Below, piece after piece: positions 1 through 64,000 of a stretch of DNA of 64,000 nt (its first letter is position 1; each line of letters begins with the position of its first letter). The DNA is from an uncultured Fidelibacterota bacterium (GTDB lineage Bacteria > Fidelibacterota > Marinisomatia > Marinisomatales > Marinisomataceae): the NCBI GenBank assembly GCA_902629855.1, contig CACOSI010000002.1, positions 7,501 to 71,500 of the forward strand. The letters run 5' to 3'. Position numbers and translations under genes: made by a program. Under the pieces are notes generated by a model. The model saw only the letters and a list, made by a program, of their open reading frames with translations, was not told the DNA's origin and did no database searches.

Positions 1-1
1 C

Positions 2-742
2 TCATGTGGAGAAATTCTTTATAATCCAGAATTAGAAGCAGCTTTAAATATTTGTCATCATTGTAATTTTCATTTTCCTATAGATAGTAATAAGTATCTT
101 GAAATTATTTTAGATGATGAATACAAAAATTTATTCTCAAATATAAGCTCAGTAGATATGCTTAATTTTAAAGCCAACAAATCATATGAAGAAATTCTTG
201 ATAAAGTCCCAAATGACAAGGAAGCAGTTGACTGTTTTTACGGTACTATTGATGGTAAAAAAGTTGTTCTTTGTTTAATGAATTTTAAGTATATCGGAGG
301 AAGCATGGGTAGTGCTGTTGGTGAAAAAATTTCAAAGGGAATTAATTTTGCATCTGATAAAAATTGTCCATTAATAATTCTATGTCAATCTGGTGGAGCT
401 AGAATGCAAGAAGGAGCTTTATCTCTTATGCAATTGTCTAAAATTAGTACTCATTTATCAAGATTTTCAAAACAAGGTGGACTATATATATCAATTCTTA
501 CATTCCCAACAACCGGAGGTGTTACTGCTAGCTTTGGAATGCAAGCTGACATTACTATTGCAGAGCCAAAAGCACTTATTGGTTTTGCTGGGCAGCGTGT
601 AATTAAACAAACAACGAATCAAGATTTACCCGAACATTTTCAAACCTCTGAATTTTTATTAGAAAAAGGCTTTATTGATTTTGTTGCAGATAGAAAAGAA
701 TTAAAACAAAGTTTATCCAACGTAATGGAAGTATTAATTTGA
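2..742 (+). CDS. accD: Acetyl-CoA carboxylase carboxyltransferase beta subunit (partial, 5' end outside window)
   Basis: This is the beta subunit of the carboxyltransferase that moves CO2 from carboxybiotin to acetyl-CoA, the first step of fatty-acid synthesis. The frame is open from base 2, so the start lies upstream; about 246 residues are visible, against about 280-300 for the family. At the extreme N-terminus a Cys and a CxxC pair (SCGEIL, then CHHC) are the remains of the AccD C4 zinc finger. The crotonase-like core shows SGGARMQEG and TTGGVTASFG, the acyl-CoA-binding oxyanion region. An internal ATG at 158 would remove the zinc finger and is not the start. The last codons overlap the guaA start (TTGA), which suggests translational coupling. 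Confidence 0.95.
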   Translation, partial: SCGEILYNPELEAALNICHHCNFHFPIDSNKYLEIILDDEYKNLFSNISSVDMLNFKANKSYEEILDKVPNDKEAVDCFYGTIDGKKVVLCLMNFKYIGGSMGSAVGEKISKGINFASDKNCPLIILCQSGGARMQEGALSLMQLSKISTHLSRFSKQGGLYISILTFPTTGGVTASFGMQADITIAEPKALIGFAGQRVIKQTTNQDLPEHFQTSEFLLEKGFIDFVADRKELKQSLSNVMEVLI

Positions 743-2283
743 AAGATTATAAAATTATCATAATAGATTTTGGTTCACAATATACGCAGCTCATAGCTAG
801 AAGAGTAAGGGAGATTGGTGTTTATTCTTTGGTTATGCCATCTTCAATAAATCCTCAAGAAATTAAAAAAATAAAACCTGATGGCTTAATTTTATCTGGT
901 GGACCAGAATCAGTCACGTCTACTCAATCTCAAAGAATTAATAAAGGATTGATTGACTTAGAAATACCGATACTTGGAATTTGTTATGGCATGCAAACCC
1001 TATCAAATGAGCTTGGTGGTGAAGTAATTAATTCTGATATTCACGAATTTGGTCACGCAGAAATTTCGTTAAAAAATAATTCACCAATTTTTAAGAATAT
1101 TCATAGTAAAAATAATGTCTTAGATGTTTGGATGAGTCACGGTGATAAGGTTAATGTACTTCCTAAAAGTTTTGAAGTAATAGCTTCATCAAAAGATTGT
1201 CAAATTGCTGGATTTCAATCAAGTGATAAAAAAATATTTGGTCTTCAATTCCATCCCGAAGTAACTCATACCAATCAGGGGAAAGAAATACTTTCAAATT
1301 TTGTTTTTGACATCTGTGGTTGTAAAAAAAATTGGTCTACAAAGGATATTATTAATTCGATGATTCAAGATGTAAAAACAAAGGTTAAAGATGACAAAGT
1401 TATTTTAGGACTTTCAGGAGGTGTAGACTCTTCTGTTGTTGCAATGCTTCTTAACAAAGCAATTGGTTCTCAGTTAATATGTATTTTTGTCGATCATGGG
1501 TTACTTAGACTAGGTGAAGTAGAAGAGGTAATGACAACATTTAAGGATTTGGGTATTGATATTAGATTATCTAAGGCATCAGATATTTTTATTTCACGAT
1601 TAAGTGGTGTATTAGATCCTGAGAAAAAAAGAAAAATTATTGGAAATACTTTCATAGATGTTTTTGAAAAAGAAGCAAAAAAAATTAAAAATGTTGATTG
1701 GCTTGCTCAAGGAACAATTTATCCTGATGTTATTGAATCATCATCAGATGATCATAATTCAAGTGTAATTAAATCACATCACAATGTTGGAGGTTTACCA
1801 GAAAGAATGAACTTAAAATTACTTGAGCCTATAAGGCAGTTATTTAAAGATGAGGTAAGAAAAATTGGTAAAGAACTGGAAACTCCTAATCATATCTTAT
1901 CAAGACATCCATTTCCTGGACCAGGCTTAGGTATTAGAATTATGGGAGAAGTATTAAAAGAAAGAGTTGGTACTTTACAAAAAGCTGACAAAATTTTTAT
2001 TGATGAGCTTAAAAAAAATAATCTTTATGATTCTTTAAGCCAGGCTTTTGTTGTGTATCTTCCTATAAAGTCTGTTGGTGTTGTTGGAGATGAAAGAAGA
2101 TATGAAGATGTATTAGCTTTAAGAGCTGTAGAAACAGTTGATTTTATGACAGCTAAATGGGCTCATTTACCATATGAATTTATCGGAAAGGTATCTAACA
2201 GAATTGTAAATGAGATATCTACTGTAAGTAGAGTAGTTTACGATTGTACTGGAAAGCCTCCAGCTACTATTGAATGGGAATAA
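739..2283 (+). CDS. guaA: GMP synthase (glutamine-hydrolysing)
   Basis: It converts XMP to GMP in the cytoplasm using glutamine nitrogen and ATP. At 514 residues it is full length. The N-terminal class I amidotransferase domain has the nucleophile Cys82 in GICYGMQTL and the His172/Glu174 pair in FHPEV. The ATP pyrophosphatase domain carries the P-loop SGGVDSS at 226-232. The C-terminal dimerisation domain ends in the typical CTGKPPATIEWE. The start is TTG, overlapping the accD stop by four bases; no ATG fits, because the first residues (MKDYKIIIIDFGSQYTQLI) match the family N-terminus directly. Confidence 0.97.
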   Translation: MKDYKIIIIDFGSQYTQLIARRVREIGVYSLVMPSSINPQEIKKIKPDGLILSGGPESVTSTQSQRINKGLIDLEIPILGICYGMQTLSNELGGEVINSDIHEFGHAEISLKNNSPIFKNIHSKNNVLDVWMSHGDKVNVLPKSFEVIASSKDCQIAGFQSSDKKIFGLQFHPEVTHTNQGKEILSNFVFDICGCKKNWSTKDIINSMIQDVKTKVKDDKVILGLSGGVDSSVVAMLLNKAIGSQLICIFVDHGLLRLGEVEEVMTTFKDLGIDIRLSKASDIFISRLSGVLDPEKKRKIIGNTFIDVFEKEAKKIKNVDWLAQGTIYPDVIESSSDDHNSSVIKSHHNVGGLPERMNLKLLEPIRQLFKDEVRKIGKELETPNHILSRHPFPGPGLGIRIMGEVLKERVGTLQKADKIFIDELKKNNLYDSLSQAFVVYLPIKSVGVVGDERRYEDVLALRAVETVDFMTAKWAHLPYEFIGKVSNRIVNEISTVSRVVYDCTGKPPATIEWE

Positions 2284-2284
2284 A

Positions 2285-3931
2285 GTGAAAAAAATAATCA
2301 TCCCATCCTTTTTAATTTTAATCGCAATTTTAACTTGGCAGTATAGAGTAAATATAGTTGTTTGGTCAATTCCAAGAGTTTTGAATATAATTAGGCCAGT
2401 TTTATCTGAAGGAACATCAAATTGGCAAAAAGGACCAACAGTAAAAGACTTTAAAGAACAAAGACCAAACATCATTTTAATATTAGCTGATGATTTAGGC
2501 TTTAACGATATCTCATTATATAATGGTGGAGCTGGCAGCGGATTATTAATGACACCAAACATCGATAAAATTGCTAAAGATGGAGTTACTTTTGAAAATG
2601 GTTATGCAGCAAATGCTATGTGCGCTCAATCAAGAGCATCTATAATGACTGGACGTTATTCTACAAGATTTGGTTTTGAGTTTACTCCTCTTTTTCCTGG
2701 AGCAACAAAATTAATTGAATGGATTGACAGTATTAATGACCCCGTTCTAAAAACAGAAATAGAACATAGCATGTATGCAGATGCAGCAGATGTCTTTTCA
2801 GCAGGAATGCCCACACAAGAAATTACAGTTGCCGAAGTTCTTCGTGATGCTGGATACTATACAGCTCATGTTGGAAAGTGGCATTTAGGAAGAGTTGATG
2901 GTAGTCACCCTATTGATCAAGGTTTTGATGATAGCCTTCTTATGGAAGGAGGATTATATCTTCCTGAAAATCATAAAAATGTGGTAAATGCAAAATTTGA
3001 CAATGCTATTGATAATATGGTATGGGCACGATCTCAGTATAGTGTTTCTTTTAATAAAGGACCAGCATTTGCACCAGACTCATATTTAACTGATTATTAT
3101 ACTGATGAAGCTATAAAGGTAATTCAAAATAATAAAAACAGACCTTTTTTCTTGTACTTAGCGCATTGGGCTGTTCACAATCCTCTTCAAGCTTTAAAAA
3201 ATGATGTTGATTCAGTCAAACATCATACAAAGCACCACAATCTTCAGGTATACTCTGGTATGATTGGAGCATTAGATAGAAGTATCGGAAGAATAATCGA
3301 AGTCCTTGATAAAAATAATCTTTCAGAAAATACTTTAATTATTTTAACTAGTGACAATGGTGGAGCCAGCTATATTGAACTAGAAGATATTAACAAACCT
3401 TATAGAGGCTGGAAGCTTACACATTTTGAAGGAGGAATGCATATTCCATTTATGGCTAAATGGCCAAGAGAAATAAAAGCAGGTCAAAAATTCGTTCCAG
3501 CAGTTCATCATAATGATATTTTCCATACTATTGTAAATGCAGCTGAAGCTAAAATTCCAAATGATAGAAAATTAGATGGTATTGATTTTATGCCATATGT
3601 AAAAGGCTTAAAAAGTGGAGAATTACATCAAACTTTATTTTGGAGACAAGGTCATCAGCAAACAGTATTGCACCAAGGATGGAAATTGATAAGAACAAAT
3701 AAAATTCAACATAAATGGCTTTTTAACTTATCAGAAGATCCAACTGAAAAAAATAACTTAGTAGTTGAATATCCAGAAAAGGTTGAAGAATTAGATAATC
3801 TTCTAAAAAAACATAATCTTGAACAGATTGAATCAATGTGGCCAAGTGTCATTAATGGACCAATATTAATTGATAAACATTCAGGACAGCACTATGAAGA
3901 AGGTGATGAATATATTTACTGGCCAAACTAA
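2285..3931 (+). CDS. Type I sulfatase, membrane-anchored or exported
   Basis: An alkaline-phosphatase-superfamily sulfatase of 548 residues, expected to release sulfate from a sulfate ester outside the cytoplasm. A hydrophobic N-terminal stretch (residues 5-30) looks like a signal anchor. Metal-binding residues are seen in LADDLGFND (Asp69-Asp70) and TSDNGG. The formylglycine site is CAQSRASIMTGR with Cys113; the usual pattern is C-x-P/A-x-R, so Gln at the third position is unusual. I chose GTG at 2285, two bases after the guaA stop; a TTG at 2270 would overlap guaA and add five residues. Its stop overlaps the next ATG by one base. The substrate cannot be inferred, and no formylglycine-generating enzyme is in the window. 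Confidence 0.85.
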   Translation: MKKIIIPSFLILIAILTWQYRVNIVVWSIPRVLNIIRPVLSEGTSNWQKGPTVKDFKEQRPNIILILADDLGFNDISLYNGGAGSGLLMTPNIDKIAKDGVTFENGYAANAMCAQSRASIMTGRYSTRFGFEFTPLFPGATKLIEWIDSINDPVLKTEIEHSMYADAADVFSAGMPTQEITVAEVLRDAGYYTAHVGKWHLGRVDGSHPIDQGFDDSLLMEGGLYLPENHKNVVNAKFDNAIDNMVWARSQYSVSFNKGPAFAPDSYLTDYYTDEAIKVIQNNKNRPFFLYLAHWAVHNPLQALKNDVDSVKHHTKHHNLQVYSGMIGALDRSIGRIIEVLDKNNLSENTLIILTSDNGGASYIELEDINKPYRGWKLTHFEGGMHIPFMAKWPREIKAGQKFVPAVHHNDIFHTIVNAAEAKIPNDRKLDGIDFMPYVKGLKSGELHQTLFWRQGHQQTVLHQGWKLIRTNKIQHKWLFNLSEDPTEKNNLVVEYPEKVEELDNLLKKHNLEQIESMWPSVINGPILIDKHSGQHYEEGDEYIYWPN

Positions 3932-4395
3932 TGGTTAAAATAGAAGTTATAAGCTATAATAAAAAATTTTCAGAGGATTTTTATACTTTAAACAAACTTT
4001 GGATTGAAGAAAGTTGGTCTCTTGAAGATTCTGACAAAGAAGATTTATTAAACCCTGAAAAAATCATAAAAAAAGGTGGACAGATATTTTTTGCTGTTTC
4101 AAATAATAAGGCAGTTGGTACTGTAGCAATGATTTTTAATTCAAAAAATAAATTTGAATTGGCTAAAATGACCGTCAAAAGTCATTTTAGAGGCAAGGGT
4201 ATAGCCAATATATTAATGGATAAATGCATTCAATTTGCAACTGAAAAAAAAGCTAAAGAAATATTTTTAATATCAAATGATTCGCTAAAAATCGCTAGGA
4301 ACCTATACGATAAATATGGGTTTATTGAAGTAGATTTAGATTCAAAAAAATATGAGAGGGGAAATGTAAAAATGGTGCTAAAATTAACACCATAA
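3931..4395 (+). CDS. GNAT family N-acetyltransferase
   Basis: A 154-residue single-domain Gcn5-related acetyltransferase that transfers acetyl from acetyl-CoA to an unknown amine. The acetyl-CoA-binding motif A is visible as KSHFRGKGIANILMDKC (about residues 88-104), preceded by the beta-4 strand ELAKMTV. The C-terminal half has the NLYDKYGFIEV segment typical of motif B. It overlaps the sulfatase stop by one base, so the two are probably co-translated; whether they work on the same compound is not known. A second, unrelated GNAT gene lies at 33257. Confidence 0.85.
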   Translation: MVKIEVISYNKKFSEDFYTLNKLWIEESWSLEDSDKEDLLNPEKIIKKGGQIFFAVSNNKAVGTVAMIFNSKNKFELAKMTVKSHFRGKGIANILMDKCIQFATEKKAKEIFLISNDSLKIARNLYDKYGFIEVDLDSKKYERGNVKMVLKLTP

Positions 4396-4425
4396 AATTC
4401 ATAATTTTCAATGTAAATTCAAATC

Positions 4426-6267
4426 ATGTGTGGAATCGTAGCATATAAAGGGCAAAAAAATTGTTATCCAATTCTTATTAATGGATTAAAAAAACTTGAG
4501 TATAGGGGATATGACTCTGCTGGAGTGGCTTGTATTACAGAACAGGGAAAAATTACTGTTACAAAAAGAAGTGGAAAAGTAAAGCAATTAGAAGATGTTT
4601 TAAAAAAACATGGGATGAATAAAAAATGTATAGGTGGTATAGCTCATACAAGATGGGCAACCCATGGAAGACCAAACCAGATAAATGCCCATCCTCATAT
4701 CGACGAAAGTGCTACTATTGTTTTAGTTCATAATGGCATTATTGAGAACTATGATCCAATTAAGAAGTTTTTGAAATCAAAAAAGGTAAAATTTAAATCT
4801 GAAACTGATACAGAAGTTTTAGTTCAGTTGATTGGATATTTTTACAAAAAAGGAAAATTAAATTTTGAACAATCTGTTAGAGCTGCACTTCAACGAGTTG
4901 ATGGAGCATATGCTATAGTTGTTTTAAATAAAGATGAGCCAGACAGCATGATTGCAGCTAGGAAAGGAAGCCCTCTAGCTTTAGGAATAAATGAAAAGGA
5001 ATTTTTTGTTGGTAGTGACATATCTCCTATTATAAGTCATACTCAGCAAATTATTTACTTGGAAGATTCACAAATGGCTGTAATTAAAAATGATAACTAT
5101 GAGATAAAATCCATTGATAAAGATATTTCTCTTCCAAAAATAGTTGAAAAAATAGACTATAAAATTGACGATTATGACAAAGGAAAGTTTAAGTTCTTTA
5201 TGCATAAAGAAATTCATGAACAGGTAGACACTATTTCAAACTCCATTATTGGAAGAACAACCGAACATAATGTAATTTTGAATGGATTATTGGAATATTG
5301 GTCTCAGATTGAAGCATCTGACAAAATATTTATCACCGCATGTGGAACGTCTTGGCATGCAGGGTTAATTGGAAAAAATTTAATTGAAAGATTTGCTAAA
5401 GTACCAGTTCACGTAGAGTATGCTTCAGAATTTAGATATAATAGAACTTTAGTTGATAACAAAAGTGTTGTTATAGCTATTTCACAATCTGGAGAAACAG
5501 CTGACACTTTAGCTGCAATTAAAAAAGCAAATGATTATGGGGCAATCACTATTGGTATTTGTAATGTAGCCGGGAGTTCAATATCAAGAGAAACAGATTG
5601 TGGTGTATTTACAAGGTGTGGGCACGAGATTGGTGTTGCTTCAACTAAAGCTTTCACAGCGCAAATTAGTATACTATACTTATTTGCTCTAAAATTAGCT
5701 TCCTCAAGAAAGCAGATTTCAAAATCTGCAATGACTGCACATTTAGATTTTTCATCTAGCTTGAGAAAAGTAAGATCTGTTTTAAGAAAAGAAAATGAGA
5801 TAAAAAAAATAGCTTTAAAATATAAAAATGCTTCAGATTTTTTATATCTAGGAAGAGGTTTAAATTTTCCAGTTGCTCTTGAAGGCGCTTTAAAGTTAAA
5901 AGAGATATCATATATACATGCTGAAGGCTATCCAGCAGCAGAAATGAAACATGGTCCAATAGCTTTAGTAGACAAGAATATGCCAAATGTTTTTATTGTT
6001 CCTAAAGATATGACATATGAAAAAATTATTTCTAATATTGAAGAAATTAGGTCAAGAAAAGGAAAAATTATTATCATAACTGATTCAAAAGAAAAGATTC
6101 TGAAAGATTTAGCTCATGATTTAATTATTATTCCGAAAACTAATCATTATATGTTTTGTGTTTTAGCTACAATTGTTTTACAGTTATTTGCATACTACAT
6201 AGCAGTAGGTAAAAAGCTGAATGTAGATCAGCCAAGAAATTTAGCCAAGTCTGTTACCGTAGAGTAG
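4426..6267 (+). CDS. glmS: Glutamine--fructose-6-phosphate aminotransferase (isomerising)
   Basis: It makes glucosamine-6-phosphate from fructose-6-phosphate and glutamine, the entry to peptidoglycan and LPS precursors. The protein has 613 residues. The N-terminal Ntn amidotransferase begins with the nucleophile Cys2 (MCGIVAYKG) and contains HTRWATHG. Two SIS domains follow, with ITACGTSWHAG and ISQSGETADT in the first. The C-terminus QPRNLAKSVTVE is intact and matches the family end exactly. The 30-base upstream gap is too short for a glmS ribozyme. A displaced second copy of the terminal codons V-T-V-E-stop lies at 7180-7194, beyond the nuclease gene, suggesting that something inserted at this 3' end. 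Confidence 0.97.
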   Translation: MCGIVAYKGQKNCYPILINGLKKLEYRGYDSAGVACITEQGKITVTKRSGKVKQLEDVLKKHGMNKKCIGGIAHTRWATHGRPNQINAHPHIDESATIVLVHNGIIENYDPIKKFLKSKKVKFKSETDTEVLVQLIGYFYKKGKLNFEQSVRAALQRVDGAYAIVVLNKDEPDSMIAARKGSPLALGINEKEFFVGSDISPIISHTQQIIYLEDSQMAVIKNDNYEIKSIDKDISLPKIVEKIDYKIDDYDKGKFKFFMHKEIHEQVDTISNSIIGRTTEHNVILNGLLEYWSQIEASDKIFITACGTSWHAGLIGKNLIERFAKVPVHVEYASEFRYNRTLVDNKSVVIAISQSGETADTLAAIKKANDYGAITIGICNVAGSSISRETDCGVFTRCGHEIGVASTKAFTAQISILYLFALKLASSRKQISKSAMTAHLDFSSSLRKVRSVLRKENEIKKIALKYKNASDFLYLGRGLNFPVALEGALKLKEISYIHAEGYPAAEMKHGPIALVDKNMPNVFIVPKDMTYEKIISNIEEIRSRKGKIIIITDSKEKILKDLAHDLIIIPKTNHYMFCVLATIVLQLFAYYIAVGKKLNVDQPRNLAKSVTVE

Positions 6268-6274
6268 GTATCAC

Positions 6275-6285
6275 GGGGGGGTATT
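6275..6285. repeat. Left copy of inverted repeat flanking the HNH gene
   Basis: Seven G residues followed by TATT, seven bases after the glmS stop. Ten of its bases are the exact reverse complement of 7156-7165. The G-run lies just before the TTG start of the nuclease gene, so it could also act as an unusual ribosome binding site. Confidence 0.6.
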
Positions 6286-6286
6286 C

Positions 6287-7156
6287 TTGTTTATACAAAA
6301 TAAAGATTATAAACGTTCTGAACTCCATGATGAATTTGGAGGAAATCGTCAAAGAGGAATATCTAACTGTGTAAATCATCCCATAATATTTATTTTTTCA
6401 AATCTCAATACTGAACAACAAGATGTTTATATTGATGAATGGAGAGATAAATATTTTTATTATAGTGGAGAAGGAAGAGTTGGTGACATGACAATGACTG
6501 GAGGTAATTCTTCAATTTGGAATCATGAAAGTGATGGACAACAAATTCATTTATTTGAAAAGACTGAACGTTCAGGATATTGGAAATATATAGACCAGTT
6601 AAAACTAGTAGATATTAATTATTATAAAAATTTTGATGAAAATGGTAAAGAAAGACAAAGTTTTCAATTCATTTTACTTTCTACTTCAGAAGAAGATAAT
6701 ATAAAAATCTCAAATGACGACTCTAGTAATATCACTAGATATAATTATAATAGACCTAATACTACTGAAAGAAGGGGATTAGTTACCTCTAGAGTTGGAC
6801 AAGGTTATTACAAAAGTAGACTCTTAGATAAATGGAATTCAAAATGTAGTGTTACTGGAGTAGGAATAACGAAAATATTAATTGGTTCACACATTGTTCC
6901 ATGGAGAGATAGTAATGACGACGAAAGATTAGATGTAGATAATGGAATTCTATTAACTCCAAATCTTGATGGTCTTTTTGATAAATATTTAATTACATTT
7001 GATGATAATGGTAAAATTGTTTTTTCAAAAAAACTTGATATCAATGAACTAACAATTTTAGGAATTAATAATGAAATGAAAATTTCTTCAGTAAATAGTA
7101 GAATGAAGAACTATTTAAAGAGACACAGAGAAAAATTTTATGAACAAGAAAAATAA
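6287..7156 (+). CDS. SRA-like/HNH endonuclease, putative modification-dependent restriction enzyme
   Basis: A 289-residue protein with two parts. Residues about 15-135 resemble the SRA-like domain of ScoMcrA-type enzymes: GGNRQRGISN, then YYSGEGRVGDM, GGNSSIWNHESDG and IHLFE. SRA domains bind modified bases. Residues about 172-250 form an HNH_2-type nuclease: Cys187 before SHIVPW (His202), VDNGILLTPNLDGLFD (Asn219, Asp228). This layout fits a type IV, methyl-dependent restriction enzyme, which is inference from the family. The start is TTG at 6287, because a stop codon lies just upstream in frame and the next Met is at residue 68, inside the domain. It stands alone between inverted repeats and no methyltransferase is nearby. 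Confidence 0.8.
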   Translation: MFIQNKDYKRSELHDEFGGNRQRGISNCVNHPIIFIFSNLNTEQQDVYIDEWRDKYFYYSGEGRVGDMTMTGGNSSIWNHESDGQQIHLFEKTERSGYWKYIDQLKLVDINYYKNFDENGKERQSFQFILLSTSEEDNIKISNDDSSNITRYNYNRPNTTERRGLVTSRVGQGYYKSRLLDKWNSKCSVTGVGITKILIGSHIVPWRDSNDDERLDVDNGILLTPNLDGLFDKYLITFDDNGKIVFSKKLDINELTILGINNEMKISSVNSRMKNYLKRHREKFYEQEK

Positions 7157-7165
7157 ATACCCCCC
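7156..7165. repeat. Right copy of inverted repeat flanking the HNH gene
   Basis: AATACCCCCC, starting on the last base of the nuclease stop codon; it is the exact reverse complement of 6276-6285. The two arms are about 870 bases apart, too far for a transcription terminator hairpin, so a mobile-element end is the more likely reading. Confidence 0.6.
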
Positions 7166-7179
7166 TTGTTCCACAAACC

Positions 7180-7194
7180 GTAACAGTTGAGTAA
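7180..7194 (+). pseudogene. Displaced remnant of the glmS 3' end (V-T-V-E-stop)
   Basis: The bases GTAACAGTTGAGTAA read V-T-V-E-stop. The true glmS end at 6253-6267 reads the same peptide with GTTACCGTAGAGTAG. The four differences all fall at third codon positions. The remnant's stop is followed after three bases by the TTG start of the next gene, which is the tight spacing usual in this genome. It therefore looks like the original glmS terminus before the nuclease gene arrived. The match is only 15 bases long, so chance cannot be excluded by eye. Confidence 0.45.
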
Positions 7195-7197
7195 AAA

Positions 7198-7638
7198 TTG
7201 AGCACAAAAATTCCTCCACCAATAGTTACTTTAATTTTTGGGTTAATTATTTTCTTTTCTAGGTCTCTTTTTCCAATTTATAGTTTTAGTAATAATGTTA
7301 GTTTAATATTTTTATTTTTTGGTTTAATTATTTTAATTATTGCTGTTAGATCATTTAAAAAACATCAAACTACTATTAATCCATTAAATCCAGATCAGGC
7401 TTCTTCACTTGTAAATTCTGGTATCTTTAGTTTTACTAGGAATCCAATGTATTTAGGGATGCTATTAATTTTAATGTCTATTTCGTTTAAGTTTAACATT
7501 CTAGGAGGTATTTTAATTTGTTTTCTATTCAAAATTTATATTACAAGATTTCAAATAATGCCAGAAGAGGAGGCAATGGAAAAGATTTTTGGAAAAGATT
7601 TTGTTGAATACAAGAATAAAGTTAGGAGATGGATTTAA
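7198..7638 (+). CDS. Isoprenylcysteine carboxyl methyltransferase-family membrane protein
   Basis: A 146-residue integral membrane protein with about four hydrophobic helices. The N-terminus KIPPPIVTLIFGLI and the core SGIFSFTRNPMYLGMLL followed by EEEAMEKIFGKDFVEYKNKVRRWI are the hallmarks of the ICMT/PEMT-like membrane methyltransferases, which bind S-adenosylmethionine through the conserved RNPMY region. The bacterial substrate is unknown. The start is TTG, supported by the family N-terminus beginning at once with the IPPP motif. It begins three bases after the displaced glmS stop, so it was probably the immediate neighbour of glmS before the insertion. Confidence 0.85.
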   Translation: MSTKIPPPIVTLIFGLIIFFSRSLFPIYSFSNNVSLIFLFFGLIILIIAVRSFKKHQTTINPLNPDQASSLVNSGIFSFTRNPMYLGMLLILMSISFKFNILGGILICFLFKIYITRFQIMPEEEAMEKIFGKDFVEYKNKVRRWI

Positions 7639-7657
7639 TTACTTTTGAATACTAGTT

Positions 7658-8032
7658 ATGAAGTTGAAAGAATATGAAATTGAAAAAGTTTACTTAGAGA
7701 CAGGTGAACTGAAAAAAGAAATAGTGTATGAAAATGGTAAAGTTTTTCTAATAACAGTCTATTATATCAATGGTAATATAAAATCTAAAATGTATATGAG
7801 AGGAAAAGTTAAGCATGGAAATGTGGTTGAATTCTACCCTAATGGACAATTAAAAAGTAATATCGATTATGAAAATGATATCCCAGTTGATGGACCTTAT
7901 ACAATTTATCTTGATGATGGTTCGGTTTGGGAAAAAGGGATTTTCAAAAACAATGGAAAAGAAATCGAATTAGTTATTAAAAGTGGAAATTTGGTTGAAG
8001 AAGTATTTACTGTTAAAGAAAATTTTAATTAA
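7658..8032 (+). CDS. MORN-repeat protein (MORN_2 type), small
   Basis: A 124-residue protein without a signal peptide. It contains degenerate copies of the MORN_2 repeat (a Y/F-x-x-NG-x core followed by a charged strand), for example YYINGNIKSK, FYPNGQLKSN and YLDDGSVWEKG. Such repeats form stacked beta-hairpins and often mediate membrane or protein binding. Databases sometimes name this type YwqK antitoxin-like, but no toxin is visible next to it. It lies just upstream of a larger MORN lipoprotein and may be a paralogue or partner. Confidence 0.7.
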   Translation: MKLKEYEIEKVYLETGELKKEIVYENGKVFLITVYYINGNIKSKMYMRGKVKHGNVVEFYPNGQLKSNIDYENDIPVDGPYTIYLDDGSVWEKGIFKNNGKEIELVIKSGNLVEEVFTVKENFN

Positions 8033-8082
8033 TCATTATAGCTTATTTAAAAATCATACTGTTAGAAATTATTTTTCTTGTC

Positions 8083-8090
8083 TAAATTTA
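8083..8090 (+). promoter_or_regulatory. Candidate -7 box (TAAATTTA) 11 bases before a GTG start
   Basis: TAAATTTA fits the TAnnTT core of FCB-type -7 boxes, and its first base is 11 bases before the GTG at 8094, the same distance as at pyrF and yajC. No TTG lies 20 bases further upstream, so support is weaker than for those genes. Confidence 0.25.
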
Positions 8091-8093
8091 ATT

Positions 8094-9539
8094 GTGAAAA
8101 TAAAATATATCTTTTTTATATCAGCATTTATTTTTAGTTGTTCCAGTCCTGAACCAATAAACATGGATGATATGCTTGTTGAGAGAGATAATATTCTTTA
8201 TACAAAATACACTGATCAACCATATACTGGACCAGTTTTTTCTTTATACCCTAATAAGCAATTAAAAACTGAAATTACTTACAAAGATGGTAAAATAGAT
8301 GGACAATCCAAATTTTTCTATGATAATGGTCAAATAAAATGGAATAAATCATATAAAAATGGTTTTCTGGATGGATTATCAATATCATACAGATCAAATG
8401 GAAAAATTGAATCTGAAAAAAATTACAAAGAAGGCAAAGAAAATGGTTCATGGAAGATATATGATTCTAACGATCAATTAAAACTTGAAAAAACGTTTAA
8501 GTTAGGTATTCAGGATGGAATATATAGAACTTTTTATAACAATGGACAAGTTGAAGAAGAAAGATTGTATGTTAATGGAAAACTAAATGGAGCTTGGAAA
8601 TCATATAGGCCAGATGGACAATTAAAGTTAGAAAAAAATTATAAAGAAGATTTTCAAGATGGATTATATAAGTCATATTATAATAATGGACAACCAGAAG
8701 AAGAGAGAAATTATTTTGAAGGTATAGAAAATGGAACATGGAAATCATTTTTCAATGATGGTAAAATTCAAGAAGAAAAAATTTATGATAATGGAATTTT
8801 AATTAGTAAAAAAGAATTCGATTACTATTCAAATGGACAAATTTTAAAAGAGCAAAACTATAACAAAAGCGAAAAGAATCCTTTTTGCTGCTATGAAAAG
8901 AATGGAGATTTCAAAGACTACTACTCTAATGGTCAGATAAGATCTGAAGGTTTCTATAAAGATGGTATGCTAGAAGGTTCATTTAAGCAATATTTCTCAA
9001 ATGGCCAAATAATGATTGAAAAAAAATACAATCAAGAAAAAAGAGATGGAATATATAGAACTTTTTATAACAATGGACAAGTTGAAGAAGAAAGATTGTA
9101 TGCTAATGGAAAACTAAATGGAGCTTGGAAATCATATAGGTCAGATGGACAATTAAAGTTAGAAAAAAATTACAAAGATGATAAGCTTCAAGGGATTTTC
9201 AGAGAATTTTTTTCTAATGGACAATTAGAATGGGAAAAAACTTATAAAGATGGCGTTTTAGATGGTATATGGAAATCATTTTTTAATAATGGTAAGCCAG
9301 AAGCTGAAAAAATTTATAAAGATGGTAGTCTTATTAGTAAGAAAGAATTCGATTATTATCCAAATGGAAGATTAAAATCCGAAGAATCATTTATGGATAA
9401 TGAACTACATGGGTTTTTCAGAGAATATTTTTCAAATGGTCAGCTCAGAATAGAAGGTGAATATAAAAATGGTAAGCAGATCGGTGAATGGAAATTTTAT
9501 GATACTGATGGAAACCTAGAATTAGAGGGTAATTACTAA
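8094..9539 (+). CDS. Surface lipoprotein made of MORN_2 repeats
   Basis: Starting at GTG 8094 the product has 481 residues and opens with a lipoprotein signal (MKIKYIFFISAFIFSC, lipobox FSC). The frame is open further upstream but that part has no signal character. The mature protein is almost entirely about 18 repeats of roughly 23 residues with a core such as FYNNGQ, YRSDGQ or YFSNGQ followed by EEERLYVNGKLNGAWKSY-like strands. It should form a long beta-solenoid-like rod attached to the outer membrane; the function is unknown. Two segments (8514-8647 and 9045-9178) are almost identical DNA, a sign of recent internal duplication or gene conversion. Confidence 0.8.
   Translation: MKIKYIFFISAFIFSCSSPEPINMDDMLVERDNILYTKYTDQPYTGPVFSLYPNKQLKTEITYKDGKIDGQSKFFYDNGQIKWNKSYKNGFLDGLSISYRSNGKIESEKNYKEGKENGSWKIYDSNDQLKLEKTFKLGIQDGIYRTFYNNGQVEEERLYVNGKLNGAWKSYRPDGQLKLEKNYKEDFQDGLYKSYYNNGQPEEERNYFEGIENGTWKSFFNDGKIQEEKIYDNGILISKKEFDYYSNGQILKEQNYNKSEKNPFCCYEKNGDFKDYYSNGQIRSEGFYKDGMLEGSFKQYFSNGQIMIEKKYNQEKRDGIYRTFYNNGQVEEERLYANGKLNGAWKSYRSDGQLKLEKNYKDDKLQGIFREFFSNGQLEWEKTYKDGVLDGIWKSFFNNGKPEAEKIYKDGSLISKKEFDYYPNGRLKSEESFMDNELHGFFREYFSNGQLRIEGEYKNGKQIGEWKFYDTDGNLELEGNY
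8514..8647 (+). repeat. Near-identical direct repeat, copy 1, within the MORN gene
   Basis: A 134-base segment covering more than two MORN repeats that matches 9045-9178 with about three base differences, far closer than the other repeats of this gene are to one another. Confidence 0.85.
9045..9178 (+). repeat. Near-identical direct repeat, copy 2, within the MORN gene
   Basis: Second copy of the 134-base segment at 8514-8647. The few differences are single transitions. Recombination between the copies would stay in frame and remove about 177 codons. Confidence 0.85.
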
Positions 9540-9550
9540 TTTTTAAATTT

Positions 9551-9558
9551 TATATTTA
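9551..9558 (+). promoter_or_regulatory. Candidate -7 box (TATATTTA) before the SMR gene
   Basis: TATATTTA begins 11 bases before the ATG at 9562, as at yajC and pyrF. No matching TTG element is seen 20 bases upstream, and the region is very AT-rich, so this is a weak call. Confidence 0.2.
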
Positions 9559-9561
9559 TAT

Positions 9562-9888
9562 ATGAATTCATACTTAATACTCTTTGCTGCAATAGCATTT
9601 GAAGTAATAGGGACATTAATGCTTCCTATAACTCAAAGCTTTAGCAAAATAGTTCCAAGTAGCTTAGTTATTTTTTTCTATGCATTATCCTTCTATTTCT
9701 TATCAATAACTGTAGAAAAATTACCTCTTGCAATTGTATATGCATCGTGGGCAGGATTAGGAGTTTTTACTATTTCTCTACTAAGTTATATTTTTTATAA
9801 ACAAACACTTAATTGGCAGACCATATTAGGTTTATTTTTCATTGTAATTGGAGTAGTTTTAGTTAATATTTATAAAACAGGAGATTAA
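9562..9888 (+). CDS. Small multidrug resistance (SMR) family transporter
   Basis: A 108-residue inner-membrane protein with four hydrophobic helices, the size and layout of EmrE/QacE/SugE proteins. The essential charged residue of the family is present as Glu14 in AAIAFEVIGTLML. The WAGLGVFTI segment in helix 3 matches the conserved W-x-G of the family. SMR proteins exchange protons for quaternary ammonium compounds, guanidinium or polyamines as dimers. The substrate cannot be told from sequence here. It sits one base before the monooxygenase-like gene. Confidence 0.9.
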   Translation: MNSYLILFAAIAFEVIGTLMLPITQSFSKIVPSSLVIFFYALSFYFLSITVEKLPLAIVYASWAGLGVFTISLLSYIFYKQTLNWQTILGLFFIVIGVVLVNIYKTGD

Positions 9889-9889
9889 A

Positions 9890-10192
9890 ATGTTTATAGC
9901 TATGAATAGATTTAAAATTGTAATTGAGAAAGGAAAAGAGTTTGAGGAAATTTGGAAAAATAGAACTTCAAGTCTTAAGGATGTACCAGGATTTGTGGAG
10001 TTTCATCTTGTAAAAGGTAGCACCGAAGATGATCATACTCTTTATGCTTCTCATACAATATGGAAAACGAAAAAAGATTTCCATAAATGGACAAAATCTC
10101 AAGCATTTAAGGATGCTCATAAAAATGCAGGAAAACATGGACATCTTTATTTAGGTCCTCCAAAATTTGAAGGTTTTGATGTCGTTTTATAA
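9890..10192 (+). CDS. Antibiotic-biosynthesis-monooxygenase-fold protein, IsdG/HmoB-like
   Basis: A 100-residue ferredoxin-like alpha/beta-barrel protein. The residues needed for heme breakdown in IsdG-type enzymes have counterparts: Asn6 (FIAMNRF), Trp67 (KDFHKWTKS) and His77 (FKDAHKN). This suggests a heme-degrading monooxygenase, although the wider ABM fold has other roles. A good Shine-Dalgarno (AGGAG at 9879) precedes the ATG. It starts one base after the SMR gene, and the following gene begins inside its 3' end. Confidence 0.75.
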   Translation: MFIAMNRFKIVIEKGKEFEEIWKNRTSSLKDVPGFVEFHLVKGSTEDDHTLYASHTIWKTKKDFHKWTKSQAFKDAHKNAGKHGHLYLGPPKFEGFDVVL

Positions 10193-11978
10193 AAAACTTT
10201 TTTTCACAGTATTAATTTCAAATTTTTTGTGTGCTCAAGATTTTATCAATGATGATTTAATAGAATCATTAATTGATGACTTTAATAGAGAAAAATACAA
10301 TTTAGTTTTAAAAAGAATTGATGAAATTGAACTGCAAGATTCAGATTATTCAATTGATGTCCTAGAAATCTTTTCAATGAAAGCTTATCTTGGATTAGAA
10401 GAATACGATAAAGCTTTGAAGATTTCAAAAAAAATTGATGTTAGAAAACTCGATAATAATTTAAGAACAATATATGCTCTTTCTTTAGGTGATATTTTTT
10501 CAGAAAAAGGTTTTTATGATAAAGCATTTGAAAGTTATTTATTGGCAAGAAAAAGTAATATTGATAAAAGATCCAATAAGCGTATAAATAAAAGGATCTA
10601 CAACATACTTCCAATGAATCTAAATGTAAAAAATTTAGAATTACTAAAAGTGTTAGAAAATGACATTAAAAACAAAAATTTGATTTCACTAGCTATTGCT
10701 TTAAATAGCATCACAACTGAGGATTCTGAGCTTATTGATATTTATTCATCTATAGACTATAGTCAATTAGATAGAGATTTTAGAGGGTATTATAATTTTA
10801 TTAGAAGAAATGTAGATTTTGGTACTAGCTATGGAAAAAAAGTTGGAGTTGTTCTACCTCTTAGCGGAGAAAATAAAGAATTATCCAATGCATTTCTTGA
10901 AGGATTATTAGAATCTAATAGAATTTCAAATTCCAGAAACAGAATACAATTTATCGTAATTGATAATTATGGAAGTCAAATTAATACAATAAATGCCTTT
11001 AATGATCTCGTAGAAAACCATAATGTAAGTGCCATTATAGGTCCTTATTCGGACGAAAATTTAATTTCAGGAGCTAATTCAATTTCAAATTTTAATATTC
11101 CAATTTTTACTCCTTTTAGTACTAATAGCTCTTTATTAAATATTAATAAAAATATTTATTTTTTGAATTCATCCATCAATTTTAAAAATGAACTACTTGT
11201 AAAATATATTTTAGAAGAGTTGGAGCTTAAAAATATAGCTATTATTGCTCCAAGAAGTAAAAATGGAATAAATGAAGTTGACTCATTTTTAACCTCACTT
11301 GATAGACAAAATAAGGAGCCGGTTTACATTGGATGGTATGATATTGATCAAGATATTGATTTAAGAGAAAATTTTAAAAAATTACGTAAAGTTGCATGGG
11401 AAATTGAAAATCAAAATGAATATCAAGAATTTCTGGGTGTTGATATTGATGTTCTAGATTCTATGTTTGAAGTCGATTCTGATGAAGTTTATGATATGTT
11501 CAACATACAGGAAGATGATTCTATTGATTCAACTAGAGTTGTATTAGAAACAATCGATGGAATTTTTTTTCCAGTTGAAAGATCATCATTAAATTTTATT
11601 GCATCTCAAATTTCTTTATCAAATCTTGAAACACAGCTGATGGGTAACGACGGATGGCTTGATATGGATCTTCTAAAAGAAGAAGCAATTTATCCCCACA
11701 TAAGTGATATGATATTTGTAACAAGCTATTCTCCGAAATATAATGTTGGAAATTCATTTGATTATGACCCAGTTTTAAATAATGCATTTCATTTTGGATT
11801 AGATTTTTCAAATTTTTTGATTAATTCTAAATCTGTTAATGGTAAATTTATTTTAAATAAGTCATCAGACTTTAAGGGATACACTCGTGAGTTTGATTTT
11901 ACAGAATCACAATCAAATATTTCCCCGAAGATTGTGAAATTTTCGAATAAAAGAATTTATAATACTGATAAAGAATAA
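10179..11978 (+). CDS. Exported protein with TPR-like N-terminus and type 1 periplasmic-binding fold (LpoA-like)
   Basis: About 599 residues with a signal peptide (MSFYKKLFFTVLISNFLCAQ). Residues about 25-200 are helical and TPR-like (EEYDKALKISKK, KGFYDKAFESYLLARK). From about 215 a periplasmic-binding type 1 fold begins with KKVGVVLPLSGENKEL, then AIIGPYSDENLISGA and IPIFTPFSTNS. This two-part layout resembles LpoA, the activator of penicillin-binding protein 1A, but a substrate-binding protein of another kind is possible. I chose ATG 10179 over the TTG at 10167 because it gives a clean signal peptide; it overlaps the preceding gene by 14 bases. Confidence 0.65.
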   Translation: MSFYKKLFFTVLISNFLCAQDFINDDLIESLIDDFNREKYNLVLKRIDEIELQDSDYSIDVLEIFSMKAYLGLEEYDKALKISKKIDVRKLDNNLRTIYALSLGDIFSEKGFYDKAFESYLLARKSNIDKRSNKRINKRIYNILPMNLNVKNLELLKVLENDIKNKNLISLAIALNSITTEDSELIDIYSSIDYSQLDRDFRGYYNFIRRNVDFGTSYGKKVGVVLPLSGENKELSNAFLEGLLESNRISNSRNRIQFIVIDNYGSQINTINAFNDLVENHNVSAIIGPYSDENLISGANSISNFNIPIFTPFSTNSSLLNINKNIYFLNSSINFKNELLVKYILEELELKNIAIIAPRSKNGINEVDSFLTSLDRQNKEPVYIGWYDIDQDIDLRENFKKLRKVAWEIENQNEYQEFLGVDIDVLDSMFEVDSDEVYDMFNIQEDDSIDSTRVVLETIDGIFFPVERSSLNFIASQISLSNLETQLMGNDGWLDMDLLKEEAIYPHISDMIFVTSYSPKYNVGNSFDYDPVLNNAFHFGLDFSNFLINSKSVNGKFILNKSSDFKGYTREFDFTESQSNISPKIVKFSNKRIYNTDKE

Positions 11979-11987
11979 ATAAAAGGG

Positions 11988-12608
11988 ATGATAATTGATT
12001 TTTCCAAAGAATTACAATTAGATAAAGTAAAAATTCTCTTTTCAAACGAACGAATTAAAACTTTTCCTCAAAAGAAGAAAATTATAAATATGAATCAAAC
12101 TCATTCTTCAAAAATTTCTCAAGTATCAAACAAGACTTTATACTACAAATCAACTGATGGTTTATTATCAAACAATATAAATCACATTCTTGAGATTTCA
12201 GTAGCTGACTGCTTACCAATTTTTGTATATAATCAAAAAAAATTTTGCATTGGAGTTGTACATGCCGGTTGGAAAGGTTTAAAAAAAGGAATTATAAGCA
12301 ATTTATCTCAAGCTTTAAATTCGTATGATAATCTTTCTGATTTTAAAATTTTTATTGGTCCATCAATTTCACAAAAAAATTATGAGGTTAAGAAAGATTT
12401 TCTTGAGTATTTTGAAAGAGAATATTTTCTAATTATAGACGATAAGTACTATTTAAATTTAAAAAAAATAGCAGTTAAGCAATTAGTTTTAGAAGGATTT
12501 AAGGATATTGAGGTTAGTAAAATTTGTACTTTTGAAAACCACAATTTCCATTCATTTCGAAGAAATGGAACGGAAAAAAGAATGAGAGGTTACATTTATT
12601 ATGAATGA
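11988..12608 (+). CDS. pgeF: YfiH/PgeF family purine nucleoside phosphorylase-like (multicopper 'laccase domain') protein
   Basis: A 206-residue protein of the DUF152/YfiH family. The metal-site motifs are present: NQTHSSKI (His), VADCLPIF (Cys) and GVVHAGWKGLKKGI (His), then IGPSIS and a C-terminal RRNGTEKRMRGYIY. E. coli PgeF edits peptidoglycan precursors, and related enzymes act as purine nucleoside phosphorylases or adenosine deaminases, so the exact reaction is open. An AAAAGGG Shine-Dalgarno sits just before ATG 11988. It overlaps uppP by eight bases, a fitting neighbour for cell-wall work. Confidence 0.88.
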   Translation: MIIDFSKELQLDKVKILFSNERIKTFPQKKKIINMNQTHSSKISQVSNKTLYYKSTDGLLSNNINHILEISVADCLPIFVYNQKKFCIGVVHAGWKGLKKGIISNLSQALNSYDNLSDFKIFIGPSISQKNYEVKKDFLEYFEREYFLIIDDKYYLNLKKIAVKQLVLEGFKDIEVSKICTFENHNFHSFRRNGTEKRMRGYIYYE

Positions 12609-13362
12609 ATTTATTAATTATTTTATATTAGGTTTAATTCAAGGTGTGACAGAATTTTTTCCAATAAGTAGTTCTGGACATTTGGTATTATTTGAAAATT
12701 TTTTAAAAATTAAAAATTCTGGAGCATCTGCAGAAATTATTGCTCACTTTGGAACTCTTTTTAGCATAATTCTTTACTACAGATCTACTTTTTTTTCTAA
12801 TGAAAACTCAGATGATTTTTTTCATATAAATACAATCAAAATGCTTATTGTATCAACAATTCCTGCAGTTTTTGTTGGTTTCTTTTTTGACTTAGAAGTT
12901 TTTTTCAAATATGACTTTGTTAAAATATCTTTGCTAGTAAATGGTATCATCTTAATTATTCTAAGTAATATGAAAAGTAGATTATCCAGCGATTTTTTAA
13001 ATTTTGATAATTTAAACTATAAAACATCATTTTTTTTAGGATGTTGTCAAGCTTTTGCAATGCTTCCTGGCGTATCGCGGTCAGGAATGGTAATAAGTGC
13101 TGGATTATTCGCAGGACTTGAAAAGAAAAAAATTATTCAATATGCCTTTTTTATGGCTATTCCAGTAATTTTACTTTCAATTATATATAAATTTTTATTT
13201 TCAAATGGTTTTAATTCAATTTCAATTGAATCTTCATTTGTATTGTTTATTTCTTCATTTGTATTTGGATATTTCAGTCTAGTTTTCTTGATCAAATTCC
13301 TAGAAAATTACAGCTTTATGTGGTTTGGATTCTACTGCATTCTAATTAGTTTTATATTATGA
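12601..13362 (+). CDS. uppP: Undecaprenyl-diphosphatase
   Basis: A 253-residue inner-membrane enzyme that recycles the lipid carrier by cutting undecaprenyl diphosphate to the monophosphate. Both BacA/UppP signature motifs are present: GLIQGVTEFFPISSSGHLVL near residue 12-31, containing the essential Glu and SSSGH, and LPGVSRSGMVIS in the second half. Multiple hydrophobic helices follow. It lies between pgeF and the symporter with overlaps at both ends (8 and 4 bases), so it is translated as part of the operon. Confidence 0.95.
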   Translation: MNEFINYFILGLIQGVTEFFPISSSGHLVLFENFLKIKNSGASAEIIAHFGTLFSIILYYRSTFFSNENSDDFFHINTIKMLIVSTIPAVFVGFFFDLEVFFKYDFVKISLLVNGIILIILSNMKSRLSSDFLNFDNLNYKTSFFLGCCQAFAMLPGVSRSGMVISAGLFAGLEKKKIIQYAFFMAIPVILLSIIYKFLFSNGFNSISIESSFVLFISSFVFGYFSLVFLIKFLENYSFMWFGFYCILISFIL

Positions 13363-14870
13363 TTGAAATAATATTTATAATTTATCTTTCATTGATAATT
13401 TTTGTCGGAATTTTATCAAATAGATTTGTCTCATCTCAACTAGATTTTTTGCTAGCAGGTAGAAAACTTGGACCATGGGTTACTGCTTTTTCAGAAAGAG
13501 CCTCAGGCGAATCCGCCTGGCTTCTATTAGGTTTACCTGGAGCAGCTATTGCAATTGGATATGGTGAGTTTTGGGCTGTAATAGGAATAACTTTTGGAAT
13601 AATATCTTCTTGGTTTCTAATAGCTGAAAAATTGAGATTTGAAACTGAAAAATTAGATGCAATGACTATCCCAGATTTTTTAGAAAAAAAGTTCGAGGAT
13701 AAATCAGGAATTATAAAAAATGTTTCAGCGGTTATAATTGGAACATTTTTTACATTTTATGTTTCTGCTCAATTTCATGGTTCAGGAAAGATTTTAAATA
13801 CAATTTTTGACATAGATCATCTTTATGGTATTTCGCTTAGCGCTATAATAATTATAATATATACAATATTAGGTGGATTACTGGCAGTTGCTTGGACAGA
13901 TCTTATTCAAGGAATTTTGATGATAGGAACTTTAGTTATATTACCAATTATAGGTTTATTTGAGCTAATGTCTTTTGATAAAGAAATCAGTGAACTAATC
14001 CTTTTTCAAGATGTGTCAAAGAACTCCTATTTTAGTGGTTTAACAGGTTTTTCAGCACTTTCTGTTGCTCTTGGAGGAATGAGTTGGGGTCTAGGTTATT
14101 TTGGACAACCTCATCTACTCATAAGATATATGGCCATCAAATCCGTTGAAGATGTTAAAAAAGCAAAATGGATTGCAGCATTTTGGGCTATTCCAGGAAT
14201 ATCTGGAGCTTTTTTAATTGGTATTATCGCTATGAGTTACTTTGGGGAAAGCTTTTTTCTTGATAAAGATCCTGAAATTGCAATGCCATTATTAGCACAA
14301 ACGCTTTTACCAGCATGGATGGCCGGTTTATTAATATCTGGAGCAGTTGCAGCTATGATGTCTACGGCAGATTCTCAATTACTGGTTTCTACATCAGCCA
14401 TTAGTGAAGATTTAAAGTTTAATCGATTTAAAAATAATAAAGAATCAGATACACTTTTAAATACTAGATACATTACAATTTTATTAGGTGTATTTGCATA
14501 TATAATAGCAATGTATTCACAATATTCTGGAGATACTATTTTTGGAATTGTAAGTTTTGCTTGGAGTGGATTGGGTTCTTCTTTTGGACCTGCAGTAATA
14601 TTATCCTTATGGTGGCATAAAACAACTCGCCAAGGAATTATTGCCGGATTATTTACAGGGTCTTTATCAACAATAATATGGGGAAGTAGTCCTTATCTCC
14701 AATCGCTAATGACGGAGAGATTGTCAAGTTTTGTTTTAGCCTTTTTAGCAGTTTTAATAGTTAGTAAAATAACATTTAAGAAAAAAGTAAATACTGTAAT
14801 AAATGATGAAAGTGAACCAGTTATACAATCAGGTAGCTATGGTATAGCTGTTGAAAAGGGTAGTGATTAA
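13359..14870 (+). CDS. putP: Sodium/proline symporter (SSS family)
   Basis: A 503-residue transporter with about 13 hydrophobic helices, of the solute:sodium symporter family. The N-terminal segment LLAGRKLGPWVTAFSERASGESAWLLLGLPGA matches PutP closely, where this region binds Na+ and proline; GGMSWGLGYFGQPHLLIRYMA is the other conserved PutP stretch. Proline as substrate is therefore likely but not certain. The ATG overlaps the uppP stop as ATGA. The proline-catabolic enzyme gene pruA is also in this window, although 46 kb away. Confidence 0.85.
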   Translation: MIEIIFIIYLSLIIFVGILSNRFVSSQLDFLLAGRKLGPWVTAFSERASGESAWLLLGLPGAAIAIGYGEFWAVIGITFGIISSWFLIAEKLRFETEKLDAMTIPDFLEKKFEDKSGIIKNVSAVIIGTFFTFYVSAQFHGSGKILNTIFDIDHLYGISLSAIIIIIYTILGGLLAVAWTDLIQGILMIGTLVILPIIGLFELMSFDKEISELILFQDVSKNSYFSGLTGFSALSVALGGMSWGLGYFGQPHLLIRYMAIKSVEDVKKAKWIAAFWAIPGISGAFLIGIIAMSYFGESFFLDKDPEIAMPLLAQTLLPAWMAGLLISGAVAAMMSTADSQLLVSTSAISEDLKFNRFKNNKESDTLLNTRYITILLGVFAYIIAMYSQYSGDTIFGIVSFAWSGLGSSFGPAVILSLWWHKTTRQGIIAGLFTGSLSTIIWGSSPYLQSLMTERLSSFVLAFLAVLIVSKITFKKKVNTVINDESEPVIQSGSYGIAVEKGSD

Positions 14871-14877
14871 TTTTAAT

Positions 14878-15867
14878 ATGATGGATGCATTAACTTTTGT
14901 TCAAAAAAATCTAAAGGATGATGAAAACTATCTCTTAGTTGGTGACAATGACTTTTTATACCTTTTTATAAAAAATAAAATAAAAAAGAAGTTTGGTAAA
15001 AATTTAGATATTGAAATTTATGACTGTTCAGAAAAATCATCATCAGAAAATAGTTTGATTACTTCATTTACAGAAATTGATATGTTTGAACAGCATAAGA
15101 TTATCATAATCAAAAACATAAATAAATTATCAAAAAAAAATCACGATTTTGTTTTACAAAATATTAATAATGTAAACAAAAACATTTATGTTTTTGTCGA
15201 TCATAGTTTTTTAGGTTATGACTTTAAATCTAAAAAAAATAATATTAAAAATTCTTTTTCTAAAAAATTATCTCAGTCAACAACAACAGTTAATATTTCA
15301 ACTCCGTTTGAAAGTGAAATGAAAAAATGGATTAAGTTATTTTCTAAAGAACTTAATATTGATGTAAGTGAAAAATACTCAACTGAATTAATAAGTAATT
15401 TTGGGAATAATTTTTCAGAAATATTTAATGATTTATCTAATCAAAGTATTTTAGGTACTGATATTGATTCAGAGCAGAATGCTGTGAAAAATTTTCAAAA
15501 AAATAAACAACTTTGGGAATTTAATTATGCTGTTTGCGATAAAAATGTTGATAAAATTCATGAAATTGGATTTTATTTAATGAAACAACACGGTTTATCG
15601 TTTATTGTTAATTCATTATTTTCAATTTTTGATGCTTTGTTTTTGACAAAAATTAATCAGGGAACATTATTTGAAGGATCTAGTAGAAACATTAAGGGAA
15701 ATGTAATTAAAAGAATAGCTTCATCATCAAAAAACTATACTTTAATTGAACTTGAAAATGCTATAACGATTTTAAATACATTAGATAAAAATATTAAAAC
15801 AAGAAAAATAATCGATGAGTCAGAATTTACAAATACAGTTAACGGGATCTTTAACTATGAAGGATGA
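14878..15867 (+). CDS. holA: DNA polymerase III delta subunit-like protein
   Basis: About 329 residues of low overall conservation. The layout fits HolA, the clamp-loader subunit that opens the sliding clamp: an N-terminal pseudo-AAA+ domain with NYLLVGDNDFLYLFIKNKI in place of a P-loop, the ITSFTEIDMFEQHKIIIIKNINKL strand region, then ISTPFESEMKKWIKLFSKEL and a helical collar domain ending with ELENAITILNTLDKNIKT. I favour ATG 14878; a TTG at 14851 would overlap the symporter by 20 bases. The following sigma factor gene starts inside its 3' end. Confidence 0.7.
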   Translation: MMDALTFVQKNLKDDENYLLVGDNDFLYLFIKNKIKKKFGKNLDIEIYDCSEKSSSENSLITSFTEIDMFEQHKIIIIKNINKLSKKNHDFVLQNINNVNKNIYVFVDHSFLGYDFKSKKNNIKNSFSKKLSQSTTTVNISTPFESEMKKWIKLFSKELNIDVSEKYSTELISNFGNNFSEIFNDLSNQSILGTDIDSEQNAVKNFQKNKQLWEFNYAVCDKNVDKIHEIGFYLMKQHGLSFIVNSLFSIFDALFLTKINQGTLFEGSSRNIKGNVIKRIASSSKNYTLIELENAITILNTLDKNIKTRKIIDESEFTNTVNGIFNYEG

Positions 15868-16432
15868 TTTCAAGCTTTCAGATGAAAAGTTAATTGCTTT
15901 ATTTCAAAGTGGAGATATAAATGCCTATAATGAGCTAGTTGAAAGATATAAAGAAAGACTATTTAATTTTGTACTTAGATATTTTAATAATAAGGAACAA
16001 GCCGAAGATGTGGTTCAAGATACATTAATTAAACTATACACTCATGCGAGTTATTATAAAAATGTGGCTAAGTTTTCAACATGGATTTTTACAATAGCCA
16101 AAAATAATGCACTTACTGAATTAAGAAAAAATAAGAGAAAAAGGACAGAATCTTTGTGGACAGAAGATGGTAATCCTCTTGATATAAATTCTAAAGAGCA
16201 GTCATTAGATCAAAAGACACACAATGAGTTTGCGATCAATCAACTAAACAAATTTTTAGATGAAATTCCTGAGAATTTTCGAATGGCAGTAGTTTTGAGA
16301 GATTTTCAGGAACTTTCATACGATGAAATAAGTAAGATACTTGAAATACCAATTGGAACAATCAAATCTAGAATAAATAGAGGAAGAATTCAATTGGCAG
16401 AAAAAATGAAACATTTTAAGGAGCAAAAATGA
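15857..16432 (+). CDS. ECF-type RNA polymerase sigma factor (sigma-70 family, RpoE-like)
   Basis: A 191-residue sigma factor with only regions 2 and 4. Region 2 shows YNELVERYKERLFNFVLRYFNNKEQAEDVVQDTLIKLY and the -10-recognising KFSTWIFTIAKNNALTELRK. Region 4 ends in a helix-turn-helix, FRMAVVLRDFQELSYDEISKILEIPIGTIKSRINRGR. The start is ATG 15857, where the family N-terminus begins; a longer frame from 15815 lies inside the holA gene. It overlaps the downstream membrane protein gene as ATGA, the usual arrangement of an ECF sigma factor and its anti-sigma factor. Confidence 0.92.
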   Translation: MKDDFKLSDEKLIALFQSGDINAYNELVERYKERLFNFVLRYFNNKEQAEDVVQDTLIKLYTHASYYKNVAKFSTWIFTIAKNNALTELRKNKRKRTESLWTEDGNPLDINSKEQSLDQKTHNEFAINQLNKFLDEIPENFRMAVVLRDFQELSYDEISKILEIPIGTIKSRINRGRIQLAEKMKHFKEQK

Positions 16433-16902
16433 ATTATAATAAATTTGAAGACCAAATTTCTGATTGGATTGAAAATTCAATGGATATAAAGCAGAGAAAA
16501 GAATTCGAAAAATTTTTATCTGAAAATCCTGAATATTTATCGAAAGTTGAATCTATTAAAGATGTAATGAATATGATGAAAGATGCTCCTTCATTGAAAA
16601 CATCCGAAGACTTCACCAAAAGATTAAATGAGAAGATTGCTTCACTTAAAAGTGAAAAAAAGCCAATGGGTATCCTTGGATTTTCAAAAAGAAACTTTGC
16701 ATTTTTGACTCTTTCTGTTTTAGGAATTTTACTTCTTTCAGGATATCTATTGCAACCAAGTTTTTCTTCATATTCTATAGTTGATGAAGAGACTATCGAT
16801 AATAACATAGATAAAGAAGAAATTGATAAAGAATCGAATGAAATCAACGATATTGATATTCTTAATGATGTAAATGGTTCTTTTGTTACAGATAAAGATT
16901 AA
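16429..16902 (+). CDS. Probable membrane-anchored anti-sigma factor
   Basis: A 157-residue protein with a cytoplasmic N-terminal helical part (1-85), one hydrophobic helix at about 90-108 and a short acidic periplasmic tail (many Asp, Glu and Asn). Position directly after an ECF sigma gene, with an ATGA overlap and a Shine-Dalgarno AAGGAG, argues for an anti-sigma factor. The N-terminus (DQISDWIENSMDIKQRKEFEKFL) resembles the sigma-binding helices of zinc-type anti-sigma factors, but there is no His-x3-Cys-x2-Cys, so it is of the zinc-free kind. What releases it is unknown. Confidence 0.7.
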   Translation: MNYNKFEDQISDWIENSMDIKQRKEFEKFLSENPEYLSKVESIKDVMNMMKDAPSLKTSEDFTKRLNEKIASLKSEKKPMGILGFSKRNFAFLTLSVLGILLLSGYLLQPSFSSYSIVDEETIDNNIDKEEIDKESNEINDIDILNDVNGSFVTDKD

Positions 16903-16912
16903 ATTCATAGAA

Positions 16913-16943
16913 TTGTAAATATCCTTTCTCAGATGTAATTTGC
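16913..16943 (+). promoter_or_regulatory. Candidate FCB-type promoter (TTG-N20-TAATTTGC)
   Basis: TTG at 16913-16915 and TAATTTGC at 16936-16943 are separated by exactly 20 bases, agreeing with the -33 TTTG / -7 TAnnTTTG promoters described in Bacteroidetes. The ATG of the TPR gene follows at 16950. The same spacing recurs before yajC, pyrF and ileS. Confidence 0.45.
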
Positions 16944-16949
16944 ATTGTT

Positions 16950-18572
16950 ATGAAAAATGTAAATATCTACACAAGTATTATATTATTCACGGTATCATGC
17001 TCAACTAATTTACCTCATGTAGATAAGCAGCAAGAATCAAGCTCTCAAGATGTAAAAAAGGTAGAAAAGAAGAACACCGATTCTTTTTCTTCAGATAGTG
17101 GAGTTCAGAGTTTTATGGATGGTATGCTTTTTTTAGAGCAAGGTGATTATGCTCGTGCAATTTTAGAATTTCAAGAATCAATTGAAAAAGGGTCGAAATC
17201 AGCTGAAGTTTATTTTTCAATGTCAGAAGCATATTGGATGATTCAAAAGTATGAAAAAAGTATTTTATTTTCAAAAAAAGCTATTAGCATTGATAACAAT
17301 GCAGTTGATTATAAAATATCTCTTGGTAAAAAATATATTGCACTAAATAAATACAATGAATCCATGATAGTCTTTGAAAGTATTATTGATAATGATCCTA
17401 ATAATGCTGATGTCCTATTCATTATTGGTGATCTTAAAGCAAAGTTAAATGATATTGATGGTGCATTAATTTATTACGATGAAGCTTATAATAAAGATAA
17501 TAGTCTTATTCTAGCTCTTCAAGTTGCTGCTCAATTAGCATACGATAATAATCACCGTGATACGTCAAAGCTTTTTAAAAAATTATTATTAGCAGAACCT
17601 TCAAATTCTGAGTATTTAAGAGGATATATTGAAACAATTCAAGGTCCAGATATTTTGGATGAATTGAAAGAGTTAATTAAAAATGAAAAAATTAAAGCAA
17701 ATCCATTTTATAACAATCTTTACAACCAAATGGCTTTAGAATTTATCAAAAATCGTCAATTTTCAGATGCTGAGAGTTTTTTAAGAAAAGCTCTTGATGA
17801 AAAAGAAGATGATAGATTTTCATTATACTATCTATCATTAGTTTACAGAGAGATTGGCAGAAATGATTTATCTCTGGATATATCAAGAAAACATTCTAAA
17901 TATTTTCCAAATGATAAAGAGGGATATATTAATTCTGCAATTTCACTAATACAAATGCAAAGATATGATGAAGCAATAGATGAATTAAATATAGCACTTA
18001 CATTATATCCTGAAGATTTTGAAATAAATTATTTTTTGGGTCTAACAAATTATTCATTAAATGACTATTTAAATGCTGAAAAATACTACAATATTTCCCT
18101 AAAACTAGATGATCAGTCCATAGCCACAATGCATGGACTAGCAATGACTTACGATAATCTACAAAAATGGGATATGTCAGATGATTTATATATTCAACTT
18201 ATTGCTTTAAATCAAAATGATGCACAAGCATATAATAATTATGCTTACAGTCTAGTTGAAAGAAATGAGGAAATAGATTACGCATTAACTTTAGCAGAAA
18301 AAGCAATTGAAATTAGCCCAAACACTTCAGCTTATTTAGATACAATTGGTTGGATACATTATAAGTTAGGTAATTATACTATTGCTAAAGATTTCATTGC
18401 TAAAGCAATTTTAATCGATGAGTCAAGTGCTGTAATTCTGGAACATTATGGAGATGTTTTAATAAAGCTTGAAGACTTTAATGAAGCCTTAATATTTTAT
18501 AATAAAGCATTATTAATTGAACCAAATAATACAACACTGTTGTCCAAGATTGAAGAATATGAAAAACAATAA
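16950..18572 (+). CDS. TPR-repeat lipoprotein
   Basis: A 540-residue exported protein. The N-terminus MKNVNIYTSIILFTVSC is a lipoprotein signal (lipobox VSC), followed by a Ser/Lys/Glu-rich linker. From about residue 60 to the end there are tandem tetratricopeptide repeats, for instance GDYARAILEFQESIEKG, KYEKSILFSKKAISID, RYDEAIDELNIALTLYPED, NYTIAKDFIAKAILIDES and DFNEALIFYNKALLIEP. TPR lipoproteins act as scaffolds in outer-membrane assembly or transport. It overlaps the next lipoprotein gene by 14 bases, so the two may share a complex. The specific partner is unknown. Confidence 0.85.
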   Translation: MKNVNIYTSIILFTVSCSTNLPHVDKQQESSSQDVKKVEKKNTDSFSSDSGVQSFMDGMLFLEQGDYARAILEFQESIEKGSKSAEVYFSMSEAYWMIQKYEKSILFSKKAISIDNNAVDYKISLGKKYIALNKYNESMIVFESIIDNDPNNADVLFIIGDLKAKLNDIDGALIYYDEAYNKDNSLILALQVAAQLAYDNNHRDTSKLFKKLLLAEPSNSEYLRGYIETIQGPDILDELKELIKNEKIKANPFYNNLYNQMALEFIKNRQFSDAESFLRKALDEKEDDRFSLYYLSLVYREIGRNDLSLDISRKHSKYFPNDKEGYINSAISLIQMQRYDEAIDELNIALTLYPEDFEINYFLGLTNYSLNDYLNAEKYYNISLKLDDQSIATMHGLAMTYDNLQKWDMSDDLYIQLIALNQNDAQAYNNYAYSLVERNEEIDYALTLAEKAIEISPNTSAYLDTIGWIHYKLGNYTIAKDFIAKAILIDESSAVILEHYGDVLIKLEDFNEALIFYNKALLIEPNNTTLLSKIEEYEKQ

Positions 18573-19119
18573 AATATTCTTTATTTTTCTAATATTTATT
18601 ATTGGCTGTGCTTCAAATTCTTCATATACAGTTATAGACACCAGCAAAAACATAAAAATTGAAAATCTTGAATCAAAATATAATAGAGTAATTGGCACAG
18701 GTACATTAAGTGGAAATGGAAAGGCAAATTTTTCGTCTCCTTTTATTTTTGAGTCACAAAATCAATCATCATACATTGTTTTTAAAGACTTTTTAGGAAG
18801 AAGAAAATATATGGTTGATATTGATAAAGAAAATATCACTTATATTGACCTTAGAAGTAATCAACAAGTTGATTTAGATGAATTTCAAAACTTTTTTCCT
18901 ATTTCAGATCAGTTAAATGCAAAATTTTATAAAAATATTTTATGGGGGGATCCAAGAATATTAAAAAAAATAAATATTAACTTAAAAAACTCTTACAGTA
19001 TTTCAACAAAGCTTAAATCTTTTGAAAGTGGAAATTTTTTAGACGAAATAATATTTTCATTGAATAATAGTAAACAAGTATATTCAATAAAATTTAATCG
19101 CAGGAATTTTAAAAGATGA
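18559..19119 (+). CDS. Lipoprotein, possibly LolB/DUF4292-like
   Basis: From ATG 18559 the product has 187 residues and starts with a clear lipoprotein signal, MKNNKIFFIFLIFIIGC (lipobox IGC). The mature part is rich in alternating beta strands (GTGTLSGNGKANFSSPFIFES, SSYIVFKDFLGRRKYMVDID), which would suit the open beta-barrel of LolB-type lipoproteins or the DUF4292 family. I do not recognise a decisive motif, so this is a fold-level guess. The longer frame from 18517 is unlikely because it would place 14 extra residues before the signal. It follows a TPR lipoprotein and overlaps the first glycosyltransferase gene as ATGA. Confidence 0.55.
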   Translation: MKNNKIFFIFLIFIIGCASNSSYTVIDTSKNIKIENLESKYNRVIGTGTLSGNGKANFSSPFIFESQNQSSYIVFKDFLGRRKYMVDIDKENITYIDLRSNQQVDLDEFQNFFPISDQLNAKFYKNILWGDPRILKKININLKNSYSISTKLKSFESGNFLDEIIFSLNNSKQVYSIKFNRRNFKR

Positions 19120-20042
19120 AAAAATTATCTATTGTAATACCAGTTTTTAATGAAGAAAGTTCAATTCACGATTTAGTTTCAGAATTGAATGATGTTTTTG
19201 GAAATGATAACTCTATAGAAGTTATTTTTATTAATGATGGATCAACAGATTCTTCGCAGAGTAAACTCGAAGATAATGTTAAAAAATATGATTCATTCAA
19301 GTTAGTTAATCTTTATAGAAATTATGGAAAATCGATAGCATTACAAGCTGGAATAGAAGTTTCTAATGGTAATCTAATTGCCACCTTGGACTCTGATTTA
19401 CAGGACAATCCAGCAGAATTAAAAAATTTAATATCTGAAATTGAAAATGGATATGACCTAGTTACTGGATGGAAAGAAAATCGTAGAGATTCATTTGAAA
19501 AAAGATTTGCTTCAAAGATATTTAATTTTTTTGTAAAACTTTTCAGTGGATTAAAGATTAATGATTCAAATACTGGAATAAAAGTACTGAAAAAAGAAGT
19601 TGCAAGTTCTTTAAATCTATATGGAGGAAGGCATAGATATATTCCTCTACTTGCACACCAAAAAAATTATAAAGTCTCTGAAGTTTCAGTTGAACATAGA
19701 GAAAGAAAATATGGAATTTCAAAATATGGCTCAGAAAGATATAAAGACGGTTTTTTTGATTTTTTAACTATTTTATTTTTAGGAAAATATATGGATAGAC
19801 CGCTACATTTTTTTGGTGGTTTAGGTTTTACTTCAATTCTTTTCGGCGTATTAAGTGAGATTTATGTTCTACATCTTAAATATAATCTAGGACATTCCTT
19901 TCAGCAGCATATTGCATTAATTATTTTTGGCTCTCTTTTGATAATAACAGGACTACAATTATTCACTTTTGGTTTAATTGGCGAGATAATTGTTAATAGA
20001 AATCAAAAAGCTAAAAATTATATTAAAGAAATAATTGGCTAA
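19116..20042 (+). CDS. Glycosyltransferase family 2, polyprenyl-phosphate glycosyltransferase (DPM1/GtrB/ArnC-like)
   Basis: A 308-residue GT-A enzyme. It opens with LSIVIPVFNEESSIHDLVSEL and has FINDGSTDSSQ, then the DxD metal site region ATLDSDLQDNPAEL. The GINDSNTGIKVLKKE-like stretch and the EHRERKYGISKY motif are typical of transferases that load a sugar onto a polyprenyl phosphate. Two hydrophobic helices near the C-terminus (about 235-300) anchor it in the inner membrane. It opens a block of glycan genes with short overlaps, so it may provide the lipid-linked sugar used by the YfhO-type protein encoded at the end of the block. Confidence 0.9.
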   Translation: MKKLSIVIPVFNEESSIHDLVSELNDVFGNDNSIEVIFINDGSTDSSQSKLEDNVKKYDSFKLVNLYRNYGKSIALQAGIEVSNGNLIATLDSDLQDNPAELKNLISEIENGYDLVTGWKENRRDSFEKRFASKIFNFFVKLFSGLKINDSNTGIKVLKKEVASSLNLYGGRHRYIPLLAHQKNYKVSEVSVEHRERKYGISKYGSERYKDGFFDFLTILFLGKYMDRPLHFFGGLGFTSILFGVLSEIYVLHLKYNLGHSFQQHIALIIFGSLLIITGLQLFTFGLIGEIIVNRNQKAKNYIKEIIG

Positions 20043-21153
20043 AAATTTAAAAATAGTAACTATTGGACCTTATCCACCTTTTCGAGGGGGAATTTCAGAC
20101 TTTCATAAAAGTATAGTAAAACAATTCAAAATTAATAATGACGTGACTGTTATTAATTTTAAGAGTTTATATCCATCAATTTTCTTTCCTGGAAAGTCTC
20201 AAGTTACTAATCATAATAATTCTTATAAATCAGCAAGAATTTTAAATCCTATAAATTTATGTAGTTGGATAAAAAGTATTAAATTTTTAAAAGATTATAA
20301 TCCTGATGTTGTTTTTATTTCTTATTGGCATCCTTTTTTTTCTCCAATGTATAACTTTATTATAAAAAGAATTTTATCTAGAAAAATATATATTCTTTTA
20401 CACAATGTTATATCACATCAATCATTACCATTTGAAAAATTTTTTGTGAAAAAAGTTCTTTCACATAAAAATTGCAAATATATAGTTATGAATAATAGTG
20501 ATAGAAAAAAAGCTTTAAAGATTAATGAAACTTTAAACTTAATTGATAATTTTCATCCAATATATTATCATGATTTTAATAGTAATGATCGGGAAATCTT
20601 TAGAACAGAATTATCATTAACAGATAATAAAGTAATACTTTTTTTTGGTTTGATAAGACCACATAAAGGTTTAGACATTCTTATTGATGCCATATCTTTA
20701 ATTAAAAAAGATATTAAAAATTTAAAAGTTTTGATTATTGGTGAGGCTTATGAAGATATGACAAAATATTTTAGAAAAATTGAGAGATTAAACTTATCAG
20801 AACTATTTGTTTTTAATCAAAGTTTCGTTGAGGAGAAAAATATATCAAAATACTTTTTGTCATCTGACTTAGTAGTTTTACCATATAAGTCTTCAACACA
20901 AAGTGGAGTTTTATCTTTAGCAATGAATTTTAACAAACCAGTGATTGTTTCCTCTGAAGGCGGTCTAAAAGATTATGTTGAAGATGAAAAAACCGGTTTT
21001 ATATCGTTACCTAAAGCTGTTGAATTTGCAAATAAAATTAAAAAATACTTTAATTCTGAAATCAAAAATCAAATGGAAAAAAATATTAAAGAAAGAAAAA
21101 AAAGTTTTTCATGGAGTTCTTTTGAAGAAAGATTAAATATTTATGATGAGTGA
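20035..21153 (+). CDS. Glycosyltransferase family 4/1 (GT-B fold)
   Basis: A 372-residue retaining glycosyltransferase. The N-terminal Rossmann domain begins KIVTIGPYPPFRGGISDFHKSI with the glycine-rich acceptor loop. The C-terminal domain has KVILFFGLIRPHKGLDILIDA, LKVLIIGEAYED and the nucleotide-sugar motif SDLVVLPYKSSTQSGVLSLAMNFNKPVIVS. A TTG start overlaps the previous stop by eight bases and gives the normal family N-terminus. Donor and acceptor sugars cannot be assigned. Confidence 0.9.
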   Translation: MAKNLKIVTIGPYPPFRGGISDFHKSIVKQFKINNDVTVINFKSLYPSIFFPGKSQVTNHNNSYKSARILNPINLCSWIKSIKFLKDYNPDVVFISYWHPFFSPMYNFIIKRILSRKIYILLHNVISHQSLPFEKFFVKKVLSHKNCKYIVMNNSDRKKALKINETLNLIDNFHPIYYHDFNSNDREIFRTELSLTDNKVILFFGLIRPHKGLDILIDAISLIKKDIKNLKVLIIGEAYEDMTKYFRKIERLNLSELFVFNQSFVEEKNISKYFLSSDLVVLPYKSSTQSGVLSLAMNFNKPVIVSSEGGLKDYVEDEKTGFISLPKAVEFANKIKKYFNSEIKNQMEKNIKERKKSFSWSSFEERLNIYDE

Positions 21154-21997
21154 AATTAAAAATCCAAAGGTATTTGTTGTTGTATTGGCTTGGAACTATT
21201 ACAATCATACAAAAAGATGTCTTGAATCATTAAGAACTGTCGAATATGATAATCTTAACGTTTTGGTTGTTGACAATAATTCATCAGATAACACGTCTGA
21301 AAACATCAAAAAAGACTTCCCAGAATTCAATATTTTAACTCTTTCAAAGAATTTGAAGTTTTCAGGAGGAAATAATGAAGGAGTAAATCATCTTAATCCT
21401 GAAAAAGATGATTTTATTATCTTTTTGAATAATGATACAATTGTAAGTAAAAATTTTGTAAAAAAATTGATCAATCCTTTGCTTGAGGATAAAAAGGCAA
21501 TTATTTCAACCCCTAAAATTTTGTATTCATCTAATATTAATAAAATATGGTACGCTGGAGGGGTTGTTAACTTATGGTTTGGCATTATTAAGCATATAGG
21601 AATAAGAGATTTTGATGGACCTAAATATTCCTTTAAAACCAAAACAGACTATGCTAGCGGTTGTTGTTTTTGTATAAAATTCGACGACTTTAGAAAATTA
21701 TATTTCGATAATGATTTCTCTATGTATTGTGAAGATGTTGATTTATCCTTGAGAGCTAGAAAAACGAATAGATTTATTTTATACGTTCCTGACTCTGTAA
21801 TTTTACATAATGTTTCTCAAACTCTTGGAGAACATTCATTTAATAAAAATTTTAAAAAACTTAAGGGTCAATTAAAGTTGTTTTGGAGGCATGCTTCACC
21901 TTTTCAATTAATTTTTATATTTATTTTTTGGCTCATAATTCACATACCACTTCAAGCATTAAGATGGTTATATTTTAGATTAGCTAATGCAAAATAA
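21143..21997 (+). CDS. Glycosyltransferase family 2 (rhamnosyltransferase-like)
   Basis: A 284-residue inverting GT-A transferase. It begins with KVFVVVLAWNYYNHTKRCLESL and LVVDNNSSDNTSENI; the DxD-like metal motif is FIIFLNNDT. FSMYCEDVDLSLRARK matches the ED-x-D acceptor-side motif of WbbL-type rhamnosyltransferases. One hydrophobic helix lies near the C-terminus (FQLIFIFIFWLIIHIPLQAL). Two tandem ATG codons (21143 and 21146) are both possible starts. It overlaps its neighbours on both sides within the glycan block. Confidence 0.88.
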   Translation: MMSEIKNPKVFVVVLAWNYYNHTKRCLESLRTVEYDNLNVLVVDNNSSDNTSENIKKDFPEFNILTLSKNLKFSGGNNEGVNHLNPEKDDFIIFLNNDTIVSKNFVKKLINPLLEDKKAIISTPKILYSSNINKIWYAGGVVNLWFGIIKHIGIRDFDGPKYSFKTKTDYASGCCFCIKFDDFRKLYFDNDFSMYCEDVDLSLRARKTNRFILYVPDSVILHNVSQTLGEHSFNKNFKKLKGQLKLFWRHASPFQLIFIFIFWLIIHIPLQALRWLYFRLANAK

Positions 21998-23498
21998 TTC
22001 AAATAGTCAAAAAACTATTCTTAACGAGGCATTTATCTCTTTTTCAGGAATGACAGCAGGATCTGTATTTAGATATCTATTTTCAATAATTATGGCAAGA
22101 TTTTTAGGCGCACAAATGCTAGGCATTTACTCTTTATCTAATGCAATATTGAAAGTTGCTGAAATATTTGCACTTTCTGGTTTAGATAATGGTGTTCTAA
22201 GATTTGTTAGTCGGGATTTAGAAGATAAAAATAGCGTTGAAAATGCAATTTTTTCTTCAATTAAAACAGGGCTTATTACTAGTTTAATAATTTCAATAAT
22301 TCTCTTTTTTAATGCTGAGTGGATTGTAAATAATTTTTTTAATCAAGAGGATTTTTTAGCAACTGCTATAAAAGTTTTTAGTATTAGCCTACCATTTTCT
22401 GTAATGACTCTTATTGCTTCTCATGCTACTCAAGCATTTAAGATTTTAAAATATAAAATTTTTGTAAATCAACTTGTTAATCCTTTTACTCTTCTTATAG
22501 GATTTATTTTTTCATTCTTAATCTTTGGATCCAAAATTTCAATTCTAATACCTACTTTTCTTTCTTCTGTAATAGGTTTTCTTTTTATAATGCGTTTCTT
22601 GAGAAATTTTATTGTATACGATTTTAAAAAAATTATGTATTCTAAGATCGACAAAGGTATTCTGAGATTCTCTATACCATTAATGTTTGTTTCCGCTATT
22701 GGTATCTTAATGCACTGGATTGATGTACTAATGCTTGGATATCTTTCAGATACAACTAATGTCGGAATGTATCATCCTATTGATAGAACTGCCGGACTAG
22801 TGAGAATGATTTTATTTGCATTTGCAGGAATTTTTGCTCCAATATTTTCAGAAAAATATTTTAATAATGATTTAAATGGTATGAGCAATGCTTTAAAATC
22901 ATCTACAAAATCTATTTTATTTTTTTCAACACCAATTTTTATTTTCTTATTCGTTTTTTCTCAACCAATGTTATTGTTATTCGGATCAGAGTTTAATAAT
23001 AGCTTGCCTTTAAAAGTCTTATTAATTGGAATTTTTGCCCAAACAATATTTGGTCTTGGCTCTTCAACATTAACAATGAGCGGTTATACTCTTTATAATT
23101 TATTCAATGTTTCAATAGCATTAACTATCAATGTAGTTTTGAATTTTCAGTTAATACCTTCAATGGGAATATTAGGTGCTGCTTTCTCAACAACTGTATC
23201 TTTGATTATTTTGAGCATTTTAAGGTTAATTGAAAATTTGATAATATTGAAATTAAATATTTTATCATTGAAAATGCTTAAACCAATATTTTCAGGTTTT
23301 ATTTTATTTTCGATTTTTAATTATCTCAATACTAATATTATCAATTTCCAAGATCATTCAATAATGTACCAAGTCGTGTTTTTAGTTTTTATTTTGTTTT
23401 CTATTCTAATAACATTTTTTGTATTAAATATTCTATTGGGATTAGATGAGGATGAAAAAATATTTTTTAAAAATTTCAAAAATAAAATTTTAAGTTGA
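21987..23498 (+). CDS. Polysaccharide flippase (Wzx/MOP superfamily)
   Basis: A 503-residue membrane protein with about 12-14 hydrophobic helices of the MOP exporter superfamily. The start, FISFSGMTAGSVFRYLFSIIMARFLGAQMLGIYSLSNAI, is the conserved N-terminal helix pair of Wzx-type flippases. It should move a lipid-linked oligosaccharide across the inner membrane. Placement after three glycosyltransferases and before a YfhO-like protein supports a role in building a surface glycan. It could also belong to the related MurJ-like subfamily, but the local context favours polysaccharide. Confidence 0.88.
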   Translation: MQNNSNSQKTILNEAFISFSGMTAGSVFRYLFSIIMARFLGAQMLGIYSLSNAILKVAEIFALSGLDNGVLRFVSRDLEDKNSVENAIFSSIKTGLITSLIISIILFFNAEWIVNNFFNQEDFLATAIKVFSISLPFSVMTLIASHATQAFKILKYKIFVNQLVNPFTLLIGFIFSFLIFGSKISILIPTFLSSVIGFLFIMRFLRNFIVYDFKKIMYSKIDKGILRFSIPLMFVSAIGILMHWIDVLMLGYLSDTTNVGMYHPIDRTAGLVRMILFAFAGIFAPIFSEKYFNNDLNGMSNALKSSTKSILFFSTPIFIFLFVFSQPMLLLFGSEFNNSLPLKVLLIGIFAQTIFGLGSSTLTMSGYTLYNLFNVSIALTINVVLNFQLIPSMGILGAAFSTTVSLIILSILRLIENLIILKLNILSLKMLKPIFSGFILFSIFNYLNTNIINFQDHSIMYQVVFLVFILFSILITFFVLNILLGLDEDEKIFFKNFKNKILS

Positions 23499-23499
23499 T

Positions 23500-25563
23500 A
23501 TGATTCTTCTTTGTACTTTTTTTAGTGTTTTAATTATTTCAATTCTTTTTGCAGATATTATATTTTTTGATAAATCATTTGCTTCAGGAGATACGCTTAA
23601 TCCATATGCAGCTTCAAATATCTTGGATCAAAGCAAATCCCTGTTAAATGAATGGCCACAATGGCAACCTTGGATTTTTTCAGGTATGCCATCATTGGAA
23701 TCTTTTACATATGTAAATCTTTTATATACCCCTAGCTATATATTGAATGAAATAGGATTTTCAGATATAAGTATTCAATTTTTGCATCTTATGTTCACTG
23801 CTATTGGAATGTACAAATTGATAAATAAATTAATTTCCAAAAGGTATATATCGATAATAGTTTCAATGTTATGGATAATGAATCCATTTTTAATAACAAT
23901 GATTGTTTTTGGACATGGAAGTCAAATGATGACTGCTTCTTTTTTTCCGTGGATTTTATATTCATTAATACTATTAAATGATAATCCAACTTTCAAAAAC
24001 ATGACAATTTTAGCTTTGCTTCTTGGTTTTCAATTTCAAAGAGCACATGTTCAAATTGTTTATTATAGCTGCATGATGCTTTTTACTTTTTTCATTTATA
24101 ATTACATAAAAATCAAAGATAGAAAATTATTTTTATTATTTTTATCAGCAATATTTTTTGCATTTTTAATTTCAGCACACATATATCTCCCATCACTTGA
24201 TTACAAAGATCTATCAATTAGATCTGGAGATATTGCAAATCTACAGTATGCTACAAATTGGTCAATGCATCCAAAAGAGCTAATTACTTATTTTTTACCA
24301 TATTATTATGGCTTTGGTGGCTCATCATATACAGGTTTTATGCCATTCACTGATTATCCAAATTATGTTGGATTACCTGTAATATTATTAGCACTTTTTT
24401 CTCTCAAAAATTTATCAAATAATAGATTATATTTTCTTTCAGTTTTAATTGTAAGCATACTTTTATCATTTGGAAAATATTTTAGTATCTTCTACGAATT
24501 CTTTTATAATTATCTTCCCTTTTTTAGCAGCTTCAGAGTTCCAAGCATGATATTAATAGTTTCAAATTTTTGCCTTTATATATTATGCGCTTATGGATTA
24601 AAGGATTTATCATTTTACATTATTGAGAATTATAAAAAAATATCATATCAAATGATTATGATTTTTTTCTTTTTAATTTCATTTTTAGATATTCAAAGAA
24701 TTGATTTCCAAATTATAAATCCATCTGAAAATAGTGGACAAAAATCTCAAATGGTTTCTAAAGAATTTTTCAACTCAATTTTTATTGCAGATGAGACAAT
24801 TATTTTTTTAAAAGATAATTTAAAATCAAACAGAATTTATCCAGCTGGATCTTTATTCACCGATCCAAAATTTAAATATCACGGAATTGAATCAGTTGGA
24901 GGATATCATCCAGCAAAGTTTAATCATTATGCAAAGTTAATGAGTAATACTAATAACCTACTTTCAGTACCAGTTTTACAATTTTTAAATGTTAAATATT
25001 TCATTAGTACTACTCAAATTAACCATCCAAAACTCAAATATATCAAAACCACAAACTTTAATTCTATAAATGGTCTAAAAAGAATTTTCATTTATGAGCT
25101 AGAAAATTTCACTAAAAAGGCATGGTTTGTTAGAAATGTTATACCAGAAGATGAAAATCTATATTTATTCCTTAATTCAGATGCTTTTGATCCAAACAGA
25201 ATCGCTGTGGTTAAAGATTTGAGTGAAAAAAAGTTTTCGAATGCTCAAGTGAAGAATATCAATCGACAAATTCATAAGATTGAAATTGAAGTTGATATTA
25301 AAAATGAGAGTTTTCTTGTTTTAAGTGAAATAAATTATCCAGATAGATGGAAAGCTTATGTAGATGGTAAGGAACAAAAGATTTATCAGGTCAATGGTGT
25401 TCTAAGAGGGCTTTTATTAGAAGAGGGCGATAAGTCTATTATTTTTGAATATGATAATTCATATTTTAAATTATTATTTAATATCTCAAAATTTTTGATA
25501 TCAGCTTTAATTCTAACACTTTTTATCACAAATCTTATGGCCTTGTTTAAGAGTAAGAACTAA
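23500..25563 (+). CDS. YfhO-family membrane protein (GT-C-like)
   Basis: A 687-residue protein with roughly a dozen membrane helices and a large extracytoplasmic C-terminal part. The first loop contains KSFASGDTLNPYAASN and EWPQWQPWIFSGMPSLESF, and the end contains LSEINYPDRWKAYVDGKEQ with VNGVLRGLLLEEGDKSIIFEY; both are the usual YfhO (PF09586) marks. YfhO proteins are GT-C glycosyltransferases that use polyprenyl-linked sugars to decorate surface polymers such as teichoic acids in Firmicutes. Here it probably completes the pathway started by the GtrB-like enzyme at 19116, which is inference from context. Confidence 0.82.
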   Translation: MILLCTFFSVLIISILFADIIFFDKSFASGDTLNPYAASNILDQSKSLLNEWPQWQPWIFSGMPSLESFTYVNLLYTPSYILNEIGFSDISIQFLHLMFTAIGMYKLINKLISKRYISIIVSMLWIMNPFLITMIVFGHGSQMMTASFFPWILYSLILLNDNPTFKNMTILALLLGFQFQRAHVQIVYYSCMMLFTFFIYNYIKIKDRKLFLLFLSAIFFAFLISAHIYLPSLDYKDLSIRSGDIANLQYATNWSMHPKELITYFLPYYYGFGGSSYTGFMPFTDYPNYVGLPVILLALFSLKNLSNNRLYFLSVLIVSILLSFGKYFSIFYEFFYNYLPFFSSFRVPSMILIVSNFCLYILCAYGLKDLSFYIIENYKKISYQMIMIFFFLISFLDIQRIDFQIINPSENSGQKSQMVSKEFFNSIFIADETIIFLKDNLKSNRIYPAGSLFTDPKFKYHGIESVGGYHPAKFNHYAKLMSNTNNLLSVPVLQFLNVKYFISTTQINHPKLKYIKTTNFNSINGLKRIFIYELENFTKKAWFVRNVIPEDENLYLFLNSDAFDPNRIAVVKDLSEKKFSNAQVKNINRQIHKIEIEVDIKNESFLVLSEINYPDRWKAYVDGKEQKIYQVNGVLRGLLLEEGDKSIIFEYDNSYFKLLFNISKFLISALILTLFITNLMALFKSKN

Positions 25564-25574
25564 ACTAATTTTTG
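25543..25574 (+). promoter_or_regulatory. Candidate FCB-type promoter before yajC (TTG-N20-TAATTTTTG)
   Basis: TTG at 25543-25545 and TAATTTTTG at 25566-25574 are spaced by exactly 20 bases. The first base of the -7 box lies 11 bases before the yajC ATG, so the transcript may start at or very near the start codon. The -33 element is inside the end of the YfhO gene. Confidence 0.45.
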
Positions 25575-25576
25575 TC

Positions 25577-25888
25577 ATGTTAAATAAAATACTAATTTTT
25601 CAACAGCAGGAAGCTTCTTTTTTTGATATTTTTTTAAGTCAACTACCCATATTTCTTATTTTTCTTGTTTTATATTACTTTTTTTTGAGACCAAATTCAA
25701 AAAAACAAGAATCAATAAAAAATATGCAGGCCAACTTATCAAAAGGCGATAAAATCGTTACTATCGGCGGTATTCACGGTAAAGTTGTTAGAGTTAGAAA
25801 TGAAAAGGTTATCATTAGAGTCTCTAATGATAACGAGCTTACCGTGGATAAGACAGCAATAGCAAAATTATTAAATTCTGATAATTAA
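25577..25888 (+). CDS. yajC: Preprotein translocase subunit YajC
   Basis: A 103-residue accessory subunit of the SecDF-YajC complex. One membrane helix (about residues 17-38, IFLIFLVLYYFFLRP) ends in the family motif YYFFLRPNSKKQ, and the cytoplasmic part shows GDKIVTIGGIHGKVVRVRNEKVIIRV. secD and secF are not in the window. It begins a new transcription unit with def and fmt, with a candidate promoter in the short gap before it. Confidence 0.95.
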   Translation: MLNKILIFQQQEASFFDIFLSQLPIFLIFLVLYYFFLRPNSKKQESIKNMQANLSKGDKIVTIGGIHGKVVRVRNEKVIIRVSNDNELTVDKTAIAKLLNSDN

Positions 25889-25891
25889 TTT

Positions 25892-26401
25892 ATGGCAGTA
25901 AAAAAAGTAGTAAAATTTGGTCATCCAGCACTTAGAACTATTTCAGATGATATCACTGATTTCTCAAATATTAATCAATTAGTTACAGACTTATTTGATA
26001 CAATGTATGAGTTTGACGGAATTGGATTAGCAGCAAACCAAATAGCAGTTACAAAAAGAATTTTTGTAGTAGATATATCTCATACAGAGGAATGTGATTC
26101 TCCTATGGTTTTCATAAATGGGGAGATTGAAGAGGGAGATGGATCTGTTATAGATTCGGAAGGATGCCTTTCTTTACCTGACATAAGGATAAATGTTGAA
26201 AGATTTAAAACAATTAAATATACATACTTAGATGAAAATCTTGATAAGCATTCAAGGGAATTTAGTGGTTTATTATCAACGGTAATTCAACATGAAAATG
26301 ACCACTTAAACGGTAAAATTATTACTGATTTCGCAACACCAGCAGATCTACTAAAATATGATAAAGCCTTGAAATTAATGAAATCTGAAAATGAAAGATA
26401 A
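25892..26401 (+). CDS. def: Peptide deformylase
   Basis: A 169-residue metalloenzyme that removes the formyl group from new N-termini. All three motifs are present: GIGLAANQ (43-50), EGCLSLP with metal ligand Cys92, and QHENDHL with ligands His134 and His138 and catalytic Glu135. It overlaps fmt by 11 bases, the classical def-fmt pair that removes and adds the formyl group respectively. Confidence 0.97.
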   Translation: MAVKKVVKFGHPALRTISDDITDFSNINQLVTDLFDTMYEFDGIGLAANQIAVTKRIFVVDISHTEECDSPMVFINGEIEEGDGSVIDSEGCLSLPDIRINVERFKTIKYTYLDENLDKHSREFSGLLSTVIQHENDHLNGKIITDFATPADLLKYDKALKLMKSENER

Positions 26402-27329
26402 AAAAGCAAAAATTATCTTTTTTGGTAATACGGAGTTTTCAAATAAAGTTCTTGACGAATGTAATAAAAACTTTGATGTAGTGTTTGTTGTTACCAATCC
26501 TTCAAAAAAAATGGGTAGAGGTCAAAAATATCGTCATACACCAGTGATGGAATTTTCAAAAAGAAACTCGTTAAATGTTGTTGAATGTGAAGATTTAAAA
26601 GATCCCAAATTTCACAAGAAGTTAGCTGAAAATAATGTCGATTTATTTATAGTTGTAGCATATAAGATTCTTCCAAAAGAACTCTTAAATATTCCAAATT
26701 CAGGATGTATAAATCTTCATTCGTCAATGCTACCAAAATATAGAGGAGCTGCACCAATACAACATGCAATTTTAAATTTAGATCAAGAAACAGGTGTATC
26801 AACTTTCTTAATAGAGCCAAAAGTTGACACAGGAAAAATTATTCTTCAAGAAAAAGTTGATATATCAATTAATGATAACTTTGGAACACTTTCAGAAAAA
26901 TTAAGTAAAGTAGGTTCAAAATTAATGATTAATTCAATTAAAAAAGTTATTAATAATGAAGCAGATTTGATTGTTCAGGATGAGAATGATGTTTCAAAAG
27001 CTCCAAAAATTCAAAAAAAAGATTTGGAAATTACTTGGGCGGAAAAAGCTTCAAAAATTGACGCAAAAATAAGAGCATTTTCTCCCTATCCAGGAGCATT
27101 TTCCTTTATTGATAATAAAAGAATAAAGATTTTTAAATCTGAGGTCGTTAAATCTGATAGTATTTCACCGCCGGGGAATATAGTTAATATTGAAAAGGAC
27201 TTTTTTGAAGTGAAATGCAAAAAAGGTTCATTGAGAATATTTGAAGTTCAAATTGAAGGAAAAAATAGAATGAAATCAAATCAATTTATAAATGGTTATA
27301 ATAATCTTGAAAAAAGTATTTTAGGTTAA
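26391..27329 (+). CDS. fmt: Methionyl-tRNA formyltransferase
   Basis: A 312-residue enzyme that formylates Met-tRNAi with 10-formyltetrahydrofolate. The N-terminal domain begins AKIIFFGNTEFSNKVL, and the catalytic region reads INLHSSMLPKYRGAAPIQHAIL (Asn and His of the N-x-H site), followed by PKVDTGKIIL with the catalytic Asp. The smaller C-terminal domain for tRNA binding follows from about residue 205 (APKIQKKDLEITW). Its stop shares one base with the ATG of the PASTA gene. Confidence 0.96.
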   Translation: MKDKKAKIIFFGNTEFSNKVLDECNKNFDVVFVVTNPSKKMGRGQKYRHTPVMEFSKRNSLNVVECEDLKDPKFHKKLAENNVDLFIVVAYKILPKELLNIPNSGCINLHSSMLPKYRGAAPIQHAILNLDQETGVSTFLIEPKVDTGKIILQEKVDISINDNFGTLSEKLSKVGSKLMINSIKKVINNEADLIVQDENDVSKAPKIQKKDLEITWAEKASKIDAKIRAFSPYPGAFSFIDNKRIKIFKSEVVKSDSISPPGNIVNIEKDFFEVKCKKGSLRIFEVQIEGKNRMKSNQFINGYNNLEKSILG

Positions 27330-28045
27330 TGAATTTTTTAAAAAATACATTCATTTTTTTTGTAACAGGAGTTGTTGTATTGATAGTTCTCAACTTCATA
27401 ATTATGCCAATTTATATTAATCAAAGAAACGTAATTGTAATTCCCGATTTAGAGGGTTTAACTTTAGAAGAAGCTGAAAATATATCGCAATCGGAAGGAA
27501 TTGAAATTGTAGTTGCAGATACAATTTTTACGAATGACTTAAATCCAGATATTATTTTAGAGCAATTTCCATCATCAGGAAAAAGTGTAAAGCTCGGTAG
27601 ATCTATAAAAGTTAAGATAACCCAATTTAATCAAAAAATTTTAGTACCATCTTTGATTGGAAAAACATTGAGAGCAGCCGAAATAACATTAGACCAAAAT
27701 AGTATTGAATTAGATTCAATATATTATTCTTTTAGTACAAAATATCCAAAAGGTATTGTTTCGTGGCAAAGTCCAGCAGAAAATGATAGTATTCGAAAAG
27801 GTTTTGGAGTAAGAGTTGAAGTAAGTAATGGTTTAGCACCAAATGATTTGGTCGAAGTACCTAATCTTAGGGGAATTTTTTTGAGTGAAGCATTAAAAAT
27901 TATTAATGAAAAAGGTTTTATTGAGGGAAAAATAAGGTATGTAGAAAATCAAAAATTCTTATCAAACACAATTATCAATCAAAACCCAATGGATGGAACT
28001 AAAATTAAACAAGGTTCTAAAATAAATCTGATTGTAGTTCAATAA
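27329..28045 (+). CDS. PASTA-domain membrane protein
   Basis: A 238-residue protein with an N-terminal membrane helix (about 5-28) and three PASTA domains outside the membrane: roughly 35-95 (VIPDLEGLTLEEAENIS), 98-163 (LVPSLIGKTLRAAEITLD) and 166-238 (EVPNLRGIFLSEALKIINE). PASTA domains bind peptidoglycan or beta-lactam-like ligands. No kinase or transpeptidase domain is attached, so it is neither a complete Ser/Thr kinase nor a PBP. In FCB-group genomes similar stand-alone PASTA proteins occur, and a cell-wall sensing role is plausible but untested. Confidence 0.85.
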   Translation: MNFLKNTFIFFVTGVVVLIVLNFIIMPIYINQRNVIVIPDLEGLTLEEAENISQSEGIEIVVADTIFTNDLNPDIILEQFPSSGKSVKLGRSIKVKITQFNQKILVPSLIGKTLRAAEITLDQNSIELDSIYYSFSTKYPKGIVSWQSPAENDSIRKGFGVRVEVSNGLAPNDLVEVPNLRGIFLSEALKIINEKGFIEGKIRYVENQKFLSNTIINQNPMDGTKIKQGSKINLIVVQ

Positions 28046-29008
28046 ATGAAAAATACTTTTTTAAGACAAATTTTAATTTCCTTGATAATAATTTTTATTG
28101 TTAGTTGTATTCAAAAAGAAGCAGAAAATGAAAAAATTGAACACATATCAACAAATATATCATTGCAAAAGCTGTCATTAGTTTCATCTGATTCTTTAAG
28201 TTTTAAAATAACTTATTCAAATCCAAATAATTTTAATGCTCTTTTGGTATTTAAAGACGATGAAAATATTTTATCAAAAACAGAAATTATCCAAGACACA
28301 ACTGAAATTGTCTATCAAAAAGTTTTTTTTCCAAATGATTTAGAGTCAATATCTGCAAGATTGGTGCATTCTGAAATAGAAAACGAAGTATTTTCATTTG
28401 ATCTCCCAAAGTTGATTAATCAAAATATTACAATAGTTTCGGACAATCAGAGTATTTTTAAAAAAACACTTAGTAAGAATAAACTATTTGAAATAGAAGA
28501 ACTAAAAGTAAACAATTTTATAAAATATGACTTTACCGAATCTGATATATTAATATTAGAAGACATTAATTTCTATTCGGATTATTTAATCGAAGCTATT
28601 CAGAAGTTCATATTAAGTAAAAAAAAGCTAATTATCTTTATGACACCAAATTTAAATCAATCTATATTTTTATCTCAAACACTTAGTTTCCCTGAAATTA
28701 AAGCAGTAAGAGGTACATCAAAAAATCAATACTTTGAGATACTAGAAAAATCCGATGGAGATACTTTTTTAAAAAATAATTCCCAAGCTAAAATTTTCAA
28801 ATTTATTGATGTAAAAAATTTTGATAATAATGTTGATTATTCATTATCAACAAATGATCCATTAATAATTAAGAAAAATATTTTGGGATCTAATACCATA
28901 TTTATAACTACTCTCTTAAAAGATGATTGGGTTAATGAATCTTTTAATGATTTTATATATGATATTTTTCTTGATTTTATTTACGATGAAATAGTTATTA
29001 ATGAATAA
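28046..29008 (+). CDS. Unknown lipoprotein
   Basis: A 320-residue protein starting with a lipoprotein signal, MKNTFLRQILISLIIIFIVSC (lipobox VSC). I do not recognise the family. Residues about 30-120 look like a beta-sandwich (SSDSLSFKITYSNPNNFNALLVF). From about 125 the pattern ITIVSDNQ...DILILEDINFYSDYLIEAIQKFILSKKKLIIFM suggests a Rossmann-like, glutamine-amidotransferase-like fold, as seen near BatA/VWA proteins, but there is no catalytic Cys. It lies directly after the PASTA gene with no gap and overlaps hflX by eight bases. Confidence 0.65.
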   Translation: MKNTFLRQILISLIIIFIVSCIQKEAENEKIEHISTNISLQKLSLVSSDSLSFKITYSNPNNFNALLVFKDDENILSKTEIIQDTTEIVYQKVFFPNDLESISARLVHSEIENEVFSFDLPKLINQNITIVSDNQSIFKKTLSKNKLFEIEELKVNNFIKYDFTESDILILEDINFYSDYLIEAIQKFILSKKKLIIFMTPNLNQSIFLSQTLSFPEIKAVRGTSKNQYFEILEKSDGDTFLKNNSQAKIFKFIDVKNFDNNVDYSLSTNDPLIIKKNILGSNTIFITTLLKDDWVNESFNDFIYDIFLDFIYDEIVINE

Positions 29009-30107
29009 AGCTAAAGATAAAGCTTTAGTAGTCGCTCCAAGAATTTGGAGAAGCAGTAAAAATTATAATAATAGTATCGAAGAAATTTCCTTATTGATTA
29101 CAACACTGGGACTTGATGTAGCAGGTGTAGTTGAGCAAAAAATCAATAAAATAAATCCTGCATATTTTATTGGAACTGGTAAAGCTAAACAAATCATAGA
29201 GCAAGCTAAAATACTAAATGCTCAGTATATAATTTTTGATGAAGATTTGAGCCCTGTTCAAACAAAGAATTTTCAACAATTAAATAAACAATTGAAAATT
29301 CTTGACAGACCAGGGGTAATATTAGAAATATTTTTTAGAAATGCTAAATCAAAGGAGTCTAAAACACAAGTTGAACTTGCAAGGTTACAATATCAATTAC
29401 CCAGATTAACAAGATTATGGACACACCTTGAAAGGCAAATGGGTGGTTTCGGAACACGTGCAGGGGCTGGAGAGACTCAGATTGAAGTTGATAGAAGAAT
29501 AATTAGAAAAAAAATATCATTACTAAAGAAAAAACTAAAAAATATTGATTCCGAAAGAAGAGTTCAAAGTAAAAAAAGAAAGTCATTCTTTAGAGCTTCT
29601 TTTGTTGGTTATACAAATGTTGGAAAGTCTTCTTTGATGAAATCGCTTACAAAGAGCGATGTTCTTATTAAAGATCAATTATTTGCAACATTAGATACTA
29701 CTGTTAGAAGGCTTTTTGTTGGAAATAATAATCATGTTTTATTAAGTGATACTGTTGGATTTATTAGAAACCTACCAGATAATTTAATTGCTAGCTTTAA
29801 ATCTACATTGCAAGAAGTAGTCGATTCAAACTTGTTGCTTGTTGTGCTTGATGCAAATTCAAAAGATCTTTTTAATGAAATTGAAACAATCCAAAGCGTT
29901 CTAAAAGAAATAAAAGCTAATGAGGTTGATACTCAATATGTTTTCAATAAAGTTGATCTTGTTGATGGAGACAGAATTTCTTATTTGAAACAGTCATTTC
30001 CAGAAGCAATAATGGTTTCAGCAACAAGAGCTTTACAGCTTTCAAGTATAATAGAACTTATATCAACAAAGCATAAAAATTGGATTAGCGCTCTAAAGAA
30101 TCCATAA
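29001..30107 (+). CDS. hflX: GTPase HflX
   Basis: A 368-residue ribosome-associated GTPase that splits stalled or hibernating 70S ribosomes. The N-terminal HflX domain has DVAGVVEQKINKINPAYFIGTGKA and the glycine-rich linker QMGGFGTRAGAGETQIEVDRR. The G domain shows G1 GYTNVGKSS, G3 DTVGFIRNLP and G4 NKVD. The 3' end overlaps the convergent transporter gene by 23 bases, with no room for a separate terminator. Confidence 0.96.
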   Translation: MNKAKDKALVVAPRIWRSSKNYNNSIEEISLLITTLGLDVAGVVEQKINKINPAYFIGTGKAKQIIEQAKILNAQYIIFDEDLSPVQTKNFQQLNKQLKILDRPGVILEIFFRNAKSKESKTQVELARLQYQLPRLTRLWTHLERQMGGFGTRAGAGETQIEVDRRIIRKKISLLKKKLKNIDSERRVQSKKRKSFFRASFVGYTNVGKSSLMKSLTKSDVLIKDQLFATLDTTVRRLFVGNNNHVLLSDTVGFIRNLPDNLIASFKSTLQEVVDSNLLLVVLDANSKDLFNEIETIQSVLKEIKANEVDTQYVFNKVDLVDGDRISYLKQSFPEAIMVSATRALQLSSIIELISTKHKNWISALKNP

Positions 30108-31347
30108 CGCTAGCAACAGTTGCATCTCCAGTAACATTTGTAGCGGTTCTTATCATATCCAATATTCTATCAACTCCAAGAATAAGTGCAATTCCTTCAC
30201 TTGGTACATTTATTGCCTCAAGAATTATGACAAGCATAATAATACCTGCTCCTGGTACAGCAGCTGTACCAATTGAGGCAAGAACTGCAGTTGCAACTAT
30301 TGTAAACTGGTCAGCAAAAGTTAAATCCATGCCAACAGCCTGTGCAATAAATACAGCAGCAACACCTTGATATAAAGCTGTTCCATCCATATTGATTGTG
30401 GCCCCAAGCGGTAAAACAAAAGATGATATTTCTTCTGAGATACCAAGATCTTTTTCACATCGCTTCATTGTAACCGGTAATGTTGCTCCACTTGAGCTTG
30501 TTGAAAATCCAAGAAGTTGAACAGGTGCCATTGATTTCAAAAAATGCTTTATATCCAAGGAAGTAAACATTTTTAAAAGCGATAAATATGTTAGACCCAT
30601 GTGTAAAAAAAGACCAAGAACTACGACACCCATATAAAAGATTAGTGCTGATAAAATTGAGCTTATTTGGGATAAATCTCCAGACACGGTACTGATAGTT
30701 TTAGCAATTAAAGCAAAAACTCCGAAGGGAGCAAAATACATAATCATTTCAACTAACCTGATTATCATTTGATTAATTCCTTCTAAGAATTCCAAAACAG
30801 GATTAGAATATTTTCTATCAATACCTATAAGTGCAATACCAAAGATTAATGATATAAAAACAACTTGTAGCATGTTTCTATTATTAGAAGCCGCAGAAAA
30901 AATATTTCCTGGCACCATATCAACTAATGGTTGCAAAGGACCTCTGCTTTCTTGAATATTTGCTGCCGCCTCTTGTTTGTCAGCTGCTTTACTAAAGTAT
31001 TCTGCCGACAGACTTTCTTGATAGCTTGTAGGAATAGAATTACCAGGCTCAAGTACATTTACAAGAATAAGACCAATGCTTACAGCTACGGCTGTTGTTG
31101 ATATATATAGTGCAATTGTTTTCCAACCTATTCTAGAAAGTTTTCTTGTGTCTGATAATGAAGCAACACCAGTTATTAATGAAGAGACAACTAATGGTAC
31201 TGCAATTAGTTTTAATAAATTCAAGAAAATGGAACCAAAAGGTGAAATGAAATCTGATGTAAAATCATTCCAACCGTTTATAGAACTTAGAATGCCATAA
31301 ATTGTACCAAGAACAAGGCCAATAATTATTTTCCAATGTAATTGCAT
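30085..31347 (-). CDS. Dicarboxylate/amino acid:cation symporter (DAACS family)
   Basis: A 420-residue membrane protein of the GltP/DctA/GltPh fold. The serine-rich hairpin and metal region are visible as LGFSTSSSGATLPVTMK, LPLGATINMDGTALYQG (NMDGT Na+ site) and GIIMLVIILEAINVPSEGIALILGVDRILDMIRTATNVTGDA. These residues bind the acidic substrate and Na+ or H+. It may import glutamate, aspartate or C4-dicarboxylates; sequence alone cannot decide. It is a single-gene unit, convergent with hflX and divergent from the next symporter across about 40 AT-rich bases. Confidence 0.92.
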   Translation of the reverse strand: MQLHWKIIIGLVLGTIYGILSSINGWNDFTSDFISPFGSIFLNLLKLIAVPLVVSSLITGVASLSDTRKLSRIGWKTIALYISTTAVAVSIGLILVNVLEPGNSIPTSYQESLSAEYFSKAADKQEAAANIQESRGPLQPLVDMVPGNIFSAASNNRNMLQVVFISLIFGIALIGIDRKYSNPVLEFLEGINQMIIRLVEMIMYFAPFGVFALIAKTISTVSGDLSQISSILSALIFYMGVVVLGLFLHMGLTYLSLLKMFTSLDIKHFLKSMAPVQLLGFSTSSSGATLPVTMKRCEKDLGISEEISSFVLPLGATINMDGTALYQGVAAVFIAQAVGMDLTFADQFTIVATAVLASIGTAAVPGAGIIMLVIILEAINVPSEGIALILGVDRILDMIRTATNVTGDATVASVMDSLER

Positions 31348-31386
31348 TTATAAAAATAATATATGTATTATGTAAATACTAAAAAA

Positions 31387-32793
31387 ATGATTTATTACTT
31401 AATAATATCTATATATCTCATTGCATTGCTATGGATTGGTTTTAGCAAAACTGACTCAATAAAAAATCAAGAAGACTTTTCAGTAGCAGGTAGGTCTTTA
31501 TCTCCCTGGATTTTAGTAGGCACAATGGCAGCAACTTGGATGGGAACTGGATCAGTTCTTGGAAATGCAGGAAAAACATTTGAGATTGGTGCAGCTGGAT
31601 TTCTTTTACCTATTGGTGGTATGTTAGGTGTTTTAGCACTAACAAAAATTGCAGGAAAAGCTAGAGCCTCAGAAAAATTAACCGTCCCAGAAATAATTGG
31701 TTCACGTTTTGGTGATGTTGCAATGATTTTATCTGTTATTGCACTTTTAACTGCTTACTTAGTGATTGTTAGTTATCAGTTTAATGCTGGTGGAGCAGTC
31801 ATTTATACAATTTTTCATGATAATTTAGGTTCTAGTCTTACTCTAGACCAAGCAACAATTATTGCTGCATTATTTATTGTAGCTTATACAGTATTAGCAG
31901 GTTTATTAAGTGTTGCATATACTGACGTAGCTAATGGTATTTTGATGATTACTTGTTTTATTATAGCATTACCAATTTTATTTTTGCAAGCTGGGGGATT
32001 TGAAGGAATGTCAGCTAATTTTCAAAGCAAAGGCATGCCAAATAACATGTCATTATTTGGTATTTTATCGTTAAGAGATGTAATTAATTTTACATTACCA
32101 TCTTTCTTACTAATTCTTGGAGATGCAAATATGTATCAAAGATTTTTTGCAAGTGATTCTGTTAAATCAGCTCAAAAAGCTACATTCTTTTTATTTTTTG
32201 CAGTTGTTATTTTGGAATCACTAATAATTGCTAATGCATGGATTAGTTCAAGCATGATAACTGACATTGCAAAAGAATCACATGTATTAATCTATGCTGC
32301 ATATAATTTTCTTCCACCAATAGTTGGTGCAATTATGCTTGCTACAATTATTGGTATAATAATTTCGACAGCAGATTCTTTCTTGCTAGTACCAACGACA
32401 ATTTTGATTAATGATGTATATCTAAAATACTCAAATAAAAAATATTCAGATAAAATGATTGTAACTCTTAGCAGAATTCTAGTTTTAGCATTGGGATTCT
32501 TTTCATATTGGGTTTCAAGAATGTTTGCCGCTGATACAACTATTTTTGAAAAAGCGCTATATGCATTCACTATTTATGGAACTGCAATTACTCCAGCTTT
32601 ATTGGCTGCATTCTTTTGGAACAGAGCAACAAAGTATGGTGCTATTTGTTCGATTCTTTCAGGTATAGTCGCTACAGTATATTTTGGAAATCAGTTGAGT
32701 CTAGATGAAGCTGTTATACCAGCACTCGCAATTTCATCAGCAGCATTAGTTTTAATAAGCATTCTATCAAAATCCTATGACTTAGATCATTAA
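31387..32793 (+). CDS. Sodium:solute symporter (SSS family)
   Basis: About 468 residues with 12-13 hydrophobic helices. The start region KNQEDFSVAGRSLSPWILVGTMAATWMGTGSVLG and the core TVPEIIGSRFGDVAMILSV, then AYTVLAGLLSVAYTDVANGILM, are standard SSS features. Late in the protein, IIGIIISTADSFLLVPTTILINDVYLK holds the usual Na+-binding STADS. The substrate is not assigned. I favour ATG 31387; an in-frame ATG at 31363 would begin closer to the divergent gene and add eight polar residues. The next gene follows after two bases. Confidence 0.88.
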   Translation: MIYYLIISIYLIALLWIGFSKTDSIKNQEDFSVAGRSLSPWILVGTMAATWMGTGSVLGNAGKTFEIGAAGFLLPIGGMLGVLALTKIAGKARASEKLTVPEIIGSRFGDVAMILSVIALLTAYLVIVSYQFNAGGAVIYTIFHDNLGSSLTLDQATIIAALFIVAYTVLAGLLSVAYTDVANGILMITCFIIALPILFLQAGGFEGMSANFQSKGMPNNMSLFGILSLRDVINFTLPSFLLILGDANMYQRFFASDSVKSAQKATFFLFFAVVILESLIIANAWISSSMITDIAKESHVLIYAAYNFLPPIVGAIMLATIIGIIISTADSFLLVPTTILINDVYLKYSNKKYSDKMIVTLSRILVLALGFFSYWVSRMFAADTTIFEKALYAFTIYGTAITPALLAAFFWNRATKYGAICSILSGIVATVYFGNQLSLDEAVIPALAISSAALVLISILSKSYDLDH

Positions 32794-32795
32794 GT

Positions 32796-33239
32796 ATGAG
32801 AACTAATAAACAGTTGCTTGGAGATTTTGGAGAAAATTTAATTATTAAGAAATTTAATTGTCCGAAATGTAAAAGAATTAAAAGCCTAAAAAAGCTTCCT
32901 CAAAACTTTAAATGTGCAGATATAATTTGTGATTTTTGTGGTTATCTTGCTCAGGTTAAAACAAAAACAGTTTCTGATATAGAAAAATTTCCAAGCAAAG
33001 TCTTAGGTGCTGCATGGGGACCTCAAAAAGAAAGAATGGATGTAGGAATATACTTTCCTTTATTTGTAGTTCTAAAGAATGGTAGAAATCATTCAGTGTT
33101 TTATTTATCATCTGATTTACAAACAGAAGAAATGTTTATTAAAAGAAAGCCTTTATCAAAAAATGCAAAACGTGCTGGATGGCAAGGATTTTACTTTGAT
33201 GGTGAATTAATGAAAAAATTTATATCGAGATTATTATAG
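32796..33239 (+). CDS. DpnI-like PD-(D/E)xK nuclease domain protein, stand-alone
   Basis: A 147-residue protein that I match to the N-terminal catalytic domain of the restriction enzyme DpnI. Shared features are a Cys4 zinc finger (Cys22, Cys25, Cys45, Cys48), Asp42 in the CADIIC turn, the QVK site (Gln53, Lys55) where DpnI has E-L-K, and the closing segment KRKPLSKNAKRAGWQG, close to DpnI RKPLAPTARRAGWIG. The DpnI C-terminal winged helix is missing. DpnI cuts G-m6A-T-C; Gln in place of the catalytic Glu is known in Mrr-type nucleases, so activity is possible. It starts two bases after a symporter gene, and no methyltransferase is nearby. Confidence 0.72.
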   Translation: MRTNKQLLGDFGENLIIKKFNCPKCKRIKSLKKLPQNFKCADIICDFCGYLAQVKTKTVSDIEKFPSKVLGAAWGPQKERMDVGIYFPLFVVLKNGRNHSVFYLSSDLQTEEMFIKRKPLSKNAKRAGWQGFYFDGELMKKFISRLL

Positions 33240-33256
33240 ATTAATATTCTTAAATA

Positions 33257-33865
33257 TTACTCGACAATTATTTCAAATGGAGGACTAAACACAGAGTTCT
33301 GAGATGTATCATCAAAAGATCTTCTATAATATTCAAACGGTTTACCAGTTCCTTGCCAATCTTCTTCAAAAGAAATTATCTTTACATTTTTATCTTTAAG
33401 ATCAATATTTCCAGCACTGATGTGTCCTGTAATGTATTGAATGCTATCTCTTTTTTGAGCCCAACTCAAATAAACTCTTTTTAACATTTTCGCGTAACCA
33501 TTTGATTTATATTTTTCCATGATAACAAAAGCGTAAGTATAAAGAGTATTGTATTTACCAAAATTTTCATCATTTAATGCCCATGATTCCATATTAAGTT
33601 CTTCTAGGGGAATTCCGATTATATATCCAATAATCTCATTTTGATATCTTGCTATAAAAGGGAGTGATTTTTCGGTATTAAAATATTTTTCTATTGATGC
33701 TTTTGTGAAAACTGCTTGTTTTCCATATTCCTTTGCTAAATGTAAAGAAATTTCAATTAGCTTTGGATAATCTGATTTTCCAACTTTTTCTATTTTTTCA
33801 ATTTGAAATACATTTGAAGATGCAATAATTTTTGTTTCTGATTGTCCTGAAGTAGTTTCCATCAT
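33257..33865 (-). CDS. GNAT family N-acetyltransferase
   Basis: A 202-residue protein with a GNAT core. The strand and acetyl-CoA loop read NTLYTYAFVIMEKYKSNGYAKMLKRVYLSWAQKR (about residues 106-139), where the usual Q/R-x-x-G-x-G/A appears as KSNGYA. N- and C-terminal extensions have no recognised motif. The acceptor is unknown. Two adjacent Met codons start the frame. A TATAAT lies 11 bases upstream of the first ATG on this strand, suggesting a promoter very near the start codon. It is a monocistronic gene facing away from pyrF. Confidence 0.7.
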   Translation of the reverse strand: MMETTSGQSETKIIASSNVFQIEKIEKVGKSDYPKLIEISLHLAKEYGKQAVFTKASIEKYFNTEKSLPFIARYQNEIIGYIIGIPLEELNMESWALNDENFGKYNTLYTYAFVIMEKYKSNGYAKMLKRVYLSWAQKRDSIQYITGHISAGNIDLKDKNVKIISFEEDWQGTGKPFEYYRRSFDDTSQNSVFSPPFEIIVE

Positions 33866-33870
33866 TTAAT

Positions 33871-33876
33871 ATTATA
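33871..33876 (-). promoter_or_regulatory. Candidate -10 box (TATAAT) for the GNAT gene
   Basis: TATAAT on the minus strand, its first base 11 bases before the ATG at 33865. This spacing would give a leaderless message. No TTG element is seen 20 bases further upstream. Confidence 0.3.
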
Positions 33877-33902
33877 AATTTTTCTTTCTACTATGAAGCC
33901 AT

Positions 33903-33933
33903 TTGTTTGCTAAGGCATAATAGTTTAAATTTC
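33903..33933 (+). promoter_or_regulatory. Candidate FCB-type promoter before pyrF (TTG-N20-TAAATTTC)
   Basis: TTTG ending at 33905 and TAAATTTC at 33926-33933 are spaced by exactly 20 bases. The -7 box begins 11 bases before GTG 33937. This supports GTG 33937 as the start, since an upstream TTG at 33907 would lie between the two promoter elements. Confidence 0.45.
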
Positions 33934-33936
33934 TTT

Positions 33937-34710
33937 GTGCAATTCATTGAAAAACTAAGAAAAAATATCTCTGAAAAAAATTCTAATCTTTGCGTTGGTA
34001 TTGATATTGACAAAAAATATTTTTCTAATGATGTATCTGTAGATGAATTATCTGACTATTCAATGATGATTGTAGATGCGACAAAGGATTTAACTTCAGC
34101 ATATAAGCCGAACCTTGCATTTTTTGAAGAGTGGGGTTCAAAAGGATATTACTGGCTTGAAAATCTAATAAAATATATTGGTAACGATCATTTAATAATT
34201 GCAGATGCTAAAAGAGGAGATATAGGGAACACTGGCCTTCATTATGCTGAAGCTTTTTTTAATCATCTTAATTGTGATGCTTTAACAATAAGCCCATATA
34301 TGGGTGAAGAGTCCATTGAGCCTTTTATCAATAATACAAAAAAGGGAATCTATGTTTTATGCAGAACCTCAAATAAATCCTCATCATTTATCCAGAAAGA
34401 TATCTTTAGCAAAGTAATATCAATGTGTAAAGATTTGAATTCAAATAATAATATTGGCTTTGTCGTTGGTGCTACAAATCATGAAGCAATGGAAGAGGTA
34501 AGATCTCAAACTGACTCATTTTTTTTAATACCTGGCATTGGCGCTCAAGGAGGAGATCTTAAAAATGTTATGCAATCAAATAAAAATTATTTGGATACAA
34601 CTTTAATAAATATTTCTAGAGGAATTATCTTTGCTGGTAATCATGATTATCAATCAATTCAATCATCTGCTCAAGAATATCTAAATCAAATGAGGGAATA
34701 TCGTGGATAA
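33937..34710 (+). CDS. pyrF: Orotidine 5'-phosphate decarboxylase (type 2)
   Basis: About 257 residues from GTG 33937. It makes UMP from OMP, the last step of pyrimidine synthesis. The catalytic motif IADAKRGDIGNTGLHYAEAFF holds the Asp-Lys-Asp charge network, and the N-terminal LCVGIDIDKKYF is the first barrel strand with its Asp. Length and the YA-A-F stretch after the motif mark it as the PyrF type 2 form common in Bacteroidetes and Actinobacteria. The GTG gives the normal family N-terminus (QFIEKLRKNISEKNS). It overlaps pyrE by eight bases. Confidence 0.93.
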   Translation: MQFIEKLRKNISEKNSNLCVGIDIDKKYFSNDVSVDELSDYSMMIVDATKDLTSAYKPNLAFFEEWGSKGYYWLENLIKYIGNDHLIIADAKRGDIGNTGLHYAEAFFNHLNCDALTISPYMGEESIEPFINNTKKGIYVLCRTSNKSSSFIQKDIFSKVISMCKDLNSNNNIGFVVGATNHEAMEEVRSQTDSFFLIPGIGAQGGDLKNVMQSNKNYLDTTLINISRGIIFAGNHDYQSIQSSAQEYLNQMREYRG

Positions 34711-35296
34711 AGATTATATAAAAATTTTTGAAGAAACAAAAGCCTTGATGTATGGACATTTTGTATTATCGTCCGGTTTACATAGTGATACCTACTTTCA
34801 ATGTGCAAAAGTTTTACAATACCCTAAATATTTATCAATGTTTGGTGAAATTTTAGCAGAAAAATTTTCTTCTTTTGAAATAGATAAAGTTATTTCTCCA
34901 GCAATTGGTGGAATCGTGCTTGGTACGGAGGTTGGAAGAAGGCTTAATAAAAAAACTATTTTTTCTGAACGCGTTGATGGATCTATGAAGCTTCGAAGAG
35001 GTTTTAATATAATGAAAGATGAAAAAATATTAATCATTGAGGATGTTCTAAGCACTGGTGGATCAATAAAAGAGGTTATAAAATTAATAGAAAAATTTGG
35101 GGGCAATTTAGTTGGTGTAGGAGTGATTGTCGATCGAAGTTTAGAACCTGTATTCATTCATAATAATTTTTTCTCAATTACTAATCAAAAAGCAAAAATT
35201 TTTGATAAAAATAATATACCAGATAACCTAAAAGATACTCCAGCAATTAAACCAGGAAGCAATACAGTTGTATCTGATGCAATTGAGCTTGATTAA
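34703..35296 (+). CDS. pyrE: Orotate phosphoribosyltransferase
   Basis: A 197-residue enzyme joining orotate and PRPP to give OMP, the substrate of the preceding pyrF product. The PRPP-binding motif is ILIIEDVLSTGGSIKEV; the segment ISPAIGGIVLGTEVGRRL and SERVDGSMKLRRGFNI form the active site and the flexible loop. It starts with GTG inside the end of pyrF, an arrangement that should keep the two enzymes in step. The stop shares one base with the next ATG. Confidence 0.95.
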   Translation: MDKDYIKIFEETKALMYGHFVLSSGLHSDTYFQCAKVLQYPKYLSMFGEILAEKFSSFEIDKVISPAIGGIVLGTEVGRRLNKKTIFSERVDGSMKLRRGFNIMKDEKILIIEDVLSTGGSIKEVIKLIEKFGGNLVGVGVIVDRSLEPVFIHNNFFSITNQKAKIFDKNNIPDNLKDTPAIKPGSNTVVSDAIELD

Positions 35297-36231
35297 TGTA
35301 TAAAAATTTAAAAATTGGTCTTGCTCTTGGCGGTGGTGGGGCTAGAGGAGCTTGTCACATTGGTGTTTTAAGAGTTTTGGAAGATAATGGAATTATTCCA
35401 GATGTAATAGCAGGTACCAGTGCAGGTTCTATGATTGGTGCTATGTATGCTTCAGAATTAAACGCAAAAATTGTTGAAGAAAAGTATATGAAACATATTC
35501 AAAGTGAAAATTTCAAAGATCTTGGTTTCAGATATATTCCTAACTCAGAAAAAGATGATTCTATTTTTTCTCAAATTGTTAAGCAAATTAAGAATCAATA
35601 TGTTTTAATGGTTAGTTCAAACAGAAAATCTATTATTAAAAATGAAAGACTTTCAAAGGCAGCTAATATACTTTTTGAAGCAGATAGATTTGAAGATTTG
35701 AAAATCCCACTTTTCGTTAGTGCAACCGATCTAATAACTGGAAATCCTATTATCTACAAAACAGGAAATCTTGTTGATGCCGTTGTTCAAAGTTCGACTA
35801 TTCCTGGTTTTGTTGAGCCTACATATCAAAACAATAGAATGCTTGTTGATGGAGGTATTTCACTTCCAACTCCTGTTACACCACTCTTAGGAGAGTGTGA
35901 TTTTATTATTGCAGTAAACATTACAAGAGGTATTACTAATCAGCCTGAACCAAATAATATTTTTGAAATTCTAAACAGATCAAGAGATGTCTCTATAGGT
36001 CAATTAAATAAGTATATTCTTGAAAAATCTAATTTTGTTATAAAACCGGAACATAATAATCTTCATTGGTCTGCTTTTGACCAAAGTGATGAATTTCTCG
36101 AAGTTGGAAGAAAAGCTGCTTTAGATAGTATTGAAAATTTATTAGATACTTTAGATTTAAACTTGAAAAATAATATTAAACCAATCAAAGAAACTTTTTG
36201 GACAAAAATCAAGAAAAGATTATTTTCTTAG
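35296..36231 (+). CDS. Patatin-like phospholipase (RssA family)
   Basis: A 311-residue cytoplasmic or membrane-associated lipid hydrolase. The oxyanion hole GGGGARGACHIGVL, the nucleophile in GTSAGS (Ser) and the catalytic Asp in MLVDGGIS complete the Ser-Asp dyad of patatin-like proteins. Overall it resembles RssA/YchK proteins; the physiological substrate is unknown. It shares one base with the pyrE stop and lies six bases before dsbD. Confidence 0.9.
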   Translation: MYKNLKIGLALGGGGARGACHIGVLRVLEDNGIIPDVIAGTSAGSMIGAMYASELNAKIVEEKYMKHIQSENFKDLGFRYIPNSEKDDSIFSQIVKQIKNQYVLMVSSNRKSIIKNERLSKAANILFEADRFEDLKIPLFVSATDLITGNPIIYKTGNLVDAVVQSSTIPGFVEPTYQNNRMLVDGGISLPTPVTPLLGECDFIIAVNITRGITNQPEPNNIFEILNRSRDVSIGQLNKYILEKSNFVIKPEHNNLHWSAFDQSDEFLEVGRKAALDSIENLLDTLDLNLKNNIKPIKETFWTKIKKRLFS

Positions 36232-36237
36232 CCTTAT

Positions 36238-38058
36238 ATGAAAAAATTTATAATCTTTCTATCACTTTTTAAAATATTGTTCGCTCAATTTTCTGATCCA
36301 GCTCAGTTTTCAGTTTCAGCAGATAATGTAAACAAAGGAGAAGCAGCACTTATTCAGGTCAAAGCCGATTTGGAATTTTCCTGGAGAATTTATGCCGTCT
36401 ATGACGTTCCAGAAGGTCCCTCATCGACAAAATTTGATATTGATTCAGAATTTATAAAAAATATTGGTACTATAATTGAACCTGAGCCAACAGAAAAATT
36501 TGATGAAGGCTTTGGTAATGTAACAAAATATCATGAGGGTAGCCCAATATTTACTATCCCTCTTATGCTTGATGAAAATATTGATTTAGGAGAAAAATCG
36601 ATAGATGTTTTGATTGATTATCAGGTTTGTAATGATAACTTATGTTATCCACCAAATCAAATAGTTAAAACTGTATCTTTTGACTTGTTATCAAACGAGG
36701 TTAGACAAGAAAAAAACTTAAGCAATTTTAATTTTGCAAATCCATCACTTTTTTCAAGACTGGGTTTTGATGAAAATGATTTTATGAATTTGATCTTAAC
36801 ATCACTAATTGCTGGTTTTGCTGCATTATTAACCCCATGCGTATTTCCAATGATTCCTATTACAATTTCATTTTTTTTGAAAAGGTCTGAAAATAAAAAA
36901 ACTTCTCCTGTCAAAGATGCTTCAGTTTATATGCTTGGTATTGTAATGACTTTTACATTATTAGGTGTATTACTTGCAATTGTTCTTGGTGCATCCGGTG
37001 CTACACAATTAGCTTCAAATCCTTATGTAAACTTATTTATTGCATTTCTTTTCATTTATTTCGCTTTCTCACTTTTTGGTTTTTACGAAATTGAAATTCC
37101 TCAAGCTTTAAAAAGATTCTCACTAGAAAGAGAAAACTCAGAAGGTTTTGCTGGTATCTTATTCATGGCCCTAACATTTACATTAACATCATTTACATGT
37201 ACTGTTGCATTTATGGGAACAGTTTTAGTAGTAGCTTCACAGGGAGATTGGTTTTGGCCTGTTATTGGAATGTTAATTTTTAGTTTGGCATTTGCTTCTC
37301 CATTCTTTTTCTTAGCTCTATTTCCTCATTATCTTTCAAAATTGCCACAGTCAGGAGGTTGGTTGAATTCTGTTAAGGTGATTATGGGATTCTTAGAAAT
37401 AGCTGCAGCATTAAAGTTTATAAGCAATACAGATTTAGTTTGGAATTGGGATATATTTACATATGAAGTAGTTTTGTATTTATGGGCTTTAATAATGCTC
37501 CTTTCAGGATTATACATATTTGGATATATTAAGTTTAAAAATGATTCTTCAATTAGCTTAAACAAAACAAGATCTGCTATCGGTTTATCATTTTTTATAT
37601 TTTCCTTTTATTTAGCATCTGGTAACCTAGGATATCAGATAAATGGTACTATCGAATCCTATCTTCCTCCAAAGAAATATAGAACTAATCTTATCTGGAA
37701 TAATAATTTAGATGATGCTTTTAAAATTGCTAATTCAGAAAATAAGAAAATTTTTATAGATTTCACTGGTGTTACTTGCACTAATTGTAGATGGATGGAA
37801 ACAAACATTTTCAGCGATAAAAGTGTTGAAGAATTAATGTCTAAATTTGTTTTGGTAAGTCTTTACACAGATGCTGGTGAGAATTTTTTAGAAAAAAGAG
37901 AATACCAAATTAGTAGATTTGAGACTGCAGCATTACCTTATTATGTTATTTTAAGTAAAAAAGATAGAGTAATTGCTGAGTTTCCTGGTTTAACTAGAGA
38001 TTCTGAAAAATTTAAAGAATTTTTAAAATTAGGTTTAAATGATAAAGGAACTTTTTAA
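36238..38058 (+). CDS. dsbD: Thiol:disulfide interchange protein DsbD
   Basis: A 606-residue inner-membrane protein carrying electrons from thioredoxin to periplasmic proteins. It has a signal peptide (MKKFIIFLSLFKILFA), then the N-terminal DsbD-alpha domain with the Cys pair in VCNDNLCYPPNQ. The central membrane domain has two buried Cys residues, LTPCVFPMIPI and SFTCTVAFMG. The C-terminal thioredoxin domain has TGVTCTNCRWME. All three redox pairs are present, so the protein should be active. It shares one base with the start of the HtrA protease gene. Confidence 0.95.
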   Translation: MKKFIIFLSLFKILFAQFSDPAQFSVSADNVNKGEAALIQVKADLEFSWRIYAVYDVPEGPSSTKFDIDSEFIKNIGTIIEPEPTEKFDEGFGNVTKYHEGSPIFTIPLMLDENIDLGEKSIDVLIDYQVCNDNLCYPPNQIVKTVSFDLLSNEVRQEKNLSNFNFANPSLFSRLGFDENDFMNLILTSLIAGFAALLTPCVFPMIPITISFFLKRSENKKTSPVKDASVYMLGIVMTFTLLGVLLAIVLGASGATQLASNPYVNLFIAFLFIYFAFSLFGFYEIEIPQALKRFSLERENSEGFAGILFMALTFTLTSFTCTVAFMGTVLVVASQGDWFWPVIGMLIFSLAFASPFFFLALFPHYLSKLPQSGGWLNSVKVIMGFLEIAAALKFISNTDLVWNWDIFTYEVVLYLWALIMLLSGLYIFGYIKFKNDSSISLNKTRSAIGLSFFIFSFYLASGNLGYQINGTIESYLPPKKYRTNLIWNNNLDDAFKIANSENKKIFIDFTGVTCTNCRWMETNIFSDKSVEELMSKFVLVSLYTDAGENFLEKREYQISRFETAALPYYVILSKKDRVIAEFPGLTRDSEKFKEFLKLGLNDKGTF

Positions 38059-39473
38059 TGATTAAAGCATTTTATAGACATATGAGTAAGAAAATACTAG
38101 TAATTGTTTTTCTGCTGACGGCCTCATTTGCGCAATCTAATATTTTTGCACAATTTGGTAGTTCTTTTGCAGATATCGCTGAAGATGTTAACGAGTCAGT
38201 TGTCACAATTACTACTACCAATACAATCATGTTGGATAAGGATATTCAAAATTTCTATAGATATTGGGGTCGAGAGCTTCCAGATGAATATGAAAGTAAG
38301 TCATTAGGTAGTGGTGTTATTGTAGACTCTGAAAACGCTTATATTGTAACTAATCATCATGTTATCTTTGATGAAAGGTCAAATAAACCCGTAGAAGAGA
38401 TAAAAGTTCAGTTGCTTGATAAGAGAATATTTGAAGCTACTGTAATTGGCTTAGATAAAGCTACAGACTTAGCAGTCTTAAAAATTGAAGCAGAAGATAT
38501 TAAAGCTGTTAGTCTAGGTGATTCTGAAAAAGTAAGGGTAGGTGAATGGGTCCTTGCAATTGGTAGTCCCTTTTCTGAATCATTAAGCCATACAGTAACA
38601 GCTGGTATTGTAAGCGCTTTAGGCCGTAATAACGTCATGAGCAGTTTAGATACGTATCAAAACTTCATTCAAACAGATGCTGCAATCAATCCAGGAAATA
38701 GTGGTGGAGCCTTACTCAATATGCAGGGTGAATTAATTGGTATCAATGCTGCAATTGCATCTGGTGGAGGTAGAGCAAATGCTGGAATAGGTTTTGCAAT
38801 CCCATCTGCTATGGTTAAAAAAGTTATGAATGATTTAATTGCTAAAGGATATGTTGTTAGATCATTTTTGGGTATCTATATGCAAGATATAAATGAAGAT
38901 CTTTATGAGACTTTAGACCTTAATACAAGAAATGGTGCTATTGTAAGTGATATTGTAGAAGACAGTCCAGCTGATAAAGCAGGATTTGAAGAAGGTGATG
39001 TCATTGTAAAATTTGAAAATAAAGAAATCAGTAATGGCTCTGAGCTTAAAAATTTAGTTTCAAGCAGTGAACCTGGCTCGAGAGTAAAAATTGAAATTTT
39101 CAGAGGTGATAAGAAAAAGAACCTATTTGTAGTCCTTGAGGAAAGATCTGATGAGGAGATGGTCTCAATACCTAAAAACGATTATTCTGAGCTTGGTTTA
39201 TCCTTGAGAAACCCCTCTGAGTCTTTAATGGAAAGATTTGACTTTGATGATATTTCTAACATTCAAGGAGTAATTGTTGTTGATGTTCAAGATGACAGTC
39301 CTGCTCAAAAAGCTGGTATCGTTGAAGGAGATATTATTTCACGAGTTGGAAGAAAAAAAATATTCAATACAGATGATTTTGATAGTGAAATAAGCAAATA
39401 TGATGATAAAGATAAAATCTTATTTCTTGTTAAAAGAGGCGACTCATCAAGATTTCTAACTTTGAATAGATAA
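38058..39473 (+). CDS. Periplasmic serine protease, HtrA/DegQ family
   Basis: A 471-residue exported protease and chaperone for misfolded envelope proteins. The signal peptide lies at about residues 9-30 (KKILVIVFLLTASFAQS); a second ATG at 38082 just before it is an alternative start. The catalytic triad is visible: His in VTNHHVIF, Asp in DKATDLAVLK and Ser in NPGNSGGALLN. Two PDZ domains follow (about 265-355 and 375-471; NGAIVSDIVEDSPADKAGFEEGD and GVIVVDVQDDSPAQKAGIVEGD). Following dsbD, it fits an envelope-quality-control pair. Confidence 0.94.
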   Translation: MIKAFYRHMSKKILVIVFLLTASFAQSNIFAQFGSSFADIAEDVNESVVTITTTNTIMLDKDIQNFYRYWGRELPDEYESKSLGSGVIVDSENAYIVTNHHVIFDERSNKPVEEIKVQLLDKRIFEATVIGLDKATDLAVLKIEAEDIKAVSLGDSEKVRVGEWVLAIGSPFSESLSHTVTAGIVSALGRNNVMSSLDTYQNFIQTDAAINPGNSGGALLNMQGELIGINAAIASGGGRANAGIGFAIPSAMVKKVMNDLIAKGYVVRSFLGIYMQDINEDLYETLDLNTRNGAIVSDIVEDSPADKAGFEEGDVIVKFENKEISNGSELKNLVSSSEPGSRVKIEIFRGDKKKNLFVVLEERSDEEMVSIPKNDYSELGLSLRNPSESLMERFDFDDISNIQGVIVVDVQDDSPAQKAGIVEGDIISRVGRKKIFNTDDFDSEISKYDDKDKILFLVKRGDSSRFLTLNR

Positions 39474-39484
39474 ATTCTCTTCAA

Positions 39485-39515
39485 TTGTAATTTTTCTTCA
39501 TTTCTTATAAGTTCG
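39485..39515 (+). promoter_or_regulatory. Candidate FCB-type promoter before ileS (TTG-N20-TAAGTTCG)
   Basis: TTG at 39485-39487 and TAAGTTCG at 39508-39515 are separated by 20 bases, in the 51-base gap between the HtrA gene and ileS. The -7 box differs from TAnnTTTG by one base. The ATG follows nine bases after the box. Confidence 0.4.
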
Positions 39516-39524
39516 TAGTTAATT

Positions 39525-42500
39525 ATGAGTATTAAGAAAGAAAATCCAAAAATTGACTTTGTACAAAATGAGCATGAAATACTGAAGTATTGGTCTGAAA
39601 AAGATATTTTCAAAAAATTAGTTCTTAAGAATTCAAATGGTCCCAAATGGAGTTTTCTTGATGGACCAATCACAGCCAATAATCCTATGGGAGTCCATCA
39701 TGCTTGGGGAAGAACACTAAAAGATTTATATCAAAGATATAAGGCAATGAATGGTTATCAATTAAGGTATCAAAATGGTTTTGATTGCCAAGGTTTATGG
39801 GTAGAAATCGAAGTTGAAAAAGAACTTGGAATTAAGTCAAAGAAAGAAGTCGAAGAGCTTGGTATTGAGAAATTTGTTAACCTTTGTAAAGATCGTGTAT
39901 TAAAATATTCAGAGATTCAAAAGAATCAGTCAATTAGACTTGGATATTGGATGGATTGGGAAAACTCTTATTTTACAATGTCAGAGGAAAATAATTATGC
40001 CATCTGGGCTTTTTTAAAAAAACTATCTGAAGATAATAAGATTTACAGAGGAACAGACGTTGTTCCGTGGTCTGGAAGATCTGGAACTTCATACTCTCAA
40101 ATGGAAATTATTGAAGGTAGAAAGCTCACAGTCCACAAAGGTGTATTTGTAAAGTTTCCAGTTAAAGACAGTGATAATGAAAATATTTTAATTTGGACAA
40201 CAACACCATGGACGTTGTCCTCGAATATTGCTGTTGCTGTTAATAAAAAAATTAATTACGCAAAAATTAAAGTGAAAGACGGTACCATATATTATGTTGC
40301 AGAAACAAATTTAAAATATCAAAGACTTTCTAAAGAGTTTTCTGAAAAGAAGAATTGGGTTGAAGGTGTTCCAAAATTAAAAACACTTGATCAAATCTTT
40401 AAAGAAAGAGGAGGTTATGAGGTAATTGAAGTGTTAAAAGGTGAAAATTTAATTGGATTGAATTATAGTGGTCCTTTTGATCATTTGGAACCTCAAAAAA
40501 CTGTTGGAGGCTATCCTGTAATTGATAAAAACAATATCAACAAAAAAACCGCAATAGATTGCCACGTTATAATTGATGGTGGTAAAGACTCTGAAGGTAA
40601 TGACATGGTCGTTGAGGGAGAAGGAACTGGTTTTGTTCATATGGCAGGAGGTTGTGGAGCAATTGACAATAAAATTTGTAAAAAAGAAGGCTTTGTTGAA
40701 ATATCACCTATTGATAATCAAGCTAATTTCTTAGAAGGTTTTGATTTTATGTCAGGTCTAAATGTAACCGATGCTCAAACTGCCGAAAAGATTATATCAA
40801 ACCTTAAAGAAAGAGATTTATTATTATATGTTGAAGATTATCCTCATATATATCCCCATTGTTGGAGATCCGGAGACGAATTAGTTTTTAAACAAGTTGA
40901 TGAGTGGTATATAAATATGGATTGGAGAAAAAAAATTAAATCAGTTGTTGATGATATAAATTGGATTCCAAGCTGGGGCCAGGATCGAGAGCATGACTGG
41001 CTTGATAATATGGGTGATTGGATGATTTCAAAGAAACGCTTCTGGGGACTTGCACTTCCCATTTGGACATTTGATGACGGCAGTTTTCATGTTGTCGGTT
41101 CCAAAAATGAACTTAAAGAGTTGGCTGTTGAAGGTTGGGATAAATTTGAAGGAAATTCTCCTCATAGACCATGGGTTGATTATGTTAAAATTAAACATCC
41201 TAAAACCGGCCTCATTGGAACTCGAATTGCAGATGTTGGAAATCCTTGGCTTGATGCGGGTATTGTTCCTTTTTCAACTATGAAATATTTTGAGGACAAA
41301 AAATATTGGGAACAATGGTTTCCAGCTGACTTTATAACCGAATGTTTTCCAGGTCAATTTAGAAATTGGTTTTATTCGTTATTAGCAATGTCTGCTTTTT
41401 TAGAAGATAAAGCTCCATTTAAAACACTACTTGGTCACGCCTTAGTTAAAGATGAAAAAGGTGATGAAATGCATAAATCTGCTGGAAATGCTATCTGGTT
41501 TGATGATGCCGCTGAAAAAATGGGTGTCGATGTTATGAGATGGATGTATTCTAAACAAAATGTTGAAAATAATCTACTTTTCGGTTACGATAAAGCAGAT
41601 GAAGTTCGAAAAAAACTAATAAGTTTATGGAATATATATTCATTTTTTTGTACTTATGCATCTTTAGATAAATTTGTCCCTGGAAAAAATAAAATTGATA
41701 AAGAAGATTTATCTTTACTCGATAAATGGATAAAAGAAAAATCAAAGGCACTCATTGTAAAATCAAAAGAAAGTTTCGATAGTTTTGAAATAGATAAATT
41801 TCTAAAAGATGTCGAGATTTTCATTGATGACTTATCAAATTGGTATATAAGAAGAAATAGAAGAAGATTTTGGAAAAGTGAAAATGATAAAGATAAGTTT
41901 GTTGCATACCAAACACTATATGAAGTACTGCTAAGCCTAATAAAAGTATTATCTCCTGTTCTACCTTTTATTTCAGAAAGAATGTTTTTAAATATGACAT
42001 CTGAGGATTCTAAAGAAAATAAAGAGAGTATTCATTTATCAAATTTCCCAAAATATGATGGTGAGATTGATTATGAACTAATCTCAAAAGTAGATTCTCT
42101 CAAAAAAGTTATAGAATCCGGAAGGGCAGTTAGAAAAAAAGCAAATATTAAAGTGAGACAACCGCTCGATCATTTGAAAATATTTATGTTAGATAATGAT
42201 TTAAAAAAGTTTATAACTGAACAACAAGACATCATTATTGATGAGTTAAATATTAAAAATGTTATTTTTTCTGATGACTTAAATGATTTTGGAGATTTTA
42301 GCTTAAAACCAAATTTTAAAAGCATTAAATCAAAATTTGAAGACGATATGCAAGATGTAATGAAAAAAATTAAAACTTTCGATGCCCAAAAAATTGCAAA
42401 GGATTATCTTAAAGGAAAGGCATTCATAAAAAATGAATTAGGTATTTCAAGAGAAGATATAATTTTAGATTTAAATGCTAGCGATGGATTTGAATCCTTC

Positions 42501-42809
42501 TTAAGTAACAATGTTGTTGTTGCATTAAGTACAACCATATCAAAAGAATTAAAAATTGAAGGCGTTTTTAGGGATTTAATAAGGCACATTCAAATCATGA
42601 GAAAGGAAGCAGACTTTAATATTGACGATAGAATTTTGATTGGAGTCAAGTTCCCAGAAGATTTGAAAAATGAGATTGCTTCAAATAAAGAATTTTTTAT
42701 GAATGAAGTATTGTGTACAGATATTATGGACAATTTGGAAAATTTTGACTATAATTCTCCATTCAAATATGAAAACAATGAAATTGAAATTTACTTAAAA
42801 AAACTATAG
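39525..42809 (+). CDS. ileS: Isoleucine--tRNA ligase, divergent subclass
   Basis: A 1094-residue class I aminoacyl-tRNA synthetase. The usual HIGH motif is replaced by HHAWG at 58-62 (ANNPMGVHHAWGRTLKD), and the usual KMSKS by EMHKSAGNA (DEKGDEMHKSAGN). The editing domain (TTPWTLSSNIAVAV) and the anticodon-binding domain are present; the C-terminal zinc finger of E. coli IleRS is not seen. I recall other bacterial proteins annotated as IleRS with the same HHAWG segment, so this looks like a family and not decay. It should charge tRNA-Ile; ValRS or LeuRS identity is less likely given the layout. Confidence 0.88.
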   Translation: MSIKKENPKIDFVQNEHEILKYWSEKDIFKKLVLKNSNGPKWSFLDGPITANNPMGVHHAWGRTLKDLYQRYKAMNGYQLRYQNGFDCQGLWVEIEVEKELGIKSKKEVEELGIEKFVNLCKDRVLKYSEIQKNQSIRLGYWMDWENSYFTMSEENNYAIWAFLKKLSEDNKIYRGTDVVPWSGRSGTSYSQMEIIEGRKLTVHKGVFVKFPVKDSDNENILIWTTTPWTLSSNIAVAVNKKINYAKIKVKDGTIYYVAETNLKYQRLSKEFSEKKNWVEGVPKLKTLDQIFKERGGYEVIEVLKGENLIGLNYSGPFDHLEPQKTVGGYPVIDKNNINKKTAIDCHVIIDGGKDSEGNDMVVEGEGTGFVHMAGGCGAIDNKICKKEGFVEISPIDNQANFLEGFDFMSGLNVTDAQTAEKIISNLKERDLLLYVEDYPHIYPHCWRSGDELVFKQVDEWYINMDWRKKIKSVVDDINWIPSWGQDREHDWLDNMGDWMISKKRFWGLALPIWTFDDGSFHVVGSKNELKELAVEGWDKFEGNSPHRPWVDYVKIKHPKTGLIGTRIADVGNPWLDAGIVPFSTMKYFEDKKYWEQWFPADFITECFPGQFRNWFYSLLAMSAFLEDKAPFKTLLGHALVKDEKGDEMHKSAGNAIWFDDAAEKMGVDVMRWMYSKQNVENNLLFGYDKADEVRKKLISLWNIYSFFCTYASLDKFVPGKNKIDKEDLSLLDKWIKEKSKALIVKSKESFDSFEIDKFLKDVEIFIDDLSNWYIRRNRRRFWKSENDKDKFVAYQTLYEVLLSLIKVLSPVLPFISERMFLNMTSEDSKENKESIHLSNFPKYDGEIDYELISKVDSLKKVIESGRAVRKKANIKVRQPLDHLKIFMLDNDLKKFITEQQDIIIDELNIKNVIFSDDLNDFGDFSLKPNFKSIKSKFEDDMQDVMKKIKTFDAQKIAKDYLKGKAFIKNELGISREDIILDLNASDGFESFLSNNVVVALSTTISKELKIEGVFRDLIRHIQIMRKEADFNIDDRILIGVKFPEDLKNEIASNKEFFMNEVLCTDIMDNLENFDYNSPFKYENNEIEIYLKKL

Positions 42810-42817
42810 AGAAAAAA

Positions 42818-43201
42818 TTGGCTAAGAAAAAAACAAAATGGACAAAAGCTGAATTAAAAATGTTTGAAGAAAATATTTTAAAAAAAATAGCTGAAGTAAA
42901 TGAGAGTATTGAAGGTGTTAGATCAACCACAGCACCAACAAATTCAGTTTTCATCCAAGAAAAGTCAGAAGATTTCAACGAAGGTACAGAGGCCCATGAA
43001 GTTGAAAAAAATTTTCTTCTAATGTCTCGTGAGTCCGATTATTTGGTAAATCTTCAGAAAGCTCTTCAAAGAATTAAAGATGGTACTTATGGAATTTGCG
43101 AAATATCTGGCGAATTGATATCAAAAGAAAGGTTAATGGAAGTTCCTAATGCCACCAAAAGTGTTTTCTTTAAAGAAAAGAAAAAACTTAATCTATTATG
43201 A
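42818..43201 (+). CDS. TraR/DksA-family protein with decayed zinc finger
   Basis: A 127-residue protein that resembles DksA/TraR regulators of RNA polymerase: an N-terminal coiled coil (about 10-85) and the closing ALQRIKDGTYGICEISGELISKERL segment. Of the four zinc Cys residues only Cys94 (GICE) remains; the others are replaced (ISGE, SVFFKEKK). Bacteroidetes relatives show the same loss, so the domain can evidently fold without zinc. The start is TTG at 42818, eight bases after ileS. It overlaps lspA as ATGA. Binding to the polymerase secondary channel is inferred from the family. Confidence 0.82.
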   Translation: MAKKKTKWTKAELKMFEENILKKIAEVNESIEGVRSTTAPTNSVFIQEKSEDFNEGTEAHEVEKNFLLMSRESDYLVNLQKALQRIKDGTYGICEISGELISKERLMEVPNATKSVFFKEKKKLNLL

Positions 43202-43644
43202 TTAAATATCTATCAATTCTGATAGTTATAATTGATCAAATCACAAAATTTATAGTTCATAAATGTATGGACCTTTACGATTCTATCAATGTAATTCCAT
43301 ATTTTCTTAATTTTACATACATACGTAATGAAGGAATTGCTTTTGGAATTTATTTTGAAGGAGGAAAAATTTTTTTCATCATCTTGCCAATTCTTATAAC
43401 TATTTATTTATTTTATCTCTTAAAAAATGAAGAATTTCAGGATAATCAATCTCAAATTGCTTTATACTTAATTATTGCTGGTGCTATTGGTAATATTATA
43501 GATAGAATTTTCAGAGGATATGTCGTTGATTTCATCGATTTTCATTTAAATGGTATGCATTGGTATGTTTTTAATATTGCAGATTCATCAGTAACAATCG
43601 GGTTGATATTTTTGCTATATAGCTCTATAATTGTTAAAAAGTAA
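43198..43644 (+). CDS. lspA: Lipoprotein signal peptidase
   Basis: A 148-residue inner-membrane aspartyl protease (signal peptidase II) that trims prolipoproteins. It has four hydrophobic helices and the family motifs YIRNEGIAFG, GAIGNIIDRIFRGYVVDFIDFH and FNIADSSVTIG; the catalytic Asp pair sits in the last two. It would process the several lipoproteins encoded in this window. The ATG overlaps the stop of the DksA-like gene by four bases. Confidence 0.96.
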   Translation: MIKYLSILIVIIDQITKFIVHKCMDLYDSINVIPYFLNFTYIRNEGIAFGIYFEGGKIFFIILPILITIYLFYLLKNEEFQDNQSQIALYLIIAGAIGNIIDRIFRGYVVDFIDFHLNGMHWYVFNIADSSVTIGLIFLLYSSIIVKK

Positions 43645-43649
43645 TAATT

Positions 43650-44615
43650 ATGAAGATAGTAATTTCATCAAATGATGATCTAGAGAGAATTGATAGTTTT
43701 TTATCGACTAGATTAGTTCAATTATCAAGAAGTAAGATTCAAAAGCTTATTGAAGAAAAATTAATTACCGTTAACGGAGTATTTGTAAAAAAAAATACAA
43801 AGCTCGTAAAAGATGATATAATTAAAATCCATAAAAAAGAGTTGATATCCAGTGAATTAAAAAAACTGAAAAAATGGGACAAGCCACTAGAAATCATTCA
43901 TCAAGAAAAGGACTTTGCCATTATCAATAAACCTTTCGGTATTATTACTCATCCAACCAATAATAATATTGATAAAACATTAGTGAACATTTTATTAAGT
44001 ACGTTTTCTAACGAGCTAAGCAAACATCCAGATCCACTTAGACCAGGTATTGTACATAGGCTTGATAAAGATACATCAGGAGTAATGATTATTCCATTCA
44101 ATGAATTTTCACATTGGAAAATTGCTGAGCAGTTTAAAGATAGAAGTGTAGAAAAAAACTACATAGCTTTAACATGGGGGAATTGGAAGAAAGAAAATGG
44201 CCAAATTAAAAATAATTTAACAAGAAATAAAAAAAACCCTATCAAACATCAATCATCTTTGAATGGAAAATTAGCAGAATCAAACTACAGTCTTATAAAG
44301 TCTGGAAAATACTTCTCATCTTTAAACTTTTATCCCAAAACTGGTAGAACTCATCAAATACGAGTTCATTGTAGCGAGGAAGGATTCCCAATTGTTGGTG
44401 ACGAATTATATGGGGGCGGTACAAAAAAAATTAATGAATACTTACCTGAAGTTAGGTCTTTAATGAATGAAAATATTGATAGTAACGGTCACTACTTACA
44501 TGCAAAAAGTATAACGTTCTATCATCCAGTTTCGATGAAAAAAATAACTTTTGAAGCTAAACCAGAAAAAAGATTTGAAAAGTTATTTAATGCTATAAAA
44601 AATGACGAAATTTAA
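43650..44615 (+). CDS. rluD: 23S rRNA pseudouridine synthase (RluD-type)
   Basis: A 321-residue RluA-family enzyme. An N-terminal S4 RNA-binding domain covers about residues 10-60 (RIDSFLSTRLVQLSRSKIQKLI). The catalytic motif is HRLDKDTSGVMII, with the nucleophile Asp139. The S4 domain and the length fit RluD, which modifies helix 69 of 23S rRNA; RluC is the alternative. It follows lspA, as in many bacteria, and overlaps the recombinase gene by 14 bases. Confidence 0.92.
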   Translation: MKIVISSNDDLERIDSFLSTRLVQLSRSKIQKLIEEKLITVNGVFVKKNTKLVKDDIIKIHKKELISSELKKLKKWDKPLEIIHQEKDFAIINKPFGIITHPTNNNIDKTLVNILLSTFSNELSKHPDPLRPGIVHRLDKDTSGVMIIPFNEFSHWKIAEQFKDRSVEKNYIALTWGNWKKENGQIKNNLTRNKKNPIKHQSSLNGKLAESNYSLIKSGKYFSSLNFYPKTGRTHQIRVHCSEEGFPIVGDELYGGGTKKINEYLPEVRSLMNENIDSNGHYLHAKSITFYHPVSMKKITFEAKPEKRFEKLFNAIKNDEI

Positions 44616-45516
44616 AAATATTAAAAAAGAATTTTTAGACTTTCTCCTTCTTGATAAAGGGTATTCTGAAAGGACAATTTCTTCTTATAAAAGAGACTTA
44701 AGAAAATTTGAAGTATATGTAGCCGAATATGGAATATCTTTTAAAAAAATAACTAAAGAAAATTTATTTGATTATCATCTAGATTTAAGTAGATCAATAG
44801 GAGCTAGGTCATTTGCAAGGATGCTTTCTACATTAAAAACTTTTTATAAGTTTTTGTATTCTGAAGAATTAGTAAATGATGTGGTTTTAAACAATATTAT
44901 TTCATATCCAACGCCAAAATTTAAAAAATCTATTCCTTCATTTTTGAACTATGATAAGATCAAGGATGTTTTAAAAAATATTGATAAACAGGATGAAAGT
45001 GAAACTATCAAATGCAGAAATAAAGCACTTATTATGCTTTTTTTCACATCGGGTATAAGATTAGAGGAAATGACAAACTTACTTTTAAAAGATATTAATT
45101 TTGATGAAAAATCAATTAAAGTTTTTGGAAAAGGTTCAAAAGAAAGAATAGCAAATTTTGATAATGAAAGTCTTGAGCTTATAAAAATTTATTTAAAAAA
45201 GATTGGAAAATATCCGTTGTTAAATTCACACTTAAATAATAATTTGTTCGTCGATAAAGACAATAAAGCTTTAAAAAGAGACAACATTCAGTATATTGTT
45301 ATGAAAAATTTAAAAAGTTTATCACTTAGTTCTATTGGTCCTCACACTTTGAGGCATTCTTTTGCCACTCATCTTTTAAATAAAGGTGTTGGTCTAAGTG
45401 CAATAAAGTCTCTATTAGGACATGAAAATCTTTCATCGACTCAAGTTTACACTCACGTAAGTTTAGAGAAATTGCAGGAAACAATTTCTAAAGCTCATCC
45501 CAGAGGAAATAAATGA
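44602..45516 (+). CDS. Tyrosine recombinase XerC/XerD
   Basis: A 304-residue site-specific recombinase with the N-terminal SAM-like core-binding domain (about 10-95) and the C-terminal catalytic domain. All catalytic residues are present: Arg153 (TSGIRLEEM), Lys177 (FGKGSKER), His248 and Arg251 (HTLRHSF), His274 (LLGHENLSST) and Tyr283 (QVYTHVS). Size and housekeeping context point to chromosome-dimer resolution at dif and not to a mobile element. XerC and XerD cannot be told apart here. It overlaps pckA as ATGA. Confidence 0.92.
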   Translation: MTKFKNIKKEFLDFLLLDKGYSERTISSYKRDLRKFEVYVAEYGISFKKITKENLFDYHLDLSRSIGARSFARMLSTLKTFYKFLYSEELVNDVVLNNIISYPTPKFKKSIPSFLNYDKIKDVLKNIDKQDESETIKCRNKALIMLFFTSGIRLEEMTNLLLKDINFDEKSIKVFGKGSKERIANFDNESLELIKIYLKKIGKYPLLNSHLNNNLFVDKDNKALKRDNIQYIVMKNLKSLSLSSIGPHTLRHSFATHLLNKGVGLSAIKSLLGHENLSSTQVYTHVSLEKLQETISKAHPRGNK

Positions 45517-47108
45517 TAGATTTCTTAAAAAATCAGAACTTCCACAGAAATTTAACGATTGATGAATTAGTAAAACATGCTGTATCTAAAAATGAAGGTG
45601 TAATTGGTTTAAACGGTGCACTAATGGTAGATACTGGTGAGTTTTCAGGAAGAATTCCTAGAGATAAATTCATTGTTGATGAAATAACTTCTTCCAAAAA
45701 TATTTGGTGGGGAGAAGTTAACCAAAAAATTTCGGAAGAAAATTTTAATCATTTATTTAATAAAGTTATAAAAACATATGAAGATCTATCCTCAAAGTAT
45801 TTTGTTTTTGATGGTTTCGCTGGAGATGACAAAGATAATTCTTTGAACGTAAGAATGCTTACTAAAAAATCATGGCAATCTCTTTTCGTTAACAATATGT
45901 TCATTAGACCTTCCAAGAACCAGTTAGATAATTTTGAAGTTGATTTTACTATTATAAATGCATTTGATGTAAAAGAAAAAGACTGGAAAAATTTTGGTTT
46001 AAATTCAGAGAATTTTATTGTTTTTCACATTGAAAAAAAGATTGCAATTATAGGTGGAACAGAATATGCAGGTGAGATGAAAAAAGGTATTTTTTCAATG
46101 ATGCATTACTATTTACCTCAAAAAAATGTTTTGTCAATGCACTGTTCAGCTAATGTTTCTGAAAATCATACTGAATCAGCCTTATTTTTTGGTCTTTCTG
46201 GTACAGGTAAAACCACACTTAGTACAAATGCTAAAAGACCGCTAATTGGTGATGATGAGCATGGATGGTCAGACAATGGAATTTTCAATTTTGAAGGTGG
46301 TTGTTATGCAAAGGCAATTAATCTTGATAAGAAAAAAGAACCTGAAATATATAATGCAATAAAACATGGAACGTTACTTGAAAACGTTGTATATGATAAA
46401 AATTCACTTAAAGTTGATTTTGATGATAATAGTAAGAGTGATAATTCAAGAATATGTTATCCAATTAACTACGTTGAAAATTCGCTTGGCTCTAAAAATT
46501 TACCAAGCTCAGGACCTCATCCAAATGCAGTGATTTTTTTAACTTGTGATGCGTATGGAATAATGCCACCGATTGCAAGATTAGATCTTAACCAAGCAAT
46601 GTATCATTTTATAAGTGGATACACTGCTAAAATGGCTGGAACAGAGACTGGTGTTAATGAGCCTGTAGCAGCATTTTCTCCTTGCTATGGTGGACCTTTT
46701 TTAACACTCCATCCATTGGTTTATGCTCAACTTTTACAAGATAAGCTTGAAAAACACAAATCACCAATTTTTCTTGTAAATACTGGTTGGTCAGGTTCCT
46801 CAGCAACATCTGGATCAAGTAGAATAGATTTAAAATTAACCAAACATATTATAAAATTAATTACAGACGGCAATCTAAATTTTTCTTCATCAGTAAGAGA
46901 TAAATTTTTTAATCTAGAAATTCCTATGAATTTAGATGGATTAGATAACAATTTTTTAGTTCCTCATAAAAGTTGGAAAGATTTAGAAGAATATTATAAT
47001 ACAGGGAATATGCTTACTGGATTATTTAATACGAATTTTAATAAGTTTGATATTGATGATAAAAATCTAATTAATGCTGGTCCCAAGGCTCAAAGTGGAG
47101 GTAATTAA
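45513..47108 (+). CDS. pckA: Phosphoenolpyruvate carboxykinase (ATP)
   Basis: A 531-residue cytoplasmic enzyme that converts oxaloacetate and ATP to phosphoenolpyruvate, the first committed step of gluconeogenesis. The kinase P-loop is GLSGTGKTTLS at 227-237, followed by the metal-binding IGDDEHGW and by NFEGGCYAK. The substrate-side SGRIPRDKF appears near residue 45. The form is the ATP-dependent type by its P-loop and length. greA begins directly after the stop. Confidence 0.97.
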   Translation: MIDFLKNQNFHRNLTIDELVKHAVSKNEGVIGLNGALMVDTGEFSGRIPRDKFIVDEITSSKNIWWGEVNQKISEENFNHLFNKVIKTYEDLSSKYFVFDGFAGDDKDNSLNVRMLTKKSWQSLFVNNMFIRPSKNQLDNFEVDFTIINAFDVKEKDWKNFGLNSENFIVFHIEKKIAIIGGTEYAGEMKKGIFSMMHYYLPQKNVLSMHCSANVSENHTESALFFGLSGTGKTTLSTNAKRPLIGDDEHGWSDNGIFNFEGGCYAKAINLDKKKEPEIYNAIKHGTLLENVVYDKNSLKVDFDDNSKSDNSRICYPINYVENSLGSKNLPSSGPHPNAVIFLTCDAYGIMPPIARLDLNQAMYHFISGYTAKMAGTETGVNEPVAAFSPCYGGPFLTLHPLVYAQLLQDKLEKHKSPIFLVNTGWSGSSATSGSSRIDLKLTKHIIKLITDGNLNFSSSVRDKFFNLEIPMNLDGLDNNFLVPHKSWKDLEEYYNTGNMLTGLFNTNFNKFDIDDKNLINAGPKAQSGGN

Positions 47109-47582
47109 ATGGCAACTTTAATTTTGCGTGAAACTCACCAACATCTCGAAAAAGAGATGAAATCATTAGAAAAAGATAAGCGAGAAACAGCCGTAAGGAT
47201 TAGAGATGCAGCAGAACATGGTGATTTAAAAGAAAATGCAGAATATCATGCTGCTAGAGAAAGACAAAGCTTGATTGTATATAAAATACAACTGATGCAA
47301 ACACATGCACCTTTCAGAATAATTGAGGAAAGTGATATAGATAATAGTCAAGTCGGTTTTGGTAATAAAGTATCAATTCTTGAAGATGGTAAAGCTAAAC
47401 CTGAAGATTACTATGTATTAGGACCAATAGAAGAAGAATTAGATCTATATCCATTTATAGTTACATATCATTCGCCTTTTGGGAGAGAAATTATTGGAAA
47501 AACTATTGGGGATAGTTTCTCGTTAAATATAAAAGGAAAAGATATTAGTTTTACTATAAAGAAAATTGATAAAGTCTCTTAG
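47109..47582 (+). CDS. greA: Transcription elongation factor GreA
   Basis: A 157-residue factor that rescues backtracked RNA polymerase by stimulating RNA cleavage. The N-terminal coiled coil carries the acidic tip in RDAAEHGDLKENAEYHAARE, the family signature at about residues 32-51. The C-terminal FKBP-like domain follows (VSILEDGKAKPEDYYVLGP, SPFGREIIGKTIGDS). A strong Shine-Dalgarno (GGAGG at 47097) precedes the ATG. The stop codon lies inside a short hairpin shared with the convergent neighbour. Confidence 0.96.
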   Translation: MATLILRETHQHLEKEMKSLEKDKRETAVRIRDAAEHGDLKENAEYHAARERQSLIVYKIQLMQTHAPFRIIEESDIDNSQVGFGNKVSILEDGKAKPEDYYVLGPIEEELDLYPFIVTYHSPFGREIIGKTIGDSFSLNIKGKDISFTIKKIDKVS

Positions 47583-47589
47583 ACTTTTT
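47571..47589. terminator. Bidirectional hairpin spanning two convergent stop codons
   Basis: AAAGTCT (47571-47577), loop CTT, AGACTTT (47581-47587), then further T residues. The 7-base stem contains the last bases of both greA (plus) and the hypermodification-family gene (minus). With A-runs on one side and T-runs on the other it can work as a Rho-independent terminator in both directions. The stem is AT-rich, so its strength is uncertain. Confidence 0.5.
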
Positions 47590-48445
47590 CTAATGGTATA
47601 AATAAATTTTTACCCTCAAATTTTTTAGTATCGTTTACATAGCTATAATATTTGCGATTCTCACAAGATAAATATTCAATATCTATTGGTTGGAATTTTC
47701 TTTTTGCTTCAGGCCAATATTCATTTTGGAGTTGAATCATTTTTTTACAAGTTTCATGATGATTTTTTAGTCCAAGATATTCTTGTAAGAGATCTAAAAA
47801 TGGAACTGCACCTATACCAGTTGGAACATCACTTTTAGGATCAATAACATCAGGTCTAAACCAAGCAATATCCATAATTGCCATAAAAATTGGAAAGTTA
47901 TTTTTCATTTTAAATCTCACATTTATAGCATTTGTAGCTTTAATAACATCCTTTTCAGAATTAATGATTATTTCTGTTATTTCATTTTTTATTTTAGGGA
48001 AAAGATTGGTTGCTGCATCAAATCTCGAATAATTTTTGTTTTTCCAATTTATATTTTCAACAGGATAAGCATTTACATTAGACCATTGATCAAAATATTT
48101 TAGTTTTTTAACAATTAATGATGGTTCGAGAAGCATGTTAATATCTAATTCATCTAGGACTTGTTGTTTGTTGCACCATCTAGAAAAAAACAGTGCATTA
48201 ATTAGCGTAGGCAAGTCATCATAATCTTGAGCAAATGATATGATTGATTTACTTACCCTATCATCTTCTCTAAAAACATTTAAAAAACGACCTTTTTTAA
48301 AAATTGGATCTTTTGTCCATGGATAGGGAGCACCCGATTCTCTTAAATGTCGTATTTTTTCTCTTTCAATACAAAAATTAAAGAATGCTAATACAGGATT
48401 ATCTAATCTCAGACCATTTAATGAATCAGAATATGGATTTTTCAT
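47579..48445 (-). CDS. DNA-base hypermodification family protein (aGPT-Pplase / 5-hmdU kinase helical domain-like)
   Basis: A 288-residue protein I match to the alpha-glutamyl/putrescinyl thymine pyrophosphorylase superfamily, known from phages that hypermodify thymine. The signature region near the N-terminus reads FFNFCIEREKI (21-31), APYPWTKDPI (39-48) and RFLNVFREDDRVS (53-65), all family hallmarks. The rest is helical with IMDIAWFRPDVIDP. Phage members act on 5-hydroxymethyl-dU-derived bases; the role of chromosomal members is not known to me. It begins three bases after the LptF/G-like gene on the same strand and ends overlapping greA by four bases. Confidence 0.72.
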   Translation of the reverse strand: MKNPYSDSLNGLRLDNPVLAFFNFCIEREKIRHLRESGAPYPWTKDPIFKKGRFLNVFREDDRVSKSIISFAQDYDDLPTLINALFFSRWCNKQQVLDELDINMLLEPSLIVKKLKYFDQWSNVNAYPVENINWKNKNYSRFDAATNLFPKIKNEITEIIINSEKDVIKATNAINVRFKMKNNFPIFMAIMDIAWFRPDVIDPKSDVPTGIGAVPFLDLLQEYLGLKNHHETCKKMIQLQNEYWPEAKRKFQPIDIEYLSCENRKYYSYVNDTKKFEGKNLFIPLEKV

Positions 48446-48448
48446 AAA

Positions 48449-49543
48449 TCACTTTCTTGCATTTAGCATTAAATATATTCCAATCGAAATGAAAACAATG
48501 TTAGATAGCCATGCTCCAATTAATGGGGAAAGAAAACCACCGTATGCAAGAGATTGACCAAACTTCAAAATAATTACATAGCTAAAAATAGTTGCAATAC
48601 TGAGACCACCACCAAAAGCTAATGAAGTATTTGATCTAAACACAGATAGAGGAATACCGCAAAATATGACAATTAAGCTTATTAACGAATACGCAATCTT
48701 GTAGTTTAGGTCAACTTCCCATTTTAATGTATTGATACCATTATTTTTTAATGATATTATCTGTTCCTTGAGTTCTGTATATGATACCTCTTCTGAGGAC
48801 TTTCCAATTTTTAAAATATCTTGAGGAGTAAAGTCTAAATAAATCAAAGAATCATTGTTAGACTGTATGAAATCATTTTCCATTCCAAAAGAATCAAAAT
48901 TTCTTATTGTAAATTTTTTAAGATTCCATTTTTGAGATTCTTGATTCCATTCAGCTTTTTTTGAATCAATTCTTCTATTTAAATTACCATTATTAATCTC
49001 TAAATAGTTTAGGTTGACCAATACATTATTATTAGAATTATATTTTTCAATTGCAATCAAATCCTTTTGATTTTTTTGAAAGTAAACATTTTCAAAAATA
49101 CTCTTACTTGTGGATTTATTTTTATTTTTTGACATATAAGTTTTTTTTATGTCATTTTTAATTCTGTTATTTTTAATTACAACTGTATTATCAAAGTAAA
49201 ATGAACCTATGCTAAAAAAAAGACCTAAAAGCAGAACCGGAAATGACAACCTATATAGACTAAGACCAGATGATTTAAATACTAACCATTCTTTTTTCTG
49301 AATCATCATTCCATAAGTAAATACTGAAGAAACAAGACATGACACTGGAATTGTTACACTTATCATAGAGGGAAGAGAGGCCTGATAATATTTTAATAAA
49401 ATTTCAAAAGATACACTGTTATCTATGAATCGATTTAGGTTTTCAAAAACATCAACTATCAATGATATCAACGTAAAAAAAAGTGATATCACCAAGAACG
49501 AGGACAAGAATTCTCTTAAAATATAATAGTCAATTTTTTTCAT
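48449..49543 (-). CDS. LptF/LptG-family permease (YjgP/YjgQ)
   Basis: A 364-residue inner-membrane component of the LPS transport ABC complex LptB2FG. The N-terminal helices (YYILREFLSSFLVISLFFTLISLIVDVFENLNRFIDN) are the family mark; a periplasmic beta-jellyroll domain lies at about 125-265 and three more helices close the protein. Which of LptF and LptG it is cannot be decided from this gene alone. It is divergent from the AGCS symporter with only 22 bases between start codons, and it precedes the hypermodification-family gene in the same unit. Confidence 0.9.
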   Translation of the reverse strand: MKKIDYYILREFLSSFLVISLFFTLISLIVDVFENLNRFIDNSVSFEILLKYYQASLPSMISVTIPVSCLVSSVFTYGMMIQKKEWLVFKSSGLSLYRLSFPVLLLGLFFSIGSFYFDNTVVIKNNRIKNDIKKTYMSKNKNKSTSKSIFENVYFQKNQKDLIAIEKYNSNNNVLVNLNYLEINNGNLNRRIDSKKAEWNQESQKWNLKKFTIRNFDSFGMENDFIQSNNDSLIYLDFTPQDILKIGKSSEEVSYTELKEQIISLKNNGINTLKWEVDLNYKIAYSLISLIVIFCGIPLSVFRSNTSLAFGGGLSIATIFSYVIILKFGQSLAYGGFLSPLIGAWLSNIVFISIGIYLMLNARK

Positions 49544-49565
49544 TATATTGTTAACTTACTTAATC

Positions 49566-50933
49566 ATGGATATAATTAATAATTTTTTTGCAGAATTATC
49601 AAATTTCTTATGGGGAAATTATGGTGTGGCAAATTTAGTTATTGGAGGTGGAGTATTCTTTCTTATCTACTCAAAATTAACTCCATTTAAATATTTTAAA
49701 CATGCATTTGAAATTTTACTTGGTAAGCATGATAATCCAAGTGATGAAGGACAGATTTCACACTTTCAAGCCCTCTCAACTGCTTTATCAAGTACGGTAG
49801 GTATTGGGAATATTGCAGGTGTCGCTGTTGCTATAACACTCGGTGGACCAGGAGCATTATTTTGGATGTGGATAAGTGCGATTGTTGGTATGGCAACTAA
49901 ATTTTTTACATGTTCTCTTGGTATAATGTATAGAGGTTATGATTCTGAAAATGTTCTTCAAGGTGGACCAATGTATGTAATTGAATATGGTATGGGCAAA
50001 AAATTTAAGTTTTTATCATATTGGTTTAGTATTGCTGGTTTAGTTGGATGTTTATCCTTATTACAAGTAAATCAGCTTACTCAAATTCTATCAGATCAAA
50101 TTGTAAGAACTTCTGATATAAATGCTTCTTTTAATCTCAATCTTATAATTGGTTTGTGTGTAGCTATTCTAGTATCGCTAGTTATTTTCGGAGGTCTAAG
50201 TAGAATTGCTGAGGTAGCCTCAAGAATTGTTCCATTTATGGTAATTATATATTTATCAGCTGGCCTTTTTATTGTTTTTTCTAACCTATCTCACGTTCCA
50301 CAAATATTTTCAACAATTATTACAAGTGCATTTAATGGAAGCTCAGTAGCTGGGGGTTTTGCTGGAACAGCCATTGTTATTAGTCAAGGATTTAGAAGAG
50401 CTGCGTTTTCGAACGAAGCTGGTATGGGTACAGAAGTAATGGCTATTGGAGCATCAAAAAATAATGAGCCTATAAAATCAGGATTGGTCGCTATGATTGG
50501 GCCAATGATAGATACTTTAATCGTATGTACAATAACTGGGATTGTAATTTTACTTTCGAATGATTGGACATCAGGAAATTTTTCAGGAGTAAGTCTAACT
50601 CAAAAATCATTTTCTAACCATTTAGGTATAGTTGGAGATTTTGTTTTAATTTTTTCAGTGATAACATTTACACTATCAACAATGTTTGGATATTCATATT
50701 ATGGCTGCAAATGTTCTTCATACTTATTTGGAGTTAAATCTAAGTTTTATTATAGGATTTTTTATGTAATAACTTTGGTTGTTGGTTCAGTACTTTCTTT
50801 AGATTTAGCTGTAAATATAGTCGACGCTATGTTTGCTCTTATGGCTTTTCCAACAATGATTTCGGCATTATATTTGGCACCTAGAATCAAAATTGAATCT
50901 GAAAAATATTTTAGGTCAATTAAAGGGAAATAA
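49566..50933 (+). CDS. Alanine/glycine:cation symporter (AGCS family)
   Basis: About 455 residues with 10-11 hydrophobic helices. Family motifs include ALSSTVGIGNIAGVAVAITLGGPGALFWMW, QGGPMYVIEYGMGKK and RRAAFSNEAGMGTEVMAIGAS. AGCS proteins take up alanine, glycine or glutamine with Na+. The start is ATG 49566; a TTG at 49548 would extend into the short gap before the divergent gene. TAACTTAC lies 14 bases before the ATG, but no TTG is seen 20 bases upstream of it. Confidence 0.93.
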   Translation: MDIINNFFAELSNFLWGNYGVANLVIGGGVFFLIYSKLTPFKYFKHAFEILLGKHDNPSDEGQISHFQALSTALSSTVGIGNIAGVAVAITLGGPGALFWMWISAIVGMATKFFTCSLGIMYRGYDSENVLQGGPMYVIEYGMGKKFKFLSYWFSIAGLVGCLSLLQVNQLTQILSDQIVRTSDINASFNLNLIIGLCVAILVSLVIFGGLSRIAEVASRIVPFMVIIYLSAGLFIVFSNLSHVPQIFSTIITSAFNGSSVAGGFAGTAIVISQGFRRAAFSNEAGMGTEVMAIGASKNNEPIKSGLVAMIGPMIDTLIVCTITGIVILLSNDWTSGNFSGVSLTQKSFSNHLGIVGDFVLIFSVITFTLSTMFGYSYYGCKCSSYLFGVKSKFYYRIFYVITLVVGSVLSLDLAVNIVDAMFALMAFPTMISALYLAPRIKIESEKYFRSIKGK

Positions 50934-50936
50934 AAT

Positions 50937-51677
50937 ATGAAAAAAATATACATATTTGATATGGATGGAACTTTAACGCCATCAAGGAGATCAATGACAA
51001 AAGATTTTGAAGAATTTTTTAGAGTTTGGGCAGATAGTCACACTTTTTTTCTTGTAAGTGGAAGTAATCTTGAGAAGATAAAAGAACAAGTTCCAGAATA
51101 CATTTTAGATTTATCTGAAGGTGTATTTACCTGTGGCGGAAATCAACTTTGGCTCGAAGGTAAACTTTCTTATAATCATGAATTTAAACCCCAAAAAGAT
51201 TTACTAGATTTCCTCAAACTCAAACTTCAAGATAGTCCGTATCCTGTTAGAGCAGGTAATCATATTGAGGACAGAGGGTCAATGCTTAATTTTAGTGTAG
51301 TTGGTAGAGATTGTACGCTTGAGGATAGACTTAAATATTTTGAATATGACTGTGAAGCAAGAGAAAGAGAAAATATTTCAAATGAAATTTGTTCAACATG
51401 GAAAAATTTAGATGCTGTAATTGGTGGTCAAATTTCAATTGATATTACTTCAAAAGGAATGAATAAGTCTCAAGTATTATCTGAAGTGAAAAAGTTCTTT
51501 TCTAACGAAAAATATATTTTTATTGGAGATAGAACAATGAAAGGCGGTAATGATTATCCGCTTGCTAAAATCATGAATGAGACAGATAACTGTTTTGTTT
51601 ATCAAGCAGGTAAACCTTCAGCTGAAGATGGCTACTTAGATACAAAAAAAATTCTTGAGAAATTAGACAATGAATAA
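50937..51677 (+). CDS. Phosphomannomutase of the eukaryotic (HAD) type
   Basis: A 246-residue HAD-superfamily protein that matches eukaryotic PMM1/PMM2, which interconvert mannose-6-phosphate and mannose-1-phosphate. Motif I is FDMDGTLTPSRR with Asp8 and Asp10. Cap-domain features are RGSMLNFSVVGRDC and the GGQISIDITSKGMNK segment; motif IV is IGDRTMKGGNDYPL, almost the same as in human PMM2. Most bacteria use an unrelated enzyme (ManB/CpsG) for this step. The polyprenyl synthase follows, then a PGI/PMI-type isomerase, which could supply the mannose-6-phosphate. Confidence 0.85.
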   Translation: MKKIYIFDMDGTLTPSRRSMTKDFEEFFRVWADSHTFFLVSGSNLEKIKEQVPEYILDLSEGVFTCGGNQLWLEGKLSYNHEFKPQKDLLDFLKLKLQDSPYPVRAGNHIEDRGSMLNFSVVGRDCTLEDRLKYFEYDCEARERENISNEICSTWKNLDAVIGGQISIDITSKGMNKSQVLSEVKKFFSNEKYIFIGDRTMKGGNDYPLAKIMNETDNCFVYQAGKPSAEDGYLDTKKILEKLDNE

Positions 51678-52626
51678 ATTTGATTTAATAAGAGCTGATT
51701 TTTTAAATGACTTTGAAAAAATTCAGAATCTTGATGGACCTTCTTATCTTTATGAGCCAATAAAATATTTTGTACAATCTCCTGGAAAAAGAATAAGACC
51801 TGTTATTGTTTTATTTTTGAGTGATCTTTTCAAAAATAACAAAAGTGATGCAATGAATGGTGCGTTAGGTGTCGAGCTTTTACATAATTTTACATTGGTT
51901 CATGATGATATTATGGATGAAGACGACCTTAGACATAATATTATGACAATACATAAAAAATGGGATAATGCACACGCAGTTTTATCAGGAGATGGCCTTG
52001 GTGCACTTGGACCAATTTTTATAGCAAAAATTAATTATAATACTTTACCAATTTTAGTAAGATATCATGAAGTAATTTTAGAGATTTGTGAAGGGCAAGC
52101 ATATGATATGCAATTTGAAAAACAAGAAAATGTAAGTGTTGAAAAATATCTATTAATGAGCCAAAAAAAGACTGGATCATTATTTGAGTTTTGTTTTGAA
52201 ATACCATCTTATTTAAGTAAAGAACATATAAAGTATTTAGAATTACTAAAAAAAATTGGTAGAAATGTTGGAATTATCTTTCAAATACAGGATGACGTAC
52301 TAGAAATATCATCTAATGATAAAAATATGGGTAAAGGTACAGATTCAGACATAAGAAGGAATAAAAAAACAATCCTTAGCTGTATAGCTAGCGAAGATGA
52401 TAAAAAAAAATGGAATGCTTTCATTAAATCAATTGAAAACATGAATGTTATGAATAAGAAAAAAGAATTTAAAAAATATCTTACAGAAAATCACATTGAT
52501 AAAAAAGCCAAGAAAATTTTAGATTTACAAATATCAAATTGCAATAATTTAATTTCTGAACTACCAGATGATATTCAGGAAGGTGTAAATGAATTAATTG
52601 ATTATATTCTTAATAGAAAAAATTAA
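51670..52626 (+). CDS. Polyprenyl (geranylgeranyl/farnesyl-type) diphosphate synthase
   Basis: A 318-residue all-helical prenyltransferase that lengthens isoprenoid chains from isopentenyl diphosphate. The first aspartate-rich motif is LVHDDIMDEDDLRH, and SPGKRIRP is the N-terminal substrate-binding motif. The second motif is QIQDDVLEIS, where the last Asp of DDxxD is Glu. Product length cannot be read reliably by eye. It overlaps the phosphomannomutase gene by eight bases and the isomerase gene by one base. Confidence 0.88.
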   Translation: MNKFDLIRADFLNDFEKIQNLDGPSYLYEPIKYFVQSPGKRIRPVIVLFLSDLFKNNKSDAMNGALGVELLHNFTLVHDDIMDEDDLRHNIMTIHKKWDNAHAVLSGDGLGALGPIFIAKINYNTLPILVRYHEVILEICEGQAYDMQFEKQENVSVEKYLLMSQKKTGSLFEFCFEIPSYLSKEHIKYLELLKKIGRNVGIIFQIQDDVLEISSNDKNMGKGTDSDIRRNKKTILSCIASEDDKKKWNAFIKSIENMNVMNKKKEFKKYLTENHIDKKAKKILDLQISNCNNLISELPDDIQEGVNELIDYILNRKN

Positions 52627-53582
52627 TGAAAAAATTTATACAAGATTTTCCAATACATATAAAAAAATCAATATCAGATTTTAAAGATTTTGAATTCAAA
52701 TTTGATCAAATTAATAAGATAATTATTTCAGGAATGGGGGGTTCTGCGATAGCAGGTATGATTTTAAAAGACATTTTTCCTGAGTTAGAATTGGTTATCG
52801 AAAGAAATTATTTTCCAAATACTTCAATTGACGAAAACACTCTAATTATATCTTGTTCTTATAGCGGTAATACAGAAGAAACTTTATCATATTATGATTA
52901 TGCTGCAAGATTAACTGAGCATGTCATTGTACTTACCACAGGAGGAGAGTTACTTAAAAAAGCAAAAAAAGATGGTATAAAATATCAATTATTACCAACT
53001 GGATTTCCGCCAAGATCCTCCTTAGGGTTTTCTTTAGCTTTTTTAATTACGCTTTTTGATAAAAATGTAATCGATGATGTAAATTTTGAATACCTCGAAA
53101 AGTTTTCGAAGTCTTGTTCAAGAGAAAATTCAGATGTAAATAAACTCGCCAAAAAAATCCATAATACTTTACCTATAATAATTTCAGAGGAAGATTTATC
53201 ATCATTAGGCTATCGTTTAAAATCACAACTAAATGAAAATAGCAAAATGCTATCTTATAATGTTACAATTCCTGAAATGAACCATAATGAAATAGTTGGA
53301 TGGGAAAATAAAAAAATAAGCAAAAGCGATTTTTCATTATTATGGATTCATATTGGATGGCCTAAAAATTTAGACAGAATGAAAATTACCAATGAAATTC
53401 TATTAAACAAAGTTGCTCTATCTTATCATATTACTACACCTGAAAACATAGACAAAAATTTAACTTCGTTATTTTACCTTATTAATTACATTGATTGGCT
53501 TAGTTATTGGTGTGGTAAGTTAAACAATGTTGATATAAACTCAGTAAAATCTATAGATATTCTTAAGAAGAAAATTTCTTGA
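52626..53582 (+). CDS. Bifunctional phosphoglucose/phosphomannose isomerase
   Basis: A 318-residue SIS-domain protein of the small PGI/PMI family first described in archaea. The first SIS domain has IISGMGGSAIAG (about 33-44) and SCSYSGNTEETL, and TGFPPRSSLGFSLAFL follows. The C-terminal SIS domain has IPEMNHNEIVGWE, whose His and Glu belong to the active site of this family. It would interconvert fructose-6-, glucose-6- and mannose-6-phosphate. Its position near the PMM gene suggests a mannose-1-phosphate route. The end overlaps convergent fabF by 20 bases. Confidence 0.85.
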   Translation: MKKFIQDFPIHIKKSISDFKDFEFKFDQINKIIISGMGGSAIAGMILKDIFPELELVIERNYFPNTSIDENTLIISCSYSGNTEETLSYYDYAARLTEHVIVLTTGGELLKKAKKDGIKYQLLPTGFPPRSSLGFSLAFLITLFDKNVIDDVNFEYLEKFSKSCSRENSDVNKLAKKIHNTLPIIISEEDLSSLGYRLKSQLNENSKMLSYNVTIPEMNHNEIVGWENKKISKSDFSLLWIHIGWPKNLDRMKITNEILLNKVALSYHITTPENIDKNLTSLFYLINYIDWLSYWCGKLNNVDINSVKSIDILKKKIS

Positions 53583-54789
53583 TAATTATCACTGAATTAT
53601 GACCACCAAAACCAAAGGAATTACTCATAGAAATATTTACATTTTTTTCAACGGCTTTGTTAGGCGTATAATTTAAATCACAATCCTCATCTTTATTTTT
53701 AAGATTGATAGTAGGAGGTATTAATCCATCTTTTATAGAATTTAGGCATATTATTGCCTCAATTGCTCCGGCTGCTCCAAGCAGATGTCCTGTCATTGAC
53801 TTAGTAGAGCTTATTGAAATATCATAAGCCTTATTTCCAAAGCACTTTTTTATAGCTTTTGTTTCAAGCATATCATTAAAGAAGGTAGATGTGCCATGTG
53901 CATTGATATAGTCGATGTCATTTACATCTAAATCTGAATCATCTAAGGCCATTTTAATGGCTGAAATAGCTCCAACTGCTTCGCTATGGGGTTGTGTAAT
54001 ATGAAATGCATCATTTGTAATTCCATATCCTGATATTTCTCCTAAAATATTTGCACCTCTGTCAAGTGCATGTTTCATTTCCTCAAGAAAGATAAATCCT
54101 GCTCCCTCCGATAAAATAAATCCATCTCTTTTTTTATCGAATGGTCTTGATGCACCTTGAGGATTATCATTATTCTTTGACAATGCTTTCATATTTGCAA
54201 ATCCAGATAAGGTCATAGGAGTAATACTGCCTTCAGATCCTCCACATAACATTGCTTTTGAGTAGCCTGAAGAAATAAATCTATATCCCATTCCAATTGC
54301 ATCTGTAGCAGAAGAACAGGCTGTCGACATTGAAAAGTTAGCACCAACAAAACCGTTTTTTATAGCAATTTGACCACCAGCAATATTTGGTATCATTTTA
54401 GGTACATAAAAAGGGGAAACTCCTCTTTGGCCTCTACTTAAAAACTTTTTTTGCTCTTCTTCTAAAGTATGCATCCCGCCAACTCCAGTTCCAACAATAA
54501 CTCCAACATCTTTTTTATCATATCCTGATGAGGAAATTGCTTGATCGGAAGCGACCAAAGATAACATTGTAAATCTATCTAATTTTTTAATTTCTTTGGA
54601 TAAAAAGTGGTCTTCTGGATTAAAATTTGTAATCTCACCAGCAATTTTTACAGAAAAATTTTCAGTATTAAAACTTTCAATTTTCCTTACACCAGAATTA
54701 CCATTAATTATATTATCCCATAAGGATTTGGAGTCTAGTCCAAGTGGAGAAATAGAACCTTCTCCAGTGATAACAACTCTTTTTTTCAA
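53563..54789 (-). CDS. fabF: 3-oxoacyl-[acyl-carrier-protein] synthase II
   Basis: A 408-residue condensing enzyme that elongates fatty acyl-ACP with malonyl-ACP. The nucleophile is Cys158 in STACSSATDAIG; the two catalytic His residues are in NAHGTSTFFND and GHLLGAAGAIE. The C-terminus has the usual SFGFGGHNSV. It lies two bases after acpP on the same strand, the standard acpP-fabF order, and is the last gene of the fab unit. Confidence 0.97.
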   Translation of the reverse strand: MKKRVVITGEGSISPLGLDSKSLWDNIINGNSGVRKIESFNTENFSVKIAGEITNFNPEDHFLSKEIKKLDRFTMLSLVASDQAISSSGYDKKDVGVIVGTGVGGMHTLEEEQKKFLSRGQRGVSPFYVPKMIPNIAGGQIAIKNGFVGANFSMSTACSSATDAIGMGYRFISSGYSKAMLCGGSEGSITPMTLSGFANMKALSKNNDNPQGASRPFDKKRDGFILSEGAGFIFLEEMKHALDRGANILGEISGYGITNDAFHITQPHSEAVGAISAIKMALDDSDLDVNDIDYINAHGTSTFFNDMLETKAIKKCFGNKAYDISISSTKSMTGHLLGAAGAIEAIICLNSIKDGLIPPTINLKNKDEDCDLNYTPNKAVEKNVNISMSNSFGFGGHNSVIIIKKFSS

Positions 54790-54791
54790 GG

Positions 54792-55025
54792 TTATTTGGC
54801 GTGATTATTTACGTATTCAAATGCAGCACCTACTGTAGTAATTTTTTCTGCATCTTCGTCTGGAATTTCTAGATCAAACTCTTCCTCAAATTCCATTATA
54901 AGTTCAACTGTATCTAATGAATCAGCACCTAAATCATCAAGAAAACTTGCTTCAGGTACTACTCTTGATTCGTCAACACTGAGCTTATCTACTATAATAT
55001 TTGTTACTTTTTCGTTTAATGACAT
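54792..55025 (-). CDS. acpP: Acyl carrier protein
   Basis: A small acidic 77-residue protein that carries growing acyl chains on a phosphopantetheine arm. The attachment site is Ser36 in [12 protein letters not shown]. It has a strong Shine-Dalgarno (AAGGAG, at 55032-55037 on this strand) six bases before the ATG, stronger than most genes here, fitting a protein needed in large amounts. It lies between fabG and fabF. Confidence 0.97.
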
Positions 55026-55038
55026 ATATATCTCCTTA

Positions 55039-55770
55039 TCAATTTAATGACATACCACCATCAATATAAAATGTTTGTCCCGTAATATAACTGGCTTCAT
55101 CGGAACATAAAAACAAAATCATATTAGCAATATCGGTTGGTTTTCCCAGTTTTTTTAAAGGAATTTTATCTAAATACCCCTGCCTTACAGTATCGGAAAG
55201 ATGGGATATCATATCAGTCTCAATTAATCCTGGTGCAATACAATTTACAGTTATATTTCTTCTAGCAACCTCTTTTGCTAAAGACTTAGTAAAAGCCAAA
55301 ATACCACCCTTTGAGGCAGCATAGTTTCCTTGACCTTTATTACCATCTGTGCCTGATATTGACGAAATATTTACTATTGAACCTTTTTTATTTTTGATCA
55401 TGTTTTTTAGAATTAGTCTTGTTAAATAAAAAGGTCCATTCAGGTTAACATCAATAACTTTATGCCACTCAGAGCTTTTCATTCTTAAAAGAATATTATC
55501 CATATGTATTCCGGCATTATTTATTAAAATATCAACATATCCAAACTTTTTTTCGACAAAACTACACAAATTTTCTACAGATTCTTCATTTGAAATATCA
55601 CAACAAAAAGGATGTATATTTTCCAAACCTTCAATTGATTTCAAAGATTCTTCACTTGTTGCAATAGCAATGACGTCAATATTGTTTTTTGACAGCAAAA
55701 TTGAAATTTCTTTACCAATTCCTCTTGAACCACCTGTTACAATAGCTGTTTTTCTATCAACTTTAATCAT
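55039..55770 (-). CDS. fabG: 3-oxoacyl-[acyl-carrier-protein] reductase
   Basis: A 243-residue short-chain dehydrogenase that reduces 3-oxoacyl-ACP with NADPH. The cofactor motif is [10 protein letters not shown] (12-21), NNAG follows in the fourth strand region ([10 protein letters not shown]), and the active site shows NISSISG and YAASKGG with Ser, Tyr and Lys. GQTFYIDGG closes the protein as in most FabG proteins. It overlaps fabD by eight bases. Confidence 0.96.
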
Positions 55771-56656
55771 TTTTAATATTATCGTAACAAGTATAGTTTT
55801 TAATTACTAATGAATCATCAATTTTTTTCAAAATATTGCTCAAAACTATTTGAGGGCCAATTTCGATAAATTTATTATTTAAATTAATCATCGATTTAAT
55901 ACTATCATTCCATAAAACTGTATTATCAATTTGCTCTATTAGTGATTCTTTAATTTCATTAGCAGAAGTTTTTGATTTTGCATCAAAATTTGTAAAAATT
56001 GGATACTTAGAATCATTAAATTTAGAACTTAAAATAACTTCTTCTAACTTTACCTTAGCATCAGACATAAGCTTTGAATGAAATGCACCACTTACTTTTA
56101 GAGGAATAACTTTAATACGATTATTTTTAAGATAAACTGTTAATTTTTCAATATTTTTTTCCTGTCCTGAAACAACTATTTGATTATCTGAATTAACATT
56201 TGCTATTTGACAATTAAATTTATCACAAAATTCCTTTAAAAGATTTTGGTTAATTCCTAAAACTGCACACATTTTTCCAGGATTTTCTTTCTCACACAAA
56301 TCCATTGCCGAAGCTCTAATATTTACAATCTTTAATCCTGTTAAAAAATCATAGCATCCTGAGGCATATAAAGCTGAGAATTCGCCTAAGCTATGTCCAG
56401 CAAAGGCTATTGGTGAATATTTATCTTTAATAAGGTCATATATTATGGTTGAATGAATATAAATTGCTAGTTGAGCGTATTTGGTTTTTCTTAAAATTTC
56501 TTCATTTTCAGAAAACATAATTTCAGAAAGCTTAAAATTCAGAAAATCATTTGATAATTCTATCCTTTTTTTTGCTAAGGCATGGCAATTATAAAGGTTA
56601 AAACTCATTCCAGGTCTGTGTGATCCTTGACCTGAGAAAATATAATTAGCGGCCAT
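55763..56656 (-). CDS. fabD: Malonyl-CoA:ACP transacylase
   Basis: A 297-residue enzyme that loads malonyl groups onto ACP. FSGQGSHRPGM forms the oxyanion hole and AGHSLGEFSALYA carries the nucleophile Ser89; the partner His is in VSGAFHSKLM. Its ATG shares one base with the rpmF stop. plsX and fabH, often found between rpmF and fabD, are absent here. Confidence 0.95.
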   Translation of the reverse strand: MAANYIFSGQGSHRPGMSFNLYNCHALAKKRIELSNDFLNFKLSEIMFSENEEILRKTKYAQLAIYIHSTIIYDLIKDKYSPIAFAGHSLGEFSALYASGCYDFLTGLKIVNIRASAMDLCEKENPGKMCAVLGINQNLLKEFCDKFNCQIANVNSDNQIVVSGQEKNIEKLTVYLKNNRIKVIPLKVSGAFHSKLMSDAKVKLEEVILSSKFNDSKYPIFTNFDAKSKTSANEIKESLIEQIDNTVLWNDSIKSMINLNNKFIEIGPQIVLSNILKKIDDSLVIKNYTCYDNIKND

Positions 56657-56832
56657 TAGGACTGATCTACTGGTTTTCCTTTGTAATAAAGGATTCCATC
56701 ATGGTAGTATGCATGATGAGGGAGGTGTTCCACACCAGTATTCTTACATTTAACTGTATTTACAGCTGAAGTCTTGTAGTGCGTCCTTCTTTTTTTTGAT
56801 CTAGCTTTTGACTGTCTTTTTTTCGGTAACAT
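56656..56832 (-). CDS. rpmF: 50S ribosomal protein L32
   Basis: A 58-residue basic protein translated from the minus strand: it begins MLPKKRQSKARSKKRRTHYK and ends YYKGKPVDQS. The N-terminal P-K-R/K-x-x-S-K-x-R-x-x-x-R-R pattern is the L32 signature. The zinc ribbon Cys pairs are largely missing; one Cys remains (VKCKNTG), which places it among the C-minus forms. AGGAA lies a few bases before the ATG as Shine-Dalgarno. It leads the fab unit and shares one base with fabD, a common rpmF-fab link. Confidence 0.93.
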   Translation of the reverse strand: MLPKKRQSKARSKKRRTHYKTSAVNTVKCKNTGVEHLPHHAYYHDGILYYKGKPVDQS

Positions 56833-56889
56833 TTTTTATTCCTAACTAATCGGCAATATAATGAAATAAATTATAGTTTTAAATAATTT

Positions 56890-57258
56890 TTATAAATCAA
56901 TCCTGTCTATCCAAGAGTTATATTTTAACTTATCATCAATTATTTTTGCGACTGAATCTGCTTCATTTCTAATATTAAAGTTTCCATACCTAACTCTATA
57001 TTTCAAATCCACATTTTCATCATTTTTTTGTATGAAAGCATCAAAATTTATACTGTTCAATTTTTCAACAACATTCATTGCTTCTTTAAAAGTTTTCTTT
57101 GCAGCAACTTGAATAGTATAATAAGATTCTAAGTTATCTTTTTTTGCTTTAGATATTTCAATTTTTTTGTCAACAATTGTATGATTTAGCCATTCATTTC
57201 CATTTTCTTGTGAGAAGAGGACGGCTGATAAAAATAAGATTAGTACAATTTTAATCAT
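56890..57258 (-). CDS. SPOR-domain exported protein
   Basis: A 122-residue protein with a signal peptide (MIKIVLILFLSAVLFSQ) and one SPOR domain at about 45-120: SYYTIQVAAKKTFKEAMNVVEKL, then YRVRYGNFNIRNEADSVAKII. SPOR domains bind denuded glycan strands of septal peptidoglycan, so a role at the division site is plausible. It overlaps ndk by eight bases and ends 57 bases before rpmF on the same strand, so it could be the last gene of the ndk-suc unit. Confidence 0.82.
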   Translation of the reverse strand: MIKIVLILFLSAVLFSQENGNEWLNHTIVDKKIEISKAKKDNLESYYTIQVAAKKTFKEAMNVVEKLNSINFDAFIQKNDENVDLKYRVRYGNFNIRNEADSVAKIIDDKLKYNSWIDRIDL

Positions 57259-57652
57259 GAAAAAAATATTTTATTTCAATTTGAGCGTTTTCATCGCTAT
57301 CAGATCCATGAGTTGCATTCATTGAAATGTCTGTTCCATATGTGGCTCTGATTGTACCTGGTTCAGCTTTTTTTGAATCCGTTGCACCCATAAGGTTTCT
57401 CCATTCAATTACAGCATTTTCTTTTTCAAGTTTCATAATATGCGATTCATGTGAAGTCATAAATTCAATTAACTCGCCAAAAAAAGGTTTATCTTTGTGA
57501 ATTGCGTAAAAACCTTCTGCATGAGTATTTGTCATATGAAGAGTTTTTTCTTCAACAATTATGAAACCATTTTTTTTGATTTCATTTCTTATATCATCTT
57601 TATAACCTTTCTTCATTGCATCAGGTTTAATTATTGCTAAAGTATTTTTCAT
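57251..57652 (-). CDS. ndk: Nucleoside diphosphate kinase
   Basis: A 133-residue enzyme that balances nucleoside triphosphates by a phosphohistidine mechanism. The catalytic His115 is in NATHGSDSDENA, and WRNLMGATDSKKAEPGTIRATYG is the conserved nucleotide-binding stretch. It overlaps sucD by four bases; succinyl-CoA synthetase and Ndk are often coupled because one makes the nucleotide the other uses. Confidence 0.97.
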   Translation of the reverse strand: MKNTLAIIKPDAMKKGYKDDIRNEIKKNGFIIVEEKTLHMTNTHAEGFYAIHKDKPFFGELIEFMTSHESHIMKLEKENAVIEWRNLMGATDSKKAEPGTIRATYGTDISMNATHGSDSDENAQIEIKYFFHD

Positions 57653-58530
57653 TTTTCCTCAACTAGTTTTATCATTGTTTTTCCAATTTCAGATACAGTT
57701 TTTGCAACTGAAATTCCACATTCTTTTAAAATTTCTATTTTAGCTTCAGCGGTTTCAGAACCTTCTGAAATAATAGCACCAGCATGGCCCATTCTTTTAC
57801 CTTTAGGAGCAGTTTGACCAGCGATGAATGAAACAACAGGTTTATTAAAATTATTTTTGATCCATCTAGCTGCATCATTTTCCATGTTACCACCTATTTC
57901 ACCAATAAGAACAACACCTTCAGTCTCATCGTCGTCTTTAAAATGTTTTAAAATATCAATCATGCTCGATCCAACGATAGGATCGCCACCTATTCCAACT
58001 GCAGTTGTCATTCCTAATCCAATATTTACAATTTGGTCTATAGCTTCGTAAGTCAATGTACCTGATCTCGAAAGAATACCAATAGAACCTTTTTTACAAA
58101 TAAAACCAGGAGTTATTCCGATTTTTGATTCTTCAGCAGTAATTAATCCAGGACAATTTGGACCTATAAGTATGCTTGATGAATTATCTAAAGCATTTTT
58201 AACTTTTTTCATATCTCTTACAGGTATTCCTTCTGAAATACATACTATAAGTTCAATATTACTCTCAATTGCTTCTAAAATAGCATTAGCTGCAAAACGT
58301 GGTGGAACAAAAATCACACTTGCATCTATTTTAAACTCCTTTTGTGCTTCCATCATAGAATTGAAAACAGGCAAACTTTCTTTTGTCGCTTTTTGCCCTC
58401 CTTTTCCAGGAGTTACACCACATACAACTTTTGAACCATAATCAATCATTTGCTCAGTATGAAATAAGCCTTCGGAACCAGTAATTCCTTGTACACAAAT
58501 ATTAGTATTTTTGTTTAACAGAATCGACAT
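57649..58530 (-). CDS. sucD: Succinate--CoA ligase alpha subunit
   Basis: A 293-residue subunit of the TCA-cycle enzyme that makes ATP or GTP from succinyl-CoA. The CoA-binding Rossmann part has CVQGITGSEGLFHTEQM and GVTPGKGGQ; the phosphohistidine is His249 in KRMGHAGAIIS. It starts one base after sucC on the same strand. Confidence 0.97.
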   Translation of the reverse strand: MSILLNKNTNICVQGITGSEGLFHTEQMIDYGSKVVCGVTPGKGGQKATKESLPVFNSMMEAQKEFKIDASVIFVPPRFAANAILEAIESNIELIVCISEGIPVRDMKKVKNALDNSSSILIGPNCPGLITAEESKIGITPGFICKKGSIGILSRSGTLTYEAIDQIVNIGLGMTTAVGIGGDPIVGSSMIDILKHFKDDDETEGVVLIGEIGGNMENDAARWIKNNFNKPVVSFIAGQTAPKGKRMGHAGAIISEGSETAEAKIEILKECGISVAKTVSEIGKTMIKLVEEK

Positions 58531-58531
58531 A

Positions 58532-59698
58532 CTATATCACCATTCCAACAGCTTTTTTTGCAGCTTCATCAATTGTTTCAGCACTTATCAAATCTATATC
58601 TGATTCATCAAGTATTTTTTTTGCTTGTAATGCATTTGTTCCTTGAAGTCGTACTACAACTCCAACATTTAAATTTAATTCTTTTACTGCTTGAATTACG
58701 CCATTAGCAACTCTATCACATCTAACAATTCCACCAAAAATATTTATTAATATTGATTTAACATTTGGATCTGAAAGAATAATTTTAAATCCATTTTTGA
58801 TTGTTTCAACATTTGCTGCGCCACCAACATCTAAAAAATTTGCAGGTTCACCACCGTAATGTTTTATAATATCCATGGTTGCCATTGCTAGTCCCGCACC
58901 GTTTACCATACATCCGACATTGCCATCAAGTTTTATATAATTCAATCCATACTCAGAAGCTTTTAATTCGAGAGGATCTTCTTCTGATTTATCATGAAAA
59001 GTTGATATTAAATCCTGTCTAAAAAGTGCATTGGAATCAATATCAACTTTTGCATCAAGTGCAATAATCTTATCGTCCTCAGTGAGTACCAATGGATTTA
59101 TTTCGAGAAGGTTACAATCTGATTCTGTGTAACATTCAAATATTTTTCTAAAAATCTCTTTAGCTTCATCAAAAGATGATAAACCTAAAGAATCAACAAT
59201 AGTGTCTATGGCCTTTGAAAGGGGATACATATCTTCTTTTACCCAAGCTTTTACTATTTTATCCGGTGTTTTTTCTGCTACCTCTTCAATATCAACACCG
59301 CCTTCCGTTGAAACAATAAATACATCAGCATTTTTAGATCTATCAAACATTAAAGCGAAATAAAATTCTTTTTTAATATTTAGCGCTTCTGTAATTAATA
59401 ATTGATTGACAATTTTTCCTTCTTCGCCAGTTTGATGGGTTATTAAATTCATTCCTAAGATATTTTTAGCTGATTCGAGTGCTTTTTCATAAGTATTACA
59501 AAACTTAACACCTCCACCTTTACCTCTTCCTCCAGCATGTATTTGAGCTTTTACAACTACGGCTTCAGTGTTAAAATCATTTTGCACCTTTTTAATTGTT
59601 TTTTCTATCTCATTCTCATCTGTTAAAGAATAACCTCTTTGTATGGGTACACCGTGATTTTCTAAAATTACTTTTGCTTGAAATTCATGAATTTTCAT
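58532..59698 (-). CDS. sucC: Succinate--CoA ligase beta subunit
   Basis: A 388-residue subunit with an ATP-grasp domain. The start MKIHEFQAKVILENHGVPIQRG and the segments VVVKAQIHAGGRGKGGGVKF and NLLEINPLVLTED are family marks; GCMVNGAGLAMATMDIIK belongs to the ligase half. It works as an alpha-beta dimer with SucD, encoded next. pruA ends just before its start codon. Confidence 0.97.
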   Translation of the reverse strand: MKIHEFQAKVILENHGVPIQRGYSLTDENEIEKTIKKVQNDFNTEAVVVKAQIHAGGRGKGGGVKFCNTYEKALESAKNILGMNLITHQTGEEGKIVNQLLITEALNIKKEFYFALMFDRSKNADVFIVSTEGGVDIEEVAEKTPDKIVKAWVKEDMYPLSKAIDTIVDSLGLSSFDEAKEIFRKIFECYTESDCNLLEINPLVLTEDDKIIALDAKVDIDSNALFRQDLISTFHDKSEEDPLELKASEYGLNYIKLDGNVGCMVNGAGLAMATMDIIKHYGGEPANFLDVGGAANVETIKNGFKIILSDPNVKSILINIFGGIVRCDRVANGVIQAVKELNLNVGVVVRLQGTNALQAKKILDESDIDLISAETIDEAAKKAVGMVI

Positions 59699-61321
59699 TT
59701 ATTCATCATCCATGTAGGGATATTTGTAATTTTGCGGAGGTTCAAAAGTTTCTTTGATAGTTCTAGGCGAAGTCCATCTGAGAAGATTTAACATAGAACC
59801 GCCTTTATCATTTGTTCCAGAAGCTCTACTTCCCCCAAAAGGTTGCTGCCCAACAACAGCGCCGGTAGGTTTATCATTAATATAAAAATTTCCAGCAGAA
59901 AATCTTAATTTAGACCTTACTTTATCAACAATATTTCTGTCCTCTGAAAATACACATCCTGTTAATGCATAAGGAGAAGTTGAGTCAATTAGTTTTAAGG
60001 TTTCATCAAAGTTTTCGTTATCGTAAACAAAAATTGTAAGAACAGGCCCAAAAATTTCTTCTTCTAGAGTCTTAAAATGAGGGTCAGTTGTTACAATTAC
60101 AGTTGGTTCAACAAAATATCCTTTAGATTTATCATAATTACCACCGCAAATAATATTGCAATCATTACTATCTTTTGCATAATCTAGATAAGAAGCTATT
60201 CTATCGAACGCTGCCTCATCAATTACTGCATTAACAAAGTTTTTGAAGTCTTCTGGAGGACCAACATCAATTGATGATATCTCTTTGAGAAGTTTTTCTT
60301 CAATTTCTGACCATTCTGATTTAGGTAAATATGCCCTTGACATCGCAGAGCATTTCTGTCCCTGATATTCAAAAGCACCTCTTACCATGGCAGTAACAAG
60401 TCCTTGAATATCAGCTGATTCATGTGCAATACAAAAGTCTTTACCACCAGTTTCTCCAACTATTTTTGGATAACTTTTATATAAATCCAGATTATTTGAA
60501 ACTTTTTTCCACAAATGCTTAAAAGTTTTTGTTGATCCAGTAAAGTGTACACCTGCTAAATCTCTATGTTTTAATACCTGATTACCTATTTTAGGACCAT
60601 CCCCAGGAATGAAATTTATAACACCATCAGGAAGACCTGCCTCTCTGTAAAGTTCCATAATTATGTAGGAAGAATAAACTGCACTAGGAGCAGGTTTCCA
60701 AAGAACTGTATTGCCTACGATTGCTGGAGATATTGCTAAATTTCCACCAATACTAAAAAAATTGAATGGTGCGATTGCAAATACAAAACCTTCCAAAGGT
60801 CTAAACTCCAGTTCATTTTTCATTCCATCCGGCGAGATAGGAGTGAAAGAATTCTGCATTTGGTATGAGAATTCAATATTAAAGTTTAAAAAATCAACTA
60901 ACTCACAAGAAGCATCAACTTCTGCTTGAAAAACACTTTTTCCAATATCAAGCATTGCTGCTGCATTAATTTTATAACGATATTTTCCTGCGACTAAGTC
61001 AGCAACTTTTTTGAAAATTTTTGCTCTTTCATCTAATGATGTATTTGACCATGTCTTCCAAGCTTCTAATGAGGAATCAATAGCCATTTGAATTTCTTTT
61101 TCACCAGCTTGATGATAGTGACCTAAAACATGCTGATGGTCATGTGGTTTTGTACAGGGCATAGTATTTCCCGTACGTACTTCTTTACCGTGAATTATGA
61201 TAGGAATATCTTTAACTCTTTCTGATTGTCTTAAAATTTCTTCTTTAAGAAGAGCTCTGTGACTTGAACCTGGTTCAAAATCGATTATTGGTTCATTAAT
61301 TGCTTTAAAATTTTTGTCCAT
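59699..61321 (-). CDS. pruA: L-glutamate gamma-semialdehyde dehydrogenase (1-pyrroline-5-carboxylate dehydrogenase)
   Basis: A 540-residue aldehyde dehydrogenase that oxidises glutamate semialdehyde to glutamate in proline catabolism. The catalytic Glu is in KIVGETGGKDFCIAHESAD and the catalytic Cys in YQGQKCSAMSRAYLP; FNFFSIGGNLAISPAIVGNTVLWKP is the NAD site. The closing GQQPFGGSRASGTNDKGG is typical of the stand-alone mitochondrial-type P5CDH (about 540 residues), not the PutA fusion. A proline dehydrogenase gene is not in the window. It feeds glutamate towards the TCA cycle, next to sucC and sucD. Confidence 0.95.
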   Translation of the reverse strand: MDKNFKAINEPIIDFEPGSSHRALLKEEILRQSERVKDIPIIIHGKEVRTGNTMPCTKPHDHQHVLGHYHQAGEKEIQMAIDSSLEAWKTWSNTSLDERAKIFKKVADLVAGKYRYKINAAAMLDIGKSVFQAEVDASCELVDFLNFNIEFSYQMQNSFTPISPDGMKNELEFRPLEGFVFAIAPFNFFSIGGNLAISPAIVGNTVLWKPAPSAVYSSYIIMELYREAGLPDGVINFIPGDGPKIGNQVLKHRDLAGVHFTGSTKTFKHLWKKVSNNLDLYKSYPKIVGETGGKDFCIAHESADIQGLVTAMVRGAFEYQGQKCSAMSRAYLPKSEWSEIEEKLLKEISSIDVGPPEDFKNFVNAVIDEAAFDRIASYLDYAKDSNDCNIICGGNYDKSKGYFVEPTVIVTTDPHFKTLEEEIFGPVLTIFVYDNENFDETLKLIDSTSPYALTGCVFSEDRNIVDKVRSKLRFSAGNFYINDKPTGAVVGQQPFGGSRASGTNDKGGSMLNLLRWTSPRTIKETFEPPQNYKYPYMDDE

Positions 61322-61337
61322 AATTTTTCCTTTATTT

Positions 61338-62315
61338 TTAGTGCCTAATATTATACAAAATATCTTTCATTTCAGAATAATTCTTTGCCATCACAACTTT
61401 TTTTCTAAAACTTGATGCACCTTTAAAGTTTTTAAAATACCATCCAAAGTGCTTTTTCATATTATTGGAGCCGATTTCTTTTCCATGAGTTTGAACTAAC
61501 AGTTCAAAATGTTTTTTACAGACTTCTAATCTTTCTTCTAAAGAAATTTCATTAAAATCTTCTTCGTTTAAAAATTTCTTTATCTGCGTAAAAAACCATG
61601 GATTTCCAAGAGCAGCTCTTCCTATCATTATTCCATCACATTTGGTATGCGAAAACATTCTTTTTATATCATCAATAGTTTTCACATCACCATTTCCGAT
61701 AACTGGAATTGAGACATTTTCTTTTAATTCTTTAATTAGATCCCAATTGGCAGAGCCTTTATACATTTGGACAGTAGTTCTGGGATGCAAAGTTATCGCC
61801 TTTATGCCAATTTTTTCTAATTTCATTCCTGCATCAGTGCTAACAATACTTTCAGAGTTCCATCCCGCTCTCATTTTAACAGTTACTGGAATATTTACAG
61901 CATTTACAACTGCTTCTGTAATCTCCTCCATTAAACAAAGATCTTTCAAAGCAGCAGATCCAGCCCCTTTTTTTGTGACTTTGGGTACTGGACATCCATA
62001 ATTTATATCTATTAAATCTGGATTAAATTCTTCTTTTACAAATTTTGCAGCATTTTCCATTACCTCAGGTGTATCGCCAAAAATTTGTATTCCAATTGGC
62101 CTCTCAAAATTTGAAAATTCTATCATCTTTAGAGTTTTCTCATTTTTTCTAATTATGCCATGAGCTGATACAAACTCAGAATACACTACCCCTGCACCAA
62201 ATTCTTTTGCTATGACACGATAAGCGTAGTCAGTAACTCCTGCCATTGGAGCCAAAAAGAAGGGAAAGTCTAATTTCAAGTTTCCTATTTCAATTTTTTT
62301 ATTTAATTCAAACAT
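61338..62315 (-). CDS. tRNA-dihydrouridine synthase (DusB-like)
   Basis: A 325-residue flavoprotein that reduces uridines in tRNA. FFLAPMAGVTDYAYRVIAKEFGAG opens the TIM barrel, DINYGCPVPKVTKKGAGSAALKD carries the catalytic Cys, VKMRAGW follows, and GIMIGRAALGNPWFF is the FMN phosphate site. The match is best with DusB-type enzymes. It is divergent from rpmB across a 78-base gap and co-oriented with pruA. Confidence 0.93.
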   Translation of the reverse strand: MFELNKKIEIGNLKLDFPFFLAPMAGVTDYAYRVIAKEFGAGVVYSEFVSAHGIIRKNEKTLKMIEFSNFERPIGIQIFGDTPEVMENAAKFVKEEFNPDLIDINYGCPVPKVTKKGAGSAALKDLCLMEEITEAVVNAVNIPVTVKMRAGWNSESIVSTDAGMKLEKIGIKAITLHPRTTVQMYKGSANWDLIKELKENVSIPVIGNGDVKTIDDIKRMFSHTKCDGIMIGRAALGNPWFFTQIKKFLNEEDFNEISLEERLEVCKKHFELLVQTHGKEIGSNNMKKHFGWYFKNFKGASSFRKKVVMAKNYSEMKDILYNIRH

Positions 62316-62360
62316 ACTGTTTTTGTTTGTTCGGTACGATTATTAGTTTAAATTTCCCCA

Positions 62361-62378
62361 GTTTAATAAAACTTAAAC
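62361..62378. promoter_or_regulatory. Inverted repeat in the dus/rpmB divergent gap
   Basis: GTTTAA-N6-TTAAAC is a perfect 6-base inverted repeat between the divergent genes dus and rpmB, 15 bases upstream of the rpmB ATG. It could be an operator or only a by-product of AT-rich sequence; I see no second copy in the window. Confidence 0.2.
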
Positions 62379-62393
62379 ATAAAAGGTTAAAAT

Positions 62394-62630
62394 ATGTCAA
62401 GAGTTTGTGAAGTAACAGGAAAAAAAGTAATGTATGGTAACAATGTTAGTCATGCGCATAATAAAACTAGGAGAAGGTTTAATATTAATCTTCAGAAAAA
62501 AACTTTTTGGGTTGAGAGCTTAAATAAATCTATTACACTTAAGGTGTCTGCTAAAGGTCTAAAAATTATCGATAAAAAAGGCATTGATACTGTTGTAAGG
62601 GAGCTGATGTCCCAAGGAAGAAAGTTTTAG
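62394..62630 (+). CDS. rpmB: 50S ribosomal protein L28
   Basis: A 78-residue basic ribosomal protein. [34 protein letters not shown] is the standard L28 N-terminus; [12 protein letters not shown] follows near the end. AAAAGG lies before the ATG as a Shine-Dalgarno. It is the only rightward gene in this part of the window, and its stop overlaps convergent gatB by four bases. Confidence 0.97.
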
Positions 62631-64000
62631 TCTTTCAAAAAGTCAGATATTGATTTCGCTATAATTTTATGATTTAACTTACCCTTTGTCTTTTTATTTA
62701 CTTGACCAATAAAAAAACCCAATAATTTCTTTTCGCCACTTTTGAACCTTTTTATTTCTTCTGGGAATGAAGAGAGAGTTTTCTTTACTATTGAATCTGC
62801 ATCCAAATCTTTTGTACTGTAGTCATCATTTCTTAAAATTTCATCATAAGAAATATTTCTTTCGAAAATTTTTCTCAAAATTTCTTTACCAGAAGACTGT
62901 GTAATGATTTCTGCTTCGATATCAATAATTAACCTTTTGAGGTCTTCGGTTGATACTTTTTCAGAGCTAAAATTAATTTCATTTTCATTAAATAACCTGA
63001 ATAATTCATTTAAAATCCAAGAACATGCCGTATTTGGATGAATATTTTTTGAAATGAGTTCTTCAAAATATTCTGCAATTTCTCTTGAGGATGCTAATGC
63101 TATCGAATCATTTAATGATAAGTTATAACTTTCTGTCCATTTTTTTTCATATTCAAACGGTAAAACCTCAAAAGAATTTTCAATTTTTTCTAAAAATTTT
63201 TTGTCTAAATCTATTGGAGGAAGGTCAGGATCCGGAAAATATCTATAGTCATCCGCATTTTCTTTAATTCGCATAATCTCAGCTAAATTTTTTTCATTAT
63301 TCCATGTTAATGTAGCCTGCTCTATGATTTCATTATTTTCAAGCTTTTGACTTTGTCTAATTATTTCAGATTCAATAGCTTTTTGTACATTTTTAAAGGA
63401 ATTAATATTTTTAATTTCTGTTTTAGTACCAAATTTTTTTGAATTTTTTCGTCTTAGTGAAATATTTGCATCACATCTAAGTTTGCCTTTTTCCATTTCT
63501 GCCAGTGATATACCAATATAATTAACTAACTGCTTAACTCTTTGAACAAACTTCTTAGCCTGTTCCGGATGTGTCATTACTGGCTCCGTTACAATTTCTA
63601 TTAAAGGTGCTCCACTGCGATTAAAATCAATTAAACTATTCTTATTTTTCGAATTATGTGAAGATTTACCAGCATCTTCTTCAAGATGAGCTCTGGTTAA
63701 TGCAATGTCGTAGTTTTTTTCATTCCACCAAATTGGAATATGACCACCTTCAACTATAGGTTTATCAAATTGTGATATTTGGTATCCTTTGGGTAAATCT
63801 GGGTAGAAATAATGTTTCCTTGCAAAATTAAAGCTACTATTAATGTTTCCATTTACTGCTTTACCAAACTTACATGCAAACTCAATAGCTTTCAGATTTA
63901 CTGTTGGAAGTGCCCCTGGTAATCCAAGAGATGTTGGACAAGTTAGAGTATTTGGTTCGACATCATAAATATAATTGCAATCACTGAACATTTTTGAGTT
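62627..64000 (-). CDS. gatB: Aspartyl/glutamyl-tRNA amidotransferase subunit B (partial, 5' end outside window)
   Basis: GatB works with GatA and GatC to convert misacylated Glu-tRNA-Gln or Asp-tRNA-Asn to the amide. The frame is open to the window edge, and the first visible residues [13 protein letters not shown] correspond to about position 20-25 of the family, so the true start lies beyond 64000; the internal Met at 63991 is not the start. Visible motifs are [39 protein letters not shown] and [13 protein letters not shown]. The C-terminal YqeY-like tRNA-binding domain ends near 62627. Confidence 0.96.

What the first reader, a model, noticed from the sequence alone, without database searches (positions are those of the whole stretch)
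6253..7194. Nuclease gene apparently inserted at the 3' end of glmS, leaving a displaced copy of the glmS terminus
Three independent signals agree. A perfect 10-base inverted repeat (GGGGGGTATT / AATACCCCCC) flanks a single HNH gene, and such G/C runs are rare in this AT-rich sequence. Beyond the right repeat, 7180-7194 encodes V-T-V-E-stop, exactly the last codons of glmS, with all four differences at third codon positions. That displaced stop is three bases before the next gene, the usual spacing here. The glmS 3' end is the known target region of Tn7 (via TnsD), but no Tn7 genes are present. This could be a minimal element that restores the gene end on insertion, like some integrating islands, or one moved in trans.
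Basis: partly seen in the sequence, partly recalled or inferred. Interest (0 to 1): 0.8.

Follow-up and report, generated by a model that had tools for sequence, protein, structure and literature searches.

The report
Phage-integrase gene cassette at glmS
In a tiny-genome ocean bacterium, a lone DNA-cutting (probably defence) gene sits in a 927-base cassette that appears to have been slotted into the end of the essential gene glmS at a phage integration site, and relatives carry other single genes, sometimes in rows, at the same spot.

Summary
The HNH gene lies in a 927-bp cassette between glmS and its native neighbour. Same-genus genomes show the empty site, and other species carry unrelated cargo there, bounded the same way, up to three in tandem. 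Across 24 genomes the V-T-V-E-stop DNA motif occurs only at glmS and in displaced copies just downstream.

The "10-base inverted repeat" is the outer part of a larger site. Read outward from the 8-bp core GTNACNGT (the Val-Thr-Val codons), the two cassette ends form an in-register dyad of about 25 bp per arm. Arm sequences differ between cassettes but match within each one.

The same site occurs intact on two marine phage contigs, immediately beside a large serine integrase gene. One phage's arms (GGGGGGTATT) nearly equal the window's. Serine integrases also lie at glmS in another viral contig and in two other Neomarinimicrobiota genomes. The cassettes contain none, and none was found in this genus.

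So this is not a Tn7 relative. It is a recombinase-less, att-bounded gene cassette inserted at glmS by large-serine-integrase recombination, most likely in trans from phages. It resembles CIMEs and ccr-less SCC elements, but holds one to a few genes. Insertion by a serine integrase is well supported; present mobility is inferred.

The parts
4426..6267 (+). glmS (target gene); its last codons V-T-V-E-stop form the chromosomal attachment site
   Evidence: ORF and Pfam; 90 of 101 relatives have a match
6253..6260 (+). left copy of the 8-bp core GTNACNGT (GTTACCGT); dyad centre between 6256 and 6257, inferred central dinucleotide AC
   Evidence: register test; crossover mapped between G007 (empty) and G010/G012 (filled)
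6261..6286 (+). left (downstream-type) arm of the cassette att site, containing GGGGGGTATT; the cassette supplies the last glmS residue and stop (AGAGTAG)
   Evidence: arm nearly identical to phage attP GACGGGGGGTATTCTT
6287..7156 (+). cargo: 289-aa HNH nuclease with an N-terminal region like the ScoMcrA chain 5zmn and a C-terminal HNH like 6yex; type IV-like, modification-dependent restriction enzyme (function inferred)
   Evidence: PF13391 E=7e-12; PADLOC HNH 1e-22 and mREase_IV 1e-4; PDB 6yex 2e-26 and 5zmn 5e-3
7154..7179 (+). right (upstream-type) arm of the cassette att site, containing AATACCCCCC
7180..7187 (+). right copy of the core (GTAACAGT), brought by the cassette
7188..7194 (+). 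displaced native end of glmS (TGAGTAA)
   Evidence: comparison with empty sites in G002, G007, G022
7198..7638 (+). native downstream neighbour (phospholipid methyltransferase-like, PF04191); directly follows glmS in empty relatives

Best explanation
The 927-bp segment (core to core, 6253 to 7180) is a one-gene integrative cassette bounded by hybrid attachment sites of a large serine integrase (LSR) whose chromosomal target (attB) is the glmS 3' end. When circular, the cassette would carry an attP-like site: two inverted arms of about 25 bp around GTNACNGT. Exchange at the core leaves glmS intact, with its end now supplied by the cassette, and pushes the old end downstream. The cassette has no recombinase. 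Phages and prophages of the same marine group carry LSRs with the same att site, so the most likely source of the enzyme is such a phage acting in trans. The cargo is most likely a defence nuclease. Shown here: anatomy, conservative junctions, in-register dyad, cassette-specific arms, intact phage attP beside LSR genes, LSRs at glmS in other genomes, none found in this genus. Inferred: enzymatic action, trans supply, circular intermediate, defence role.
For: Empty versus filled sites place the exchange inside the last codons of glmS, with no target duplication. The core motif is confined to glmS loci. Dyad matches over 7 cassettes peak at register 0 (91 of 168; 36-67 at other offsets; 0 of 20,000 shuffles reach it). 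On three further sites (G064 and two phage attP) the sum is 52 at register 0 against 17-26 elsewhere; G064 alone has 19/26, p=2e-6. Arms pair best within their own cassette (permutation fraction 1e-4). The junction folds as one hairpin while single ends do not. Intact attP directly follows a 576-aa LSR on a 15.2-kb phage contig (dyad 20/24) and a 594-aa LSR on L212. LSR domains confirmed by PF00239, PF07508 and PF13408 for the L186 LSR, to which the phage LSR is 31% identical. LSRs lie at glmS in L186, G091 and G182. The phage's ParB-like protein is 44% identical to a prophage gene in G007, same genus. The phage-end reading frame beside att is also found directly after glmS in G065, G081 and G100.
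Against: No genome carries both an LSR and this cassette type with matching arms. No circular form was seen. The LSRs share only about 31% identity, so the exact enzyme for this cassette is unknown. In G010 the left core reads GTAAGCGT although the cassette core is GTAACCGT; that needs a later change or tolerance of a central mismatch. Some ends have decayed (G004, G012, G011).
Confidence: 0.75

Rival explanations
1. Dead remnant: a glmS-integrated prophage lost everything but its two att ends and one gene. The segment is LSR-derived but was never mobile as a cassette.
For: LSR prophage ends do sit at glmS in relatives, and some cassette ends are decayed.
Against: Several unrelated single genes lie tightly between matched att arms in different species, with no phage remnants. 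Cassettes form tandem rows with glmS-proximal addition (G003 versus G009; G016 versus G004/G010/G012). One GNAT gene is shared at 72% identity between two families at the same locus. A Flavobacterium carries a cassette with the same ends.
Confidence: 0.18
2. Tyrosine recombinase or integron-type cassettes, with glmS as attI and the palindrome as a folded attC.
For: Tandem array, one gene per cassette, glmS-proximal insertion, arms conserved in pairing rather than sequence.
Against: The attC box GTTRRRY is not kept (third base is A, C, G or T), and the dyad is centred on the core instead of flanking it. Tyrosine recombinases in the genus are Xer-type plus phage integrases, with none at glmS. 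The att site occurs beside serine integrases.
Confidence: 0.03
3. Tn7-like insertion in trans, guided by a TnsD homologue.
For: Tn7 uses the glmS end (general knowledge; PMC10293859).
Against: No target duplication; the exchange is inside the coding end rather than about 25 bp beyond the stop; ends vary between elements; empty and filled sites differ by a conservative exchange.
Confidence: 0.01
4. Homing by the HNH nuclease, which cuts the empty glmS end and is copied in by repair.
For: The gene is a nuclease next to a conserved site.
Against: Other cassettes at the same site with the same end structure carry no nuclease (MORN lipoproteins, GNAT, VanZ-like). The nuclease resembles restriction enzymes.
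Confidence: 0.02

Closest known systems
Cis-mobilizable elements (CIMEs) and tandem accretion (PMC5704250)
   Same: attL and attR present, no integrase or transfer genes, tandem accretion at the end of a target gene
   Different: Known CIMEs are decayed ICEs or IMEs; these are mostly 0.25-1.9 kb, and their recombinase relatives are phage LSRs
SCC elements and ccr-less SCC-like remnants at orfX/rlmH (PMC3637587)
   Same: Serine recombinase att site inside the 3' end of a housekeeping gene, terminal inverted repeats, tandem islands, members lacking the recombinase
   Different: Target is glmS; cassettes hold one to a few genes; no ccr genes; the recombinase is carried by phages
Phage serine integrase attP sites (PMC3783163)
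   Same: Two-fold symmetric site of about 50 bp about a central dinucleotide, outer motif near positions 16-24 where the zinc-ribbon domain binds, integrase gene adjacent
   Different: Here the same kind of site bounds small cassettes without integrase; arms extend to about position 28
Integron gene cassettes
   Same: Small units of mostly one gene in a directional array, new units next to the anchor
   Different: No integron integrase, no attC consensus, different dyad geometry
Tn7 at attTn7
   Same: Uses the glmS end
   Different: Mechanism, position, target duplication and genes all differ

Membership tests
Element bounded by large serine integrase att sites | Dyad-symmetric attP of about 50 bp about a central dinucleotide | tested here: met
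   Register test and hold-out sites
Element bounded by large serine integrase att sites | Intact attP of the same type beside an LSR gene in a phage | tested here: met
   IMGVR_UViG_3300029266_002020 and IMGVR_UViG_3300044298_005195
Element bounded by large serine integrase att sites | Conservative exchange with the target gene end restored, no target duplication | tested here: met
   G007 versus G010/G012
Element bounded by large serine integrase att sites | Zinc-ribbon motif shifted 5 bp inward in attB | not tested
   No consensus could be set for the exact integrase
Element bounded by large serine integrase att sites | Recombination by the enzyme | not testable with these tools
   Needs an assay
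CIME | attL and attR without recombinase or transfer genes | tested here: met
   Window ORFs; no PF00239 match in G000
CIME | Derived by decay from an ICE or IME | tested here: inconclusive
   Relatives of the att site found here are phages; no ICE or IME seen
SCC | rlmH/orfX target and ccr recombinases | tested here: not met
   Target is glmS; LSRs found are phage or prophage genes
Integron cassette / CALIN | attC boxes (GTTRRRY) and integron integrase | tested here: not met
   Third base of the box is any base; only Xer-type and phage integrases
Tn7-like | tns genes, 5-bp duplication, insertion about 25 bp past the glmS stop | tested here: not met
   Junction inside the codons, no duplication; no tns-like gene in the cassette
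IS200/IS605-like | Independent subterminal hairpin at each end | tested here: not met
   Single ends fold little or no better than shuffles, the joint does
Type IV-like restriction enzyme (cargo) | HNH plus a modified-base-binding N-terminal domain | tested here: inconclusive
   6yex 2e-26 over the HNH; 5zmn only E=0.005 over the N-terminus

The most novel reading that the evidence does not exclude
An integron-like cassette economy built on large serine integrases: glmS is the fixed landing site, phages supply the enzyme, and single genes, including nucleases, move among streamlined marine bacteria as bare att-bounded circles, even between phyla.
Probability: 0.35. Interest if true: 0.85.

Novelty: new variant of a known kind. 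Interest (0 to 1): 0.68.

Why it matters
It would show a second route, besides integrons, by which single genes travel as cassettes. It relies on phage serine integrases and needs no recombinase in the cell, so even streamlined genomes of about 0.9 Mb can use it. It explains a hypervariable locus in uncultured ocean bacteria and gives an attachment site, integrases and a fixed target sequence that can be tested in E. coli. It also offers new integrases that recognise a highly conserved housekeeping-gene end.

Tried and rejected
The third GGGGGGTATT in the genome is inside a flavoprotein gene. Viral scans for the right-end motif gave only chance coding matches, as did three of the later left-end hits. 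Extra tyrosine integrases in the genus are phage genes elsewhere. Phmmer of recombinases against about 40 glmS flanks was negative, probably because LSR relatives were not among the queries and several flanks end within 1 kb. No plausible RNA family. IS200-like end hairpins rejected. The HNH has no close homologue in genome contigs; relatives in phages and plasmids are partial. Of 399 Flavobacteriaceae only one carries the right-end motif. Some genome-contig hits were chance. Literature: no held paper describes an LSR acting at glmS or cassettes in Marinimicrobia.

Full report
What is there. The window belongs to a 0.93-Mb genome of the phylum Neomarinimicrobiota (Marinimicrobia). The taxon is inferred from a named contig, PAPB01000035.1, whose length (130,226 bp) and glmS position match genome G093 of the same order. 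glmS ends at 6267. A 289-aa HNH gene follows (6287-7156), then a displaced V-T-V-E-stop (7180-7194), then a phospholipid methyltransferase-like gene at 7198.

Empty and filled sites. In five species of the genus (G002, G005, G007, G018, G022) glmS is followed directly by the methyltransferase gene. In others the gap holds different genes: MORN lipoproteins, a VanZ-like protein, GNAT acetyltransferases, or other HNH proteins. G019 has three cores in a row. Across 24 genomes the motif GTNACNGTNGARTAR occurs only at this locus. G003 and G009 share two GNAT cassettes, but G003 has an extra MORN unit in front of them; G016 likewise has an extra unit before the VanZ cassette that adjoins glmS in G004, G010 and G012. 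New units therefore seem to enter next to glmS.

Exchange point. G007 (empty) reads GTAAGCGT-TGAATAAATGTCAATT. G010 (filled) reads GTAAGCGT-GGAGTAGAGTTGAGAGGGGG on the left and ...ACTCTGTAACCGT-TGAATAAATGTCAATT on the right. The cassette therefore carries its own glmS end on the left and its own core on the right. The exchange is conservative.

The site. Reading outward from the 8-bp core, the two ends of each cassette match as an inverted repeat in one fixed register. Seven cassettes give 91 matches of 168 at offset 0, against 36-67 elsewhere; shuffles give 53.4 with s.d. 5.7, and none of 20,000 reaches 91. Three sites not used to set the register give 52 against 17-26. The arms are cassette-specific: left arms match their own right arms best (permutation fraction 1e-4). 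The joint folds into a hairpin with the core in the loop (mean z -2.1), while single ends do not.

The enzyme. A search of viral contigs for the left end found an intact, fully palindromic copy on a 15.2-kb phage contig. It lies directly downstream of a 576-aa serine integrase gene. Its arms (GACGGGGGGTATTCTT) nearly equal the window's (CACGGGGGGGTATTCTT). A second phage contig, L212, has a 594-aa LSR and another intact site with different arms. A third viral contig, L186, is joined to a glmS end and carries a 566-aa LSR next to it with Resolvase, Recombinase and zinc-ribbon domains. LSR genes also lie beside or near glmS in G091 and G182. No LSR match was found in the window's genus. In known serine integrases attP is a symmetric site with an outer zinc-ribbon motif at positions 16-24 from the centre (PMC3783163). 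The outer motif here lies at about 18-28.

Link to hosts and spread. The phage's ParB-like protein is 44% identical to one in a prophage of G007 in the same genus. The reading frame on the other side of the phage attP is also found directly after glmS in G065, G081 and G100 of the same order. A Flavobacterium MAG has a cassette with the same ends, and its left arm is almost the same as that of G069. One GNAT cassette gene is shared at 72% identity between two families. MAG contigs end within 1 kb downstream of glmS in 12 of 52 cases, against 3 upstream (p=0.035), as expected of a locus that varies within populations.

Cargo. The HNH protein matches a solved HNH endonuclease (6yex, 2e-26), and its N-terminus weakly matches a McrA chain (5zmn). 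PADLOC gives restriction-type HNH models. A modification-dependent restriction role is likely but untested. The G-rich arm lies five bases before the TTG start and may double as the ribosome-binding site (inference from sequence).

What remains open. Whether the cassettes move today, which LSR acts on this one, and whether small cassettes arise by decay of prophages or by capture. The central dinucleotide is inferred from the dyad centre (AC of the Thr codon); the G010 core with AGC is a small misfit.

Noticed in passing
L170:60-450, L153:60-413, L163:60-390, L210:4754-5100, L212:3595-3936: A small reading frame with a motif like I..LR..(G)L.Y.QI...LN sits on the non-LSR side of the phage att site and directly after glmS in three genomes; candidate directionality factor.
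   Followed up: partly
L047 (G019) and L046 (G016), after cassette ORFs: A conserved stretch of about 55 bp (CAAACCCCAACCGAAATCCTTTATAGTCCCAATT...) follows unrelated cassette ORFs in five genomes; role unknown.
   Followed up: partly
L053 (G011), about 430-1690 after the glmS end: A third, different HNH architecture (419 aa) at the same hotspot, beside a 109-aa gene; nucleases recur here.
   Followed up: partly
L102 (G093), 264-1064; L143 (G090): Two genera carry similar lipoprotein/peptidase-MA starts next to glmS with different att arms, suggesting cargo moves between end types.
   Followed up: no
L169 (G086), 60-5900: Long glmS array with a probable nuclease, a Rieske/metallo-hydrolase gene and a GNAT gene, and a displaced core at about 4.7 kb.
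   Followed up: partly
L057 (G012) and L056 (G015), glmS: glmS of these two MAGs is broken by frameshifts or stops in the search output; perhaps assembly error.
   Followed up: no
L186:1291-2280: HNH domain fused to a HIT-like domain on the glmS-integrated viral contig.
   Followed up: no
window 3931-4395: The GNAT gene just upstream of glmS resembles the second GNAT cassette gene downstream of glmS in G009 and G003.
   Followed up: no
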